Below are positions 1-43,774 of a stretch of 43,774 nt of DNA, piece after piece. The notes beneath the pieces are model-generated. The model ran no database searches and had not been told where the DNA came from. It saw only the letters and a list, made by a program, of their open reading frames with translations. Source of the stretch: Henriciella sp. (lineage in GTDB: Bacteria > Pseudomonadota > Alphaproteobacteria > Caulobacterales > Hyphomonadaceae). The translations under genes and the position numbers were made by a program. The stretch is from positions 1 through 43,774 of the forward strand of contig JALUWJ010000190.1 in assembly GCA_027019605.1 (NCBI GenBank). The letters are read 5' to 3'. Within the stretch, counting starts at the first letter, position 1. Each line of letters opens with the position of its first letter.

Positions 1-584
1 ATCCAGGCCAGGTTCAGCATTGCTGCAACACTCAAAAGACCGAAGGTCCACTGCCAGGGCGCGACCAACATAACGCCGGCGCCGATGGTGGGCGCCAGGA
101 TCGGCACAACCATGAACACGGTCATGACAAGCGACATGATCCGGGCCATTGCGCGTCCGGCCAGCAGATCTCGAACAATCGAAACCGCGATCACGCGCAC
201 ACCGCTTGCGAAGATGCCCTGAATGAACCGCGCGATCAGAAGCGTCATGAAGGAATTGGTCATGATACAGGCCAGGCCCGCAATCGCGTAACCGACCAGA
301 CACAGACTGAGCAGGCCCTTCCGGCCATAGCGGTCTGAAATCGGACCGAAGATCAATTGCGGCGCACCGAACCCGGCAATGTAGGCAAAGATCACCAGTT
401 GCTGATCATTGTCGCGCTGCAGGCTGTAGAACTCAGAGATATTGCTAAGCGCTGGCAGCATGATGTCGATGGCGAGCGCATTCAGCGACATCAGCGACGC
501 GACCAGGATCACCAACTCCCATTGCGGCAGCGGCAATGCCGGGGTCGGCATCTCATTCGCAGCTGCTGTATCGGGCTGTGTCAC
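1..584 (-). CDS. Bcr/CflA-type MFS drug efflux transporter (N-terminal part, cut by window edge)
   Basis: An inner-membrane proton-coupled exporter of the major facilitator superfamily, seen only for its first 194 residues because the gene runs off the left edge. My reading of the minus strand gives an N-terminal cytoplasmic tail, a first membrane segment with the sequence LNALAIDIMLPAL typical of Bcr/CflA proteins, then the MFS motif A as FGPISDRYGRKG in the loop between helices 2 and 3, and later IQGIFASGVRVIAVSIVRDL. I chose the GTG start because an in-frame stop lies four codons upstream; a second choice is the ATG at 551. A GAGAG stretch precedes the GTG. The family exports drugs or metabolites such as bicyclomycin or cysteine; the substrate here cannot be told. 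No operon link to the next gene is evident. Confidence 0.85.
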   Translation of the reverse strand, partial: MTQPDTAAANEMPTPALPLPQWELVILVASLMSLNALAIDIMLPALSNISEFYSLQRDNDQQLVIFAYIAGFGAPQLIFGPISDRYGRKGLLSLCLVGYAIAGLACIMTNSFMTLLIARFIQGIFASGVRVIAVSIVRDLLAGRAMARIMSLVMTVFMVVPILAPTIGAGVMLVAPWQWTFGLLSVAAMLNLAW

Positions 585-661
585 CAGGTGCTCTCACAAT
601 TAACCAAGGCGCGGGTTGTGAACCTGCATGGTTTCAATCGCAAGCTTTTTCTGAGTGAAAT

Positions 662-2191
662 TTAGCTGCAGGGCTCGGTTTTATAGAGAATGATGTCCGG
701 CGTTGCAGAAAGCGCGCACACCGGCAGATCCGACAGCGCCTCTTGCTCAGCCGTTTTGAACATGAGGAGGTAGTCCCATTGCTCCGGCCAATCATTGGCA
801 AAGTGAGGCGACCAATAGCCATTTTCGGATGCGACGCGGACCTGTTCGGCCAATGCGGAAAGATCTTTTGCAAACACGGGATTGGCCTGCGGCATGTGCA
901 GGTCGACCATGGCCGGGGTCACATCCACAAAGCTCGTATTGGTGAAGAGGTTCGGAACATAAGCGTTCCGCTCAATCACCGCGAGCGATAGGGCATGGGT
1001 ATTGAACGCGGTTCCAGAAGATAGATCGACATAAACACCGAGCACTTTGGAGCCTTCGGGGATCTCTGCGAGCTGGCCTTTCAAGGCGTTTGCCTGGGCA
1101 TCGATCACCGACATTTTGACGCCAGCATTGGCAAATAGCAGCGCCCCGAGGACCGCAAAGCCGCCCGCTAGAGCCGGTTTCAAGCGGGCTGGGAAAGCGT
1201 CCGTCGCCGAAATCGAGGCCGCAGCGACGATCAAAAGCGGCGCGGTGAACCGCAAGTGCAGGCCCCAGATTCCGAAAATTGAGGAGGGGATGACGATGAC
1301 GAGCGTCAGAAAGGCTATGCAGAGCCACGCACTCTTCGGCGCAAAACGCACCCAGTCTTGCCGGATCGCCATCCAGAGAAAACCTGCGACGGCGAGGACC
1401 GCCAGGAGCGCGAGCAGGCGATTATTGAAATCCGTTCCAGCAAACAGCACGCCAATCTTTTCTTCGAGGTCATAAAGCGGCGCGACATCTTGCGGGAGGT
1501 CGGCCGCGCCTTGCATGGACAGGGCGATGAAGACCAGTCCGGCCGCCATTGCCGGAAAATCCAGGACCGCCAATTGCCGAATGAACACCGGCAGGGAACC
1601 GCGGTCTTGCTTGAGGAATCCAATCACCTCCCAGCTGAACGCGAGAAACCCAAACAACAAGAAGGCGAGCGCATGATTGGCGACGAGCAATAAACTGATC
1701 GGCGCGAACAGCGCTGTGCGCCGCCAGCTCGGCGCCATTTTCACCCAGAGCGCGAAGGCCAAAACAGCCAAACCGCTCGACGCGGTATAGTTCACAAAAC
1801 CCCAACCCATATTGGCGTTGAAGACGGTCAAAAACCCGAGCAAGGAGAGCCATGTCACACGACCATGCAGGCTCTTTGACAGCGCCACGCCGGCGAGCGG
1901 CGGCAGCACCAGCGCAAGCCAGACGGTCACTCCGCCCGCCGCATAGATGCCAATCCAATGCGACAGCCAGGGGATAATCATATCCATGGTCAGGTCTGGG
2001 ATGAAATCGAATGAGACCGCGTAAAATCCTTGCAGCGCGGGCTCAGTCGCTAAGTGGCCCTCAATATAAGTCCGAGCCAGATGATTATAATAATCAATCC
2101 CGATCCCGAGGGGCCATAGCGCCACCATTGCCGCAAGAAGGCCCGCAAGGCCAATCGCGACATGGACCGGCTTCAAGACTGCCGGAGTCAT
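662..2191 (-). CDS. Unrecognised multi-pass membrane protein, possibly GT-C-type glycosyltransferase
   Basis: A 509-residue hydrophobic protein with roughly ten or more predicted membrane segments and a soluble C-terminal part from about residue 370 with few hydrophobic runs. I do not recognise a named family. After the first membrane segment comes DYYNHLAR (residues 33-40); an acidic residue followed by His and Arg in the first periplasmic loop is reminiscent of GT-C glycosyltransferases that use polyprenyl-phosphate sugars, but this is inference. It overlaps the methyltransferase upstream by 4 bases (ATGA), so the two are probably translationally coupled, and a polyprenyl-phosphate-type GT2 lies before that. 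The neighbourhood suggests a role in modifying a surface glycan or lipid. It could equally be a transporter-like protein of unknown function. Confidence 0.75.
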   Translation of the reverse strand: MTPAVLKPVHVAIGLAGLLAAMVALWPLGIGIDYYNHLARTYIEGHLATEPALQGFYAVSFDFIPDLTMDMIIPWLSHWIGIYAAGGVTVWLALVLPPLAGVALSKSLHGRVTWLSLLGFLTVFNANMGWGFVNYTASSGLAVLAFALWVKMAPSWRRTALFAPISLLLVANHALAFLLFGFLAFSWEVIGFLKQDRGSLPVFIRQLAVLDFPAMAAGLVFIALSMQGAADLPQDVAPLYDLEEKIGVLFAGTDFNNRLLALLAVLAVAGFLWMAIRQDWVRFAPKSAWLCIAFLTLVIVIPSSIFGIWGLHLRFTAPLLIVAAASISATDAFPARLKPALAGGFAVLGALLFANAGVKMSVIDAQANALKGQLAEIPEGSKVLGVYVDLSSGTAFNTHALSLAVIERNAYVPNLFTNTSFVDVTPAMVDLHMPQANPVFAKDLSALAEQVRVASENGYWSPHFANDWPEQWDYLLMFKTAEQEALSDLPVCALSATPDIILYKTEPCS

Positions 2192-2808
2192 TTTCGCGGC
2201 TTGGCGATCAGGATCACGAATGGGAATCGTGTTGTCACGCGAACGACTTCTGCATAAGGCTCAACGAACTCGGCAAAGGTCGACTTGTTCCAGTGATTGA
2301 TGTGTTCCGGATGATTGCCAAGCCGGATCAGATCGCGGCCGCGCACCAGGTTCATCATCTGGAACCAAGGCTCGTTCGGGACCGTCAGCAGCAAATATTC
2401 ATCGGCCAAAGAGACCAAACGCTCCAGCGCCTTTTCTGGCTCGAACAAATGCTCGAGCACCTCCAGCGCCATCACGGTGTGATAGCGTTTGCTATCAAAC
2501 TTTGGGTCGAACAGATTGGCTTCTTGAAAACTCGTGTTCGGCCAGCGGCGGCGCGCTTCGGTCAGTGCATCGGTGCGCAGATCCAAGCCTTCATAATTGG
2601 ACAGCGAAACATCACGCGCATCCAACATGTCGAGAATGTAGCCCTCACCGCAACCGAAATCCAAAACATTGGTCGGCGCGATCTCGGTTAGCTCTTTGGC
2701 GACTTCATCATAGAAGCGCCCAAGACTTAGCCGGTGGATCGGGTTTGGGTTGTTGTATTTGCTGACATGGCGCTCGGTTGTGTCGTCGCGGATTGTTGTG
2801 GCTGCCAT
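2188..2808 (-). CDS. Class I SAM-dependent methyltransferase
   Basis: A 206-residue Rossmann-fold methyltransferase. The SAM-binding motif I reads NVLDFGCGEGYILDML (about residues 47-62), followed by an acidic motif around NYEGLDLRTDAL and the later MALEVLEHLFEP segment typical of small methyltransferases of the Methyltransf_11/23 type. The substrate is unknown. The start lies inside the 3' end of the upstream glycosyltransferase gene, giving an unusually long 82-base overlap. I found no later start that keeps the region before motif I, so I keep the ATG. The last 4 bases overlap the membrane-protein gene. Being between a GT2 enzyme and a large membrane protein suggests it methylates a sugar or lipid-linked glycan; this is inferred from context only. 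Confidence 0.85.
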   Translation of the reverse strand: MAATTIRDDTTERHVSKYNNPNPIHRLSLGRFYDEVAKELTEIAPTNVLDFGCGEGYILDMLDARDVSLSNYEGLDLRTDALTEARRRWPNTSFQEANLFDPKFDSKRYHTVMALEVLEHLFEPEKALERLVSLADEYLLLTVPNEPWFQMMNLVRGRDLIRLGNHPEHINHWNKSTFAEFVEPYAEVVRVTTRFPFVILIAKPRK

Positions 2809-3848
2809 TTAGAGTGCACCTCTCGTAGACGCGCAGACGCGCGATTTAGCTCAGCTAGAAGAAGATCTGTGTTTGCGGTTTCGGACTCAAAATTGCGCAG
2901 CGCGCGAATCGTGAAGCGCCGTTTCGGCTGCGCACTCTGGCGCTGAATAAACTCGCCCAGAAGCCCGATTGTGATGAACTGGAACCCGGTCATCACCATC
3001 AGCATTCCGAAGAAAAGCAGCGGACGGTTGCCGATCGGCCCGGCCCCAACGAGCCAAAGCAGCGAAAGATAAAACAAAGCTGCGCCGCCAACTGCGCCAA
3101 ACGCCATGCCGGCGCCGCCAAACACGTGCAGCGGCCGCGTCGCATAGCGCGTATTCAGCATCACACCGAGAAAATCGAGCGCCCCTTTGAACAGGCGGCC
3201 AAATCCATATTTCGAAACACCGAATTGACGGGCGCGATGATTGACCGGGATTTCGCCGACTTTGTACCCGTCCCAGTGCAATAAAACCGGTATGAAACGG
3301 TGTAACTCGCCATACAGAGACAGCTCTGAGACCGCCTCGCGGCGATAGGCTTTAAACCCGCAATTGAAATCGTTCAGCTTCACGCCGCTCAATCGGCTGA
3401 CCACGCGATTGAATAATTTCGACGGCAGCGTCTTGTCGAGCGGGTCATGGCGCACATGTTTCCAGCCCGAGACCACATCATAGCCCTCTGCCAGTTTCGC
3501 CAGAAAGTTTGGAATCTCCGCCGGGTCGTCCTGCAGGTCGGCATCCATTGTGAAGACAATATCGCCCTTCGCCAGCTGAAAGCCAGCGTCCAAGGCGGCG
3601 GCTTTGCCGAAATTCCGGCGAAACTCAACCACACGAACCTCGGAATGGGTTTCGGCAAGTTGAGTGAGCGCGGCTGCGGTTCCATCGCGCGAGCCATCAT
3701 CGACAAAGATCAATTCGTAGGAACATCCGATGGCGTTCATCGCTTCGGCAACTTGCCCGGTGAGCAAGCCGACACTCTCTTCTTCATTGAAGGTCGGCAC
3801 GATGATCGACACGCAATCAGGGATCGCTGTCTCTGGCAAACTGTCCAT
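2727..3848 (-). CDS. GT2 glycosyltransferase, dolichol-phosphate mannose synthase/GtrB-like, with two C-terminal membrane helices
   Basis: A 373-residue glycosyltransferase that would transfer a nucleotide-activated sugar to a polyprenyl phosphate at the cytoplasmic face of the inner membrane. The GT-A domain shows SIIVPTFNEEESVG (about 14-27), VDDGSRDGT (49-57), the metal-binding DADLQDD (102-108) and CGFKAYRREAV, followed by the GVSKYGFGRLFKGALDF segment characteristic of GtrB/ArnC/DPM1-like enzymes. Two hydrophobic helices follow at about 241-270 and 276-300, then a polar tail rich in Gln, Ser and Thr. That tail is encoded by the stretch overlapping the methyltransferase start. It is the first gene of a three-gene minus-strand cassette. 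The exact sugar cannot be told; family assignment is firm. Confidence 0.9.
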   Translation of the reverse strand: MDSLPETAIPDCVSIIVPTFNEEESVGLLTGQVAEAMNAIGCSYELIFVDDGSRDGTAAALTQLAETHSEVRVVEFRRNFGKAAALDAGFQLAKGDIVFTMDADLQDDPAEIPNFLAKLAEGYDVVSGWKHVRHDPLDKTLPSKLFNRVVSRLSGVKLNDFNCGFKAYRREAVSELSLYGELHRFIPVLLHWDGYKVGEIPVNHRARQFGVSKYGFGRLFKGALDFLGVMLNTRYATRPLHVFGGAGMAFGAVGGAALFYLSLLWLVGAGPIGNRPLLFFGMLMVMTGFQFITIGLLGEFIQRQSAQPKRRFTIRALRNFESETANTDLLLAELNRASARLREVHSKWQPQQSATTQPSAMSANTTTQTRSTG

Positions 3849-3981
3849 GGTGTCCTCAAAACTCTACGCGACCGGTATACACTCCGGTCTTCATGGAAAT
3901 TTGCATAAACAGATTGAGGAATAGTTAGTTTTGGTGCACAGGGCGGCGTTTGGCGCGCCCCCATAAGAGCCTCAACTTCGC

Positions 3982-4689
3982 ATGACCGACCGCAAATCTG
4001 AATTCGCCTCCACCCAACTCAAGACGTTTGGCCGCCGCGGCGGACGACCGCTTTCGGGTCGACAAAAAGTCTTGATGGATGAGACCCTGCCTCGCTTACG
4101 CGTCCCGATCGTTGCGGGTGAGCAGCTGGATCCAAAACAGGTTTTTCCAAGCCAAGACGAGATTTGGCTCGAGATTGGGTTTGGCGGCGGCGAGCATGTC
4201 AGCGGACAAGCGCGCAAGTCGGCAAATATTGGCATTCTCGCCAGCGAAGTATTCTTTGAGGGCATTGCGAAACTGCTCGGACAAATCGAAGACCAGGGCC
4301 TGCAGAACGTACGCGTGTGGCCAGAGGATGGGCGAGAGCTTGTCGATGGATTGCAAGAGAGCAGCATTGACCGTGCCTTCATCCTTTTCCCCGACCCATG
4401 GCCGAAAGCACGCCACCAAAAGCGGCGGATCATCCAACCCGATTTTCTGGATGCACTCGCCCGAATCATGAAGCCAGGTGGACAGGTCCGGTTCGCGACC
4501 GATGTGCGATCTTATGCCGATGAGGCGCTGGAGCGGTTTCTGGCTCACCCGTCCTTTATCTGGACAGCGACAAAAGCAGACGATTGGCGAACAGCGCCAG
4601 CCGATCATGTCCAGACCCGCTATCAGCAAAAGAAACTCGGCGATATCGATCCGGTATATTACGATTTCCAAATAGGCTTGGACAAATAG
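3982..4689 (+). CDS. trmB: tRNA (guanine-N7-)-methyltransferase TrmB
   Basis: Methylates G46 in the variable loop of tRNAs using S-adenosylmethionine; cytosolic. The 235-residue protein has the SAM motif EIGFGGGEHV (about 64-73) and the family signature FPDPWPKARHQKRR (about 136-149), whose Asp and positively charged residues recognise tRNA. The N-terminal extension with GRRGGRPLSGRQ is typical of alphaproteobacterial TrmB. It is divergently transcribed from the GT2 gene with about 130 bases between them, which must hold both promoters. Its usual neighbourhood, just upstream of rimP-nusA-infB, is kept here apart from two intervening genes. Length and motifs are normal. Confidence 0.97.
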   Translation: MTDRKSEFASTQLKTFGRRGGRPLSGRQKVLMDETLPRLRVPIVAGEQLDPKQVFPSQDEIWLEIGFGGGEHVSGQARKSANIGILASEVFFEGIAKLLGQIEDQGLQNVRVWPEDGRELVDGLQESSIDRAFILFPDPWPKARHQKRRIIQPDFLDALARIMKPGGQVRFATDVRSYADEALERFLAHPSFIWTATKADDWRTAPADHVQTRYQQKKLGDIDPVYYDFQIGLDK

Positions 4690-4739
4690 GTGCGATCGTC
4701 TCTATGCCTAAGGATGAATAGGCAAATGGAGCAGAGACG

Positions 4740-5633
4740 ATGTCGCGCGTATTGATCTTGATACTATCATTGGTCAGCTTCGCCGGGTTTGTCAGCGCCA
4801 GCGCGCAGTCGTCGGATGTCAACGTCCAAATCCAAAAGGCCACAAGTGCGTTTGTGGAAGCACCATCGACATCAACCCGTGCGGCTTTGGTGAGTGAACT
4901 ATCGGCTTATCAAGGACCACCGACCGTCCAGTCGATCAATGGCCACCTGACGCTTCTGATGTATGACGCACCAAGCGAAGATTTTCCGTTGATTTTGCCA
5001 ACCGCCCGCGCTGCAGCAGCGCACCTGGAGCCAGTCGCGGATACGCTGCCTAAACAATATCTTGATACGCGCTTCATTGCGGCCGTCGCCGCGTTCAACG
5101 CTGAAAAAGACGAAAATGCCGCTTATGAAATGGCGCATATTCAAGGCATGGCCCTCGGCATCGAGCCAGATGGAGTTTGGCCAGACTGGGCGAAATCAAC
5201 ACATTACCAAGCTAAAGCGTGGGCCCTCGCAATGTTGGCTGATCTCAAAGCTGATCGCCGCAAGTCGGTCTCTCAGGATGCATTTGACGAGATTTTGGCG
5301 GCCTATCCGGCGCGAAAAGAAAACCAGACGGCCTCCGATGCTCTGCCCCTTTGCGAAGGCAAGATTCGTAATCGCAGCCGGATACAATATCCAAGCCTTG
5401 CCACAAGGCGTGGACAGTGGGGCGCCTTAATTCTCGAGTATGACTTGAATGCAGAAGGCCGCGTGATCAATGAAACTGTTGCCGCTGCCGTGCCTGAAGG
5501 ATTCTTCGAGGAAGAGAGCCTTGAATGGGTGAAGAAGGGTAGATTTCGCCCCAAAAAACCTGATGAAGCCGGCATCAATTGCCGAATTGAGCGGCGCGGA
5601 ATTGTGCAAGACCTTGTTTTTCAGTTGCGCTAA
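4740..5633 (+). CDS. Secreted protein with a C-terminal TonB_C-like domain
   Basis: A 297-residue exported protein. The first 22 residues form a signal peptide (MSRVLILILSLVSFAGF, cleavage probably after SASA). The middle (about 30-200) is Ala-rich and probably helical, with no family I recognise. The C-terminus (about 222-295) resembles the TonB C-terminal fold: WGALILEYDLNAEGRVINE, then FFEEESLEWVKKGRFRPK, matching the usual pattern in which a strand and glycine turn precede an Ala/Glu-rich helix and an RFxPK strand. There is no proline-rich spacer or inner-membrane anchor as in a true energy-coupling TonB, so it is more likely a periplasmic protein using the fold for binding. Two Cys residues (about 205 and 281) could form a disulfide. 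Function unknown. Confidence 0.75.
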   Translation: MSRVLILILSLVSFAGFVSASAQSSDVNVQIQKATSAFVEAPSTSTRAALVSELSAYQGPPTVQSINGHLTLLMYDAPSEDFPLILPTARAAAAHLEPVADTLPKQYLDTRFIAAVAAFNAEKDENAAYEMAHIQGMALGIEPDGVWPDWAKSTHYQAKAWALAMLADLKADRRKSVSQDAFDEILAAYPARKENQTASDALPLCEGKIRNRSRIQYPSLATRRGQWGALILEYDLNAEGRVINETVAAAVPEGFFEEESLEWVKKGRFRPKKPDEAGINCRIERRGIVQDLVFQLR

Positions 5634-5689
5634 TCCGGTTTCGCTTGACCCTAGGTCTGTAATGTGAGCTTGGTCCGCCATCGAATACG

Positions 5690-5792
5690 GCCGGTCTGAA
5701 TTGAGAAGACCCCGCCAGACCGGCGGATAACTAAGTCCCTACCTCTCCGTAATCGACCTCGCGACCGCCTGCACGGTGCAGGATCGGCGCGA
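5690..5792 (+). promoter_or_regulatory. Structured 5' leader of the cold-shock gene with competing hairpins
   Basis: Two elements are visible. GCCGGTCTG (5690-5698) can pair perfectly with CAGACCGGC (5716-5724), but the same 3' strand also belongs to a shorter hairpin CCGCC (5712-5716)/GGCGG (5722-5726); the two are mutually exclusive. Downstream, 5759-5792 folds as an imperfect 14-base-pair hairpin: outer TCGCG/CGCGA, then CCG/CGG, then CCTGCA/TGCAGG around a CGG loop. It ends about 9 bases before the GAAAGAGG ribosome-binding site. Cold-shock mRNAs are known for temperature-responsive leaders, so a switch is plausible; this is inference from pairing only. Confidence 0.45.
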
Positions 5793-5814
5793 CCCAAACG
5801 GAAAGAGGCCTTTT

Positions 5815-6024
5815 ATGCCTACCGGAAAAGTGAAGTGGTTTAACGCCACAAAAGGTTTTGGATTCATCGTTCCAGACGATGGCGGCAAGGACGTGTTCGT
5901 ACACATCTCTGCAGTTGAGCGCTCAGGCCTGCAGGGCCTGCAAGACGATCAAGCCATTGAATATGAACTCTACAATGACGAACGTCGCAACAAAACCTCT
6001 GCGGTCGATCTGAAACTATTGTAG
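5815..6024 (+). CDS. Cold-shock domain protein (CspA family)
   Basis: A 69-residue single-stranded nucleic-acid-binding protein that acts as an RNA chaperone or transcription antiterminator. It contains the whole cold-shock fold: [20 protein letters not shown] with RNP1-type aromatic residues, then [14 protein letters not shown] (RNP2). I place the start at the ATG preceded by GAAAGAGG (5801-5808) rather than at upstream in-frame codons, because CSD proteins begin directly with MxTGxVKWFN. The gene appears monocistronic: a structured leader precedes it and an intrinsic terminator follows about 50 bases after the stop. Whether it is cold-inducible cannot be told, since many alphaproteobacterial paralogues respond to stationary phase instead. 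Confidence 0.95.
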
Positions 6025-6072
6025 ACAAATCCTCGGTTTGCGCCTATCTAGGCGGCAAGTCGAAACATATCG

Positions 6073-6108
6073 GCGGCGGTTCCGGGAACGGGGCCGCCGC
6101 TTTTATTT
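6073..6108 (+). terminator. Rho-independent terminator of the cold-shock gene
   Basis: GCGGCGG (6073-6079) pairs with CCGCCGC (6094-6100) around a 14-base loop that can form a small inner TTC/GAA stem, and TTTTATTT follows at once. It lies between the cold-shock gene and rimP, so it separates the two transcription units and argues that the rimP start lies downstream of it. Confidence 0.8.
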
Positions 6109-6127
6109 GTCTGAAAGAAAGCCAGAA

Positions 6128-6724
6128 TTGATTACCCTCAGCCCCCAGGAAGACCGCATCTTCGCCATGGCCGATCCGCTTGCGAACGAGCTCGGTCTGG
6201 AAATCGTGCGCATTCGCATCATGGGTGGCAATCGGCCTCTCCTTCAGATCATGATCGAAAAAGCAGGCGGCGCACCAACGGATGTTGAAGATTGCGCCAC
6301 TTTCTCGCGCAACCTCTCACCCATCTTGGAAGCCGAGGATCCGATCACCGAAGCTTATCGCCTTGAAGTGTCGACGCCTGGCATCGACCGCCCGCTGACG
6401 CGGGTCGGAGATTTTGGCCGTTGGATCGGTCATTTGGTCAAGGTTGAGCTGACCATGCCGCTTGAAGGGCGCCGCCGCTTCCAAGGCATTATCCGCCGCG
6501 AAGACGATGCCGGAGTTGCGATCGAGCTGGATGATGAGAGCGAGCTGGTGGCGCAAGTTCACGAGATGAGCAAAGCCAGCCTGATCCTCACGGACGAGCT
6601 GATCGATGCGGCGGCCAGCGATGGCACCCTGCCGCCGCAGCCCGGAGATGAAGATTTCGACAGCCTCGAAACAGACGAGGCAGAATCTGATACAATAGAA
6701 AACAACCCAGAGACTGGAGCCTGA
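6128..6724 (+). CDS. rimP: Ribosome maturation factor RimP
   Basis: Needed for maturation of the 30S subunit, binding S12 in the assembling particle. With a TTG start the protein is 198 residues. It shows the N-terminal domain ELGLEIVRIRIMGG...LQIMIEK, the VEDCATFSRNLSPILE helix, the very conserved YRLEVSTPGIDRPL segment and the C-terminal SH3-like part beginning near GHLVKVEL. The reading frame stays open back to 6038, but that would run through the terminator hairpin. TTG at 6128 follows a GAAAGAAAG purine stretch and keeps the usual LSPQEDRIF leader; TTG at 6107 is an alternative. An acidic tail (about 170-198) extends past the conserved fold. It is the first gene of the rimP-nusA-ylxR-infB operon, 5 bases from nusA. 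Confidence 0.93.
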   Translation: MITLSPQEDRIFAMADPLANELGLEIVRIRIMGGNRPLLQIMIEKAGGAPTDVEDCATFSRNLSPILEAEDPITEAYRLEVSTPGIDRPLTRVGDFGRWIGHLVKVELTMPLEGRRRFQGIIRREDDAGVAIELDDESELVAQVHEMSKASLILTDELIDAAASDGTLPPQPGDEDFDSLETDEAESDTIENNPETGA

Positions 6725-6729
6725 AGCCC

Positions 6730-8544
6730 ATGAGTAATGTAGGCGTTTCCGCAAACCGGCTTGAAATCATGCAGATCGCGAAAGCGGTCGCAGAAGAAAA
6801 AGCGATTGATCGTGCCATCGTGATTGAAGCGATGCAGGAAGCAATCGAGAAAGCTGCCAAGTCTCGCTACGGCCAAGAGCACGATATCCGCGCGATCATC
6901 GATCACGAAACGGGCGAACAAAGCCTGTGGCGCATTCAAACCGTCGTTGATCCTGAAGAGATCGAAGATCCGGCGCAGCAAATTTCGCTGGCCGACGCCA
7001 AGAAAATCGATGCCAGCCTGGAGCTTGGCGACGAGATCAAAGAAGAGCTCCCGCCGTTCGATTTCGGCCGGGTTGCAGCGCAAACCGCGAAGCAAGTGAT
7101 CATGCAGAAAGTGCGCGACGCCGAGCGTCAGCGCCAGTTCGATGAGTATAAGGACCGCGAAGGCGAGATCATCAACGGCATCGTTAAACGCGTTGAGTAC
7201 GGTCATGTGATTGTCGACCTTGGTCGCGCAGAAGGCATCATTCGCCGTAATGACGGCATTCCCCGTGAGAATTTCCAACCGAATGATCGTGTTCGCGCTT
7301 ACCTGTACAAAGTCAGCCGCGAGATCAAAGGCCCACAAATCTTCCTGTCGCGCGCGCACCCTGACTTCATGGTCAAACTATTCGCCGCTGAAGTCCCTGA
7401 GGTCTATGAAGGCGTAATCGAAATCCGCTCTTGTGCCCGTGACGCTGGTTCGCGCGCGAAGATCGGCGTGATCTCTAACGACAACTCAATCGACCCTGTT
7501 GGCGCTTGTGTTGGTATGCGCGGCGCCCGCGTGCAAGCGGTAGTCGGCGAGCTGTCCGGCGAGAAAATTGACATCATCCCTTGGAACTATGACGACGCGA
7601 CCTTCATCGTGAACGCTCTGCAGCCAGCAGAAGTTTCAAAAGTGGTGCTCGATGAAGAAGAGCACCGGGTTGAAGTCGTCGTCGCTGACGAGCAATTCCC
7701 ACTGGCGATTGGCCGCCGCGGTCAAAACGTCCGTCTGGCATCGCAACTGACCGGCTGGCAAATTGACCTGGTCACCGAGAGCGATGATTCAGAGCGCTAC
7801 CAGATCGACTTCCAGCGCCGAACGGAACTGTTCATGACGGCGCTCGACGCGGATGAGACTCTGGCTCAATTACTCGCATCTGAAGGCTTCGAAGCGGTTG
7901 AAGATATTGCCTATATCGGCGCTGAAGACTTCATGCAGATCGAAGGCTTTGACGAAGAAGTCGCCGAAGAAATCCAAGAGCGCGCCCGCGAATATCTTGA
8001 GAAACTCGCCGCAGAGCAAAATGCGAAACGCCTCGAACTGGGTGTTGAAGATGGCGTCATGGAACTTGACGGCATGTCACCAGGCTTCGCTGTGAAGCTT
8101 GGCGAGAACGACATTAAAACCGTCGAAGACGTTGCTGGCCTGGTGCCAGACGATCTCACTGGTTGGCGCGAGAACAATAAAGAAGGCAAGCCTGTTTGGC
8201 AGGATGGAATCCTGAAGAAAGGCGAAATGCGCAAAGACGATGCGCAGCTCTTCATCATGAAAGCTCGCGTCATTGCAGGTTGGATTGAACCTGAAGCCCT
8301 TGAGCAGCTCGAAGCTGAAATGGCCGCCGCCGCGGCCAGCGAAGAGCAAACGGATCTCTCCGAAGAAGAGCGCGCCCTGCTAGCCCTGGGCGAGCTTGGT
8401 AAGTCGGAAGGTGACGATAGCGAAACCACCGCAGAAGACGGCATTGACGTCAGTGATGAGGACATTCTCGCGGAACTCGAAGGCCTGGATCTCGACGAAG
8501 ATCTTCTCATGGAGGGCGGCGACGATGCCGCAGAACCTCAATGA
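6730..8544 (+). CDS. nusA: Transcription termination/antitermination factor NusA
   Basis: Binds RNA polymerase and nascent RNA, modulating pausing, Rho-dependent and intrinsic termination and rRNA antitermination. The 604-residue protein has the N-terminal polymerase-binding domain, an S1 domain near residues 143-195 (GEIINGIVKRVEYGHVIVDL), a first KH domain around GACVGMRGARVQAVVGEL, and a second KH domain with FPLAIGRRGQNVRLASQLTG (about 318-338). The C-terminal part carries repeats with helix-hairpin-helix character (LASEGFEAVEDIAYI; GMSPGFAVKLGENDIKTVED). The last 70 or so residues are very acidic and look disordered, a common alphaproteobacterial extension. Its 3' end overlaps the next gene by 20 bases. 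The start follows shortly after a GGAGCC sequence. Confidence 0.97.
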   Translation: MSNVGVSANRLEIMQIAKAVAEEKAIDRAIVIEAMQEAIEKAAKSRYGQEHDIRAIIDHETGEQSLWRIQTVVDPEEIEDPAQQISLADAKKIDASLELGDEIKEELPPFDFGRVAAQTAKQVIMQKVRDAERQRQFDEYKDREGEIINGIVKRVEYGHVIVDLGRAEGIIRRNDGIPRENFQPNDRVRAYLYKVSREIKGPQIFLSRAHPDFMVKLFAAEVPEVYEGVIEIRSCARDAGSRAKIGVISNDNSIDPVGACVGMRGARVQAVVGELSGEKIDIIPWNYDDATFIVNALQPAEVSKVVLDEEEHRVEVVVADEQFPLAIGRRGQNVRLASQLTGWQIDLVTESDDSERYQIDFQRRTELFMTALDADETLAQLLASEGFEAVEDIAYIGAEDFMQIEGFDEEVAEEIQERAREYLEKLAAEQNAKRLELGVEDGVMELDGMSPGFAVKLGENDIKTVEDVAGLVPDDLTGWRENNKEGKPVWQDGILKKGEMRKDDAQLFIMKARVIAGWIEPEALEQLEAEMAAAAASEEQTDLSEEERALLALGELGKSEGDDSETTAEDGIDVSDEDILAELEGLDLDEDLLMEGGDDAAEPQ

Positions 8545-9199
8545 TAGCGACCAGCGCCTAGAGGCGCGAGAGGACAAGCGCGCTGGCGGGCCGGTTCGCC
8601 AGTGTGCGGTGACGCGTGAGCGCTTGGCGCCCGACGCGCTGATTCGCTTTGTCAGAAGCCCTGACGGCATGGTGGTTCCCGATGTTTTCGGAAAACTGCC
8701 TGGGCGTGGCGCCTGGGTCACAGCCGATCGGTCGATCATCGCCGACAGCGTTGAGAATCATATTTTTTCACGCGCCTTCAAGGCGCAAAGCCAGCCGATC
8801 GATAACCTTATGGTCGAAATCGAACGGCAACTCCTGCAGCGCTGCAATGGCCTGCTGGGTATGGCAAAAAAGAGTGGTGTGGCCGTGCTTGGATTTGACC
8901 AAGTGCGCGCCTATATCCGCAAACAAGAGCCAGGCTGGCTGTTGGAAGCGAGCGATGGTGCAGAAGATGGCCGTAACAAGGTTCATTTTCTTGCCAAGGC
9001 GATATATGAAGACGTGAAAGTCGCAGGCGCACTGTCGTCTGCTGAATTGGGCGTAGCCTTCGGGCGGGAGCATGTGATACATGCGCTGCTTGAACAAGGT
9101 TCCCTCTCGGATGCTTTTTCAATCGCCTATCGGCGGCTGATCGGATTCAGAGACGCGCCTGAGACAGGCTGGTTCTCCGGCGGACAGGAAATTTTGTAG
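8525..9199 (+). CDS. YlxR/DUF448 family RNA-binding protein fused to an L7Ae-like domain
   Basis: A 224-residue protein found between nusA and infB in many bacteria. The N-terminal YlxR fold shows [19 protein letters not shown], followed by the conserved LPGRGAWV segment. The C-terminal half (about residues 95-190) with [21 protein letters not shown] looks like a ribosomal L7Ae/L30e-type RNA-binding domain, so the protein is the two-domain version that other bacteria split into YlxR and YlxQ. I chose the ATG that overlaps nusA by 20 bases because GGAGG sits 9 bases upstream. It is a probable regulator or ribosome/RNase P-associated factor; the exact function in this group is unsettled. Confidence 0.88.
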
Positions 9200-9251
9200 G
9201 CAGGGGTGTTTGGCAAACGCCTCTAAAGAAAGGTTAAAACCCAGGGTACGC

Positions 9252-11825
9252 ATGAGCGATACGAAAGACAAAGGTACAACAACCGGGCGCAAGCCCCTGA
9301 CTGTGTCACGTGGCGGAGGATCCGGCACCGTGAAGCAGACGTTTAGCCATGGCCGGTCTAAACAAGTGGTTGTTGAAACCAAAAAGCGTCGCACAGTTGG
9401 CGCACAATCCAAGCCGGGGGCGGCTGGGAAATCATCCGGGAAAAAACCCGGTGCGGGTGGAAAAGAACCGTCCAAGCTTGAGGCAGCCGCCGCAAAGCTT
9501 GGCATCACGGTCGAAGAGCTTGTCCAACGCCAAAAAGTGCTGATGCAGCGCAAGAAGGCGGAAGAGGCGCGCAAAGCTGAGCAAGAGAAGCAGCAAGCGC
9601 GCACCAAGGCCTTGCAGGAAAAACAGCAGGCCAACAAACAAAAAGAAAAAGAACGCGAAGAAGCGGAAGCCCGGCGCAAAACCGAAGAGGAAGAGCGCAA
9701 GAAGGCTGAAGCCGAAGCGAAGAAGAAAGCTGCAGAAGAAGCGAAAACCAGTCGCTCTGATCGCGGTGGAAAATCACAAGGCCGAGGCGGATCTGCGCCG
9801 AGCCAGGCTGACCTTGAAGCGGCAGCAAGTTCAGGCGGAGGTCGCCGCAAAGGCGGCCGCGATCGTGATGATCGAGATCGCCGAGATCAAGGCGGTGGCC
9901 GAGGCGGCCGTGGCGGAGATTCCAAGCGGCGACGCGGCAAGCTTACAATCGCGTCTGCGCTCGGAGATGATGGCGATCGGCAGCGTTCACTCGCATCGGT
10001 TAAGCGGGCCCGTGAGCGGGAACGCGAACGCCGCGCGGGCGGCGATCAGACCGAGAAAGTCTCTGTCGAAGTCACGCTTCCAGAAACCATCACCCTGCAA
10101 GATCTTGCGGGCCGGATGAAAGAACGCGTCGGCGACGTCGTGAAATTCATGATGCAGCAAGGTGAAATGCTGCGCTCGAATGACATTATCGATGCTGACA
10201 CCGCCGAACTGATTGCCGAAGAATTTGGCCATACCGTCAAACGCGTGTCTGAAGCCGATGTGGAAATTGGTCTTGAAGGTGTCGAAGACGATCCAAAAGA
10301 TCTCGCGCACCGCCCACCCATCGTGACCATTATGGGTCACGTTGACCATGGTAAGACCTCGCTTCTGGACGCGCTGCGCTCGACAGATGTTGTTGCTGGC
10401 GAAGCCGGCGGCATCACCCAGCATATCGGCGCCTATCAGGTTCAGTTGAAGTCTGGCGACAAGATCAGCTTCCTCGACACACCTGGTCACGCAGCATTCT
10501 CTGCGATGCGTGCCCGCGGCGCAAATGTCACTGACATTGTCATCCTCGTGGTCGCTGCCAATGACTCCGTCATGCCGCAAACCATTGAGGCGATCAAACA
10601 CGCCAAGGCGGCGGAAGTTCCGATCATTGTTGCCGTCAACAAGGTGGACTTGCCGGAAGCTGATGCCAGCCGCGTGCTGACCGATCTTCTGCAGCACGAC
10701 ATACAAGTCGAAGCCATGGGCGGTGAAGTGCAGGCGATCGAAGTCTCGGCGCTGAAGAAAACCGGCCTCGATGCGCTCACCGAAGCAATCACATTGCAAG
10801 CCGAACTGCTGGAGCTGAAAGCCAATCCGAAGCGCGATGCTGACGGGATTGTTGTGGAATCGCAGCTTGATAAAGGCCGCGGTCCAGTGGCAACCGTTCT
10901 CGTGAAACGCGGTACGCTGAAACGCGGCGACATCGTTGTTGCGGGCGCGCAGTGGGGCAAGGTTCGCGCCTTGGTCAACGAACGCGGTCAGCAAATGAAA
11001 GAAGCGCTCCCGGCAATGCCAGCTGAGATCTTGGGTCTCGACGGCACACCGGAGCCAGGCGATGCGTTTAACGTGGTCGAGAATGAAGCTCGGGCGCGTG
11101 AGATTACCGAGTATCGCCAACGCATGAAGCGTCAGAAGCAAGGTGTTGCAACACAGCGCGCCTCACTCGAGCAATTCATGACCAGCCTGAAAGATGGTTC
11201 GGCCGACACCAAAGACCTGCCCATCGTCCTCAAGGGCGACGTGCAAGGTTCTGTCGAAGCGATCACGCAGTCGCTCGAAAAACTCTCAACCGAAGAAGTT
11301 CGAGCCAATGTGGTCTACGGCGCTGCCGGCGGTATCTCTGAAAGCGATATCCTGCTCGCACAGTCATCTGGCGCTCCGGTTTTCGCGTTCAACGTTCGTG
11401 CGAACAAGCAAGCGCGTGACTTGGCCGAAAAAGAAGGCGTCGAGATCCGCTACTATTCGATCATTTATGAATTGATCGATGATGTGAAAGCCTCGCTGTC
11501 CGGCATGCTGGAGCCAGAAAAGAAAGAAACCTTCATTGGCTATGCAGATATCCTGGAAGTCTTCAACATCACCAAAGTCGGCAAGGTTGCCGGTTGTAAG
11601 ATCACCGAAGGCGTCGTTAAGCGCGGCTGCGGTGTGCGTCTTCTGCGCGATGATGTTGTGATCCATGAGGGCATGCTGAAAACCCTGAAACGTTTCAAGG
11701 ACGAAGTGCCCGAAGTGACCAATGGCATGGAATGCGGCATGGCGTTTGAGAAATATGAAGACATCCGCGAAGGCGACAAGATCGAGTGTTTCGAGGTCGA
11801 GATGATCGCCCGCTCGCTTGACTAA
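9252..11825 (+). CDS. infB: Translation initiation factor IF-2
   Basis: A GTPase that brings initiator fMet-tRNA to the 30S subunit and promotes subunit joining. With the ATG start (MSDTKDKG) it has 857 residues. It opens with the IF2-associated segment ending in [20 protein letters not shown], then a long charged and probably coiled or disordered region rich in Lys, Glu, Arg and Gly (about 60-270). The G domain follows with GHVDHGKT (362-369), [16 protein letters not shown] and NKVDLPEAD, then domains II-IV ending in [14 protein letters not shown] at 9210 is in frame but adds an atypical leader, so I prefer the ATG. It closes the rimP operon; a strong terminator follows. Confidence 0.97.
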
Positions 11826-11845
11826 GGCCGAGCAAAATAAAATTG

Positions 11846-11880
11846 AAAAAGACCGCGCGATTTCGTGCGGTCTTTTTATT
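11846..11880 (+). terminator. Rho-independent terminator after infB
   Basis: AAAAAGACCGC (11846-11856) is a perfect complement of GCGGTCTTTTT (11867-11877), with a 10-base loop and the T-run continuing as TTTTTATTTT. It is one of the strongest terminators in the window. The symmetrical A/T flanks could also let it act on the other strand, though no minus-strand gene is near. Confidence 0.9.
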
Positions 11881-11932
11881 TTCACCTATTTGATTTTAGA
11901 TTTCCCAAACTGTTTGGCTTAGAGCTGGCGTA

Positions 11933-12460
11933 ATGCAAACCCAGCTCAGCATCTCAGGCGCCCTGTCTAAGCGTGACGCAAAACGTCTAACCAATGCCAT
12001 TCGCAGCGGCACAGTGGGACCGACGACTCTGTATTATGCTGGCGTGACAGCCCCGATTATCGCCGCTGGCATGGCTTTGATATCGCGCAGCGCGCTCGAT
12101 AAGATTGATGTCAGTGACTATTGGGTGACGATGCTTTCAGCCCTGGCTGCGGCCATGACCGGTATCGTTTGGTACCTCATCTTTATGCGCTGGTCGTATC
12201 GGCATACGCATGGCCGCGCCGGCGAAATGCAGCAGGAGACCAGTGTCGAACTGCATGATGAGGCAATGATTGTCCGCCGCGGCTTGGTTGAAACCCACAT
12301 TGACTGGGATGCGATCGACGAGATCAAAAGCACGCGCAGCTACACGCTTGTCTGTTTCGATGGGGCGGAACCTCTCATGTTACCGCATGACTGGTTTGGC
12401 GAAAAAACTGCGTGCGAGATCTTTATGCGACGCCTCGGGCAGGGCATGAAGGGCGCATGA
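11933..12460 (+). CDS. YcxB-like membrane protein
   Basis: A 175-residue protein with two hydrophobic helices (about residues 36-55 and 64-84) and a C-terminal soluble half. That half, with VELHDEAMIVRRGLVETHIDWDAIDEIK, YTLVCFDGAEPLMLPHDWF and a final Phe/Arg-rich helix, resembles the YcxB-type domain, a small beta-rich fold of unknown function in bacterial membrane proteins. It follows the infB terminator, so it must have its own promoter in the 50 bases between. Its stop overlaps the rbfA start (ATGA), so rbfA is probably translationally coupled to it. Such a gene is not part of the usual infB-rbfA-truB order. Function unknown. Confidence 0.7.
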   Translation: MQTQLSISGALSKRDAKRLTNAIRSGTVGPTTLYYAGVTAPIIAAGMALISRSALDKIDVSDYWVTMLSALAAAMTGIVWYLIFMRWSYRHTHGRAGEMQQETSVELHDEAMIVRRGLVETHIDWDAIDEIKSTRSYTLVCFDGAEPLMLPHDWFGEKTACEIFMRRLGQGMKGA

Positions 12461-12876
12461 GCCGAAGCCGAAAACAAAACCATGGGGCCCGTCCCCCTTC
12501 GCAGCGACAATTGCGCGCTGGTGAACTGGTGCGCCACGCCCTCGTCGAGATTATTGCGCGCGAAGAATTTCGAGATCCAGCGCTGCAAGGCGTTGCGATC
12601 ACTATTGGCGAAGTGCGATCGTCTCCGGATCTGCGCCACGCCAATGTGTTTTGCTCGGCGCTCGGTAAATCCGGCAAAACCGAAATGGAAGAAATCGCTG
12701 AAGCGCTGAACCGCGCTGCGAGCTTTTTACGTGGCCGCCTTGGCCGCGAGATCGAGATGAAGTTTACGCCGCAGCTGCATTTCATCCCGGATCTGTCTTA
12801 TGACGAGGCCGCCGATATGAGCGAAGTCTTCCGCCGCGCTGAAGTTGCCCGCGATCTCGATCCGGAAGACGAGTAA
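12457..12876 (+). CDS. rbfA: Ribosome-binding factor A
   Basis: Acts late in 30S maturation, binding near the 5' helix of 16S rRNA, and is important in the cold. The 139-residue protein shows the single KH-like fold: QLRAGELVRHALVEIIAREE, then VAITIGEVRSSPDLRHANVF, LNRAASFLRGRLGREIEMKF and TPQLHFIPDLSYDEAADMSEV. I take the ATG that overlaps the stop of the upstream membrane gene. The frame is open further upstream but that would lie inside the neighbour. truB, usually next, is not here; an HxlR gene converges instead. Length and motifs are normal. Confidence 0.95.
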   Translation: MSRSRKQNHGARPPSQRQLRAGELVRHALVEIIAREEFRDPALQGVAITIGEVRSSPDLRHANVFCSALGKSGKTEMEEIAEALNRAASFLRGRLGREIEMKFTPQLHFIPDLSYDEAADMSEVFRRAEVARDLDPEDE

Positions 12877-12916
12877 CCGCACACGGTGCTCATTGGTTTT
12901 CCGTAGAGACGGGCGT

Positions 12917-13267
12917 TCAAGCCTGCGTCGTGCGGCGCACAGGTAAGTGTTTCTTACCCCAGTCTTTGAACGCCACCAGGGCAGGAGAAAATTCTTGCCC
13001 CTTTTCAGTGAGCACATATTCATAGCGCTTCGGACGCTCTGAATAGGCCTGCTTTTCGAGAATACCGGCTTCGACCAGGCGCTTCAAACGATCAGAAATC
13101 AAATGCCGCGTCGCGCCGGTGCTAGAAACAAATTGATCAAACCGCGAAAGCCCGAGAAAGCAATCGCGCAAAATGAGCAAGGTCCACCGGTCCCCAACCA
13201 AAGAAAGCGTTCGGGCGACGGGACACCAATTATCGTCGAGATCTGTCCACTTCATGCTTGCACGCAT
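12917..13267 (-). CDS. HxlR-family winged-helix transcriptional regulator
   Basis: A 116-residue DNA-binding repressor or activator of the HxlR/YybR family, expected to act as a dimer. It has the conserved N-terminal Cys within WCPVARTLSLVGDRWTLLIL, then the recognition region RFDQFVSSTGATRHLISDRL, the wing around YSERPKRYEYVLTEKG, and a C-terminal dimerisation helix. I chose the ATG preceded by CAGG. A TTG at 13291 is in frame but would put coding sequence across a palindrome (13271-13296) that looks like an operator; ATG at 13255 is also possible. It is divergent from an HCCA-isomerase-like gene, which it probably controls along with itself. The inducer is unknown; thiol or redox sensing through the conserved Cys occurs in some relatives. 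Confidence 0.92.
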   Translation of the reverse strand: MRASMKWTDLDDNWCPVARTLSLVGDRWTLLILRDCFLGLSRFDQFVSSTGATRHLISDRLKRLVEAGILEKQAYSERPKRYEYVLTEKGQEFSPALVAFKDWGKKHLPVRRTTQA

Positions 13268-13270
13268 AAC

Positions 13271-13296
13271 CTGATTTGTTTTAAGTTCCAAATCAG
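13271..13296. promoter_or_regulatory. Palindromic candidate operator between the HxlR and isomerase genes
   Basis: CTGATTTG (13271-13278) and CAAATCAG (13289-13296) form a perfect 8-base inverted repeat with a 10-base spacer, placed only in the short divergent region. The half-site centre distance of about 18 bases would fit a winged-helix dimer contacting nearly successive major grooves. Binding by the adjacent HxlR protein is inferred. Confidence 0.5.
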
Positions 13297-13344
13297 AACT
13301 TTGTGAGCTGCTGTAAAGGCCCTCAAAACCGCAGGAGACTGAGC

Positions 13345-13947
13345 ATGGCGAAGACGCTGGAATTCTTTTTTGATTATATGAGCCCGACCTCTTTTCTCGG
13401 CTGGGCCGTTGTCCCTGGCGTGATTGAACGGACAGGGGCGAATCTCAAAATCAAACCCATGTTCCTCGGCGGCGTGATGAAGGCGACCGGCAACCAACCC
13501 CCCGGCATGGTCGCGGCTAAAGGAAAGTATATGAGCCAAGATATGGCCCGATGCTGCAAGCGCCACGGCATCCAGATCTTTTCGAACCCGCACTTCCCAT
13601 TGATGAACACGCGCCCGCTGACCGGTGCGACCATCCGTTTGGAAGATGATCCGGAGCAACAACACAAATTATTGGACGCCGGTTTCAAATATGTCTGGGG
13701 CCAGAAAGAAGGCGGCATCAATACAGGTGACGAAGCCGAGTTTAAACAGGCTTTCGGCGCAGAAGGCTTTGATGCGGACGAGCTATGGGCGCTTGGAACA
13801 GCGCCAGAAACCAAAGCGATGCTGCGAGCGAACACGGAAGAAGCCGTGGCGCGGGGCGCGTTTGGCGCGCCAACCTTCTTTGTCGGTGACGAAATGTTCT
13901 TTGGCCACGACCGTTTAGATTATGCCGAAGAAGCCTTACTGGCCTAA
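13345..13947 (+). CDS. 2-hydroxychromene-2-carboxylate isomerase family protein (DsbA-like fold)
   Basis: A 200-residue thioredoxin-fold enzyme of the kappa-GST/HCCA isomerase family, which uses glutathione. In naphthalene-type catabolism the family isomerises 2-hydroxychromene-2-carboxylate, but many homologues act elsewhere. The N-terminus has LEFFFDYMSPTSFLGW with Ser13 at the usual glutathione-activating position, an all-helical insertion in the middle, and the C-terminal GAFGAPTFFVGDEMFFGHDRL with the conserved cis-proline and the phenylalanine-rich strand. The start ATG follows GCAGGAG. It is divergent from the HxlR regulator with a palindrome between. No aromatic ring-degrading genes are nearby, so the true substrate is unclear. 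Confidence 0.85.
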   Translation: MAKTLEFFFDYMSPTSFLGWAVVPGVIERTGANLKIKPMFLGGVMKATGNQPPGMVAAKGKYMSQDMARCCKRHGIQIFSNPHFPLMNTRPLTGATIRLEDDPEQQHKLLDAGFKYVWGQKEGGINTGDEAEFKQAFGAEGFDADELWALGTAPETKAMLRANTEEAVARGAFGAPTFFVGDEMFFGHDRLDYAEEALLA

Positions 13948-13952
13948 ACGGA

Positions 13953-14576
13953 TCATTCGCTGTCTGCGGCGCAGCTAAGACGGGTGGCTCTCAGTTTAAA
14001 CTGGGGCTGCCATTCGCCTTCATCGTCCTGAACATAACTGATGCGGTGCCAATGGTCTTCGTCCTCGACGAAGAAGTCGGCGACCAAATCAATTTGAGTG
14101 GGATAGACCTGCCACATGGTGACCTTCTCACCGTCGGCTTTTGCGCGAAGATCTTGCACGCGGGCGGCGCCTGTCGCCACCCACATCATTTTCCACTCAT
14201 CGCTGGCCTTATCATACATGCGGACATTCACACCGCGCGGCGCATCCGGGTTGGCGCCGGGATCAGGGTCATACCATTCATCGGTGATCATCATTCCGCC
14301 CATGCTGTACCAGCCATTCCAGCGGGCTCTGGGGCCTGGGCGCGGCGGCGACCAACCGTTCGGCGTCATGACGTGACTGGTGATTTCGAAATCACCGATC
14401 AGAAATTCAAATTGCGCGAGCTCTTCTGGAGCGTTTGGGTGTGGTTTGCCATGATCACAGCTCACCGGCGCGCGTTGAATATCGCCCGGAGCCGTTTGTG
14501 CGTGGGTCCATCCGGTCAGACCGGCGAGACACAAGCTGGCGCACCCCAGGTCTTTAATCGCTAACTGCTTCAACAT
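13953..14576 (-). CDS. Secreted protein of unknown function (DUF1579-like)
   Basis: A 207-residue protein with an N-terminal signal peptide (hydrophobic stretch from about residue 10 to 22, cleavage near THAQ). The mature part is rich in Trp and aromatic residues: FLIGDFEITSHV, then RARWNGWYSMGGMMITDEWYD, VRMYDKASDEWKMMWVATG, and YPTQIDLVADFFVEDEDHW. That rhythm of strands resembles DUF1579/lipocalin-like beta-barrel proteins, which often accompany catabolic or stress genes, but I am not certain of the family. It is convergent with the isomerase-like gene, with only 5 bases between the stops, so the two may share a termination region. Confidence 0.7.
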   Translation of the reverse strand: MLKQLAIKDLGCASLCLAGLTGWTHAQTAPGDIQRAPVSCDHGKPHPNAPEELAQFEFLIGDFEITSHVMTPNGWSPPRPGPRARWNGWYSMGGMMITDEWYDPDPGANPDAPRGVNVRMYDKASDEWKMMWVATGAARVQDLRAKADGEKVTMWQVYPTQIDLVADFFVEDEDHWHRISYVQDDEGEWQPQFKLRATRLSCAADSE

Positions 14577-14665
14577 GCGCGTCTCTCCCCGAGTTAGGTT
14601 TGAGACAGTGTTGAAGATCAGCGGCAGATGGTCAACGCTGCGCTTCGACCAGCGACGTTTGATGA

Positions 14666-15664
14666 CTAGGCTTCGATCCCAGCTTTGGCGGCCAAAGATC
14701 CGAGAGACACTTCAGGCCGCGGACCATAGTGAGAGATGACTTCCGCAGCTGCGATATGACCGAGCTTAGCGCAAGTTGCGAGTGGCAAACCGCGGGCCAC
14801 GCCGAACAGGAAACCGGCCGCATATTGATCGCCCGCGCCGGTTGTATCGACCACTTCGCTGACGGGTTCAGCCGGCACTTCGATTGGGTCGCCATCGCCA
14901 ATCACCACGGATCCTTTTTCACCGCGCGTGACGGCCGCCAGACCCGTTTCGGCGCGCAATTGTTCCAGCGCCGCGTCGAAATCGCGGGTTTCGTAGAGGC
15001 TCAGCAGCTCTTCCTCATTCGCAAACAGGATATCAACTTGCGTGCGGATCAGTTGCCGAAAACTGTCGCGGTGACGGTCAACGCAGAAACTATCGGAAAG
15101 CGTCAGCGACACTTTGCGACCCGCTGCGTGCGCGATTTCGGCCGCGTGTACGAACGCTGATTTTGCGATCTGTTTGTCAAAGAGATAGCCCTCAAGGTAG
15201 AGGATGCTGCCCGCTTCAACCATCTCGCGGTCGACATCTGAGGGCGCAAATTCAACCGAGGCGCCGAGGAATGTGTTCATGCTGCGCTTGCCATCTGGCG
15301 TCACAAAAATGATTGAGCGCGCTGTCGCAGGGCCTTCGGTGAGCGGCTCCGTTTCAAACGGCACGCCGCCATTTTCCATATCTGCCTTGAAGACTTTGCC
15401 GAGACGATCATCAGCGACTTTTCCGATATAGGCCGCCTTACCGCCAAAGCTTGCAATCCCAGCAATTGTGTTGGCGCCGGAGCCGCCGGACGTCTCAACC
15501 GCATTTACGGATGCTTCGGTCAGCGCGTCGGCGCGGTCTTCTTCGATCAGGTTCATCGCGTCTTTATTGATGCCCCATGTCTCGAGGAAAGCATCATCCT
15601 GCGCTGAAATCACATCGACGATCGCGTTGCCGAGACCGACCACATCATAAACCACTGCTGTCAT
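14666..15664 (-). CDS. Adenosine kinase-like PfkB family sugar kinase
   Basis: Phosphorylates a sugar or nucleoside hydroxyl with ATP; alphaproteobacterial homologues are annotated as adenosine kinase in purine salvage. With the ATG start (MTAVVYDVVGLGNAIVDV) the protein has 332 residues; an upstream in-frame start would add a poor leader. The substrate lid and the di-glycine signature SGGSGANTIAGIASFGG are in place, and the C-terminal PfkB signature DTTGAGDQYAAGFLFG carries the catalytic base Asp279 with an anion hole from GAG. The SLTLSDSF and LFANEEELLSLY segments match adenosine kinase-like members more than ribokinase. It is divergent from the ATP-grasp gene, with 83 bases between. Substrate specificity is inferred. 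Confidence 0.87.
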   Translation of the reverse strand: MTAVVYDVVGLGNAIVDVISAQDDAFLETWGINKDAMNLIEEDRADALTEASVNAVETSGGSGANTIAGIASFGGKAAYIGKVADDRLGKVFKADMENGGVPFETEPLTEGPATARSIIFVTPDGKRSMNTFLGASVEFAPSDVDREMVEAGSILYLEGYLFDKQIAKSAFVHAAEIAHAAGRKVSLTLSDSFCVDRHRDSFRQLIRTQVDILFANEEELLSLYETRDFDAALEQLRAETGLAAVTRGEKGSVVIGDGDPIEVPAEPVSEVVDTTGAGDQYAAGFLFGVARGLPLATCAKLGHIAAAEVISHYGPRPEVSLGSLAAKAGIEA

Positions 15665-15747
15665 TGAGATATCCCTGGAATGAACTCGGGGCGATGTGCC
15701 AGATGCAGGTGCTAGACGCAACCTATCAGCCCAGTTATGGGGCGAGG

Positions 15748-16620
15748 ATGATGAAAATTGCCTACCTCGCCTCCAAAGTTACGCTGCCCGGATCACCGCT
15801 TCGGCGCAGTGACGCCTTCGAACATGATTATATGATGGAGGCCCTGCGCGGACCTTTTGGTGCTCAAGAGATGAGCGTCGAAGATGTCGATTGGAATGAT
15901 CAAACAATCGACTGGTCACAGTTTGATGCCGCCCTCATCGGCACCACTTGGGACTATTGGGATCAGCCACAGCTCTTCCTATCCACTTTGGAAAAGATCG
16001 AGGGCCAGACGCGATTGTTCAACTCAGCGGCAACCGTGCGCTGGAACAGCGACAAGCGCTACTTGAAAGAGCTCGCCGCCAAGGGCGCGCGCACAATCCC
16101 AACCCTATGGATCGACAAGGTTGAAGCGGCAGACTTTCACGCCGCGTTTGATAAGCTTGGCAGCGATGATTTGGTCTTCAAACGGCAAATTGGGGCAGGG
16201 GCTGATGGTCAATTCCGCTTGGCGCCAGGCGACAACCTCCCGGATATGCCACACCCGATGATGGTTCAGCCTTTCCTGAGCACGATCCAGGAAGAGGGCG
16301 AGTACAGCTTCATTTTTATTGATGGCGAATTTTCCCACGCCTTGTTGAAACAGGCCAAGTCAGGCGATTATCGCATTCAATCGACCTATGGCGGCTGGGA
16401 AACGAAAGTGTCCCCAAGCACCGGTGACCTGAACGATGCTCGGGCCATTCTGGACCTTATGGAAGAGACACCCTTCTATGCGCGGGTCGATATGATCCGG
16501 GACACGGATCGCCGTTTGCTCCTTATGGAGCTCGAATTGATCGAGCCTTATCTCTATCCAAAAGAGGGACCTGAGCTTGGCGCAATCATGGCGAAAGCTC
16601 TGAAAGCGCGCCTCGGCTAA
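15748..16620 (+). CDS. ATP-grasp domain protein (RimK/glutathione-synthetase-like)
   Basis: A 290-residue cytosolic enzyme that would form an amide or peptide bond via an acyl phosphate. The N-terminal pre-ATP domain (MKIAYLASKVTLPGSPLRRSD, then ALIGTTWDYWDQPQLF) is followed by the segment RWNSDKRYLKELAAKGARTIPT, and the ATP-grasp core DLVFKRQIGAGADGQFRL, MVQPFLSTIQEEGEYSFIFI and RVDMIRDTDRRLLLMELELI, where Glu and Asp residues bind magnesium. This pattern matches uncharacterised alphaproteobacterial ATP-grasp proteins related to glutathione synthetase and DcsG. Two adjacent ATGs (15748, 15751) are possible starts. The stop overlaps the convergent rlmB stop by 4 bases. Substrate unknown. Confidence 0.82.
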   Translation: MMKIAYLASKVTLPGSPLRRSDAFEHDYMMEALRGPFGAQEMSVEDVDWNDQTIDWSQFDAALIGTTWDYWDQPQLFLSTLEKIEGQTRLFNSAATVRWNSDKRYLKELAAKGARTIPTLWIDKVEAADFHAAFDKLGSDDLVFKRQIGAGADGQFRLAPGDNLPDMPHPMMVQPFLSTIQEEGEYSFIFIDGEFSHALLKQAKSGDYRIQSTYGGWETKVSPSTGDLNDARAILDLMEETPFYARVDMIRDTDRRLLLMELELIEPYLYPKEGPELGAIMAKALKARLG

Positions 16621-17393
16621 ACCTGGAAGGATCGCGCGGCCTCATAAAACGCGATCGCCGCGGCGTTCGAGACATTCAGGCTTTCCATTTCCGAAGCGAT
16701 CGGAATGCGGGCAAGTTCCGCGCAGGCCTTGGCGACGCCCGGACGCAAACCTGGGCCTTCGGCGCCGAGCACAATTGCGAGCTTTGCCGCGCCCGAGACA
16801 GCCCGATCAATCTGCGCGCGGCCTTCGCCGGCGAGCCCGACGGTGTGGAACCCGACTTCATTCAAAGCGTCTAGCGCCCGCGCAATGTTGACGACCCGGC
16901 ATTCGTTTACGGTCTCAATTGCGCCAACCGCGGCCTTGCCGACAATGCCGGAAATTGGCGGGGCGTTGCGCGTCTGCAGAACCAGTGCGTCAAATCCAAA
17001 CGCTGCCGCGGAGCGAAAGATCGCGCCGAGATTGTGCGGATCGCTGACCTGATCCAGAACCACGACACGTTTCGCGCCGCTGGCAATCACATCTTCGATC
17101 TGAACCGGAGGTAGGGGCTCAAACTGCGCCGCCAGGCCTTGGTGAACCGCATCTCGCGGCAGCAGGCCATCAATCGCGCCCGGCTCCAGGATTTCAGACC
17201 GGCCCGGTTTAGACGCGAGCCGGTCCAGCCCATTCTTGGTGCCAACCAGGCGTTTCAGTTTCCGCTTGGGATTGGCCAAAGCGGCGCTGACAGCATGCAC
17301 ACCCCAGAGCCAATTTTCACTGGATCCATTGGGGCGCGCAGGAGATTTGCGCTTGTGTGAATTAGGACGGTTGCGCGGGCGGGGCTTGCTCAT
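16617..17393 (-). CDS. rlmB: 23S rRNA (guanosine-2'-O-)-methyltransferase RlmB (SpoU/TrmH family)
   Basis: Methylates the 2'-hydroxyl of a guanosine in the peptidyl-transferase region of 23S rRNA (G2251 in E. coli). The 258-residue protein begins with a basic, Pro/Arg/Lys-rich leader, then the substrate-binding N-domain starting at WLWGVHAVSAAL. The knotted SPOUT domain shows motif 1 VVVLDQVSDPHNLGAIFRSA, motif 2 LAIVLGAEGPGLRP, and motif 3 IPIASEMESLNVSNAAAIAF. All three SAM-binding motifs are intact. It is convergent with the ATP-grasp gene and lies about 95 bases from tRNA-Tyr on the opposite strand. Related TrmH-type enzymes act on tRNA, but the N-domain and motifs favour RlmB. Confidence 0.92.
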   Translation of the reverse strand: MSKPRPRNRPNSHKRKSPARPNGSSENWLWGVHAVSAALANPKRKLKRLVGTKNGLDRLASKPGRSEILEPGAIDGLLPRDAVHQGLAAQFEPLPPVQIEDVIASGAKRVVVLDQVSDPHNLGAIFRSAAAFGFDALVLQTRNAPPISGIVGKAAVGAIETVNECRVVNIARALDALNEVGFHTVGLAGEGRAQIDRAVSGAAKLAIVLGAEGPGLRPGVAKACAELARIPIASEMESLNVSNAAAIAFYEAARSFQV

Positions 17394-17488
17394 TATAAGG
17401 CCGGTTTCCGGTTGAAAGACGGTGGTGTCAAAGCCCCCTAATGACGGTCGGAAACTGCGGCGTCAAATGGCGTTGTGTAAGTCACCCT

Positions 17489-17573
17489 GGAGGGGTGGGA
17501 GAGTGGTTAAATCCAGCAGACTGTAAATCTGCCCGCTTTGCGTACACTGGTTCGAATCCAGTCCCCTCCACCA
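17489..17573 (+). tRNA. tRNA-Tyr (GTA)
   Basis: An 85-base tRNA with a long variable arm. The acceptor stem GGAGGGG (17489-17495) pairs with CCCCTCC (17563-17569), followed by discriminator A and encoded CCA. The anticodon stem GCAGA/TCTGC encloses CTGTAAA with anticodon GTA at 17523-17525. The T-arm holds GGTTCGAATCC. The extra arm, as expected for tyrosine tRNA, sits between. Confidence 0.98.
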
Positions 17574-17610
17574 CTTACACAAAGCATGCTATAAAAGCGG
17601 CAGGCCCTGA

Positions 17611-17684
17611 GCGGGTATAGCATAGTGGTAATGCGGCAGCCTTCCAAGCTGTTGAGCTCGGTTCGATTCCGTGTACCCGCTCCA
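17611..17684 (+). tRNA. tRNA-Gly (TCC)
   Basis: A 74-base tRNA. The acceptor stem GCGGGTA (17611-17617) pairs with TACCCGC (17674-17680), then discriminator T and encoded CCA. The anticodon loop CTTCCAA carries TCC at 17643-17645. A T-run (ATTTTTTT) follows directly and may end the tRNA transcript. It lies 37 bases after tRNA-Tyr, so the two are probably co-transcribed. Confidence 0.98.
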
Positions 17685-17895
17685 ATTTTTTTCTAAACAG
17701 AAATCACTTTTCGACGGTACAAACCCATTCTCTCCCATCGGAATGCCGTGGAAGAGACTTATATTTGCGTCAGCCCGGAAAGTATCGGCAAAATCTTCCA
17801 ATAATCCAGAATTCCGCGCGGTAATCCTATTCTTTGCTTGAGGCGCCGGGTCCAGCTCGTTAACAAATTACAAACGTCACAGCTGGGAGTCCCGT

Positions 17896-20800
17896 ATGCG
17901 CACGTCGCTATCCATCATTTCACTCACCGCAGCCTTGGCTGCCGCGTCAGCCGCGTCCGCACAGGGGTTTTCGGCTGAGGATCTTGTCTCTGAAACCGAG
18001 ACCTGGTTCCAGGCGCCGGCGATCTCGCCGGATGGCAGCACGATTGCGTTTGCCGCACATGGCGACATCTGGACCGTGTCCAGCAATGGCGGCACGGCGA
18101 CGCCGATCACCCGCGATAATGGCTGGGACGGAATGCCGGTCTGGTCACGCGATGGCTCCAAGATCGCATTTGCCTCTGATCGCAATGGCAATCTCGATGT
18201 CTTCGTAATGAATGCCGATGGTACTGGCCTTAGCCGTCTGACCCATCATGACGCGAATGATTACCCGAGCGATTTTGCACCGGATGGAAGCGGCGTCCTG
18301 TTCGCCTCGGCGCGCGGCCAGTCTGCAAGCTCGAGCTATTTCCCAACCGGCGCCTTGCCGCAGCTTTATGAAGTCTCCGTCGAGGGGGGCACGCCGCGCA
18401 TGGTGACAACAGTCCCGGGCATGGAAGCGCGCTACAGTCCTGACGGCACCAAAATCGCTTATCGCGAAGAGAAAGCCTATGAGAATGAGTGGCGCCAGCG
18501 CGATGTCAGCTCGTTCGCGCGCGATATCTGGATCTATGATCTGGAAAGCCGCGCACATACGAAAGTGACTGACACGCCGGGCGGCGATCATTCTCCCGCT
18601 TGGTCCGCAGATGGCCAAAGCCTGTTCATGCAGTCGGAAGTCGATGGCGGCACGTTCAACCTGCGCCGGGTCGATCTTGAAAGCGGCGACAGCGAGGCGC
18701 TTACATCGCATGGACCGCATCCCGCCCGCGCGACATCGCTCAGTGCTGACGGGACTTTGGTCTACACCTATCATGGCGTCATCCACAAAGTGACCCCGGG
18801 CGGCGAATCCGAAGCGCTCGCGATCACGGTTCCTGCCGGCCGAATTGGCGGCGAAGACACCCCTGTTCCTGCCGCCGGTAATATTTCCGAATTCGCGATC
18901 TCTCCGGATGGCTCTGAGATCGCTTATGTCTTCCGCGGCGAGGTTTTTGTCACCGATACGGAATTCTCTGACACGGTTCGGGTCACGGATACGCCTGGGC
19001 AAGAGCGCTCGATTTCCTTTGCGCCGGACGGCCGAACGCTGCTCTATGCCGCCGAACAAGATGGCGGTTGGGGCATTTATGAAACCAGCATCGCCGAGGA
19101 TAACGCCCCGCGTTTCTCTATGTCCGTCCAGTTTGAAACCAAACAAGTGTACAAACCCGAGGGCGGCAACGCTTTCCAGCCCGCCTATAGCCCAGATGGT
19201 GAGTCGATCGGTTTTATCGAAAACCGCGATTCAATTCGGGTGATGGATGCGGACGGCAATAATCTCCGAACGCTGTTCACCGCAGAACAAAACTACTCTT
19301 ATGCGGACGGCGATATCAGCTTCCACTTCTCGCCAGACTCCAATTGGGTGGCCGCAGACTATTCACCGCGCGGATATTATTTCTACACTGATATCGGTCT
19401 CGCGCCGGTGGATGGATCCGCCCCGCCAAAAGACATTTCGGTGAATGGCTATTATGATGGGGCGCCGATTTGGCACTCCAGCGGCGACTTGGTCTACTGG
19501 TTTACCGATCGCTATGGCGAGCGAACCCATGGCTCTTGGGGGTCAGAAGGCGATGTGGTTGCGGCTTTCTTGAACGAAGCAAGCTGGACCCGGTTCAACC
19601 TCTCCGAACAAGAACGCGCGGCTTTGGACAAAGCCGGTGATGCCAAGGATGAGGAGGAAGACGAGGACGAAGAAGACGAAGAGGAAGGTCCATCTATCGA
19701 TGTTGAAAAACTGCTCAATCTCGCCGCGATGCGCGACGAAGATGCAGATATCGAAATCGATTTTGAGGCCATCAAAGACCGGACCATTCGCTTAACTCCG
19801 CAATCTTCGGATCTCGCTGATGCGGTGTTCGGGCCGGATATGCAAAAGCTCTATTATCTCGCAGCGTTTGAAGGCGGGTATGATCTTTGGGTCAATGATT
19901 TGGTCGAAGGCAGCGCCAGTAAAGTCGCACCGCTCGGGGCCAGTTCCGCCAGCATGACAATCTCAGAGGATGGCTCAATGCTGGTCATTCTGGCCGACGG
20001 GCGTCTGCAGAAAGCGACTCTGGGTGACAATATCAAAGTTTCCCCGATCGAAACCAATGCGGAGATGCGCCTGCGCACGGACGCCGAACGTCTCTACATT
20101 TTCAATCACACCTGGCACCAGGTCGCCGACAAGTTCTACGACCCGGCCTATCACGGCGTTGATTGGACTGCGATGGAAGCCGCGTACAAGCCAAAAGTTG
20201 CTGCCATTTCGAACAACCGGGATTTCGCGGTCCTGATGTCTGAGATGCTCGGGCAGCTCAATGCGAGCCACACTGGCATGTATTATCGCAGCGGCGGTAA
20301 CGGACAGAGTGATCAAACCGCGGCGCTTGGTGTCATCTTTGATCTCGATGGCGGCGCTGGACTTCGCATCGGTGAAATCCTGGACGATGGTCCGCTCGAT
20401 CGAGACACGCTCGATGTGGAAATCGGCGATCGGATCACAGCGATTGATGGTCAATCGATCACCGGCACTCAAAACGCATTTGAGCTTCTGAACCGCAAGG
20501 CGGGCGACCGCGTTCGCCTGACGATCGGGAATAAGGATACGACCATTGCGGTGCGCACTTATTCTCGCCGAGATGAAGGCGCGGCCCTTTATGAGCGGTG
20601 GATTGATCGTCGCCGGGCGATTGTTGAAGAGCGTTCAAATGGCCGGATTGGCTTCGTGCACATCCGCTCCATGAATGATACTGGCTTCCGACAAATCTTC
20701 TCAGAACTGTTCGGACGCAATTTCGACAAGGAAGCAGTCATTGTGGATACACGCTTTAACGGTGGCGGCTGGCTGCATGATGATCTGATTACACTCTTGG

Positions 20801-21201
20801 ATGGTGAGTCTTACTTCAACATCCGCGCGCGCAATCGGATCGTATCTGGCGCGCCAGAAGAACGGTGGACCAAGCCTTCCGCAGTGGTGATGAATGAAGG
20901 CAATTATTCCAACGCCCACATGTTCCCTTACGCCTATGACTTGTTCGACATTGGCCAAACAATCGGTATGCCGGTCCCTGGCACCGCGACAGCGGTCTGG
21001 TGGGAAGGCCAAGTCTCTGGAGATCTTGTCTTTGGGATCCCGCAATTGCCTGTCTTGGACCAGAACAATCAGCCGCTCGAAAACCAAGAGCTTCAACCAG
21101 ATATTCGCGTCGACAATGCCCCTCAGTTTGCAGAAGTTGGACGCGATCTTCCGCTCGAAGCTGCGGTCGATTCTCTCTTGGGCTCACTTGGCTCAGAATA
21201 A
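17896..21201 (+). CDS. Tricorn-like S41 peptidase with beta-propeller, PDZ and acidic insert
   Basis: A large exported serine protease of 1101 residues. A signal peptide (cleavage near SASAQG) leads into many WD40-like PD40 repeats of the form SPDGSTIAFAAHGDIW and SRDGSKIAFASDRNGN up to about residue 530, matching the propellers of Tricorn. A very acidic run (DEEEDEDEEDEEE, about 586-598) follows, then a helical C1-type domain. Next is a PDZ domain (about 808-883; GDRITAIDGQSITGTQNAF), and the S41 core with RIGFVHIRSMND, VDTRFNGGGWLHDDL and NEGNYSNAHMFPYAYD, where Ser1005 is the likely nucleophile. GGGAG precedes the start. It probably degrades peptides in the periplasm. An intrinsic terminator follows. 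Confidence 0.93.
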   Translation: MRTSLSIISLTAALAAASAASAQGFSAEDLVSETETWFQAPAISPDGSTIAFAAHGDIWTVSSNGGTATPITRDNGWDGMPVWSRDGSKIAFASDRNGNLDVFVMNADGTGLSRLTHHDANDYPSDFAPDGSGVLFASARGQSASSSYFPTGALPQLYEVSVEGGTPRMVTTVPGMEARYSPDGTKIAYREEKAYENEWRQRDVSSFARDIWIYDLESRAHTKVTDTPGGDHSPAWSADGQSLFMQSEVDGGTFNLRRVDLESGDSEALTSHGPHPARATSLSADGTLVYTYHGVIHKVTPGGESEALAITVPAGRIGGEDTPVPAAGNISEFAISPDGSEIAYVFRGEVFVTDTEFSDTVRVTDTPGQERSISFAPDGRTLLYAAEQDGGWGIYETSIAEDNAPRFSMSVQFETKQVYKPEGGNAFQPAYSPDGESIGFIENRDSIRVMDADGNNLRTLFTAEQNYSYADGDISFHFSPDSNWVAADYSPRGYYFYTDIGLAPVDGSAPPKDISVNGYYDGAPIWHSSGDLVYWFTDRYGERTHGSWGSEGDVVAAFLNEASWTRFNLSEQERAALDKAGDAKDEEEDEDEEDEEEGPSIDVEKLLNLAAMRDEDADIEIDFEAIKDRTIRLTPQSSDLADAVFGPDMQKLYYLAAFEGGYDLWVNDLVEGSASKVAPLGASSASMTISEDGSMLVILADGRLQKATLGDNIKVSPIETNAEMRLRTDAERLYIFNHTWHQVADKFYDPAYHGVDWTAMEAAYKPKVAAISNNRDFAVLMSEMLGQLNASHTGMYYRSGGNGQSDQTAALGVIFDLDGGAGLRIGEILDDGPLDRDTLDVEIGDRITAIDGQSITGTQNAFELLNRKAGDRVRLTIGNKDTTIAVRTYSRRDEGAALYERWIDRRRAIVEERSNGRIGFVHIRSMNDTGFRQIFSELFGRNFDKEAVIVDTRFNGGGWLHDDLITLLDGESYFNIRARNRIVSGAPEERWTKPSAVVMNEGNYSNAHMFPYAYDLFDIGQTIGMPVPGTATAVWWEGQVSGDLVFGIPQLPVLDQNNQPLENQELQPDIRVDNAPQFAEVGRDLPLEAAVDSLLGSLGSE

Positions 21202-21219
21202 GAATCCAAAGTTTTCTGG

Positions 21220-21250
21220 AAGGGGCGGCGCCGTGCGTCGCCCTTTTTAT
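21220..21250 (+). terminator. Rho-independent terminator after the Tricorn-like gene
   Basis: GGGCGGC (21223-21229) pairs with GTCGCCC (21237-21243) with one G-T wobble, extended by AAG/CTT-type pairs, and a CTTTTTATTT tract follows. It begins about 20 bases after the stop and reaches the 3' end of the convergent P450 gene. Confidence 0.85.
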
Positions 21251-22575
21251 TTGGGGTGACAGATCACGGGCAACCAAGAATAGCCTTTGACAAAGCTGCT
21301 TGAAACGCGGCTCGGCTCATCAAGCACTTCGACATGTTCGAACCGCTCTAAAATCTCTTCCCATAGAATCCGGAGCTGAAGCTCTGCGAGGCGATTGCCA
21401 ACGCAGCGATGAATTCCAAACCCAAACGAGACGTGATTGCGGGCCTGTTTGCGGTCGATGATTAAGCGGTTGGGATCTTCATCCCAGAACGTCTCATCGC
21501 GGTTTCCGGACACATACCACATGGCCACTTTATCGCCTTTGCGGATCAGTTTGCCGTGCATCTCGACATCCTCAAGCGCGGTGCGCCGCATATAGGCAAG
21601 CGGCGTCTGCCAGCGAATAATCTCTGAAACCATGTTCGGGATGAGAGATGGGTTCGCCTTAAGCTTCGCATATTCTTCAGGAAACTTATTGAGCGCATAA
21701 ACGCCGCCCGACATCGAATTTCGGGTCGTATCATTGCCGCCCACAATAAGAAGAATAACGTTCCCAAGCATTTCATAGGGATTCATATCCTTCGTGGCGT
21801 CGCCATGCGCGAGGAGACTCATCAAGTCATCCGCTGGTTCTGCATTCTTGCGCTCTTGGAAAATTCCCCAAAACACCTGCGCGCATTGCCCTAACTCTTC
21901 ACGCCATTGTTCCATTCCGCCCGGGCAAATGTCCGGGTCGGCTGGATTTGTTGTCACATCAGACCATCGCGTTAGGTCTCGCCGCTTGTCTTGTGGGTAG
22001 TTGAACAACGTGGCGAGCATCATTGCTGTCAGCTCAATCGAAACCGCATTGACCCAATCGAACGGTTCATTGACCGGTAAGCCGTCTAACACTTTCTGGG
22101 TGCGCGCGCGGATTAAGGGTTCGTAGTCTCGAAGCGCGGTTGGAGCGACGGCGGGTTGCGCGGTTTTTCTTTGCGCCGAGTGAATGGGTTCGTCAGCAGA
22201 AATGAAGCTTCGACCGACCATGCTCTCATTCATATTGCTGAGCGTGATCCCGCCATTGCTTGAGTCAGACGAAAAGCGCTTATGGTCTGAATCCACCGCA
22301 ATGATATCTTTATGCCGGGTGATCGACCAATACGGTCCGAAGAAACTGTCAGGTGTATAGTGGATAGGGTCTTCTTTGCGCAGGCGCTCAAAGCGATCCC
22401 ACATTTTATTTTGCCGCCAGACCTCTGTATCTGCGAGATCTATCGTTTCGAGATCTAGCTCTGCTGCCGGTACCACCGGATCGCCGCGCTCCAAATAACC
22501 TGGATAGGCGGGAACTTTGTAGCTGAGCTTCGGGCGCTCAAGCTTTGAAGCAGTCTTAAAAGAAGTATCGGCCAT
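21247..22575 (-). CDS. Cytochrome P450, CYP153-type alkane/fatty-acid omega-hydroxylase
   Basis: A heme-thiolate monooxygenase of 442 residues, predicted to hydroxylate the terminal carbon of alkanes or fatty acids. The I-helix reads LLIVGGNDTTRNSMSGGVYA, the K-helix EIIRWQTPLAYMRR carries the ExxR pair, and the heme loop FGFGIHRCVGNRLAELQL places the ligand at Cys391. The run from SLIPNMVSEIIRW through the heme loop is very like CYP153A enzymes of marine alkane degraders as I recall them. I chose the ATG with GGAGG a few bases upstream over an in-frame TTG at 22599. The electron donors (ferredoxin and reductase) that CYP153 needs are not in this window. The stop overlaps the terminator of the convergent S41 gene. 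Confidence 0.92.
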   Translation of the reverse strand: MADTSFKTASKLERPKLSYKVPAYPGYLERGDPVVPAAELDLETIDLADTEVWRQNKMWDRFERLRKEDPIHYTPDSFFGPYWSITRHKDIIAVDSDHKRFSSDSSNGGITLSNMNESMVGRSFISADEPIHSAQRKTAQPAVAPTALRDYEPLIRARTQKVLDGLPVNEPFDWVNAVSIELTAMMLATLFNYPQDKRRDLTRWSDVTTNPADPDICPGGMEQWREELGQCAQVFWGIFQERKNAEPADDLMSLLAHGDATKDMNPYEMLGNVILLIVGGNDTTRNSMSGGVYALNKFPEEYAKLKANPSLIPNMVSEIIRWQTPLAYMRRTALEDVEMHGKLIRKGDKVAMWYVSGNRDETFWDEDPNRLIIDRKQARNHVSFGFGIHRCVGNRLAELQLRILWEEILERFEHVEVLDEPSRVSSSFVKGYSWLPVICHPK

Positions 22576-22648
22576 TTTGCCTCCGCGCACCTCGCTCAAG
22601 AGATCTTTGAAGCCTATAGCCTATGCATTTTGGGACGTCTGAAAACCG

Positions 22649-22668
22649 AAAAAGCGCCGAATCGGCGC
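22649..22668 (-). terminator. Rho-independent terminator of the parB-distal transcript
   Basis: Read on the minus strand, GCGCCG and CGGCGC form a 6-base-pair stem with a 3-base loop (22654-22668) followed by five T. It lies about 70 bases past the parB stop and before the P450 start, so it would end the origin-proximal minus-strand transcript. Confidence 0.75.
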
Positions 22669-22737
22669 ATGCCCCCACGGGAACTGCGCGCATATACGCA
22701 ATCCAGAAGACACAATTATAATATATATTTCAGCGCA

Positions 22738-23667
22738 TTAGGAGCGTTTTGCCGTTAAACGTCGGCAAAGTTCGTCCAATTGTTCGAGATCGCCATACTT
22801 GATCCGCAACTCGCCGCCAGAAACGCCCTGACGGATGTCGACTTTTAAACCAAGAACGCGGGCAAGATCCGCCTCGAGTGCTTCGGTGTCGACATCTTTG
22901 TCGGTCTGATTGACCTTCTTCGCCACCGTATCCAGCGCGCTGCCATCCTTCAGGCGTTTGACCAAAGCCTCGACATCACGAACCGACATGCCTTTGGCCA
23001 CCGCCATATCCACAACCGGGTCTGGATCAGGCGCACCGAGCGCCGCCCGCGCGTGACCGGCGGAGATCCGGCCTTGCCGCAAATGTTCACGTGAAGTCTC
23101 ACCCAAATTGAGCAGACGCATCGTGTTTGCGATATGAGCCCGAGACTTCCCGACGCTCTCCGCCAGGTCTTCTTGAGTCCGCCCAAACCGTTTGATCAGC
23201 GCGCCATAAGCTTCGGCTTCTTCAATCGGGTTTAGATCTTCACGCTGAACATTCTCGATGATGCCGACTTCGAGAAGCTGTAACTCATCAAGCTCGCGAA
23301 CAACCGCTGGGATCGTCGAGAGACCCGCCCGCTGCGCGGCGCGCCAACGTCGTTCACCCGCCACAATTTGAAACTGATTTGGCGCATCCGGATCTGGCCG
23401 AAGCAAGATGGGTTGCAAAACCCCGCGTTGCCGGATCGAGGCCGCGAGTTCTTCAAGTTCAGTCTCAGAAAAAGTGCGTCGTGGTTGGGCAGGGTTCGGA
23501 CGGATGTCTGAAAGCGAGAATTCCGCAACTGCGCCAGACGGTGACCGCCCAGAACTTTCCGGTGTATCTTCCGGTGCCGCGAGACCAACGCCTTCAACTT
23601 CTCCGATCAGCGCGGATAAGCCTTTTCCGAGTCGGTTCTGTTTTCCCCGTGCTGGATCTGGCGCCAT
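22738..23667 (-). CDS. parB: Chromosome partitioning protein ParB
   Basis: Binds parS sites near the origin, spreads as a CTP-dependent clamp and works with ParA to segregate chromosomes. The 309-residue protein begins with the ParA-contacting peptide NRLGKGLSALIGE, then the ParB/Srx domain with SLSDIRPNPAQPRRTF, the CTP-binding GERRWRAA (about 104-111) and ENVQREDLNPIEEAEAY. A helix-turn-helix with TQEDLAESVGKSRAHIANTM binds parS, and the C-terminal dimerisation domain ends in RLTAKRS. The start lies 2 bases after the parA stop. Three likely parS sites lie 1.4-3.7 kb away in rsmG, mnmG and mnmE. Confidence 0.97.
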   Translation of the reverse strand: MAPDPARGKQNRLGKGLSALIGEVEGVGLAAPEDTPESSGRSPSGAVAEFSLSDIRPNPAQPRRTFSETELEELAASIRQRGVLQPILLRPDPDAPNQFQIVAGERRWRAAQRAGLSTIPAVVRELDELQLLEVGIIENVQREDLNPIEEAEAYGALIKRFGRTQEDLAESVGKSRAHIANTMRLLNLGETSREHLRQGRISAGHARAALGAPDPDPVVDMAVAKGMSVRDVEALVKRLKDGSALDTVAKKVNQTDKDVDTEALEADLARVLGLKVDIRQGVSGGELRIKYGDLEQLDELCRRLTAKRS

Positions 23668-23669
23668 GC

Positions 23670-24482
23670 CTACCCCCGTAATGCGCGTTCGCGCTGAAGC
23701 ATTTCAGACGCCAGGCGAATATATGCTTCGCTGCCCGGGCACCTATAATCATAAAGCAAAGCCGGTTTGCCGAAACTCGGCGCCTCGGACAGACGCACAT
23801 TGCGCGGGATCACAGTATTGTAGACTTTGGTGCCGAGAACCGAGCGAACTTCGTCAGCAACCTGGTCAGATAGATTGTTGCGGCGGTCATACATGGTCAG
23901 AACCACACCTTGAATGTCCAAGTCCGGGTTCAGGCCAGAGCGCACCAATTCAACTGTTTTCAAAAGTTGGCTCAAGCCTTCGAGCGCCAGGAATTCGCAT
24001 TGCAGCGGCACCAAAAGCGAGTCCGAAGCCGTCATCGCATTGATCGTCAGCGCCGAAAGGGATGGCGGACAATCGATCAGGATATAGTCATACTCGGTCT
24101 TACCGCGCGACGCCGCTTGCTCGACATAAGAGCGAAGCGCATTGCGCAATCGATAAGAGCGATGCGGATCGTTTGAGAGTTCTGTTTCCACGCCGGCGAG
24201 GTTTTCATCACCCGGAACAATGTCCAAGCGCGGGACGAGCGTGTTGAGGACGGCATCTCCGAGGAATTCATCGTGGACGATGACGTCATACGTGGTGAGT
24301 TGGCGTTCTGGGCGTGTAATCCCGAGACCGGTCGAGGCATTTCCTTGCGCATCAAAGTCGATCACCAGGACTTTTCGTCCAACAGCCGCCAAGGCGGTGC
24401 CAAGATTGATGGATGTCGTTGTTTTCCCGACGCCGCCCTTTTGATTGGCAATGGCCAGAATGCGTGTATTCGCGTTAGACAC
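23670..24482 (-). CDS. parA: Chromosome partitioning ATPase ParA
   Basis: A dimerising ATPase that coats the nucleoid and draws ParB-parS complexes toward the pole; in stalked relatives it also interacts with polar hubs. The 270-residue protein has the deviant Walker A KGGVGKTTTSINLG (from residue 15), with the signature Lys15, a switch I region DFDAQGNASTGLGI, and the Walker B-like YDYILIDCPPSLSALTIN. The short N-terminus, without a DNA-binding domain, marks it as the chromosomal (type Ib/Soj) form. It overlaps rsmG by 8 bases. In Caulobacter the same parA-parB pair is essential and origin-proximal. Confidence 0.97.
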   Translation of the reverse strand: MSNANTRILAIANQKGGVGKTTTSINLGTALAAVGRKVLVIDFDAQGNASTGLGITRPERQLTTYDVIVHDEFLGDAVLNTLVPRLDIVPGDENLAGVETELSNDPHRSYRLRNALRSYVEQAASRGKTEYDYILIDCPPSLSALTINAMTASDSLLVPLQCEFLALEGLSQLLKTVELVRSGLNPDLDIQGVVLTMYDRRNNLSDQVADEVRSVLGTKVYNTVIPRNVRLSEAPSFGKPALLYDYRCPGSEAYIRLASEMLQRERALRG

Positions 24483-25101
24483 GTGAAACCTCCGAAATCT
24501 TCAAGATAGCCCCATCCCCGGTTACACTGGGAATCGCTTCATAGGCGAATCTCCAAGATTCCTGCGCTGCCGTCAATTCTTCTTGCCAGCGACGGCCCTT
24601 TGGAAACACACCGTAAGCTCCAGCTTTAAGCCAAGGCTCAGCATAATCCAGTAATTTCGGTAAGGGCGCGAACGCGCGAGCGGTGATACAATCGGCATGG
24701 ACAGGGTTAACCGCCTCAACCCGACCCTGAATGACTTTTGCGTTTAAATTCGCCGCTTGAACCGCGGCGCGCAGGAAAGCGCACTTCTTCCCGACGCTTT
24801 CAATCATCGTCATATGGGACTCTTCTGACGCGAATCCTGCGGCGAGAACCAAAGCCGGAAATCCTGAGCCCGATCCCAGATCGATCGTTTTCCCACCGTC
24901 GGGAATGTGCGGAAACAATTGCCAGGAGTCCCAAACATGGCGGCGCCAAACCTGATCAAATTCAGATGGCCCAATCAAATTGATCTTTGTCCGCCATTCA
25001 TCGAGCTCCGAAACAATGGTTTCGATCCGCTCCAATGTTTCACGTGAAACATTCCCAGCTTTCTCGAGGTCTTTCGCCCCAAACCCATCACGATCAGCCA
25101 T
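24475..25101 (-). CDS. rsmG: 16S rRNA (guanine-527-N7)-methyltransferase RsmG
   Basis: Methylates G527 in the 530 loop of 16S rRNA; loss gives low-level streptomycin resistance in other bacteria. The 208-residue protein has [20 protein letters not shown], then the SAM motif [16 protein letters not shown] and the segment [15 protein letters not shown], as in GidB proteins. The early peptide [11 protein letters not shown] is encoded across a perfect parS site, so that stretch is under double selection. It overlaps mnmG by 8 bases and parA by 8 bases, forming a tightly packed mnmG-rsmG-parA-parB unit. Confidence 0.96.
25036..25051. other. parS site (perfect match), inside rsmG
   Basis: TGTTTCACGTGAAACA, an exact match to the bacterial parS consensus, with the palindrome extending one base on each side. 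In the rsmG frame it encodes part of NVSRET. It is the expected loading site for the ParB encoded 1.4 kb away. Confidence 0.95.
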
Positions 25102-26974
25102 TTGCAGACCGCTTTCGATCAGGGCGACGTTTCACAAATGCCAGGAGCGCCGTGAGAGCGCCCGGGGTCATACCTTCAATTCGCCCGGCCTGACCGAGTG
25201 TGGCTGGTCGGATTGTTTCAAGTTTCGCGCGGACTTCATTGGTCAGACCACCGACGGCCGCATAATCCAGGTCTTCCGGAAGCACCAGAGACTCCTCTCG
25301 GCGCAGCGCGGCAACATCTTCTTTCTGGCGCTCAATGTAACCGGCATACATGGCTTCGATTTCGAGTTGCGCTTTGATCGCCGCGTTAAGCGAAGCCACC
25401 TGATCAAACACCGATTCAATCGCGGCCATATCGATCGTTGGGTAAGCCAGAAATTCCCACGCGCTGCGGCGCTGACCATCTTGATTGACCTTCCATCCGA
25501 GTTTTTGCGCTTCGTTTGGCGTCATGGCCGCTGATTTCAGAACGTCTCGCCCGGCTTCCAAAGCAGATTGTTTCACGTGAAACATCTCTGCGCGTTTTGG
25601 TCCGACCAAGCCAAGATCTATGCCCCGTTCGGTCAGACGTTGATCCGCATTATCAGACCGCAAAGATAGGCGGTATTCTGCGCGTGACGTGAACATCCGA
25701 TAGGGTTCAGTGACACCGCGCGTCACCAAGTCATCAACCAAAACGCCAATATAAGCTTCGGCCCGATCAAAAGTGGCGCGGGGCTCGCCCTGTGTGTAGC
25801 GCACCGCGTTCAAACCAGCGACCAGGCCTTGGGCGCCCGCTTCTTCATATCCTGTCGTTCCGTTGATTTGGCCCGCCAGGAACAATCCCGGAAGAACTTT
25901 CACCTGAAGCCCCGCATCCAAGGCGCGAGGATCGACATAATCATATTCGATCGCATAGCCGTATTCGAGGATCTCAACCGATTCCAATCCTTCAATCTTG
26001 CGAATGAAACGATCCTGAACCTCGCAGGGCAGGGACGTCGATATTCCATTCGGATAGACGGTGTCGTCCTCTAAGCCTTCCGGCTCCAGAAAGATTTGGT
26101 GCCGCGTCTTATCGGCGAACCGGTGAATCTTGTCCTCAATTGACGGACAATAGCGGGGCCCGCGCCCAGCGATTGCGCCGGAATAGACGGCCGACTGATT
26201 GATATTCTCCGCGATGATGTCATGCGCCGCCGCGTTGGTGAACGTGATCCCGCACGCAATTTGCGGAACTTCAATCTTGTCCGTGGCGAAAGAGAATGGA
26301 ATGGGCTCGGCATCCGCAGGCTGCATTTCCAATCGATCCCAGTCGATGCTGCTCGCTTTTAATCGCGCCGGGGTTCCTGTCTTCAAACGCCCCATCGGAA
26401 GATCGAGAGCATAGAGACGATCAGCGAGACCAATCGCTGGTTTTTCTCCAACCCGGCCCGCCGGAATACGTTCCGCGCCTCGATGAATAATCCCTTTCAG
26501 GAATGTGCCCGTCGTTATGATCACCGCGTCCGCTTTATAGGAGGTGCCGGATTCGCCGATGACGCCGCGGACACGTTTATCCTGAACAATCAAATCTTCC
26601 ACGCCATCCGCAATGACGGACAGATTTTCGTGGTTCAAGATTTCATCCTGCATCGCCTGGCGATACAAAGCCCGATCAATTTGCGCGCGCGGCCCCCAAA
26701 CGGCTGGGCCTTTCGATCGGTTGAGCATCCGGAACTGAATTCCGGACCGATCTGCAACCCGCGCCATCAACCCATCGAGGGCATCGATCTCGCGAACCAG
26801 ATGGCCTTTGCCCAATCCGCCAATGGCCGGGTTACAAGACATTTCGCCGATCGTCTCGATCTTGTGCGTGATCAAAGCCGTGCGCGCGCCCATGCGCGCG
26901 GCCGCAGATGCAGCTTCGCATCCGGCATGGCCGCCACCGACCACAATGACTTCAAAAAATTGGGCTTCGCTCAT
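25094..26974 (-). CDS. mnmG: tRNA uridine-5-carboxymethylaminomethyl modification enzyme MnmG (GidA)
   Basis: With MnmE it installs the cmnm5 group on U34 of several tRNAs, using FAD and a methylene-tetrahydrofolate carbon. The 626-residue protein starts with the FAD dinucleotide fold [17 protein letters not shown] (about 9-25), has the GidA signature [12 protein letters not shown] and later [17 protein letters not shown], both family hallmarks, and ends with the helical C-terminal domain that meets MnmE (SNADQ...-type region followed by LPEDLDY and [17 protein letters not shown]). The peptide [12 protein letters not shown] is encoded over a parS site. It lies 54 bases from mnmE, in the classical near-origin cluster. 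Confidence 0.97.
25569..25584. other. parS site (perfect match), inside mnmG
   Basis: TGTTTCACGTGAAACA again matches the consensus exactly. In the mnmG frame it encodes FHVKQ, a different reading frame from the copy in rsmG, which shows that the DNA sequence rather than a peptide is being conserved. Confidence 0.95.
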
Positions 26975-27028
26975 CTCAATCGCCTCTTCCTAGGCGCCTC
27001 ATATAATACTCGGCGCCGCAGAAATAGA

Positions 27029-28348
27029 CTATTTGCCAATACAAAAGGAAGAAAAGACAGCGCCGAGAACCATTTCTGTTTCAACATGCCCCGTCAGCGA
27101 TCCAAGTTCCCGGCTTGCCAGACGCACTTCTTCGGCTGTGAATTCGGCGCCCATCCCAGAATTCAGGTGCTCCAACGCCGTAAGCAAATGCGCCTTAGCG
27201 CGTTCAATGCCTTGCCGGTGACGGGCGCGGGTAATCATTGGCGCGGATAGATTATTAGTCAGCCTCGACAAGCGGTCGACAATCGCTGCTTCGACACGAT
27301 CAATTCCCTGTCCTTCCCTAGCGGAGATCAGGAGTGTGTCACGTGAAACATTTGGCGCGGCGAGGTCTGACTTGTTCACAACCATAATATCGCCTGGTTG
27401 GACCAAGTCTGTCTCGATAGAATCGCGGCCATCGAATAACCAGATCCGAACATCCGCTTCCGCCCCAGCTTGACGCGCGCGGCGAACGCCCTCGGCTTCA
27501 ACAATATCATCAGTTTCCCGCAATCCGGCTGTGTCAGACACCCAGACCAAATAGCCGCCCAGTGTCAGTCTGACTTCGACCACGTCCCGGGTCGTACCTG
27601 GAATGTCTGTGACGATCGCGGCTTCACGTTTGGCGAGTTGATTAAGAAGCGTCGATTTCCCGGCATTTGGTTTACCCAAGATCGCTACGCGGAAACCATC
27701 GCGAATGCGTTCTGTGATGTTCCCCTCGGCCAGGGCTTGATCCAGGCCTTCCAAAAGCGTGTTGATCTTTTCAGCGACGGGACCGTCAACGCGGTCCGGT
27801 GCATCTTCTTCGTCCGGAAAGTCGATGCTCGCCTCCAGGAGTGCTAGACATTCCGTCATTTGAATTCGCCAATCTGAGTAAAGCGTCTCCAACGCGCCAT
27901 CCATTTGACGGAGGGCCTGGTCCAATTGGGCTTCACTTTCGGCATCGATGAGATCGGCTACGGCTTCGGCGCGGGTCAGATCCAGTTTTCCGGCTTCGAA
28001 GGCGCGGCGTGTAAACTCTCCTGGTTCCGCCAAACGCGCACCTGCGGACATGAAAGCTTTCAACGCAAGCTCGATAATCATCCGCCCGCCATGGAGCGTG
28101 ATTTCGAGTGTGTCTTCGCCGGTATAACTTGCTGGTCCAGGCATCAAGACCGCGAGCCCTTCATCAATCACGGCGCCATCATCAGATCGAACTTCGACCA
28201 AAGTGGCGCGGCGCGGCGTTAGCGACGGCTTTGACAATCGCTTTTCGATGATGGAGCGGACGTCCGGCCCAGATATACGAAGGGTTGCGATCGCCGCGGG
28301 CGGCGGCCCACTTGCCAGAGCACAAATCGTGTCCCGGCGTAGGGTCAT
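27029..28348 (-). CDS. mnmE: tRNA modification GTPase MnmE
   Basis: A dimeric, potassium-activated GTPase that works with MnmG on wobble uridines. The 439-residue protein opens with TICALASGPPPAAIATLRIS, the tetrahydrofolate-binding domain, continues with the central helical domain, and has an embedded G domain with GKPNAGKSTLLNQLA (about 225-239), SDTAGLRETDD (271-281) and NKSDLAA. It ends in CIGK, the invariant C-terminal Cys motif. The segment PNVSRDTLLIS overlaps a near-perfect parS. It begins only 2 bases after the rho stop, so it is probably transcribed with rho. Confidence 0.97.
   Translation of the reverse strand: MTLRRDTICALASGPPPAAIATLRISGPDVRSIIEKRLSKPSLTPRRATLVEVRSDDGAVIDEGLAVLMPGPASYTGEDTLEITLHGGRMIIELALKAFMSAGARLAEPGEFTRRAFEAGKLDLTRAEAVADLIDAESEAQLDQALRQMDGALETLYSDWRIQMTECLALLEASIDFPDEEDAPDRVDGPVAEKINTLLEGLDQALAEGNITERIRDGFRVAILGKPNAGKSTLLNQLAKREAAIVTDIPGTTRDVVEVRLTLGGYLVWVSDTAGLRETDDIVEAEGVRRARQAGAEADVRIWLFDGRDSIETDLVQPGDIMVVNKSDLAAPNVSRDTLLISAREGQGIDRVEAAIVDRLSRLTNNLSAPMITRARHRQGIERAKAHLLTALEHLNSGMGAEFTAEEVRLASRELGSLTGHVETEMVLGAVFSSFCIGK
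27335..27350. other. parS-like site (15 of 16 bases), inside mnmE
   Basis: TGTGTCACGTGAAACA differs from the consensus at the fourth base only. In the mnmE frame it encodes NVSRDT. It is the parS copy nearest to the putative origin, about 4 kb away. Confidence 0.8.
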
Positions 28349-28350
28349 TT

Positions 28351-29646
28351 TTAGTTCTTCATTGCCTCAAAGAATTCGTCATTCGTCTTCGTCTGCTTCA
28401 ATTTATCAAGCAGGAAGTCGATCGCATCGGAGGTCCCCATCGGATTCAAGATCCGGCGCAGAACATAGATCTTCTGAAGTTGCACCTTGTCGGTGATCAA
28501 TTCTTCTTTCCGCGTACCAGACTTCATGATGTCGATGGCCGGGAATGTCCGCTTGTCGGCAACCTTGCGATCAAGAACGATTTCAGAGTTACCCGTGCCT
28601 TTAAATTCTTCAAAGATCACTTCGTCCATGCGCGAGCCGGTATCGATCAGGGCCGTCGCAACAATCGTGAGCGAGCCGCCATCTTCAACATTACGCGCGG
28701 CGCCGAAGAATCTTTTCGGGCGTTGCAGAGCATTCGCATCCACACCACCTGTCAGGACCTTACCTGAACTCGGAACCGACGTGTTATAGGCGCGGCCAAG
28801 ACGGGTAATTGAGTCCAGCAAAATCACAACATCACGGCCATGCTCGACCAGGCGCTTGGCTTTTTCAATAACCATTTCGGCGACCGCAACGTGGCGGGAT
28901 GCTGGCTCATCAAATGTCGATGAGATGACCTCGCCCTTCACCGAGCGCTTCATGTCCGTCACTTCTTCCGGGCGTTCATCAATCAGAAGAACGATCAAAT
29001 AGCATTCAGGGTGATTTTCTTCGATAGAGGCCGCGATGTTCTGCAGAAGAACCGTTTTACCTGTCCGCGGCGGCGCAACGATCAAAGCTCGTTGACCTTT
29101 ACCAATCGGCGACACGATATCGATGACCCGGCCCGAGCGATCTTTCTTAGTCGGGTCTTGCCCTTCCATGAGCAGACGCTCTTCAGGGTAAAGCGGAGTC
29201 AGATTGTCGAAGTGGACTTTCTGGCGTGCTTTTTCCGGATCTTCAAAATTGATCGAGCTGACATCTGTCAGCGCAAAATAGCGCTCATTCTCACCTGGCT
29301 CTGCGATTGGACCTTCGACGGTATCACCCGTTTTAAGACCCGCTTTTTTCAGAACCTTTGGACTGACATAAATATCATCCGGTCCGGCCAGATAATTTGA
29401 TTCCGGCGAGCGCAAGAATCCAAACCCGTCTTGAAGAACCTCAACCACGCCGCGGCCGATAATCTCAACTTCTTGCTCGGCGAGCTCTTTCAAGATCGCG
29501 AACAGCATATCCTGCGTTCGAAGCGAAGAGGCGTTCTCAACTTCCAGCATTTCGGCATAGGCCAGAAGTTCTGTTGGTGATTTCGCTTTTAGCTCGCGCA
29601 GATAAACTTGTGACGGAAGTTCGAGTTCGGGTGCGGTATCAGGCAT
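28351..29646 (-). CDS. rho: Transcription termination factor Rho
   Basis: A hexameric RNA-dependent ATPase that ends transcription at rut sites. The 431-residue protein has the N-terminal Rho_N helices, a cold-shock-like RNA-binding fold with [20 protein letters not shown] (primary site), the Walker [12 protein letters not shown], Walker [19 protein letters not shown]-loop-like [12 protein letters not shown], and the R-loop [18 protein letters not shown]. All motifs are intact and length is standard, without the large inserts seen in some phyla. It lies 125 bases from hemJ. Rho in other species is autoregulated through its leader; a small hairpin in that gap is noted elsewhere but is not convincing. 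Confidence 0.98.
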
Positions 29647-29771
29647 AGGGTGCCGGTATCCAAATTTGTGCTTGGGAAAATTCGGCTGAAATCAGCCTGC
29701 GCGCCGGACGGCGACTTGATCCGCATATGATCAAATCGAGCCGCGGGGTCAAGGGGCGCGACTGTGACGAG

Positions 29772-30203
29772 CTAGAAAGGTTTGACGACCGCCAGGATGA
29801 CAACGCCGATCATAATCAGAAACGGCACTTCGTTCAGCATCTTCATCGTCTTGGCCGTCGGTGCCACGTCACCGCGGTCAATCTTCTTGCCGATGGAAAT
29901 GAAATAGCCATGCAACCCGCTGAGGATTAGAACCAACAGGAGCTTGGTGTGCATCCATCCCACCGAAAGCAAGCTTTGGTTCATGACCAGCATTGTGATC
30001 CCCAAGATCCAAACGATGATCAAAGCGGGGTTCAAAATGATCTTGCGCAGACGATTCGACGCTTCTTTCATCGTCTCGAACAATTCGTCGCCGGGCTTCG
30101 AGCTGAGTTGGTGCAATTTATAGCGCGGATAAATCAGCAAACCGGCCATCAATGCGATGACGAAAACAATGTGAAACGCTTTGACCCAAAGATAGAGCGA
30201 CAT
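29772..30203 (-). CDS. hemJ: Protoporphyrinogen IX oxidase HemJ
   Basis: Inner-membrane enzyme that oxidises protoporphyrinogen IX to protoporphyrin IX, the next-to-last step of heme synthesis, replacing HemG or HemY. The 143-residue protein has four hydrophobic helices. WVKAFHIVFVIALMAGLL carries the conserved His near residue 11, followed by YPRYKLH, then WILGITMLVM, HTKLLLVLILSGLHGYFI with conserved Lys and His, and RMLNEVP-like KMLNEVPFLIMIGVVILAVV at the C-terminus. It lies 3 bases after hemE, so the two heme genes are likely co-expressed, starting next to the origin. Confidence 0.93.
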   Translation of the reverse strand: MSLYLWVKAFHIVFVIALMAGLLIYPRYKLHQLSSKPGDELFETMKEASNRLRKIILNPALIIVWILGITMLVMNQSLLSVGWMHTKLLLVLILSGLHGYFISIGKKIDRGDVAPTAKTMKMLNEVPFLIMIGVVILAVVKPF

Positions 30204-30206
30204 GAT

Positions 30207-31247
30207 CTAAGCCTGTTCCCGAACAATCTCGACGACGCGTTCTACATGCGGGATGGGTGTGTCCGGCCGAACCCCATGACCGAGATTAAAGATATGTGGG
30301 CGCCCTTTATAGGCTTCCAGAATTTCTCTGACCCGCTTCTCCATCGCAGGACCCCCTTCAATCAGAAGCACAGGATCCAAATGACCCTGAACCGCAATTG
30401 AGTCTGGCACGGCTTTCAAGACATGTTCCGGACTAATTGCGGTATCGAGACCAATTCCATTCACAGCGACTTGCTCGGCATATGACCCAATCATGGTCGC
30501 CGCGCCGCGGGGAAATCCGATAATCGGCACGGTGACACCCATATCGCGCAAACGTTTGATCAGGGCTGCATTTGGTTCAACCACCAGGGTTTGAAACAGA
30601 TCAGACGGCAAGCCTTCGGCCCAGGATTCAAAAATCATCAGCGCATCGGCGCCAGCTTTAACTTGGGCCGCTAGATAATGCGCGCTGATCTCCACAATCC
30701 GATCGAGAAGGGCTTTGAGCAGATCTTGGCGACTATAGGCCCAACCTCTGGCTGAACTCTTATCGGTGCCGCCGCGTCCTTCGATGGCATAAAGCGCAAC
30801 CGTCCAAGGGGCGCCGCAAAATCCGATCAATGCTTTGTCTGACTCTAACTGGCTTCGAACACGATCGACCGTTTCATAGACAGGCGACAATCTTTGAACC
30901 GCCATTTCAACAGGGGCGCGATTGAGATCAGCCTCTGTTTCCACGGTTTCAACAATTGGCCCCACACCTTTTTCGAACCGCACATCTAGACCCATCGCAT
31001 CCAGAATCAGCAAGATATCAGCGAACAGGATCGCTGCATCCATATCGTATCGGCGGATTGGCTGAAGCGTGGCTTCCGCAGCCATAGAAGGAGAGTAACA
31101 AAAATCGAGAAAGTCTTTGGCCCGGCTGCGCAGTTCCAGATATTCCGGCAAATGCCGCCCGGCTTGTCGCATCATCCAGATGGGAACTGGGGACGAAGGG
31201 GTCCCAGAAAGCACTTTTAGGAATCGTGAAGAAACAGGATCGGCCAT
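30207..31247 (-). CDS. hemE: Uroporphyrinogen decarboxylase
   Basis: Converts uroporphyrinogen III to coproporphyrinogen III in heme synthesis; cytosolic homodimer. The 346-residue TIM barrel shows signature 1 PIWMMRQAGRHLPEY (about 22-36) with the substrate-binding Arg residues, ILFADILLILDAMGL with the key Asp, signature 2 GFCGAPWTVALYAIEG, and the C-terminal NLGHGVRPDTPIPHV with the conserved His. Its 5' end borders the putative origin; in Caulobacter the hemE promoter lies inside the origin and influences it. A weak GGTTTG stretch is the only ribosome-binding signal I see. Confidence 0.98.
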   Translation of the reverse strand: MADPVSSRFLKVLSGTPSSPVPIWMMRQAGRHLPEYLELRSRAKDFLDFCYSPSMAAEATLQPIRRYDMDAAILFADILLILDAMGLDVRFEKGVGPIVETVETEADLNRAPVEMAVQRLSPVYETVDRVRSQLESDKALIGFCGAPWTVALYAIEGRGGTDKSSARGWAYSRQDLLKALLDRIVEISAHYLAAQVKAGADALMIFESWAEGLPSDLFQTLVVEPNAALIKRLRDMGVTVPIIGFPRGAATMIGSYAEQVAVNGIGLDTAISPEHVLKAVPDSIAVQGHLDPVLLIEGGPAMEKRVREILEAYKGRPHIFNLGHGVRPDTPIPHVERVVEIVREQA

Positions 31248-31344
31248 ATCGATTTACAAACCCAGAAAAAATAATCCGTAGGCCTTATCATTATTAAGCG
31301 CGGAGTCTCGTGGAAAACACGGCCTGAGAACATTTGTCCCGCCT

Positions 31345-31353
31345 ATATCCACA
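31345..31353 (+). promoter_or_regulatory. DnaA-box-like sequence (8 of 9 bases)
   Basis: ATATCCACA differs from TTATCCACA only at its first base. A weaker CTATCCCCA follows 2 bases later on the same strand, so the pair is tandem with an 11-base step, about one helical turn, and lies just left of the A/T-rich block. This spacing favours cooperative DnaA binding; binding itself is inferred. Confidence 0.5.
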
Positions 31354-31377
31354 GTCTATCCCCAGATAAGAACCCAG

Positions 31378-31392
31378 TTAACCTTTCATTAA
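31378..31392 (+). promoter_or_regulatory. CtrA-type binding site (TTAA-N7-TTAA)
   Basis: TTAA, seven bases (CCTTTCA), TTAA: an exact match to the core consensus of the cell-cycle regulator CtrA, which represses origin firing in Caulobacter. It sits in the A/T-rich block right after the DnaA-box-like pair, so CtrA and DnaA could compete here. Binding is inferred from motif and place. Confidence 0.6.
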
Positions 31393-31408
31393 GAACCTGA
31401 TTCAAAAG

Positions 31409-31424
31409 TAAATAAAGTATTAAC
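31409..31424 (+). promoter_or_regulatory. Second CtrA-type site (one mismatch)
   Basis: TAAA, seven bases (TAAAGTA), TTAAC: one mismatch in the first half and the preferred C after the second half. It is 31 bases (about three helical turns) from the first site, on the same face of the helix. Confidence 0.5.
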
Positions 31425-31598
31425 GACGCTTCGAAACGCATGTTTGGAACAGACCTAAAACTCGAGGAGTCAGATTCGTTCACTTGTGCGATTCAGAGTC
31501 GGATTCTGGGGCCAACTGCGAATTCCACAACGCATCCACAGGGCTTGTCGAATTCGTATCGCTCCGGCAGAGGAAGATTTGAAAATTTCAGGCTGGCT

Positions 31599-32423
31599 AT
31601 GCGATTATCGATCTATTTCAACGTCCACTTAGTGTCCGATTCCACAGGCGAAACTTTAAACGCTGTGATGCGCGCCGCGGCGGCGCAATTCGATCGGACC
31701 ATTCCGCTAGAGCACAATTATTATCTCGTCCGCTCGGAACGACAATTGGATCGAGTGATGGCTGAAATCGAGGCCGCCCCTGGCGTGGTCTGGTACACCA
31801 TCTCTGACGAAGCGCTGCGGCGTAAACTAGAACAGTTTTGCCGGCAGCGTGGGATCCAAACCTTACCGGTTCTTGACCCGTCTATTCACATGTTGTCTCG
31901 GCATCTCGGTATTCCCGCGAGTGAGAAAATTGCCAGTCAGCACGCGCTGAACGAGGAATATTTCAAACGGATCTCGGCCATTGATTTCGCGCTCAACCAT
32001 GATGATGGGCAAAATGTCAGCGGCCTCGGCGATGCGGACGTTGTTTTGCTTGGCGTTAGCCGGACATCGAAAACGCCAACCTGTGTCTATCTCGCCAATC
32101 GGGGCGTGAAGGCCGGAAACATTCCGCTGGTTCCAGGAATTCCGCTTCCGCCTTCCGTGGAACAACTTAAACATCCAATGGTTGTGGGCTTGAAAATTGG
32201 TGTTGAGCGCTTGCTGCAGATACGATCGCAGCGCCTGGTCTCTCTGAATGAGAATTCCAAAACAGATTATGTCGATGAAGAAGCTGTGCGCGCTGAAGTG
32301 ACTGAAGCCAGCCGCCTATTCCAACGCAATAAGTGGCCGGTTATTGATGTCTCACGCCGGAGCGTCGAGGAAACGGCGGCCGCGATTTTGAACAAATTGA
32401 ATGAACGCCGAGGGTTCGTTTGA
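31599..32423 (+). CDS. ppsR: PEP synthetase/pyruvate-phosphate dikinase regulatory protein (PPSR, DUF299)
   Basis: A bifunctional kinase/pyrophosphorylase that switches PEP synthase or pyruvate,phosphate dikinase off and on by threonine phosphorylation. With the ATG at 31599 it has 274 residues, the family's normal length, and the hallmark HLVSDSTGETLNAV lies at residues 10-23. The P-loop-like GVSRTSKTPTCVYLANRG (152-169), and the NIPLVPGIPLPPSVEQL and RLLQIRSQRL segments, are all present. An earlier in-frame ATG at 31440 would add 53 residues without family character and run through the putative origin. It is the Caulobacter CC0001 counterpart by position. Its stop overlaps the maf start. 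Confidence 0.95.
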   Translation: MRLSIYFNVHLVSDSTGETLNAVMRAAAAQFDRTIPLEHNYYLVRSERQLDRVMAEIEAAPGVVWYTISDEALRRKLEQFCRQRGIQTLPVLDPSIHMLSRHLGIPASEKIASQHALNEEYFKRISAIDFALNHDDGQNVSGLGDADVVLLGVSRTSKTPTCVYLANRGVKAGNIPLVPGIPLPPSVEQLKHPMVVGLKIGVERLLQIRSQRLVSLNENSKTDYVDEEAVRAEVTEASRLFQRNKWPVIDVSRRSVEETAAAILNKLNERRGFV

Positions 32424-33016
32424 TGACGAATATTATTCTCGCTTCCGGAAGCGCCAGCCGCCGAGCGCTTTTAGCTGGCGCGGGTGTCGCGGCCCAATCT
32501 ATCAAACCGAATGTCGATGAAGACACAGCCAAAATCGCGATGCGCGGCGATGGCATGAGTGTGCGTGATCAAGCGATGCAGCTCGCTGAAATGAAAGCCG
32601 TTAAAGTTTCGCGCAGCGAACCTGGTTTCGTTATTGGCGGCGACCAGATGCTCAATCTTGAAGGCGAGGCTTTCGACAAACCTGCTGATCTGGAGGCTGC
32701 CGCGGATCATTTGCGCAAGCTTTCCGGCAAGTCGCATACGCTTGAAACGGCCATTGTTATCGCTGAAAATGGTGAGCCGGTTTGGCGTCACTTGGCGCGG
32801 CCAAAACTAACAGTCCGTACACTGAGTGAAGGCTTTATCGAGACCTATATCGAGACTTGCGGCCCGGCGCTCCTCTCGACGGTCGGCGCTTATCAGTTGG
32901 AAGGCATGGGGGCTCAGATCTTTTCCAAGACTGAAGGCGACTATTTCTCCATCCTCGGTCTGCCGCTGCTACCTTTGCTCGACTATTTCAGAGTGCGCGG
33001 ATTGCTAACATCATGA
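32423..33016 (+). CDS. maf: Maf-family nucleoside triphosphate pyrophosphatase
   Basis: Hydrolyses non-canonical or methylated nucleoside triphosphates, possibly linked to cell division arrest. The 197-residue protein starts with NIILASGSASRRALLAGAGV, the Maf signature whose Ser and Arg residues bind phosphate, and contains NVDEDTAK, the FVIGGDQMLN segment bearing the catalytic Asp, KPADLEAAADHLRKLSGKSH, and the C-terminal GAYQLEGMGAQIF. The GGDQML motif, rather than ADTVV, points to the YceF-like or alphaproteobacterial subgroup. The ATG overlaps the ppsR stop (TGATG), and the gene overlaps aroE by 4 bases; a TTG at 32420 is also in frame. Confidence 0.93.
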   Translation: MTNIILASGSASRRALLAGAGVAAQSIKPNVDEDTAKIAMRGDGMSVRDQAMQLAEMKAVKVSRSEPGFVIGGDQMLNLEGEAFDKPADLEAAADHLRKLSGKSHTLETAIVIAENGEPVWRHLARPKLTVRTLSEGFIETYIETCGPALLSTVGAYQLEGMGAQIFSKTEGDYFSILGLPLLPLLDYFRVRGLLTS

Positions 33017-33825
33017 CCAAACTTCTGGGGGTCATTGGCGACCCAATATCGCATTCTCTATCGCCGCTCATTCATAATGGTTGGCTGCGCGATCATCGAA
33101 TTGATGCGTCTTATGAGGCCATGCACGTTCCGGCTGGTGAGCTGAATTCAGCCCTGAAAACATTGGAGTCCCGAGATGTTCTCGGCGTGAATGTAACCCT
33201 GCCGCACAAGCATGATGCTTTGGCTGCATCAGCGAAGGCCACGGACGCCGCGTCGAAAATTGGCGCCGCGAATACACTCACCCTTAAAGCGCCTGGGACA
33301 TGGCATGCGGATAACACGGATGCGCCAGGGTTTCTCCATGCGCTCGGCACGACGCAAGGCAGACAAGAACGGGTCTTACTGCTCGGCGCAGGTGGTTCCG
33401 CAAGAGCGATCGTCTTTGCACTGACGAATGCTAAAAGGCCGGTTACAATTTTGAACAGGACGGTTTCTAAAGCGGCGGATTTGGCGTCAGAACTTGGCGA
33501 TGACCAAACAGTCTTTGGCGATATTAATCAGTATAATGAATATATCGAATCGACAACGATCGTGGTCAACACAACCAGTATGGGTCACTCAAAAGAGTAT
33601 CTGGAATTGCCGGACGGGCGAGACCGCGTCTTCTTTGATATCTCCTATGGCAAGATTGCTGCCCCGCAATTGGCGCATGCCGCGAAACAAGGCTGGCAAG
33701 TCAAAGATGGCTTGACCATGTTGGTGGCACAAGCAGCCTTCAGTTTTGAATCATGGTTTGGGGTAATGCCAGATTTTGACAAGGCGCTGGAACGGTGCCG
33801 AAGAGCGGTAGAGGCAGCACAATGA
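33013..33825 (+). CDS. aroE: Shikimate dehydrogenase
   Basis: Reduces 3-dehydroshikimate to shikimate with NADPH in aromatic amino acid synthesis. The 270-residue protein has the substrate-binding [14 protein letters not shown] (about 9-22), [11 protein letters not shown] with catalytic Lys66, and the [10 protein letters not shown] segment with Asp103. The NADP fold shows [16 protein letters not shown] and the [11 protein letters not shown] loop whose Arg favours NADPH, and it ends with [20 protein letters not shown]. Short overlaps with maf and coaE (4 bases each) indicate a tight operon. The pathway's aroA is 9 kb away in the same window. Confidence 0.96.
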
Positions 33826-34433
33826 TCATACTTGGATTGACCGGATCGATCGGTATGGGGAAATCCACAACCGCCCAAATGTTCAAACAGGCGGGAATTC
33901 CCGTCTATGATGCCGACGCAGCGGTGCATGAAATTTATGAGCCGGGCGGGGCCGCGGTCGGACCTTTGTCCGAAAGGTTTGGCGATATTCTGAAAAATGG
34001 CGGCATTGATCGCGCCGCGCTTCGGGCAAAAGTCGTCGATAATCCAGACGCCATGCGCGACTTGGAGGCAATTGTGCACCCGCTGGTTGGCCTCAGTCAG
34101 ATGAACTTTCGAAAGGAAGCCCTTGAGAGCGGAGCACTTTTTGCAGTCCTGGACATTCCTCTCCTGTTTGAGACCGGAGGCGACGCGCGCTGTGACTATG
34201 TTGCAGTCGTGACGGCACCGGAAAACGTTCAACGCGAGCGCGTCCTGGCGCGCGGCGAAATGAGCGAAGACCAGTTCGAACAGATCAAGGCAAAACAAAC
34301 GCCAGACGCTGAAAAACGGGCCCGCGCGGATTTTGTGATCAATACCGCTTTCGGCTTTGACTTCGCTCGCGCACAAGTTCACTCCATAATAGACTTGTTG
34401 AACGGACTGGCCGCGGAGATCTCAGATGAGTGA
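33822..34433 (+). CDS. coaE: Dephospho-CoA kinase
   Basis: Performs the last step of coenzyme A synthesis, phosphorylating the 3'-hydroxyl of dephospho-CoA. The 203-residue protein starts with [20 protein letters not shown], holding the Walker [10 protein letters not shown] (8-16), then the [10 protein letters not shown] motif binding Co[10 protein letters not shown], and [13 protein letters not shown] typical of the family lid region. I chose the ATG overlapping the aroE stop (ATGA) because upstream in-frame codons lie within aroE and lack the P-loop spacing. It overlaps dnaQ by 8 bases. Confidence 0.96.
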
Positions 34434-35124
34434 TGCAGTGCGCGAAATCGCTTTCGATACGGAAACGACAGGACTGGAATGGGATAAAGACGACCGGATT
34501 ATCGAACTCGGTGCGGTCGAACTGATCAACCATGTTGCGACGGGAAAGACGTTTCAGACTTATATCAATCCCGGCCGCCCGGTCTCTGAGGCGACTATCC
34601 GGATCACCGGGATCACCGACGATGATCTGGTCGACAAACCGGGATTCGAAGATCCGAGCATTGTCGATGCGTTTCTCGAATTTGTTGGGGATGCCACCTT
34701 GGTTGCGCACAATGCCAAGTTTGACCGCGGCTTCTTGAACATGGAGCTTCAGCGCTGCGGCAAAGCTCCCATTCCGGAAGAACGCTGGGTAGATACGGTC
34801 ATGATCGCGCGCAAAAAATATCCGGGCGCGCCAGCCAGCCTGGATGCTTTGTGTAAGCGTTTCGACGTAAACGCCGACGCGCGGACATTTCACGGCGCGC
34901 TCTTGGACAGCCAGTTATTGGCAGAAGTTTATCTCGAGCTCTTAGGGGGCCGCGCGCACAGGTTTGACTTTGGCGGACAGAGCCAGGCTCAAGATGGTGC
35001 ACGCGCACCGGCCGTTCAGCGGCCATCTCCCTTGAAGGCAGAGATCTCTAGTGAAGAGCAAAGCACCCACACCGAGTTTATCGAAACACTCGGTGAGGAT
35101 GCAATTTGGAAGCGTTACGCCTGA
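34426..35124 (+). CDS. dnaQ: DNA polymerase III epsilon subunit (3'-5' proofreading exonuclease)
   Basis: Proofreading subunit of the replicative polymerase. The 232-residue protein has the three DEDDh exonuclease motifs: [12 protein letters not shown] with Asp11 and Glu13, [14 protein letters not shown] with Asp100, and [18 protein letters not shown] with His156 and Asp161. The C-terminal tail after about residue 185 (Gln/Ser/Pro-rich, ending [14 protein letters not shown]) is the flexible part that contacts the polymerase alpha subunit. It is the last gene of the plus-strand right-arm cluster and its 3' end overlaps the convergent secB by 10 bases. Confidence 0.96.
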
Positions 35125-35642
35125 GGCTCACCTGTCGGCGCTGGCGCTGGTGCCGCTGAAGCCTGCTCGGCCGCCGCCGCCGCCGCGCGTTGTTTCTGAG
35201 TGTTGTACAGCGCGCCAAAGTCGACTGGATCGATGCGCAGTGGCGGGAATCCACCTTCTGCAGAAATGTCTGCGATGATGCGACGCGCGAATGGGAACAG
35301 AACCCGCGGGCACTCGATGAGCAAAACCGGCTCAATGTCGCCAGCGCCAAATCCTTGCAATTGGAAGGTCCCGGCATAGTCCATTTCGAGAATGAACAGC
35401 GCAGTTTCTTTTGTGCCAGCGCGAGCTTTGAGTTTGAGGACGACTTCGAAGACTCCCTCTTCGCCCTGCTTCGGCGCGGCGCCTACATCAATCCCAAGTT
35501 CGATATTTGGCTGCGCTTGCACGGTCGCTCCAGGATTCTCAAACGAGAGGTCCTTAATGTACTGGCTCAGCACGCGGATGGCTGGGCCCTGTTGAGGAGC
35601 ATTGTTTTGCGGCTGAGTTGCCATATCTGGGGTGTCTGTCAT
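35115..35642 (-). CDS. secB: Protein-export chaperone SecB
   Basis: A tetrameric cytosolic chaperone that keeps preproteins unfolded and delivers them to SecA. The 175-residue protein has a Gln/Asn-rich N-terminus, then VLSQYIKDLSFENPGA, the beta-sheet core with FEVVLKLKARAGTKETALFI, YAGTFQLQGF, and the C-terminal helix LIECPRVLFPFARRIIADI with FPPLRIDPVDFGALY. The Ala/Pro/Gln-rich tail is typical of alphaproteobacteria. Its position beside dnaQ and opposite the Tim44-like gene matches the Caulobacter order. Its 3' end overlaps dnaQ by 10 bases, with no separate terminator visible. Confidence 0.97.
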   Translation of the reverse strand: MTDTPDMATQPQNNAPQQGPAIRVLSQYIKDLSFENPGATVQAQPNIELGIDVGAAPKQGEEGVFEVVLKLKARAGTKETALFILEMDYAGTFQLQGFGAGDIEPVLLIECPRVLFPFARRIIADISAEGGFPPLRIDPVDFGALYNTQKQRAAAAAAEQASAAPAPAPTGEPQA

Positions 35643-35766
35643 CGATCTTCACTCTAAGCTTAAGATTAAGGGCGGGTAACATGTGCCACAAAGTGGCGCA
35701 ACGGTGGGTGGCACTTGTTGAAAAGCACCTATATGAACTGCTGAAAGACTGATAAAAGAGCCGAAT

Positions 35767-36381
35767 ATGTCCTCTTCTGTGATCGAATTTCTTGTTTTGG
35801 CCGGGATCGCCCTTTTTGTGGGGTGGCGTCTATTCGTGACGTTAGGCCAAGATGAAGGTCCACCAGAGGGCCGAGGTCGCATGCCATCGCCTGCGCCAAA
35901 CCCAACTCCTGCGCGGTCAGCACCGACCGGGGGTGATGTTGTTCAGCTGCGTCCCTCGTTTACCGGACCGGCCGCTGCTGGAATGGAAGCGATCTTTGAG
36001 GCCGATGGAAATTTTGAGCCTCGCGCATTCATGCAGGGCGCACGCGGGGCCTATGAAATGATTGTTGGCGCTTTTGCTCGCGGCGATCGCGATGCCTTGA
36101 AGCCGCTATTGGATACCGACGTTTATGAAGCTTGGGACGCCGCCATTGCGGACCGTGAGGCGACCGGCGCTGAAGGCATGCAATTGCTGCGGATTCGCAA
36201 AGCGGAGATTACCGATGCTTCGCTCGCAAGTGATGGTATGGCCCGGGTGACTGTGCATTATGAATCAGAGCTCGGTGATGGCGAAACAACCACTAAAGCC
36301 TCCGAGTTGTGGACCTTTATGCGGCAAACAAGTTCGAGCGATCCGAATTGGATTCTCGATGATGTCGATACTGCTGACTAA
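35767..36381 (+). CDS. Tim44/TimA-like membrane-anchored protein
   Basis: A 204-residue protein with a single N-terminal membrane helix (IEFLVLAGIALFVGWRLFV), a Pro- and Gly-rich linker (about 30-65), and a C-terminal Tim44-like domain: FEPRAFMQGARGAYEMIVGAF, LKPLLDTDVYEAWDAAIADR, then ARVTVHYESE and SELWTFMRQT ending NWILDDVD. Alphaproteobacterial Tim44-like proteins (TimA) are relatives of the mitochondrial import motor subunit but lie at the inner membrane and their job is not well understood; an envelope or secretion role is suggested by the neighbouring secB. It is transcribed away from secB, 124 bases apart. Confidence 0.9.
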   Translation: MSSSVIEFLVLAGIALFVGWRLFVTLGQDEGPPEGRGRMPSPAPNPTPARSAPTGGDVVQLRPSFTGPAAAGMEAIFEADGNFEPRAFMQGARGAYEMIVGAFARGDRDALKPLLDTDVYEAWDAAIADREATGAEGMQLLRIRKAEITDASLASDGMARVTVHYESELGDGETTTKASELWTFMRQTSSSDPNWILDDVDTAD

Positions 36382-36444
36382 GCCATCAAAAAGCCTCAGC
36401 TTGGTAACTTGAGCTCACGGGCCGAACGCGCCTAGACTTCTTTT

Positions 36445-37674
36445 ATGAGGATCCTCGGGCTTTTATGCGGCGCGTTCTTATTGCTATCTGGCTGTGTCAC
36501 CAATTCAGGTCGACCTCTGCCGCCGCAACCTGTTTTTGAAACGCGGCCGCAGGTCGATCCATCAACTTTTCCTGTGACGCCCAAACCCGTCGCTTACGAC
36601 ATTCTGCCCGGTTGGGAGGAGTCCAATCTCGCGCCAGGGCTCTCTGCTTTGCGGCGCAGTTGCGAGGTGTTTGAGAAACGACCTCCGCAAAACCTGCTAT
36701 CAAACAAAGCGCCTTGGGCAGGGCGGGTTTCGGACTGGACGCCGGCCTGCGCGGCGCTCGATGTGATCAATGATAATCGCAGTGCCCGGGCGGTTTTACA
36801 GGCGCTGTTTACGCCAGTTGAGATTGTTGCTCCTGACGGCAAAAGTCGATTTACCGGATATTTTGAGCCAACCTATGAGGCGCGGCTGCGGCCCGAGCCG
36901 CCTTTCACCGAACCTGTTCCTGGCGATCCGGGCGACCTGGTGACTTCATCCGGCAAAGTCTATCAAACTCTGCCGGACGGCACGCGAAGAGAATATCCGA
37001 TCCGCGCGGACATTACGCGCGCGGGTGTTCGCCCACTTGCTTATGCACACCCAGCCGATGTTTTCTTTCTGCAAATCCAAGGTTCGGGCCGGCTCGTCTT
37101 GCCCGATGGGCGCACCCTTCGCGCGGCTTATGCGGCCAATAATGGTCAGCCGTTCAGGTCAACCGCGAACTGGTTGCTGCAGCGCGGATGGATTGAGCGC
37201 GGGGAGGCGAGTATGCGCGGCATTCGCGCCTGGATGGATCGCACGACTCCAGAGCGCGCGCGCCAAGCGATGAATGCAAATCCGCGATTTGTGTTCTTTA
37301 CATTGGAACCAGAGGGCGACCCGCGACTGGGGCCAAAGGGCTCATTTGGTGTCCCGCTCACCCCCCTCGGATCGATGGCGGTTGATTTGGACATTCATGC
37401 CGGCGGCGTTCCGATGTTTGTTCAAACCACAGCGCCCGGACTTGGCGGCGAATGGTCTGGCTTGCTTGTTTCGCAAGATACAGGGGGCGCGATTAAAGGG
37501 TCGGTCCGCGGGGACTTGTATTTTGGTACTGGAGACCGGGCCGGTGCTGCGGCTGATACGGTAAATGCTCCTGGCCGACTTTGGGTGCTTTTGCCGACAG
37601 CTGTCGCAGAACGATTGCGCCAACAAGATCTGGCGCGCGCATCTGGGCCTAGACCGATCGTCGTAACGCCCTAG
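36445..37674 (+). CDS. mltA: Membrane-bound lytic murein transglycosylase A
   Basis: A lipoprotein that cleaves the beta-1,4 bond between MurNAc and GlcNAc in peptidoglycan, leaving anhydro-MurNAc. The 409-residue protein has a lipoprotein signal with lipobox LLSGC (Cys17), giving outer-membrane anchoring, then the MltA barrel with FTGYFEPTYEARLRPEPPF and VFFLQIQGSGRLVLPDG, and the 3D domain near the C-terminus with SQDTGGAIKGSVRGDLYFG, which carries the catalytic Asp. It starts 63 bases after the Tim44-like gene and precedes the Smr gene by 10 bases, so they probably share a transcript. Confidence 0.95.
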   Translation: MRILGLLCGAFLLLSGCVTNSGRPLPPQPVFETRPQVDPSTFPVTPKPVAYDILPGWEESNLAPGLSALRRSCEVFEKRPPQNLLSNKAPWAGRVSDWTPACAALDVINDNRSARAVLQALFTPVEIVAPDGKSRFTGYFEPTYEARLRPEPPFTEPVPGDPGDLVTSSGKVYQTLPDGTRREYPIRADITRAGVRPLAYAHPADVFFLQIQGSGRLVLPDGRTLRAAYAANNGQPFRSTANWLLQRGWIERGEASMRGIRAWMDRTTPERARQAMNANPRFVFFTLEPEGDPRLGPKGSFGVPLTPLGSMAVDLDIHAGGVPMFVQTTAPGLGGEWSGLLVSQDTGGAIKGSVRGDLYFGTGDRAGAAADTVNAPGRLWVLLPTAVAERLRQQDLARASGPRPIVVTP

Positions 37675-37684
37675 AACACCGCCT

Positions 37685-38167
37685 ATGAGCGGACGTAATC
37701 TGACCGACAAAGAGAAACGGGCCTGGGCCGCCGCGTCCAGGAACGTTACACCCTTGTCGGGTCGGCGCGGCACTCCGGCGGGGAGTCCGCGAAAAAAAGA
37801 TGACGCCGACCCGAAGCCGCTAAATGTTTCTCGCAACAAGGCTTACGCCGCGCCTCAAAACAGACAGAATGAGCGCAGCGTTCGACGCGGTCGGCAAGCG
37901 ATCTCTGCGAGTTTTGATCTACATGGTCATACACGCGAGTCTGCGTTTCGTGTTTTGCCCAGCTTCTTGGCCCGCGAGCAAGCCAAGGGTTCGCAATGCG
38001 TCATTGTGATCACTGGAAAAGGCAAATCCGGACAGGGCGTCTTGCGGCAGGCTTTTCTCAATTGGCTGGACTTACCAGAAGCGCGCGGCCTTATCAGCGG
38101 CTATGCCCCGGCTCATGCCAGACATGGCGGCGGCGGGGCTTGGTATGTATTCCTACGCCGCCGTTAG
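37685..38167 (+). CDS. Smr domain protein
   Basis: A 160-residue protein with a basic, Pro-rich N-terminal half and a C-terminal Smr (small MutS-related) domain. The motifs are FDLHGHTRESAFRVLPSFL with the LDLHGx-type signature, VIVITGKGKSGQGVLRQA with the TGxG motif, and YAPAHARHGGGGAWYVFLRR. Smr domains are nucleic-acid nucleases; stand-alone forms have been linked to RNA or ribosome rescue in other bacteria, but the role of this alphaproteobacterial form is unclear. It follows mltA closely, as in related genomes. Confidence 0.9.
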   Translation: MSGRNLTDKEKRAWAAASRNVTPLSGRRGTPAGSPRKKDDADPKPLNVSRNKAYAAPQNRQNERSVRRGRQAISASFDLHGHTRESAFRVLPSFLAREQAKGSQCVIVITGKGKSGQGVLRQAFLNWLDLPEARGLISGYAPAHARHGGGGAWYVFLRRR

Positions 38168-38171
38168 ATGT

Positions 38172-38198
38172 GAAAAGGGGCAGCCGGAAGCCGCCCCT
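38172..38198 (-). terminator. Rho-independent terminator of mscL
   Basis: On the minus strand AGGGGCGGC pairs with GCTGCCCCT around a TTCCG loop, followed by TTTTC. The one non-canonical pair is a G-U wobble on the minus-strand RNA but an A-C mismatch on the other strand, which indicates it serves mscL rather than the convergent Smr gene. Confidence 0.75.
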
Positions 38199-38252
38199 AA
38201 ACACGTCACACACTCTACTTGAGAATGCATGTACCCGCGTCGTGTTAATGAT

Positions 38253-38669
38253 TTACGACTGTTTTGCGAGCAGATTGCGAATTTCTTCGAGAAGAATTTC
38301 CTGACGCGGCGGGGCTGGCGGTTCTGCTGGCGCCTCTTCCTCTTTTTTCTTCATATTGTTCATGCCTTTGATGATCATGAACATCACGAAGGCGACAATG
38401 ATGAAGGATATCAGCGCGGCGATAAACGCCCCGAGATCGACGATCGCGGCTTCTTTAACAACTTCACCAGCATCATTGAGAACGGCTTCTTGAACCGTGA
38501 ATGTCAGCGATGATAAATCGATACCGCCCATAATTGGCGCGAGTATTGGCAGGAACACGCCCTGGATAAAGGCTGTCACCACCGTGGCAAAAGCGCCGCC
38601 CATGACGAAACCAACCGCCATGTCGACGAGATTGCCTTTCATGGCAAACTCTTTGAATTCTTTTAACAT
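38253..38669 (-). CDS. mscL: Large-conductance mechanosensitive channel MscL
   Basis: A homopentameric inner-membrane channel that opens under membrane tension and releases solutes during osmotic downshock. The 138-residue protein has the amphipathic N-terminal helix MLKEFKEFAMKGNLVDMAVG, pore helix VGFVMGGAFATVVTAFIQG with small residues for tight packing, a periplasmic loop (about 50-75), the second helix FIAALISFIIVAFVMFMII, and the charged C-terminal bundle with KKKEEEAPAEPP and EILLEEIRNLL. It is a single-gene unit with its own terminator and is convergent with the Smr gene. Confidence 0.97.
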   Translation of the reverse strand: MLKEFKEFAMKGNLVDMAVGFVMGGAFATVVTAFIQGVFLPILAPIMGGIDLSSLTFTVQEAVLNDAGEVVKEAAIVDLGAFIAALISFIIVAFVMFMIIKGMNNMKKKEEEAPAEPPAPPRQEILLEEIRNLLAKQS

Positions 38670-38769
38670 TTTAAACCCCTTCTAATCTCCAGACCCGAAA
38701 GCCTTAGCGCCAGAATGTTTGAATTCTGCCGCGAGGTCAAATCTCAGAAACAGTTTTGGATACAATCGC

Positions 38770-39069
38770 TTAGCGCGATTCTGGATCCACGCCGTCATTC
38801 ACGCGGGCTCGAAGTTCTTTGCCCGGGCGGAAGAATGGGACAGATTTCGCTTCCACGCTGACGGATTCTCCCGTGCGTGGATTACGTCCCTTGCGGGCTT
38901 TTCGATGACGGACGGAAAAAGCGCCAAATCCTCGCAGTTCGACGCGATCGCCGCGAGCAAGCGCATCGGCGATTTCGTCAAGGATGACCCCAACGAGTTT
39001 CTCCAGATCCTCCGGGCGCAATTCCGGATTCTCGTCTGCAAGTTTAGCGATGAGTTCAGATCTCAGCAT
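38770..39069 (-). CDS. ihfB: Integration host factor beta subunit
   Basis: A nucleoid protein that bends DNA sharply as a heterodimer with IHF-alpha. The 99-residue protein begins with the helical dimer base ([19 protein letters not shown]), then [20 protein letters not shown], followed by [11 protein letters not shown] with the intercalating Pro, and [15 protein letters not shown]. The tail and RPEDLE near the start fit the beta (HimD) type rather than HU. IHF takes part in origin control in Caulobacter. The gene starts only 17 bases past the end of the rpsA terminator, which leaves little room for an ordinary promoter. Confidence 0.95.
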
Positions 39070-39085
39070 GTCTTTGAACCTAAAC

Positions 39086-39121
39086 GAAAAATGCGACGGA
39101 GACTAGGCCTCCGTCGCAAAA
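39086..39121 (-). terminator. Rho-independent terminator after rpsA, close to ihfB
   Basis: On the minus strand GCGACGGAG and CTCCGTCGC form a perfect 9-base-pair stem with a 7-base loop (39093-39117), followed by ATTTTT. It ends about 17 bases before the ihfB start, so read-through or an internal promoter must supply ihfB mRNA. Confidence 0.85.
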
Positions 39122-39164
39122 TACTTGTCCATTACCTTATTGTTAGGAATGGATGTAAACCAAC

Positions 39165-40925
39165 TTACGCGTCGTCGCCTTCGTCAGCTTTCTTTTTAGT
39201 CGCCTTCTTCTTCTTAGGCTTCTCTTCGGTTGCGGCGTCGTCACCTTCGCCGGTTGCGAGAGCTGCACCAAGAATGTCACCAAGCGATGCGCCACTATCG
39301 GCAGAACCGTATTGGGCGACAGCTTCTTGCTCTTCAGAGATCTCAAGCGCTTTGATTGAGACACCGATGCGGCGAGAAGATTTGTCGACTTGCGTGACTT
39401 TCGCGTCGATCTTGTCGCCGACCGCGAAACGCTCTGGGCGTTGTTCGCTGCGGTCGCGAGACAGATCAGAACGACGGATGAAGGCTTTGACGGCTGGATC
39501 GCCGAACTCAACCTCGATACCGCCAGACGCAACTTCAGTGACCGTACAGGTTACAACTGCACCGCGCTTGACGCTGCTATTGTCAGCGATTGGATCGCCG
39601 CCAACTTGCTTGATGCCGAGCGAGATACGCTCTTTCTCAGTATCAACGTCGAGGACGCGTGCTGTGACGCTGTCACCTTTTTGGAAAGCCTGAATGGCTT
39701 CTTCGCCAGACTGTTCCCAAGAGATGTCGTTGATGTGGACCATGCCGTCCAGGTCTGGGCCAAGGCCGACAAACAGACCGAACTCAGTGATGCCGCGAAC
39801 TTCGCCTTCGATGTCCGTGCCAACTGGGTGCTCAGCCATAAAGGCAGACCATGGATTGTCCTGAGTTTGCTTCAGGCCAAGTGAAATACGGCGCTTCTCG
39901 CTATCCACATCGAGGACCTCAACGAGGACTTCTTGAGATGTAGAGACGATTTTGCCTGGGTGTACGTTCTTCTTGGTCCAGCTCATTTCAGAGACGTGGA
40001 TCAGGCCTTCAACACCGTCTTCGAGCTCAACAAACGCACCGTAATCGGTGATGTTTGTGACCTGACCAGACATACGCGTGCCGACTGTGTACTTGCTCTC
40101 GATATCGTCCCAAGGATCGCTTTCGAGTTGCTTCATACCAAGGCTGATGCGCTGGGTCTCTGGGTTGATCTTGATGATCTGAACTTTGACCGTGTCGCCA
40201 ACATTGACGACTTGGCTTGGGTGATTGACGCGCTTCCAGCTCATGTCAGTGACGTGCAGGAGGCCATCAATGCCGCCAAGATCAACGAACGCACCGTAAT
40301 CGGTGATGTTCTTGACGACGCCTTCGCGGGTATCGCCTTCGTTCATATCGCCAACGATTTCCGCGCGCTGCTCGGCACGGCTCTCTTCGAGGATGGCACG
40401 GCGAGAGACAACAACGTTGCCGCGCGCGCGGTCCATTTTCAGAATTGCGAATGGCTGAACTTCGTTCATCAGTGGGCCAACATCGCGAACTGGGCGGATG
40501 TCGACTTGTGAGCCAGGAAGGAAGGCATTCACACCGCCAAGATCGACAGTGAAACCGCCTTTAACGCGGCCAACAATCGCGCCCTTAACAGGCTCTTCTT
40601 TATTGTAATTGTCTTCCAGACGGATCCAGCTTTCTTCGCGGCGGGCTTTGTCGCGCGACAGAACAGCTTCGCCCATCAGGTTTTCGATACGGTCGAGGTA
40701 GACTTCGACAATATCACCAGCTTCAGGCTGCTTTTCTTCCAGAAGGAATTCTTTTGATGCAACGCGGCCTTCAGTTTTCAGGCCAACGTCGAGCACAAGA
40801 TAGTCGCCATTGTTAGAAATGACGGTCGCTGGAACAACTTTGCCCTCTACAAGAGTGGCGGCGCCAGCGCTGTCCTCGAACATTGAGGCAAAATCCTCAG
40901 TCGAGGGATTCATTGATTCAGTCAT
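39165..40925 (-). CDS. rpsA: 30S ribosomal protein S1
   Basis: Binds mRNA on the 30S subunit and is needed for initiation on structured or weak-SD messages. The 586-residue protein has six S1 repeats, spaced about 80-90 residues apart; the strongest copies show KNITDYGAFVDLGGIDGLLH, TNITDYGAFVELEDGVEGLI and RGITEFGLFVGLGPDLDGMV. It ends with an Ala/Glu-rich stretch and a Lys-rich tail (KPKKKKATKKKADEGDDA), as in other alphaproteobacteria. GGAGA lies just before the start. It lies downstream of aroA-cmk on the same strand, the order conserved in many proteobacteria, with ihfB after it. S1 autoregulation through its leader is known elsewhere; no such element is proven here. Confidence 0.98.
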   Translation of the reverse strand: MTESMNPSTEDFASMFEDSAGAATLVEGKVVPATVISNNGDYLVLDVGLKTEGRVASKEFLLEEKQPEAGDIVEVYLDRIENLMGEAVLSRDKARREESWIRLEDNYNKEEPVKGAIVGRVKGGFTVDLGGVNAFLPGSQVDIRPVRDVGPLMNEVQPFAILKMDRARGNVVVSRRAILEESRAEQRAEIVGDMNEGDTREGVVKNITDYGAFVDLGGIDGLLHVTDMSWKRVNHPSQVVNVGDTVKVQIIKINPETQRISLGMKQLESDPWDDIESKYTVGTRMSGQVTNITDYGAFVELEDGVEGLIHVSEMSWTKKNVHPGKIVSTSQEVLVEVLDVDSEKRRISLGLKQTQDNPWSAFMAEHPVGTDIEGEVRGITEFGLFVGLGPDLDGMVHINDISWEQSGEEAIQAFQKGDSVTARVLDVDTEKERISLGIKQVGGDPIADNSSVKRGAVVTCTVTEVASGGIEVEFGDPAVKAFIRRSDLSRDRSEQRPERFAVGDKIDAKVTQVDKSSRRIGVSIKALEISEEQEAVAQYGSADSGASLGDILGAALATGEGDDAATEEKPKKKKATKKKADEGDDA

Positions 40926-41038
40926 GGGGTCTCCAAAAGCGCAGCATTACGGGGTTCACGGCCTCAGGCCCTGTGCCTTCGGTCCGACGTCGCTGCGATG
41001 TCAGGGATAAGCTTGTTGAGCGTCTTTAGATTTGAGCT

Positions 41039-41686
41039 TTACGGCTCAGAACGCTCGGACTTTTGGGCGATCACGGCTTCAACCGCTGCCCGCGCTTTAT
41101 CCACAGCCGCGTCTATAGTTAGATGAGTGGTGTCGATCAAGACTGAATCTGCTGCTGCAATCATCGGTGCATCAGCGCGGTTTTTGTCGCGGTCATCACG
41201 CTCTTTCAGCTGTGCGATCATCTCTTCGAGAGACAGGGTTTCACCTTTTTCGGTGAGCTCTTTCCAGCGGCGTGTCGCGCGGACTTCAACCGAGGCGTCG
41301 ACCCAGAGTTTCACATCCGCTTCCGGGCAGACCACTGTGCCGATATCGCGGCCATCGAGCACCGCGCCGCCGGATTGATGGGCGAATGCGCGCTGCAATT
41401 CCAGAAGCGCCGAGCGTACCTCTGGAACCGCCGCCACTTTTGACGCGGCTTGTCCGGCCTCGGCAGTGCGCAGCTCTTCCTCGGAAAAATCGTTCAAATC
41501 CAGCGCGCGCGCGACATCAGCGAGCGCGGCAGGATCGTCAAAATCGACAGATTTCTTAAGGGCGGCAATGCCGGTGGCGCGGTAAAGGCGGCCTGTATCC
41601 ATGTGCGCGAGACCATACCAGCCCGACAGTCGCCGCGCGATGGTGCCTTTTCCAGAGGCGAGCGTGCCATCAATCGCAATAATCAT
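41039..41686 (-). CDS. cmk: Cytidylate kinase
   Basis: Phosphorylates CMP and dCMP to the diphosphates, feeding nucleic acid and lipid synthesis. The 215-residue protein has the P-loop IDGTLASGKGTIARRLSGW (about 5-23), slightly unusual in having Thr-Leu where many have Pro-Ala/Gly, then HMDTGRLYRATGIAALK, VLDGRDIGTVVCPEADVKLW with the CMP-binding Arg and Asp, and KERDDRDKNRADAPM from the lid. Its start overlaps the aroA stop by 4 bases (ATGA), indicating translational coupling, and rpsA follows 113 bases later. Confidence 0.95.
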   Translation of the reverse strand: MIIAIDGTLASGKGTIARRLSGWYGLAHMDTGRLYRATGIAALKKSVDFDDPAALADVARALDLNDFSEEELRTAEAGQAASKVAAVPEVRSALLELQRAFAHQSGGAVLDGRDIGTVVCPEADVKLWVDASVEVRATRRWKELTEKGETLSLEEMIAQLKERDDRDKNRADAPMIAAADSVLIDTTHLTIDAAVDKARAAVEAVIAQKSERSEP

Positions 41687-43008
41687 GACGTGCCTTTTTG
41701 GAGGTCTGCCCCGAGAGATTTCATATGCGCCATGAACTCCGGATAGCTGGTTGCGATCATTGCTGCATCGTCGATTGAGACCGGGTTTTGCGAAGCGGTG
41801 CCCATAATGAGTGCACTCATTGCGATCCGGTGATCATGATGGGTTTCGACCAGGCCGCCACCCGGCACCGCGCCTGCGCAGCCGTGCACGATAAATCCGT
41901 CTTTCGTCTCTTCGACCTCGACGCCATTGACGCGCAGCATCTCAACCACTGCTTTAATCCGGTCGCTTTCTTTGACGCGGAGTTCCTCTGCGCCTTTAAC
42001 CACTGTGGTTCCCGTCGCGAATGCGGCTAGGACGGCGAGGATCGGGAACTCGTCAATCATACTTGGGACCAGATCGACTGGAATCTCAGTGCCTTTGAGC
42101 TCGGCGCTCTCAAAGCTCATATCAATCAAGCGTTCCCCGGCCGCAGTGCCGACATCTTCAGCGCCGACATGCGCGCCCATTAAAGCCGCGGCGCGGTAGA
42201 ACCCATCGCGCGTTTCATTGGACATCATGCCTTCGACGACGACTCCGCCGCGCGGCGAAATCATTGCCGCGGCGGCCAAGAAAGCAGCAGAGCTTGGATC
42301 GCCCGGCACGATGGTTTCTTGCGCAAACAAGGATTGCCCGCCTTGAATCGAGACCACGTTCGCGGCGCCGTCGCGCTGACTGGTCACCTCAGCGCCAAAA
42401 CCACGAAGCATTCGCTCGGAATGATCGCGGGTGATGCGCGGTTCGCGCACTTGCGTTTCGCCTTGCGCATTCAGACCCGCAAGCAAGATGCAGGACTTGA
42501 CCTGCGCAGAGGCGTGCGGCGGCTGATACGAAATCGCGCTGAGATCGCTAAGTCCTTTCAGCGTGAGCGGCAGTGTTTTGCCGTCGCTGGCCTCATACTG
42601 GACGCCCATTTCGGTCAACGGATCGAGCACGCGCCCCATTGGCCTGCCAGACAGGCTTTCATCACCAATGAAGCGGGCTTCAACCGGATAACCGGCGACC
42701 ACGCCCAGCATCAGGCGCGAGCCGGTGCCTGAATTTCCGAAATCCAGGTCAATCTTTGGGGTCTGCAAGCCGCGCTCACCGACGCCGGTGACCTGCCAAG
42801 CGCCCTCACCGACGCGTTCAACATCAGCGCCAAGCGCGGCCATAACGCGGCCCGTGTTTAGGACGTCTTCGCCCTCGAGCAGTCCAGAAATTTCAGAAGT
42901 GCCTTTTGCAAGGCCGCCAAGAATAAGCGCGCGGTGGCTGCATGACTTATCGCCAGGCGCACGCAGAGTTCCGGTGATCTGTTTCACCGGATGGGAAGTC
43001 CACACCAT
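41683..43008 (-). CDS. aroA: 3-phosphoshikimate 1-carboxyvinyltransferase (EPSP synthase)
   Basis: Joins shikimate-3-phosphate and PEP in the aromatic pathway. The 441-residue protein has the two-domain inverse barrel with APGDKSCSHRALILGG (Lys21), DFGNSGTGSRLMLG, ESLSGRPMGRVLDPL, SAQVKSCILLAGLN, ELRVKESDRIKAV and ETHHDHRIAMSALIMG. The SAQVKS motif resembles class II enzymes, while Gly94 stands where the glyphosate-tolerant class II enzyme CP4 has Ala; tolerance cannot be predicted from this alone. It is the first gene of aroA-cmk-rpsA and is divergent from the FYDLN-acid gene. Confidence 0.96.
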   Translation of the reverse strand: MVWTSHPVKQITGTLRAPGDKSCSHRALILGGLAKGTSEISGLLEGEDVLNTGRVMAALGADVERVGEGAWQVTGVGERGLQTPKIDLDFGNSGTGSRLMLGVVAGYPVEARFIGDESLSGRPMGRVLDPLTEMGVQYEASDGKTLPLTLKGLSDLSAISYQPPHASAQVKSCILLAGLNAQGETQVREPRITRDHSERMLRGFGAEVTSQRDGAANVVSIQGGQSLFAQETIVPGDPSSAAFLAAAAMISPRGGVVVEGMMSNETRDGFYRAAALMGAHVGAEDVGTAAGERLIDMSFESAELKGTEIPVDLVPSMIDEFPILAVLAAFATGTTVVKGAEELRVKESDRIKAVVEMLRVNGVEVEETKDGFIVHGCAGAVPGGGLVETHHDHRIAMSALIMGTASQNPVSIDDAAMIATSYPEFMAHMKSLGADLQKGTS

Positions 43009-43108
43009 GTTCTAGTGGTTTCCTTTAGTTACAGTACCTAGCGAAAAGCGCTTTGACAGGCGGGAGCGTTTCTGGCAAGCGCGCCTGCAATGATTTTCTC
43101 ACCGACGG

Positions 43109-43645
43109 ATGAAAAATATGGCTGATCCCGAACTTGGTACCAAACAGGTTTGCCCGAATTGCGAGGCGAAGTTTTACGACCTGAACAAACGCCCTGCGAC
43201 GTGTCCCAAGTGTGGTCATTCTTTCGACCCTGCTGACGAAACCGCGCAGGCCACGAAGACGAAGGTCCGCACCGCTGCCGCTAAAGAGGCTGTTCCAGAG
43301 GACGAAGACGAAGATCTGGAAGAGGAAGAAAAGGCGAAAGCCGCAGCCGCAGCTGGTGAAGACGAAGAAGAGTCCAGCGAAGACGAAGCCAAGGAACTTG
43401 GCGGCGACGAGGACGAAGTTGTCCTTGATATGTCTGGCGGCGACGAAGATGACGACGCTGCACCTGGCAAGATGCCAGCTGGCTTCAGCGAAGACGGCGT
43501 CGATGACGATGATGATGACGATGACGAGGAAGACATCAATCTTGATGAAGAGTTCGACCTCGGCGATGACATCGAACTCGACGATGACAATGAACTCGGC
43601 GAACCCGACGCTGATGACATTGAGCCGGAAGGCGATGACAAATAG
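43109..43645 (+). CDS. FYDLN-acid domain protein (TIGR02300 family)
   Basis: A protein of 178 residues (175 if the second ATG at 43118 is the start, which is my preference because GGATGA lies just upstream of it). The N-terminus has a zinc-ribbon-like pair CPNC (15-18) and CPKC (32-35) around FYDLNKRPA, the motif that gives the family its name. The rest is extremely acidic and probably disordered, with runs of Asp and Glu. The family is nearly confined to alphaproteobacteria, and its function is unknown. It is divergent from aroA and precedes tRNA-Ala, an arrangement seen in related genomes as I recall. Confidence 0.88.
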   Translation: MKNMADPELGTKQVCPNCEAKFYDLNKRPATCPKCGHSFDPADETAQATKTKVRTAAAKEAVPEDEDEDLEEEEKAKAAAAAGEDEEESSEDEAKELGGDEDEVVLDMSGGDEDDDAAPGKMPAGFSEDGVDDDDDDDDEEDINLDEEFDLGDDIELDDDNELGEPDADDIEPEGDDK

Positions 43646-43653
43646 GGCTTGAT

Positions 43654-43685
43654 TGGCGGGCCTGGAAATTCTATGCCCGCCTTTC
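43654..43685 (+). terminator. Likely terminator after the FYDLN-acid gene
   Basis: GGCGGGC (43655-43661) pairs with GCCCGCC (43675-43681) around a 13-base loop, followed by a short TTTCC. The T-tract is weak, so termination may be partial and the tRNA-Ala beyond could receive read-through. Confidence 0.55.
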
Positions 43686-43695
43686 CATTAAAGAT

Positions 43696-43771
<76 letters not shown>

Positions 43772-43774
43772 TTT

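Follow-up and report, generated by a model that had tools for sequence, protein, structure and literature searches.

The Caulobacter origin carries two classes of weak DnaA sites, whose low affinity is seemingly tuned (PMC4468827), and its W-box is TCCCCA (PMC4285127); the origin of C. crescentus and those of its close relatives are also reported to contain GANTC motifs (PMC3973325). In Hyphomonas neptunium, marker frequency is reported to peak close to hemE, parAB being ~7 kb away, with two consensus parS (PMC6650430), and ChIP-seq is reported to show CtrA binding beside the origin (PMC7200025).

We analysed a 43,774-nucleotide stretch of Henriciella sp. DNA (hereafter, the window), which is contig C190 of a draft genome (G000) of 327 contigs and 84% completeness. 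The first-pass annotation had proposed that the stretch between hemE and ppsR is a replication origin, and we hold with high confidence that this 351-bp gap, whose coordinates are exact, is the chromosomal oriC, of the Caulobacter hemE-ppsR type, of a Hyphomonadaceae bacterium. This reading is drawn from synteny, GC-skew reversal, proximity of parS, conserved DnaA and CtrA columns and the published marker-frequency mapping in H. neptunium, of the same family. The gap is ordinary in kind and well supported as an origin. The gap and its flanks are:

31248..31598, no strand, putative oriC (synteny, skew, conserved motif columns)
30207..31247, minus strand, hemE, left flank (TIGR01464, 376 bits; starts at 31247)
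31599..32423, plus strand, ppsR (COG1806/PF03618), right flank (PF03618, 307 bits; conserved ATG at 31599)

Profile matches give the order hemE, hemJ, rho, mnmE, gidA, gidB, parA, parB on the hemE side (the hemJ call scoring below its NCBIfam cut-off) and ppsR, maf, aroE, coaE, dnaQ, timA-like, mltA, smr on the ppsR side. Gene orientation diverges at the gap, as had been noted: genes lie on the minus strand from 21.2 to 31.2 kb and on the plus strand from the gap to 35.1 kb, resuming from 35.8 to 38.2 kb after a single minus-strand ORF (35115-35642), with mixed orientation farther out. Contrary to what had been supposed, the gap does not lie at the centre of the window, the origin being at 31.4 of 43.8 kb. 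Its description as the sole gene-free stretch above 300 bases is plausible: the crude gene caller left three other gaps (310, 895 and 502 bp), of which two are covered by overlapping ORFs (2188-2808 and 15577-16620) and the third carries two tRNAs. Rfam at the gathering threshold gave three tRNAs and nothing else. Three ORFs of the window, 665-2191 (minus strand, 509 aa), 15577-16617 (plus, 347 aa) and 38719-39690 (plus, 324 aa), have no Pfam match at E 0.001.

Note that a longer in-frame ppsR ORF is possible from 31440, in which case the GANTC cluster described below would be coding. This start was judged unlikely: an in-frame stop occurs within the 159 nt before ppsR in 48 of 58 gaps (10 of the 12 nearest; none in the window or in locus L018), so the stretch 31440-31598 is unlikely to be coding.

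Synteny was assessed in two overlapping sets. hemE is divergent beside ppsR in 57 of 58 relatives, the exception (L008) having no hemE in its flank, and in 75 of the best 80 of 588 confirmed matches, the five exceptions lacking hemE in the fetched flank; some genomes are common to both sets, and the top-scoring matches in the best 80 come from Henriciella and Hyphomonas. Base-level conservation was read from a 32-row alignment, window included, of genomes with a PpsR at least 73% identical, which excluded 26 of the 58 gaps; the analysis left aside G050, whose ppsR lies at the edge of a contig, and G029, which gave no ppsR match. One locus, L066, comes from a bin labelled Acidobacteria, on a contig whose ppsR is 73% identical to the window's; this contig is probably mis-binned Hyphomonadaceae.

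GC skew had been named as a check on the origin, and it flips at this locus both in the window, where the cumulative minimum lies at 31735, and across a sampled genus-mate. Because the genome of the window is a draft in 327 contigs, chromosome-wide skew was examined in a complete genome (G028) whose PpsR is 94.9% identical to the window's, using 40 pieces of 20 kb spread around the chromosome (22% of its bases). Counted without the origin piece and the antipodal piece, each arm has 19 pieces; 17 show positive skew on the ppsR arm, and 17 show negative skew on the hemE arm. The best origin breakpoint falls at most one 91-kb step from hemE-ppsR, and the opposite breakpoint at ~1.9 Mb. The dnaA gene, on a separate contig in the window's genome, is 547 kb from the locus in G028; the piece there has a skew of −0.007 with positive pieces on either side, hence no lasting flip at dnaA, and an origin at dnaA was rejected on the sampled G028 skew.

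The window's genome encodes DnaA (Pfam, 111 bits) and CtrA (414 bits, above the NCBIfam cut-off), together with CcrM (604 bits) and GcrA (211 bits), both under their NCBIfam cut-offs. None of 61 genomes or 14 controls, among them Caulobacter vibrioides, reaches the 830-bit cut-off of the NCBIfam CcrM model, NF050803; this cut-off looks too high.

The left arm also carries partition functions, whose parS sites were not mentioned in the first-pass annotation:

22738..24482, minus strand, parB and parA (PF02195/PF17762/PF23552 and PF13614)
25036..25051, plus strand, parS, exact TGTTTCACGTGAAACA (motif scan)
25569..25584, plus strand, parS, exact TGTTTCACGTGAAACA (motif scan)
27335..27350, plus strand, parS-like, 1 mismatch (motif scan)

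The three sites lie inside gidB, gidA and mnmE, 3.9-6.2 kb left of the gap (3 against 0.18 expected), the exact parS and parAB being 5.7-8.5 kb from it.

Within the gap, four predicted DnaA boxes form two tandem pairs:

31345..31353, plus strand, DnaA box 1a ATATCCACA, 1 mismatch; hexamer column kept in 26 of 32 genomes
31356..31364, plus strand, DnaA box 1b CTATCCCCA, with the Caulobacter W-box hexamer TCCCCA inside; TCCMCA column in 14 of 32
31521..31529, plus strand, DnaA box 2a AATTCCACA; hexamer kept in 23 of 32
31532..31540, plus strand, DnaA box 2b GCATCCACA, with a conserved CACAGGNNTTG after it; hexamer kept in 31 of 32

The first-pass annotation had described one tandem pair of DnaA-box-like sequences one helical turn apart, which we recover at 31345/31356; it overlooked the second pair at 31521/31532, and both are spaced by 11 bp. 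The TCCMCA hexamers start at 31348, 31359, 31524 and 31535, four in the gap against 0.29 expected, a count reached by none of 2000 dinucleotide shuffles. Tandem TCCMCA pairs occur at four places in G000, two of them in this gap, and at three in G028, two of them at the origin. Counts of whole boxes are less striking: with at most one mismatch, a single nine-base box lies in the gap, equalled by 136 of 2000 shuffles and not unusual alone, and with at most two mismatches the gap count is reached by 30 of 2000 dinucleotide shuffles. For these predicted sites, as for the CtrA sites below, column conservation is stronger evidence than motif counts.

No perfect DnaA 9-mer is present within the window's gap. 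The first-pass statement to this effect stands, but the cooperative weak sites that it deduced are not new, since weak G- and W-boxes are already published for the Caulobacter origin. Box strength varies by lineage, a perfect TTATCCACA being found at the 31521 column in 5 of the 32 aligned genomes. The Caulobacter G-box, TGATCCACA, is found in none of 58 gaps, the window's included. On the minus strand, a DnaA hexamer column at 31485 is present in 15 of the 20 more distant aligned genomes and in none of the 12 nearest. Two observations stand apart: positions 31309-31317 are conserved as CGTGGAAAA / GGTGGACAA, which resembles a DnaA box on the minus strand and has two mismatches in the window, and a 17-mer, TCCCCAAAATCTCCCCA, with the tandem DnaA-like spacing also occurs at L216 982 and L217 1031 (contigs C7 and C38 of G000).

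The A/T-rich block and the CtrA-type sites reported earlier are both present, and they coincide:

31375..31424, no strand, candidate DNA unwinding element, the window's least stable 50-mer, 26% GC
31378..31392, no strand, predicted CtrA site, exact TTAA-N7-TTAA; 30 of 32 genomes match with no more than 1 mismatch
31409..31423, no strand, predicted CtrA site, 1 mismatch; 27 of 32 genomes match with no more than 1 mismatch
31390..31402, minus strand, weak IHF-like site, 1 mismatch, overlapping a CtrA site

Both CtrA sites sit on the least stable 50-mer, and the next-best CtrA column in the alignment reaches 3 of 32 genomes. Among dinucleotide shuffles, the CtrA result is reached in 83 of 2000 with at most one mismatch and in 26 of 2000 for an exact site. 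The position of the unstable block is not the same in all relatives: it lies at 128-179 in five of eight profiled gaps, at 141-191 in two and at 1-50 in L013. IHF-like sites are at chance level in the window; the column at 31390 is the best kept of the gap, in 9 of 32 genomes at up to one mismatch and in 26 of 32 at up to two. A block at 31284-31298 (CTTATCATTATTAAG), among the best conserved of the gap across the 32 genomes, matches no DnaA, CtrA or IHF consensus and is perhaps part of the hemE promoter.

The gap also contains seven GANTC sites, five of them within 40 bp, which had been overlooked:

31303..31307, no strand, GANTC site, conserved in 11 of the 12 closest genomes
31399..31403, no strand, GANTC site, poorly conserved (3 of these 12)
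31467..31506, no strand, five-GANTC cluster (sites at 31467, 31473, 31490, 31496 and 31502)

Of the 12 nearest genomes, 9, counting the window, have all five cluster columns and the remaining three have three of them; conservation is 0.95 at the palindromic columns of the cluster against 0.77 over the whole gap. Seven GANTC arise in 3 of 2000 dinucleotide shuffles, and five in 45 bp in none; five in 45 bp are also absent from 855 other 351-bp windows of the contig (step 50) and from 15,327 windows of the G028 sample, while the G028 origin total, eight GANTC, is equalled by one of 15,327 other G028 windows. The density in the gap is 19.9/kb against 3.06/kb in 147 intergenic control rows, none of which has at least four GANTC in 45 bp; these rows come from crude gene calls, and one of them is a piece of this origin (31248-31439, ppsR being called from 31440). 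Ranked against base composition only, GANTC is first of 16 palindromic pentamers in all four origin groups, at 5.0, 3.4, 2.0 and 2.0 times expectation.

Gaps without any GANTC number 3 of 58 among relatives and 6 of 75 among loci from the best 80 of 588 matches. A strong ccrM match is found in 60 of 61 genomes, and ccrM loss was rejected as the cause for the three cases in the 58 set, in which ccrM is present. The 17-bp triple GANTC is restricted to the origin in G025 and G028, has one further place in G000 and in G001, and occurs nowhere in G018 and G020. The second place of G000 (contig C214; L214 1968-1984) is just behind a tyrosine integrase gene and has a palindrome, TGACTCTGAGTCA. What may be new here is the GANTC density together with a clade-specific fixed array at the position of the DnaA hexamer of other relatives.

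Three readings of these observations were weighed beside the origin assignment itself. Tentatively, the cluster could have been kept because a protein recognises it, its GAKTC repeats being incidental to that sequence. Across the 12 nearest genomes each of the five sites has a fixed middle base, and GAKTC is the plus-strand reading at 73 of 78 clade sites, against an even balance (A/C 880, T/G 878) in the G028 sample; a palindromic methylase site alone would not require a fixed middle base. Against this, GANTC is top-ranked in other groups too, the middle base is mixed outside the clade (47 G/T, 43 A/C), and shared ancestry alone could preserve it. The GcrA consensus, YGAKTCK (PMC7987155), is absent from the window's gap and matched in 3 of 12 clade genomes, and the reading of the cluster as a GcrA promoter site was rejected.

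We consider it unlikely that the cluster contributes to origin function, with full versus hemimethylation by CcrM gating DnaA, GcrA or a SeqA-like factor and so imposing one firing per cycle. The density, shuffle counts and palindromic conservation given above speak for it, as do the five columns shared by 9 of the 12 closest genomes, the restriction of the triple GANTC to the origin in two genomes, the top rank of GANTC in every group and the strong ccrM match in 60 of 61 genomes. So does the finding that CcrM over-expression gives extra chromosomes in C. crescentus (PMC3973325), and that CcrM affects firing of the RepC-type ori2 in Agrobacterium (PMC11514494). However, the same reports describe normal initiation control in delta-ccrM C. 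crescentus (PMC3973325) and an insignificant effect of CcrM depletion on the DnaA-type ori1 of Agrobacterium (PMC11514494). Some gaps do without GANTC, three of them in genomes with ccrM; one other G028 window holds as many GANTC as the G028 origin; the triple GANTC also lies elsewhere in two genomes and is missing from two more; YGAKTCK is unmatched; and the five columns are one clade feature, not independent events. The more specific version, a CcrM-methylated switch whose hemimethylated state after each round would alter how DnaA or some unknown factor binds, as an independent counterpart of Dam/SeqA at a DnaA-type origin, appears improbable.

Least of all does the gap resemble a mere bidirectional hemE/ppsR promoter under CtrA and GcrA control with the origin elsewhere, e.g. 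at dnaA, which is very improbable: the promoters of two genes must fit in the gap, CtrA and GANTC sites are typical of cell-cycle promoters and the conserved block 31284-31298 could belong to the hemE promoter, but the skew breakpoint is at the gap and absent at dnaA, tandem DnaA hexamers spaced by 11 bp are nearly confined to the gap, YGAKTCK is absent from it, a scan of 31100-31750 returned two weak matches (0.7 expected), inside ppsR and across its start, and the marker-frequency data from the same family (H. neptunium, PMC6650430) argue otherwise.

With the gap taken as oriC, the sites, conservation, skew reversal, synteny and dnaA, ctrA, ccrM and gcrA genes computed here most probably fit a cycle whose binding, melting and timing steps are all inferred from Caulobacter. 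In the non-replicating cell, phosphorylated CtrA (CtrA~P) would occupy 31378 and 31409, over the unwinding element 31375-31424, and exclude DnaA. Once CtrA is removed, DnaA-ATP would load onto the weak tandem pairs 31345/31356 and 31521/31532, perhaps aided by an IHF bend at 31390, and melt the AT-rich element; two forks would then be loaded, one exiting past hemE and the other past ppsR. The GANTC sites would stay hemimethylated until late-cycle CcrM action.

These results carry the origin plan of Caulobacter over to a Henriciella-like lineage, with footprints at base level from 32 genomes. Should the GANTC array matter, the question of whether a DnaA-type origin can be gated by CcrM would be reopened. 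The E. coli oriC holds dense adenine-methylation sites (Dam GATC) inside the origin, in a scheme run through Dam and SeqA, and this gap is likewise dense in such sites, here CcrM GANTC. SeqA is part of the E. coli scheme; CcrM is reported not to be required for initiation control in C. crescentus (PMC3973325).

The gap has the same flanking genes as Cori (hemE CC3763 / COG1806 CC0001) and shares with it, as described in published reports, an AT-rich element, TTAA-N7-TTAA CtrA sites, weak DnaA sites including TCCCCA, and GANTC (PMC1914354, PMC4285127, PMC4468827, PMC3973325). It differs in length (351 bp, where five Caulobacter-titled loci measure 519-533 bp), in CtrA sites (two found against five reported for Cori) and in the absence of the G-box TGATCCACA, present in 4 of those 5 loci; unlike Cori, it has two tandem box pairs 11 bp apart and five GANTC within 40 bp. 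Skew and DnaA boxes are reported as unclear in H. neptunium, in contrast to the clear skew in G028, and none of the loci compared here was recognised as its origin. By its published description, H. neptunium, a member of the same family, has a hemE-proximal origin with parAB/parS and CtrA binding nearby, matching the genes and predicted sites found here (PMC6650430, PMC7200025).
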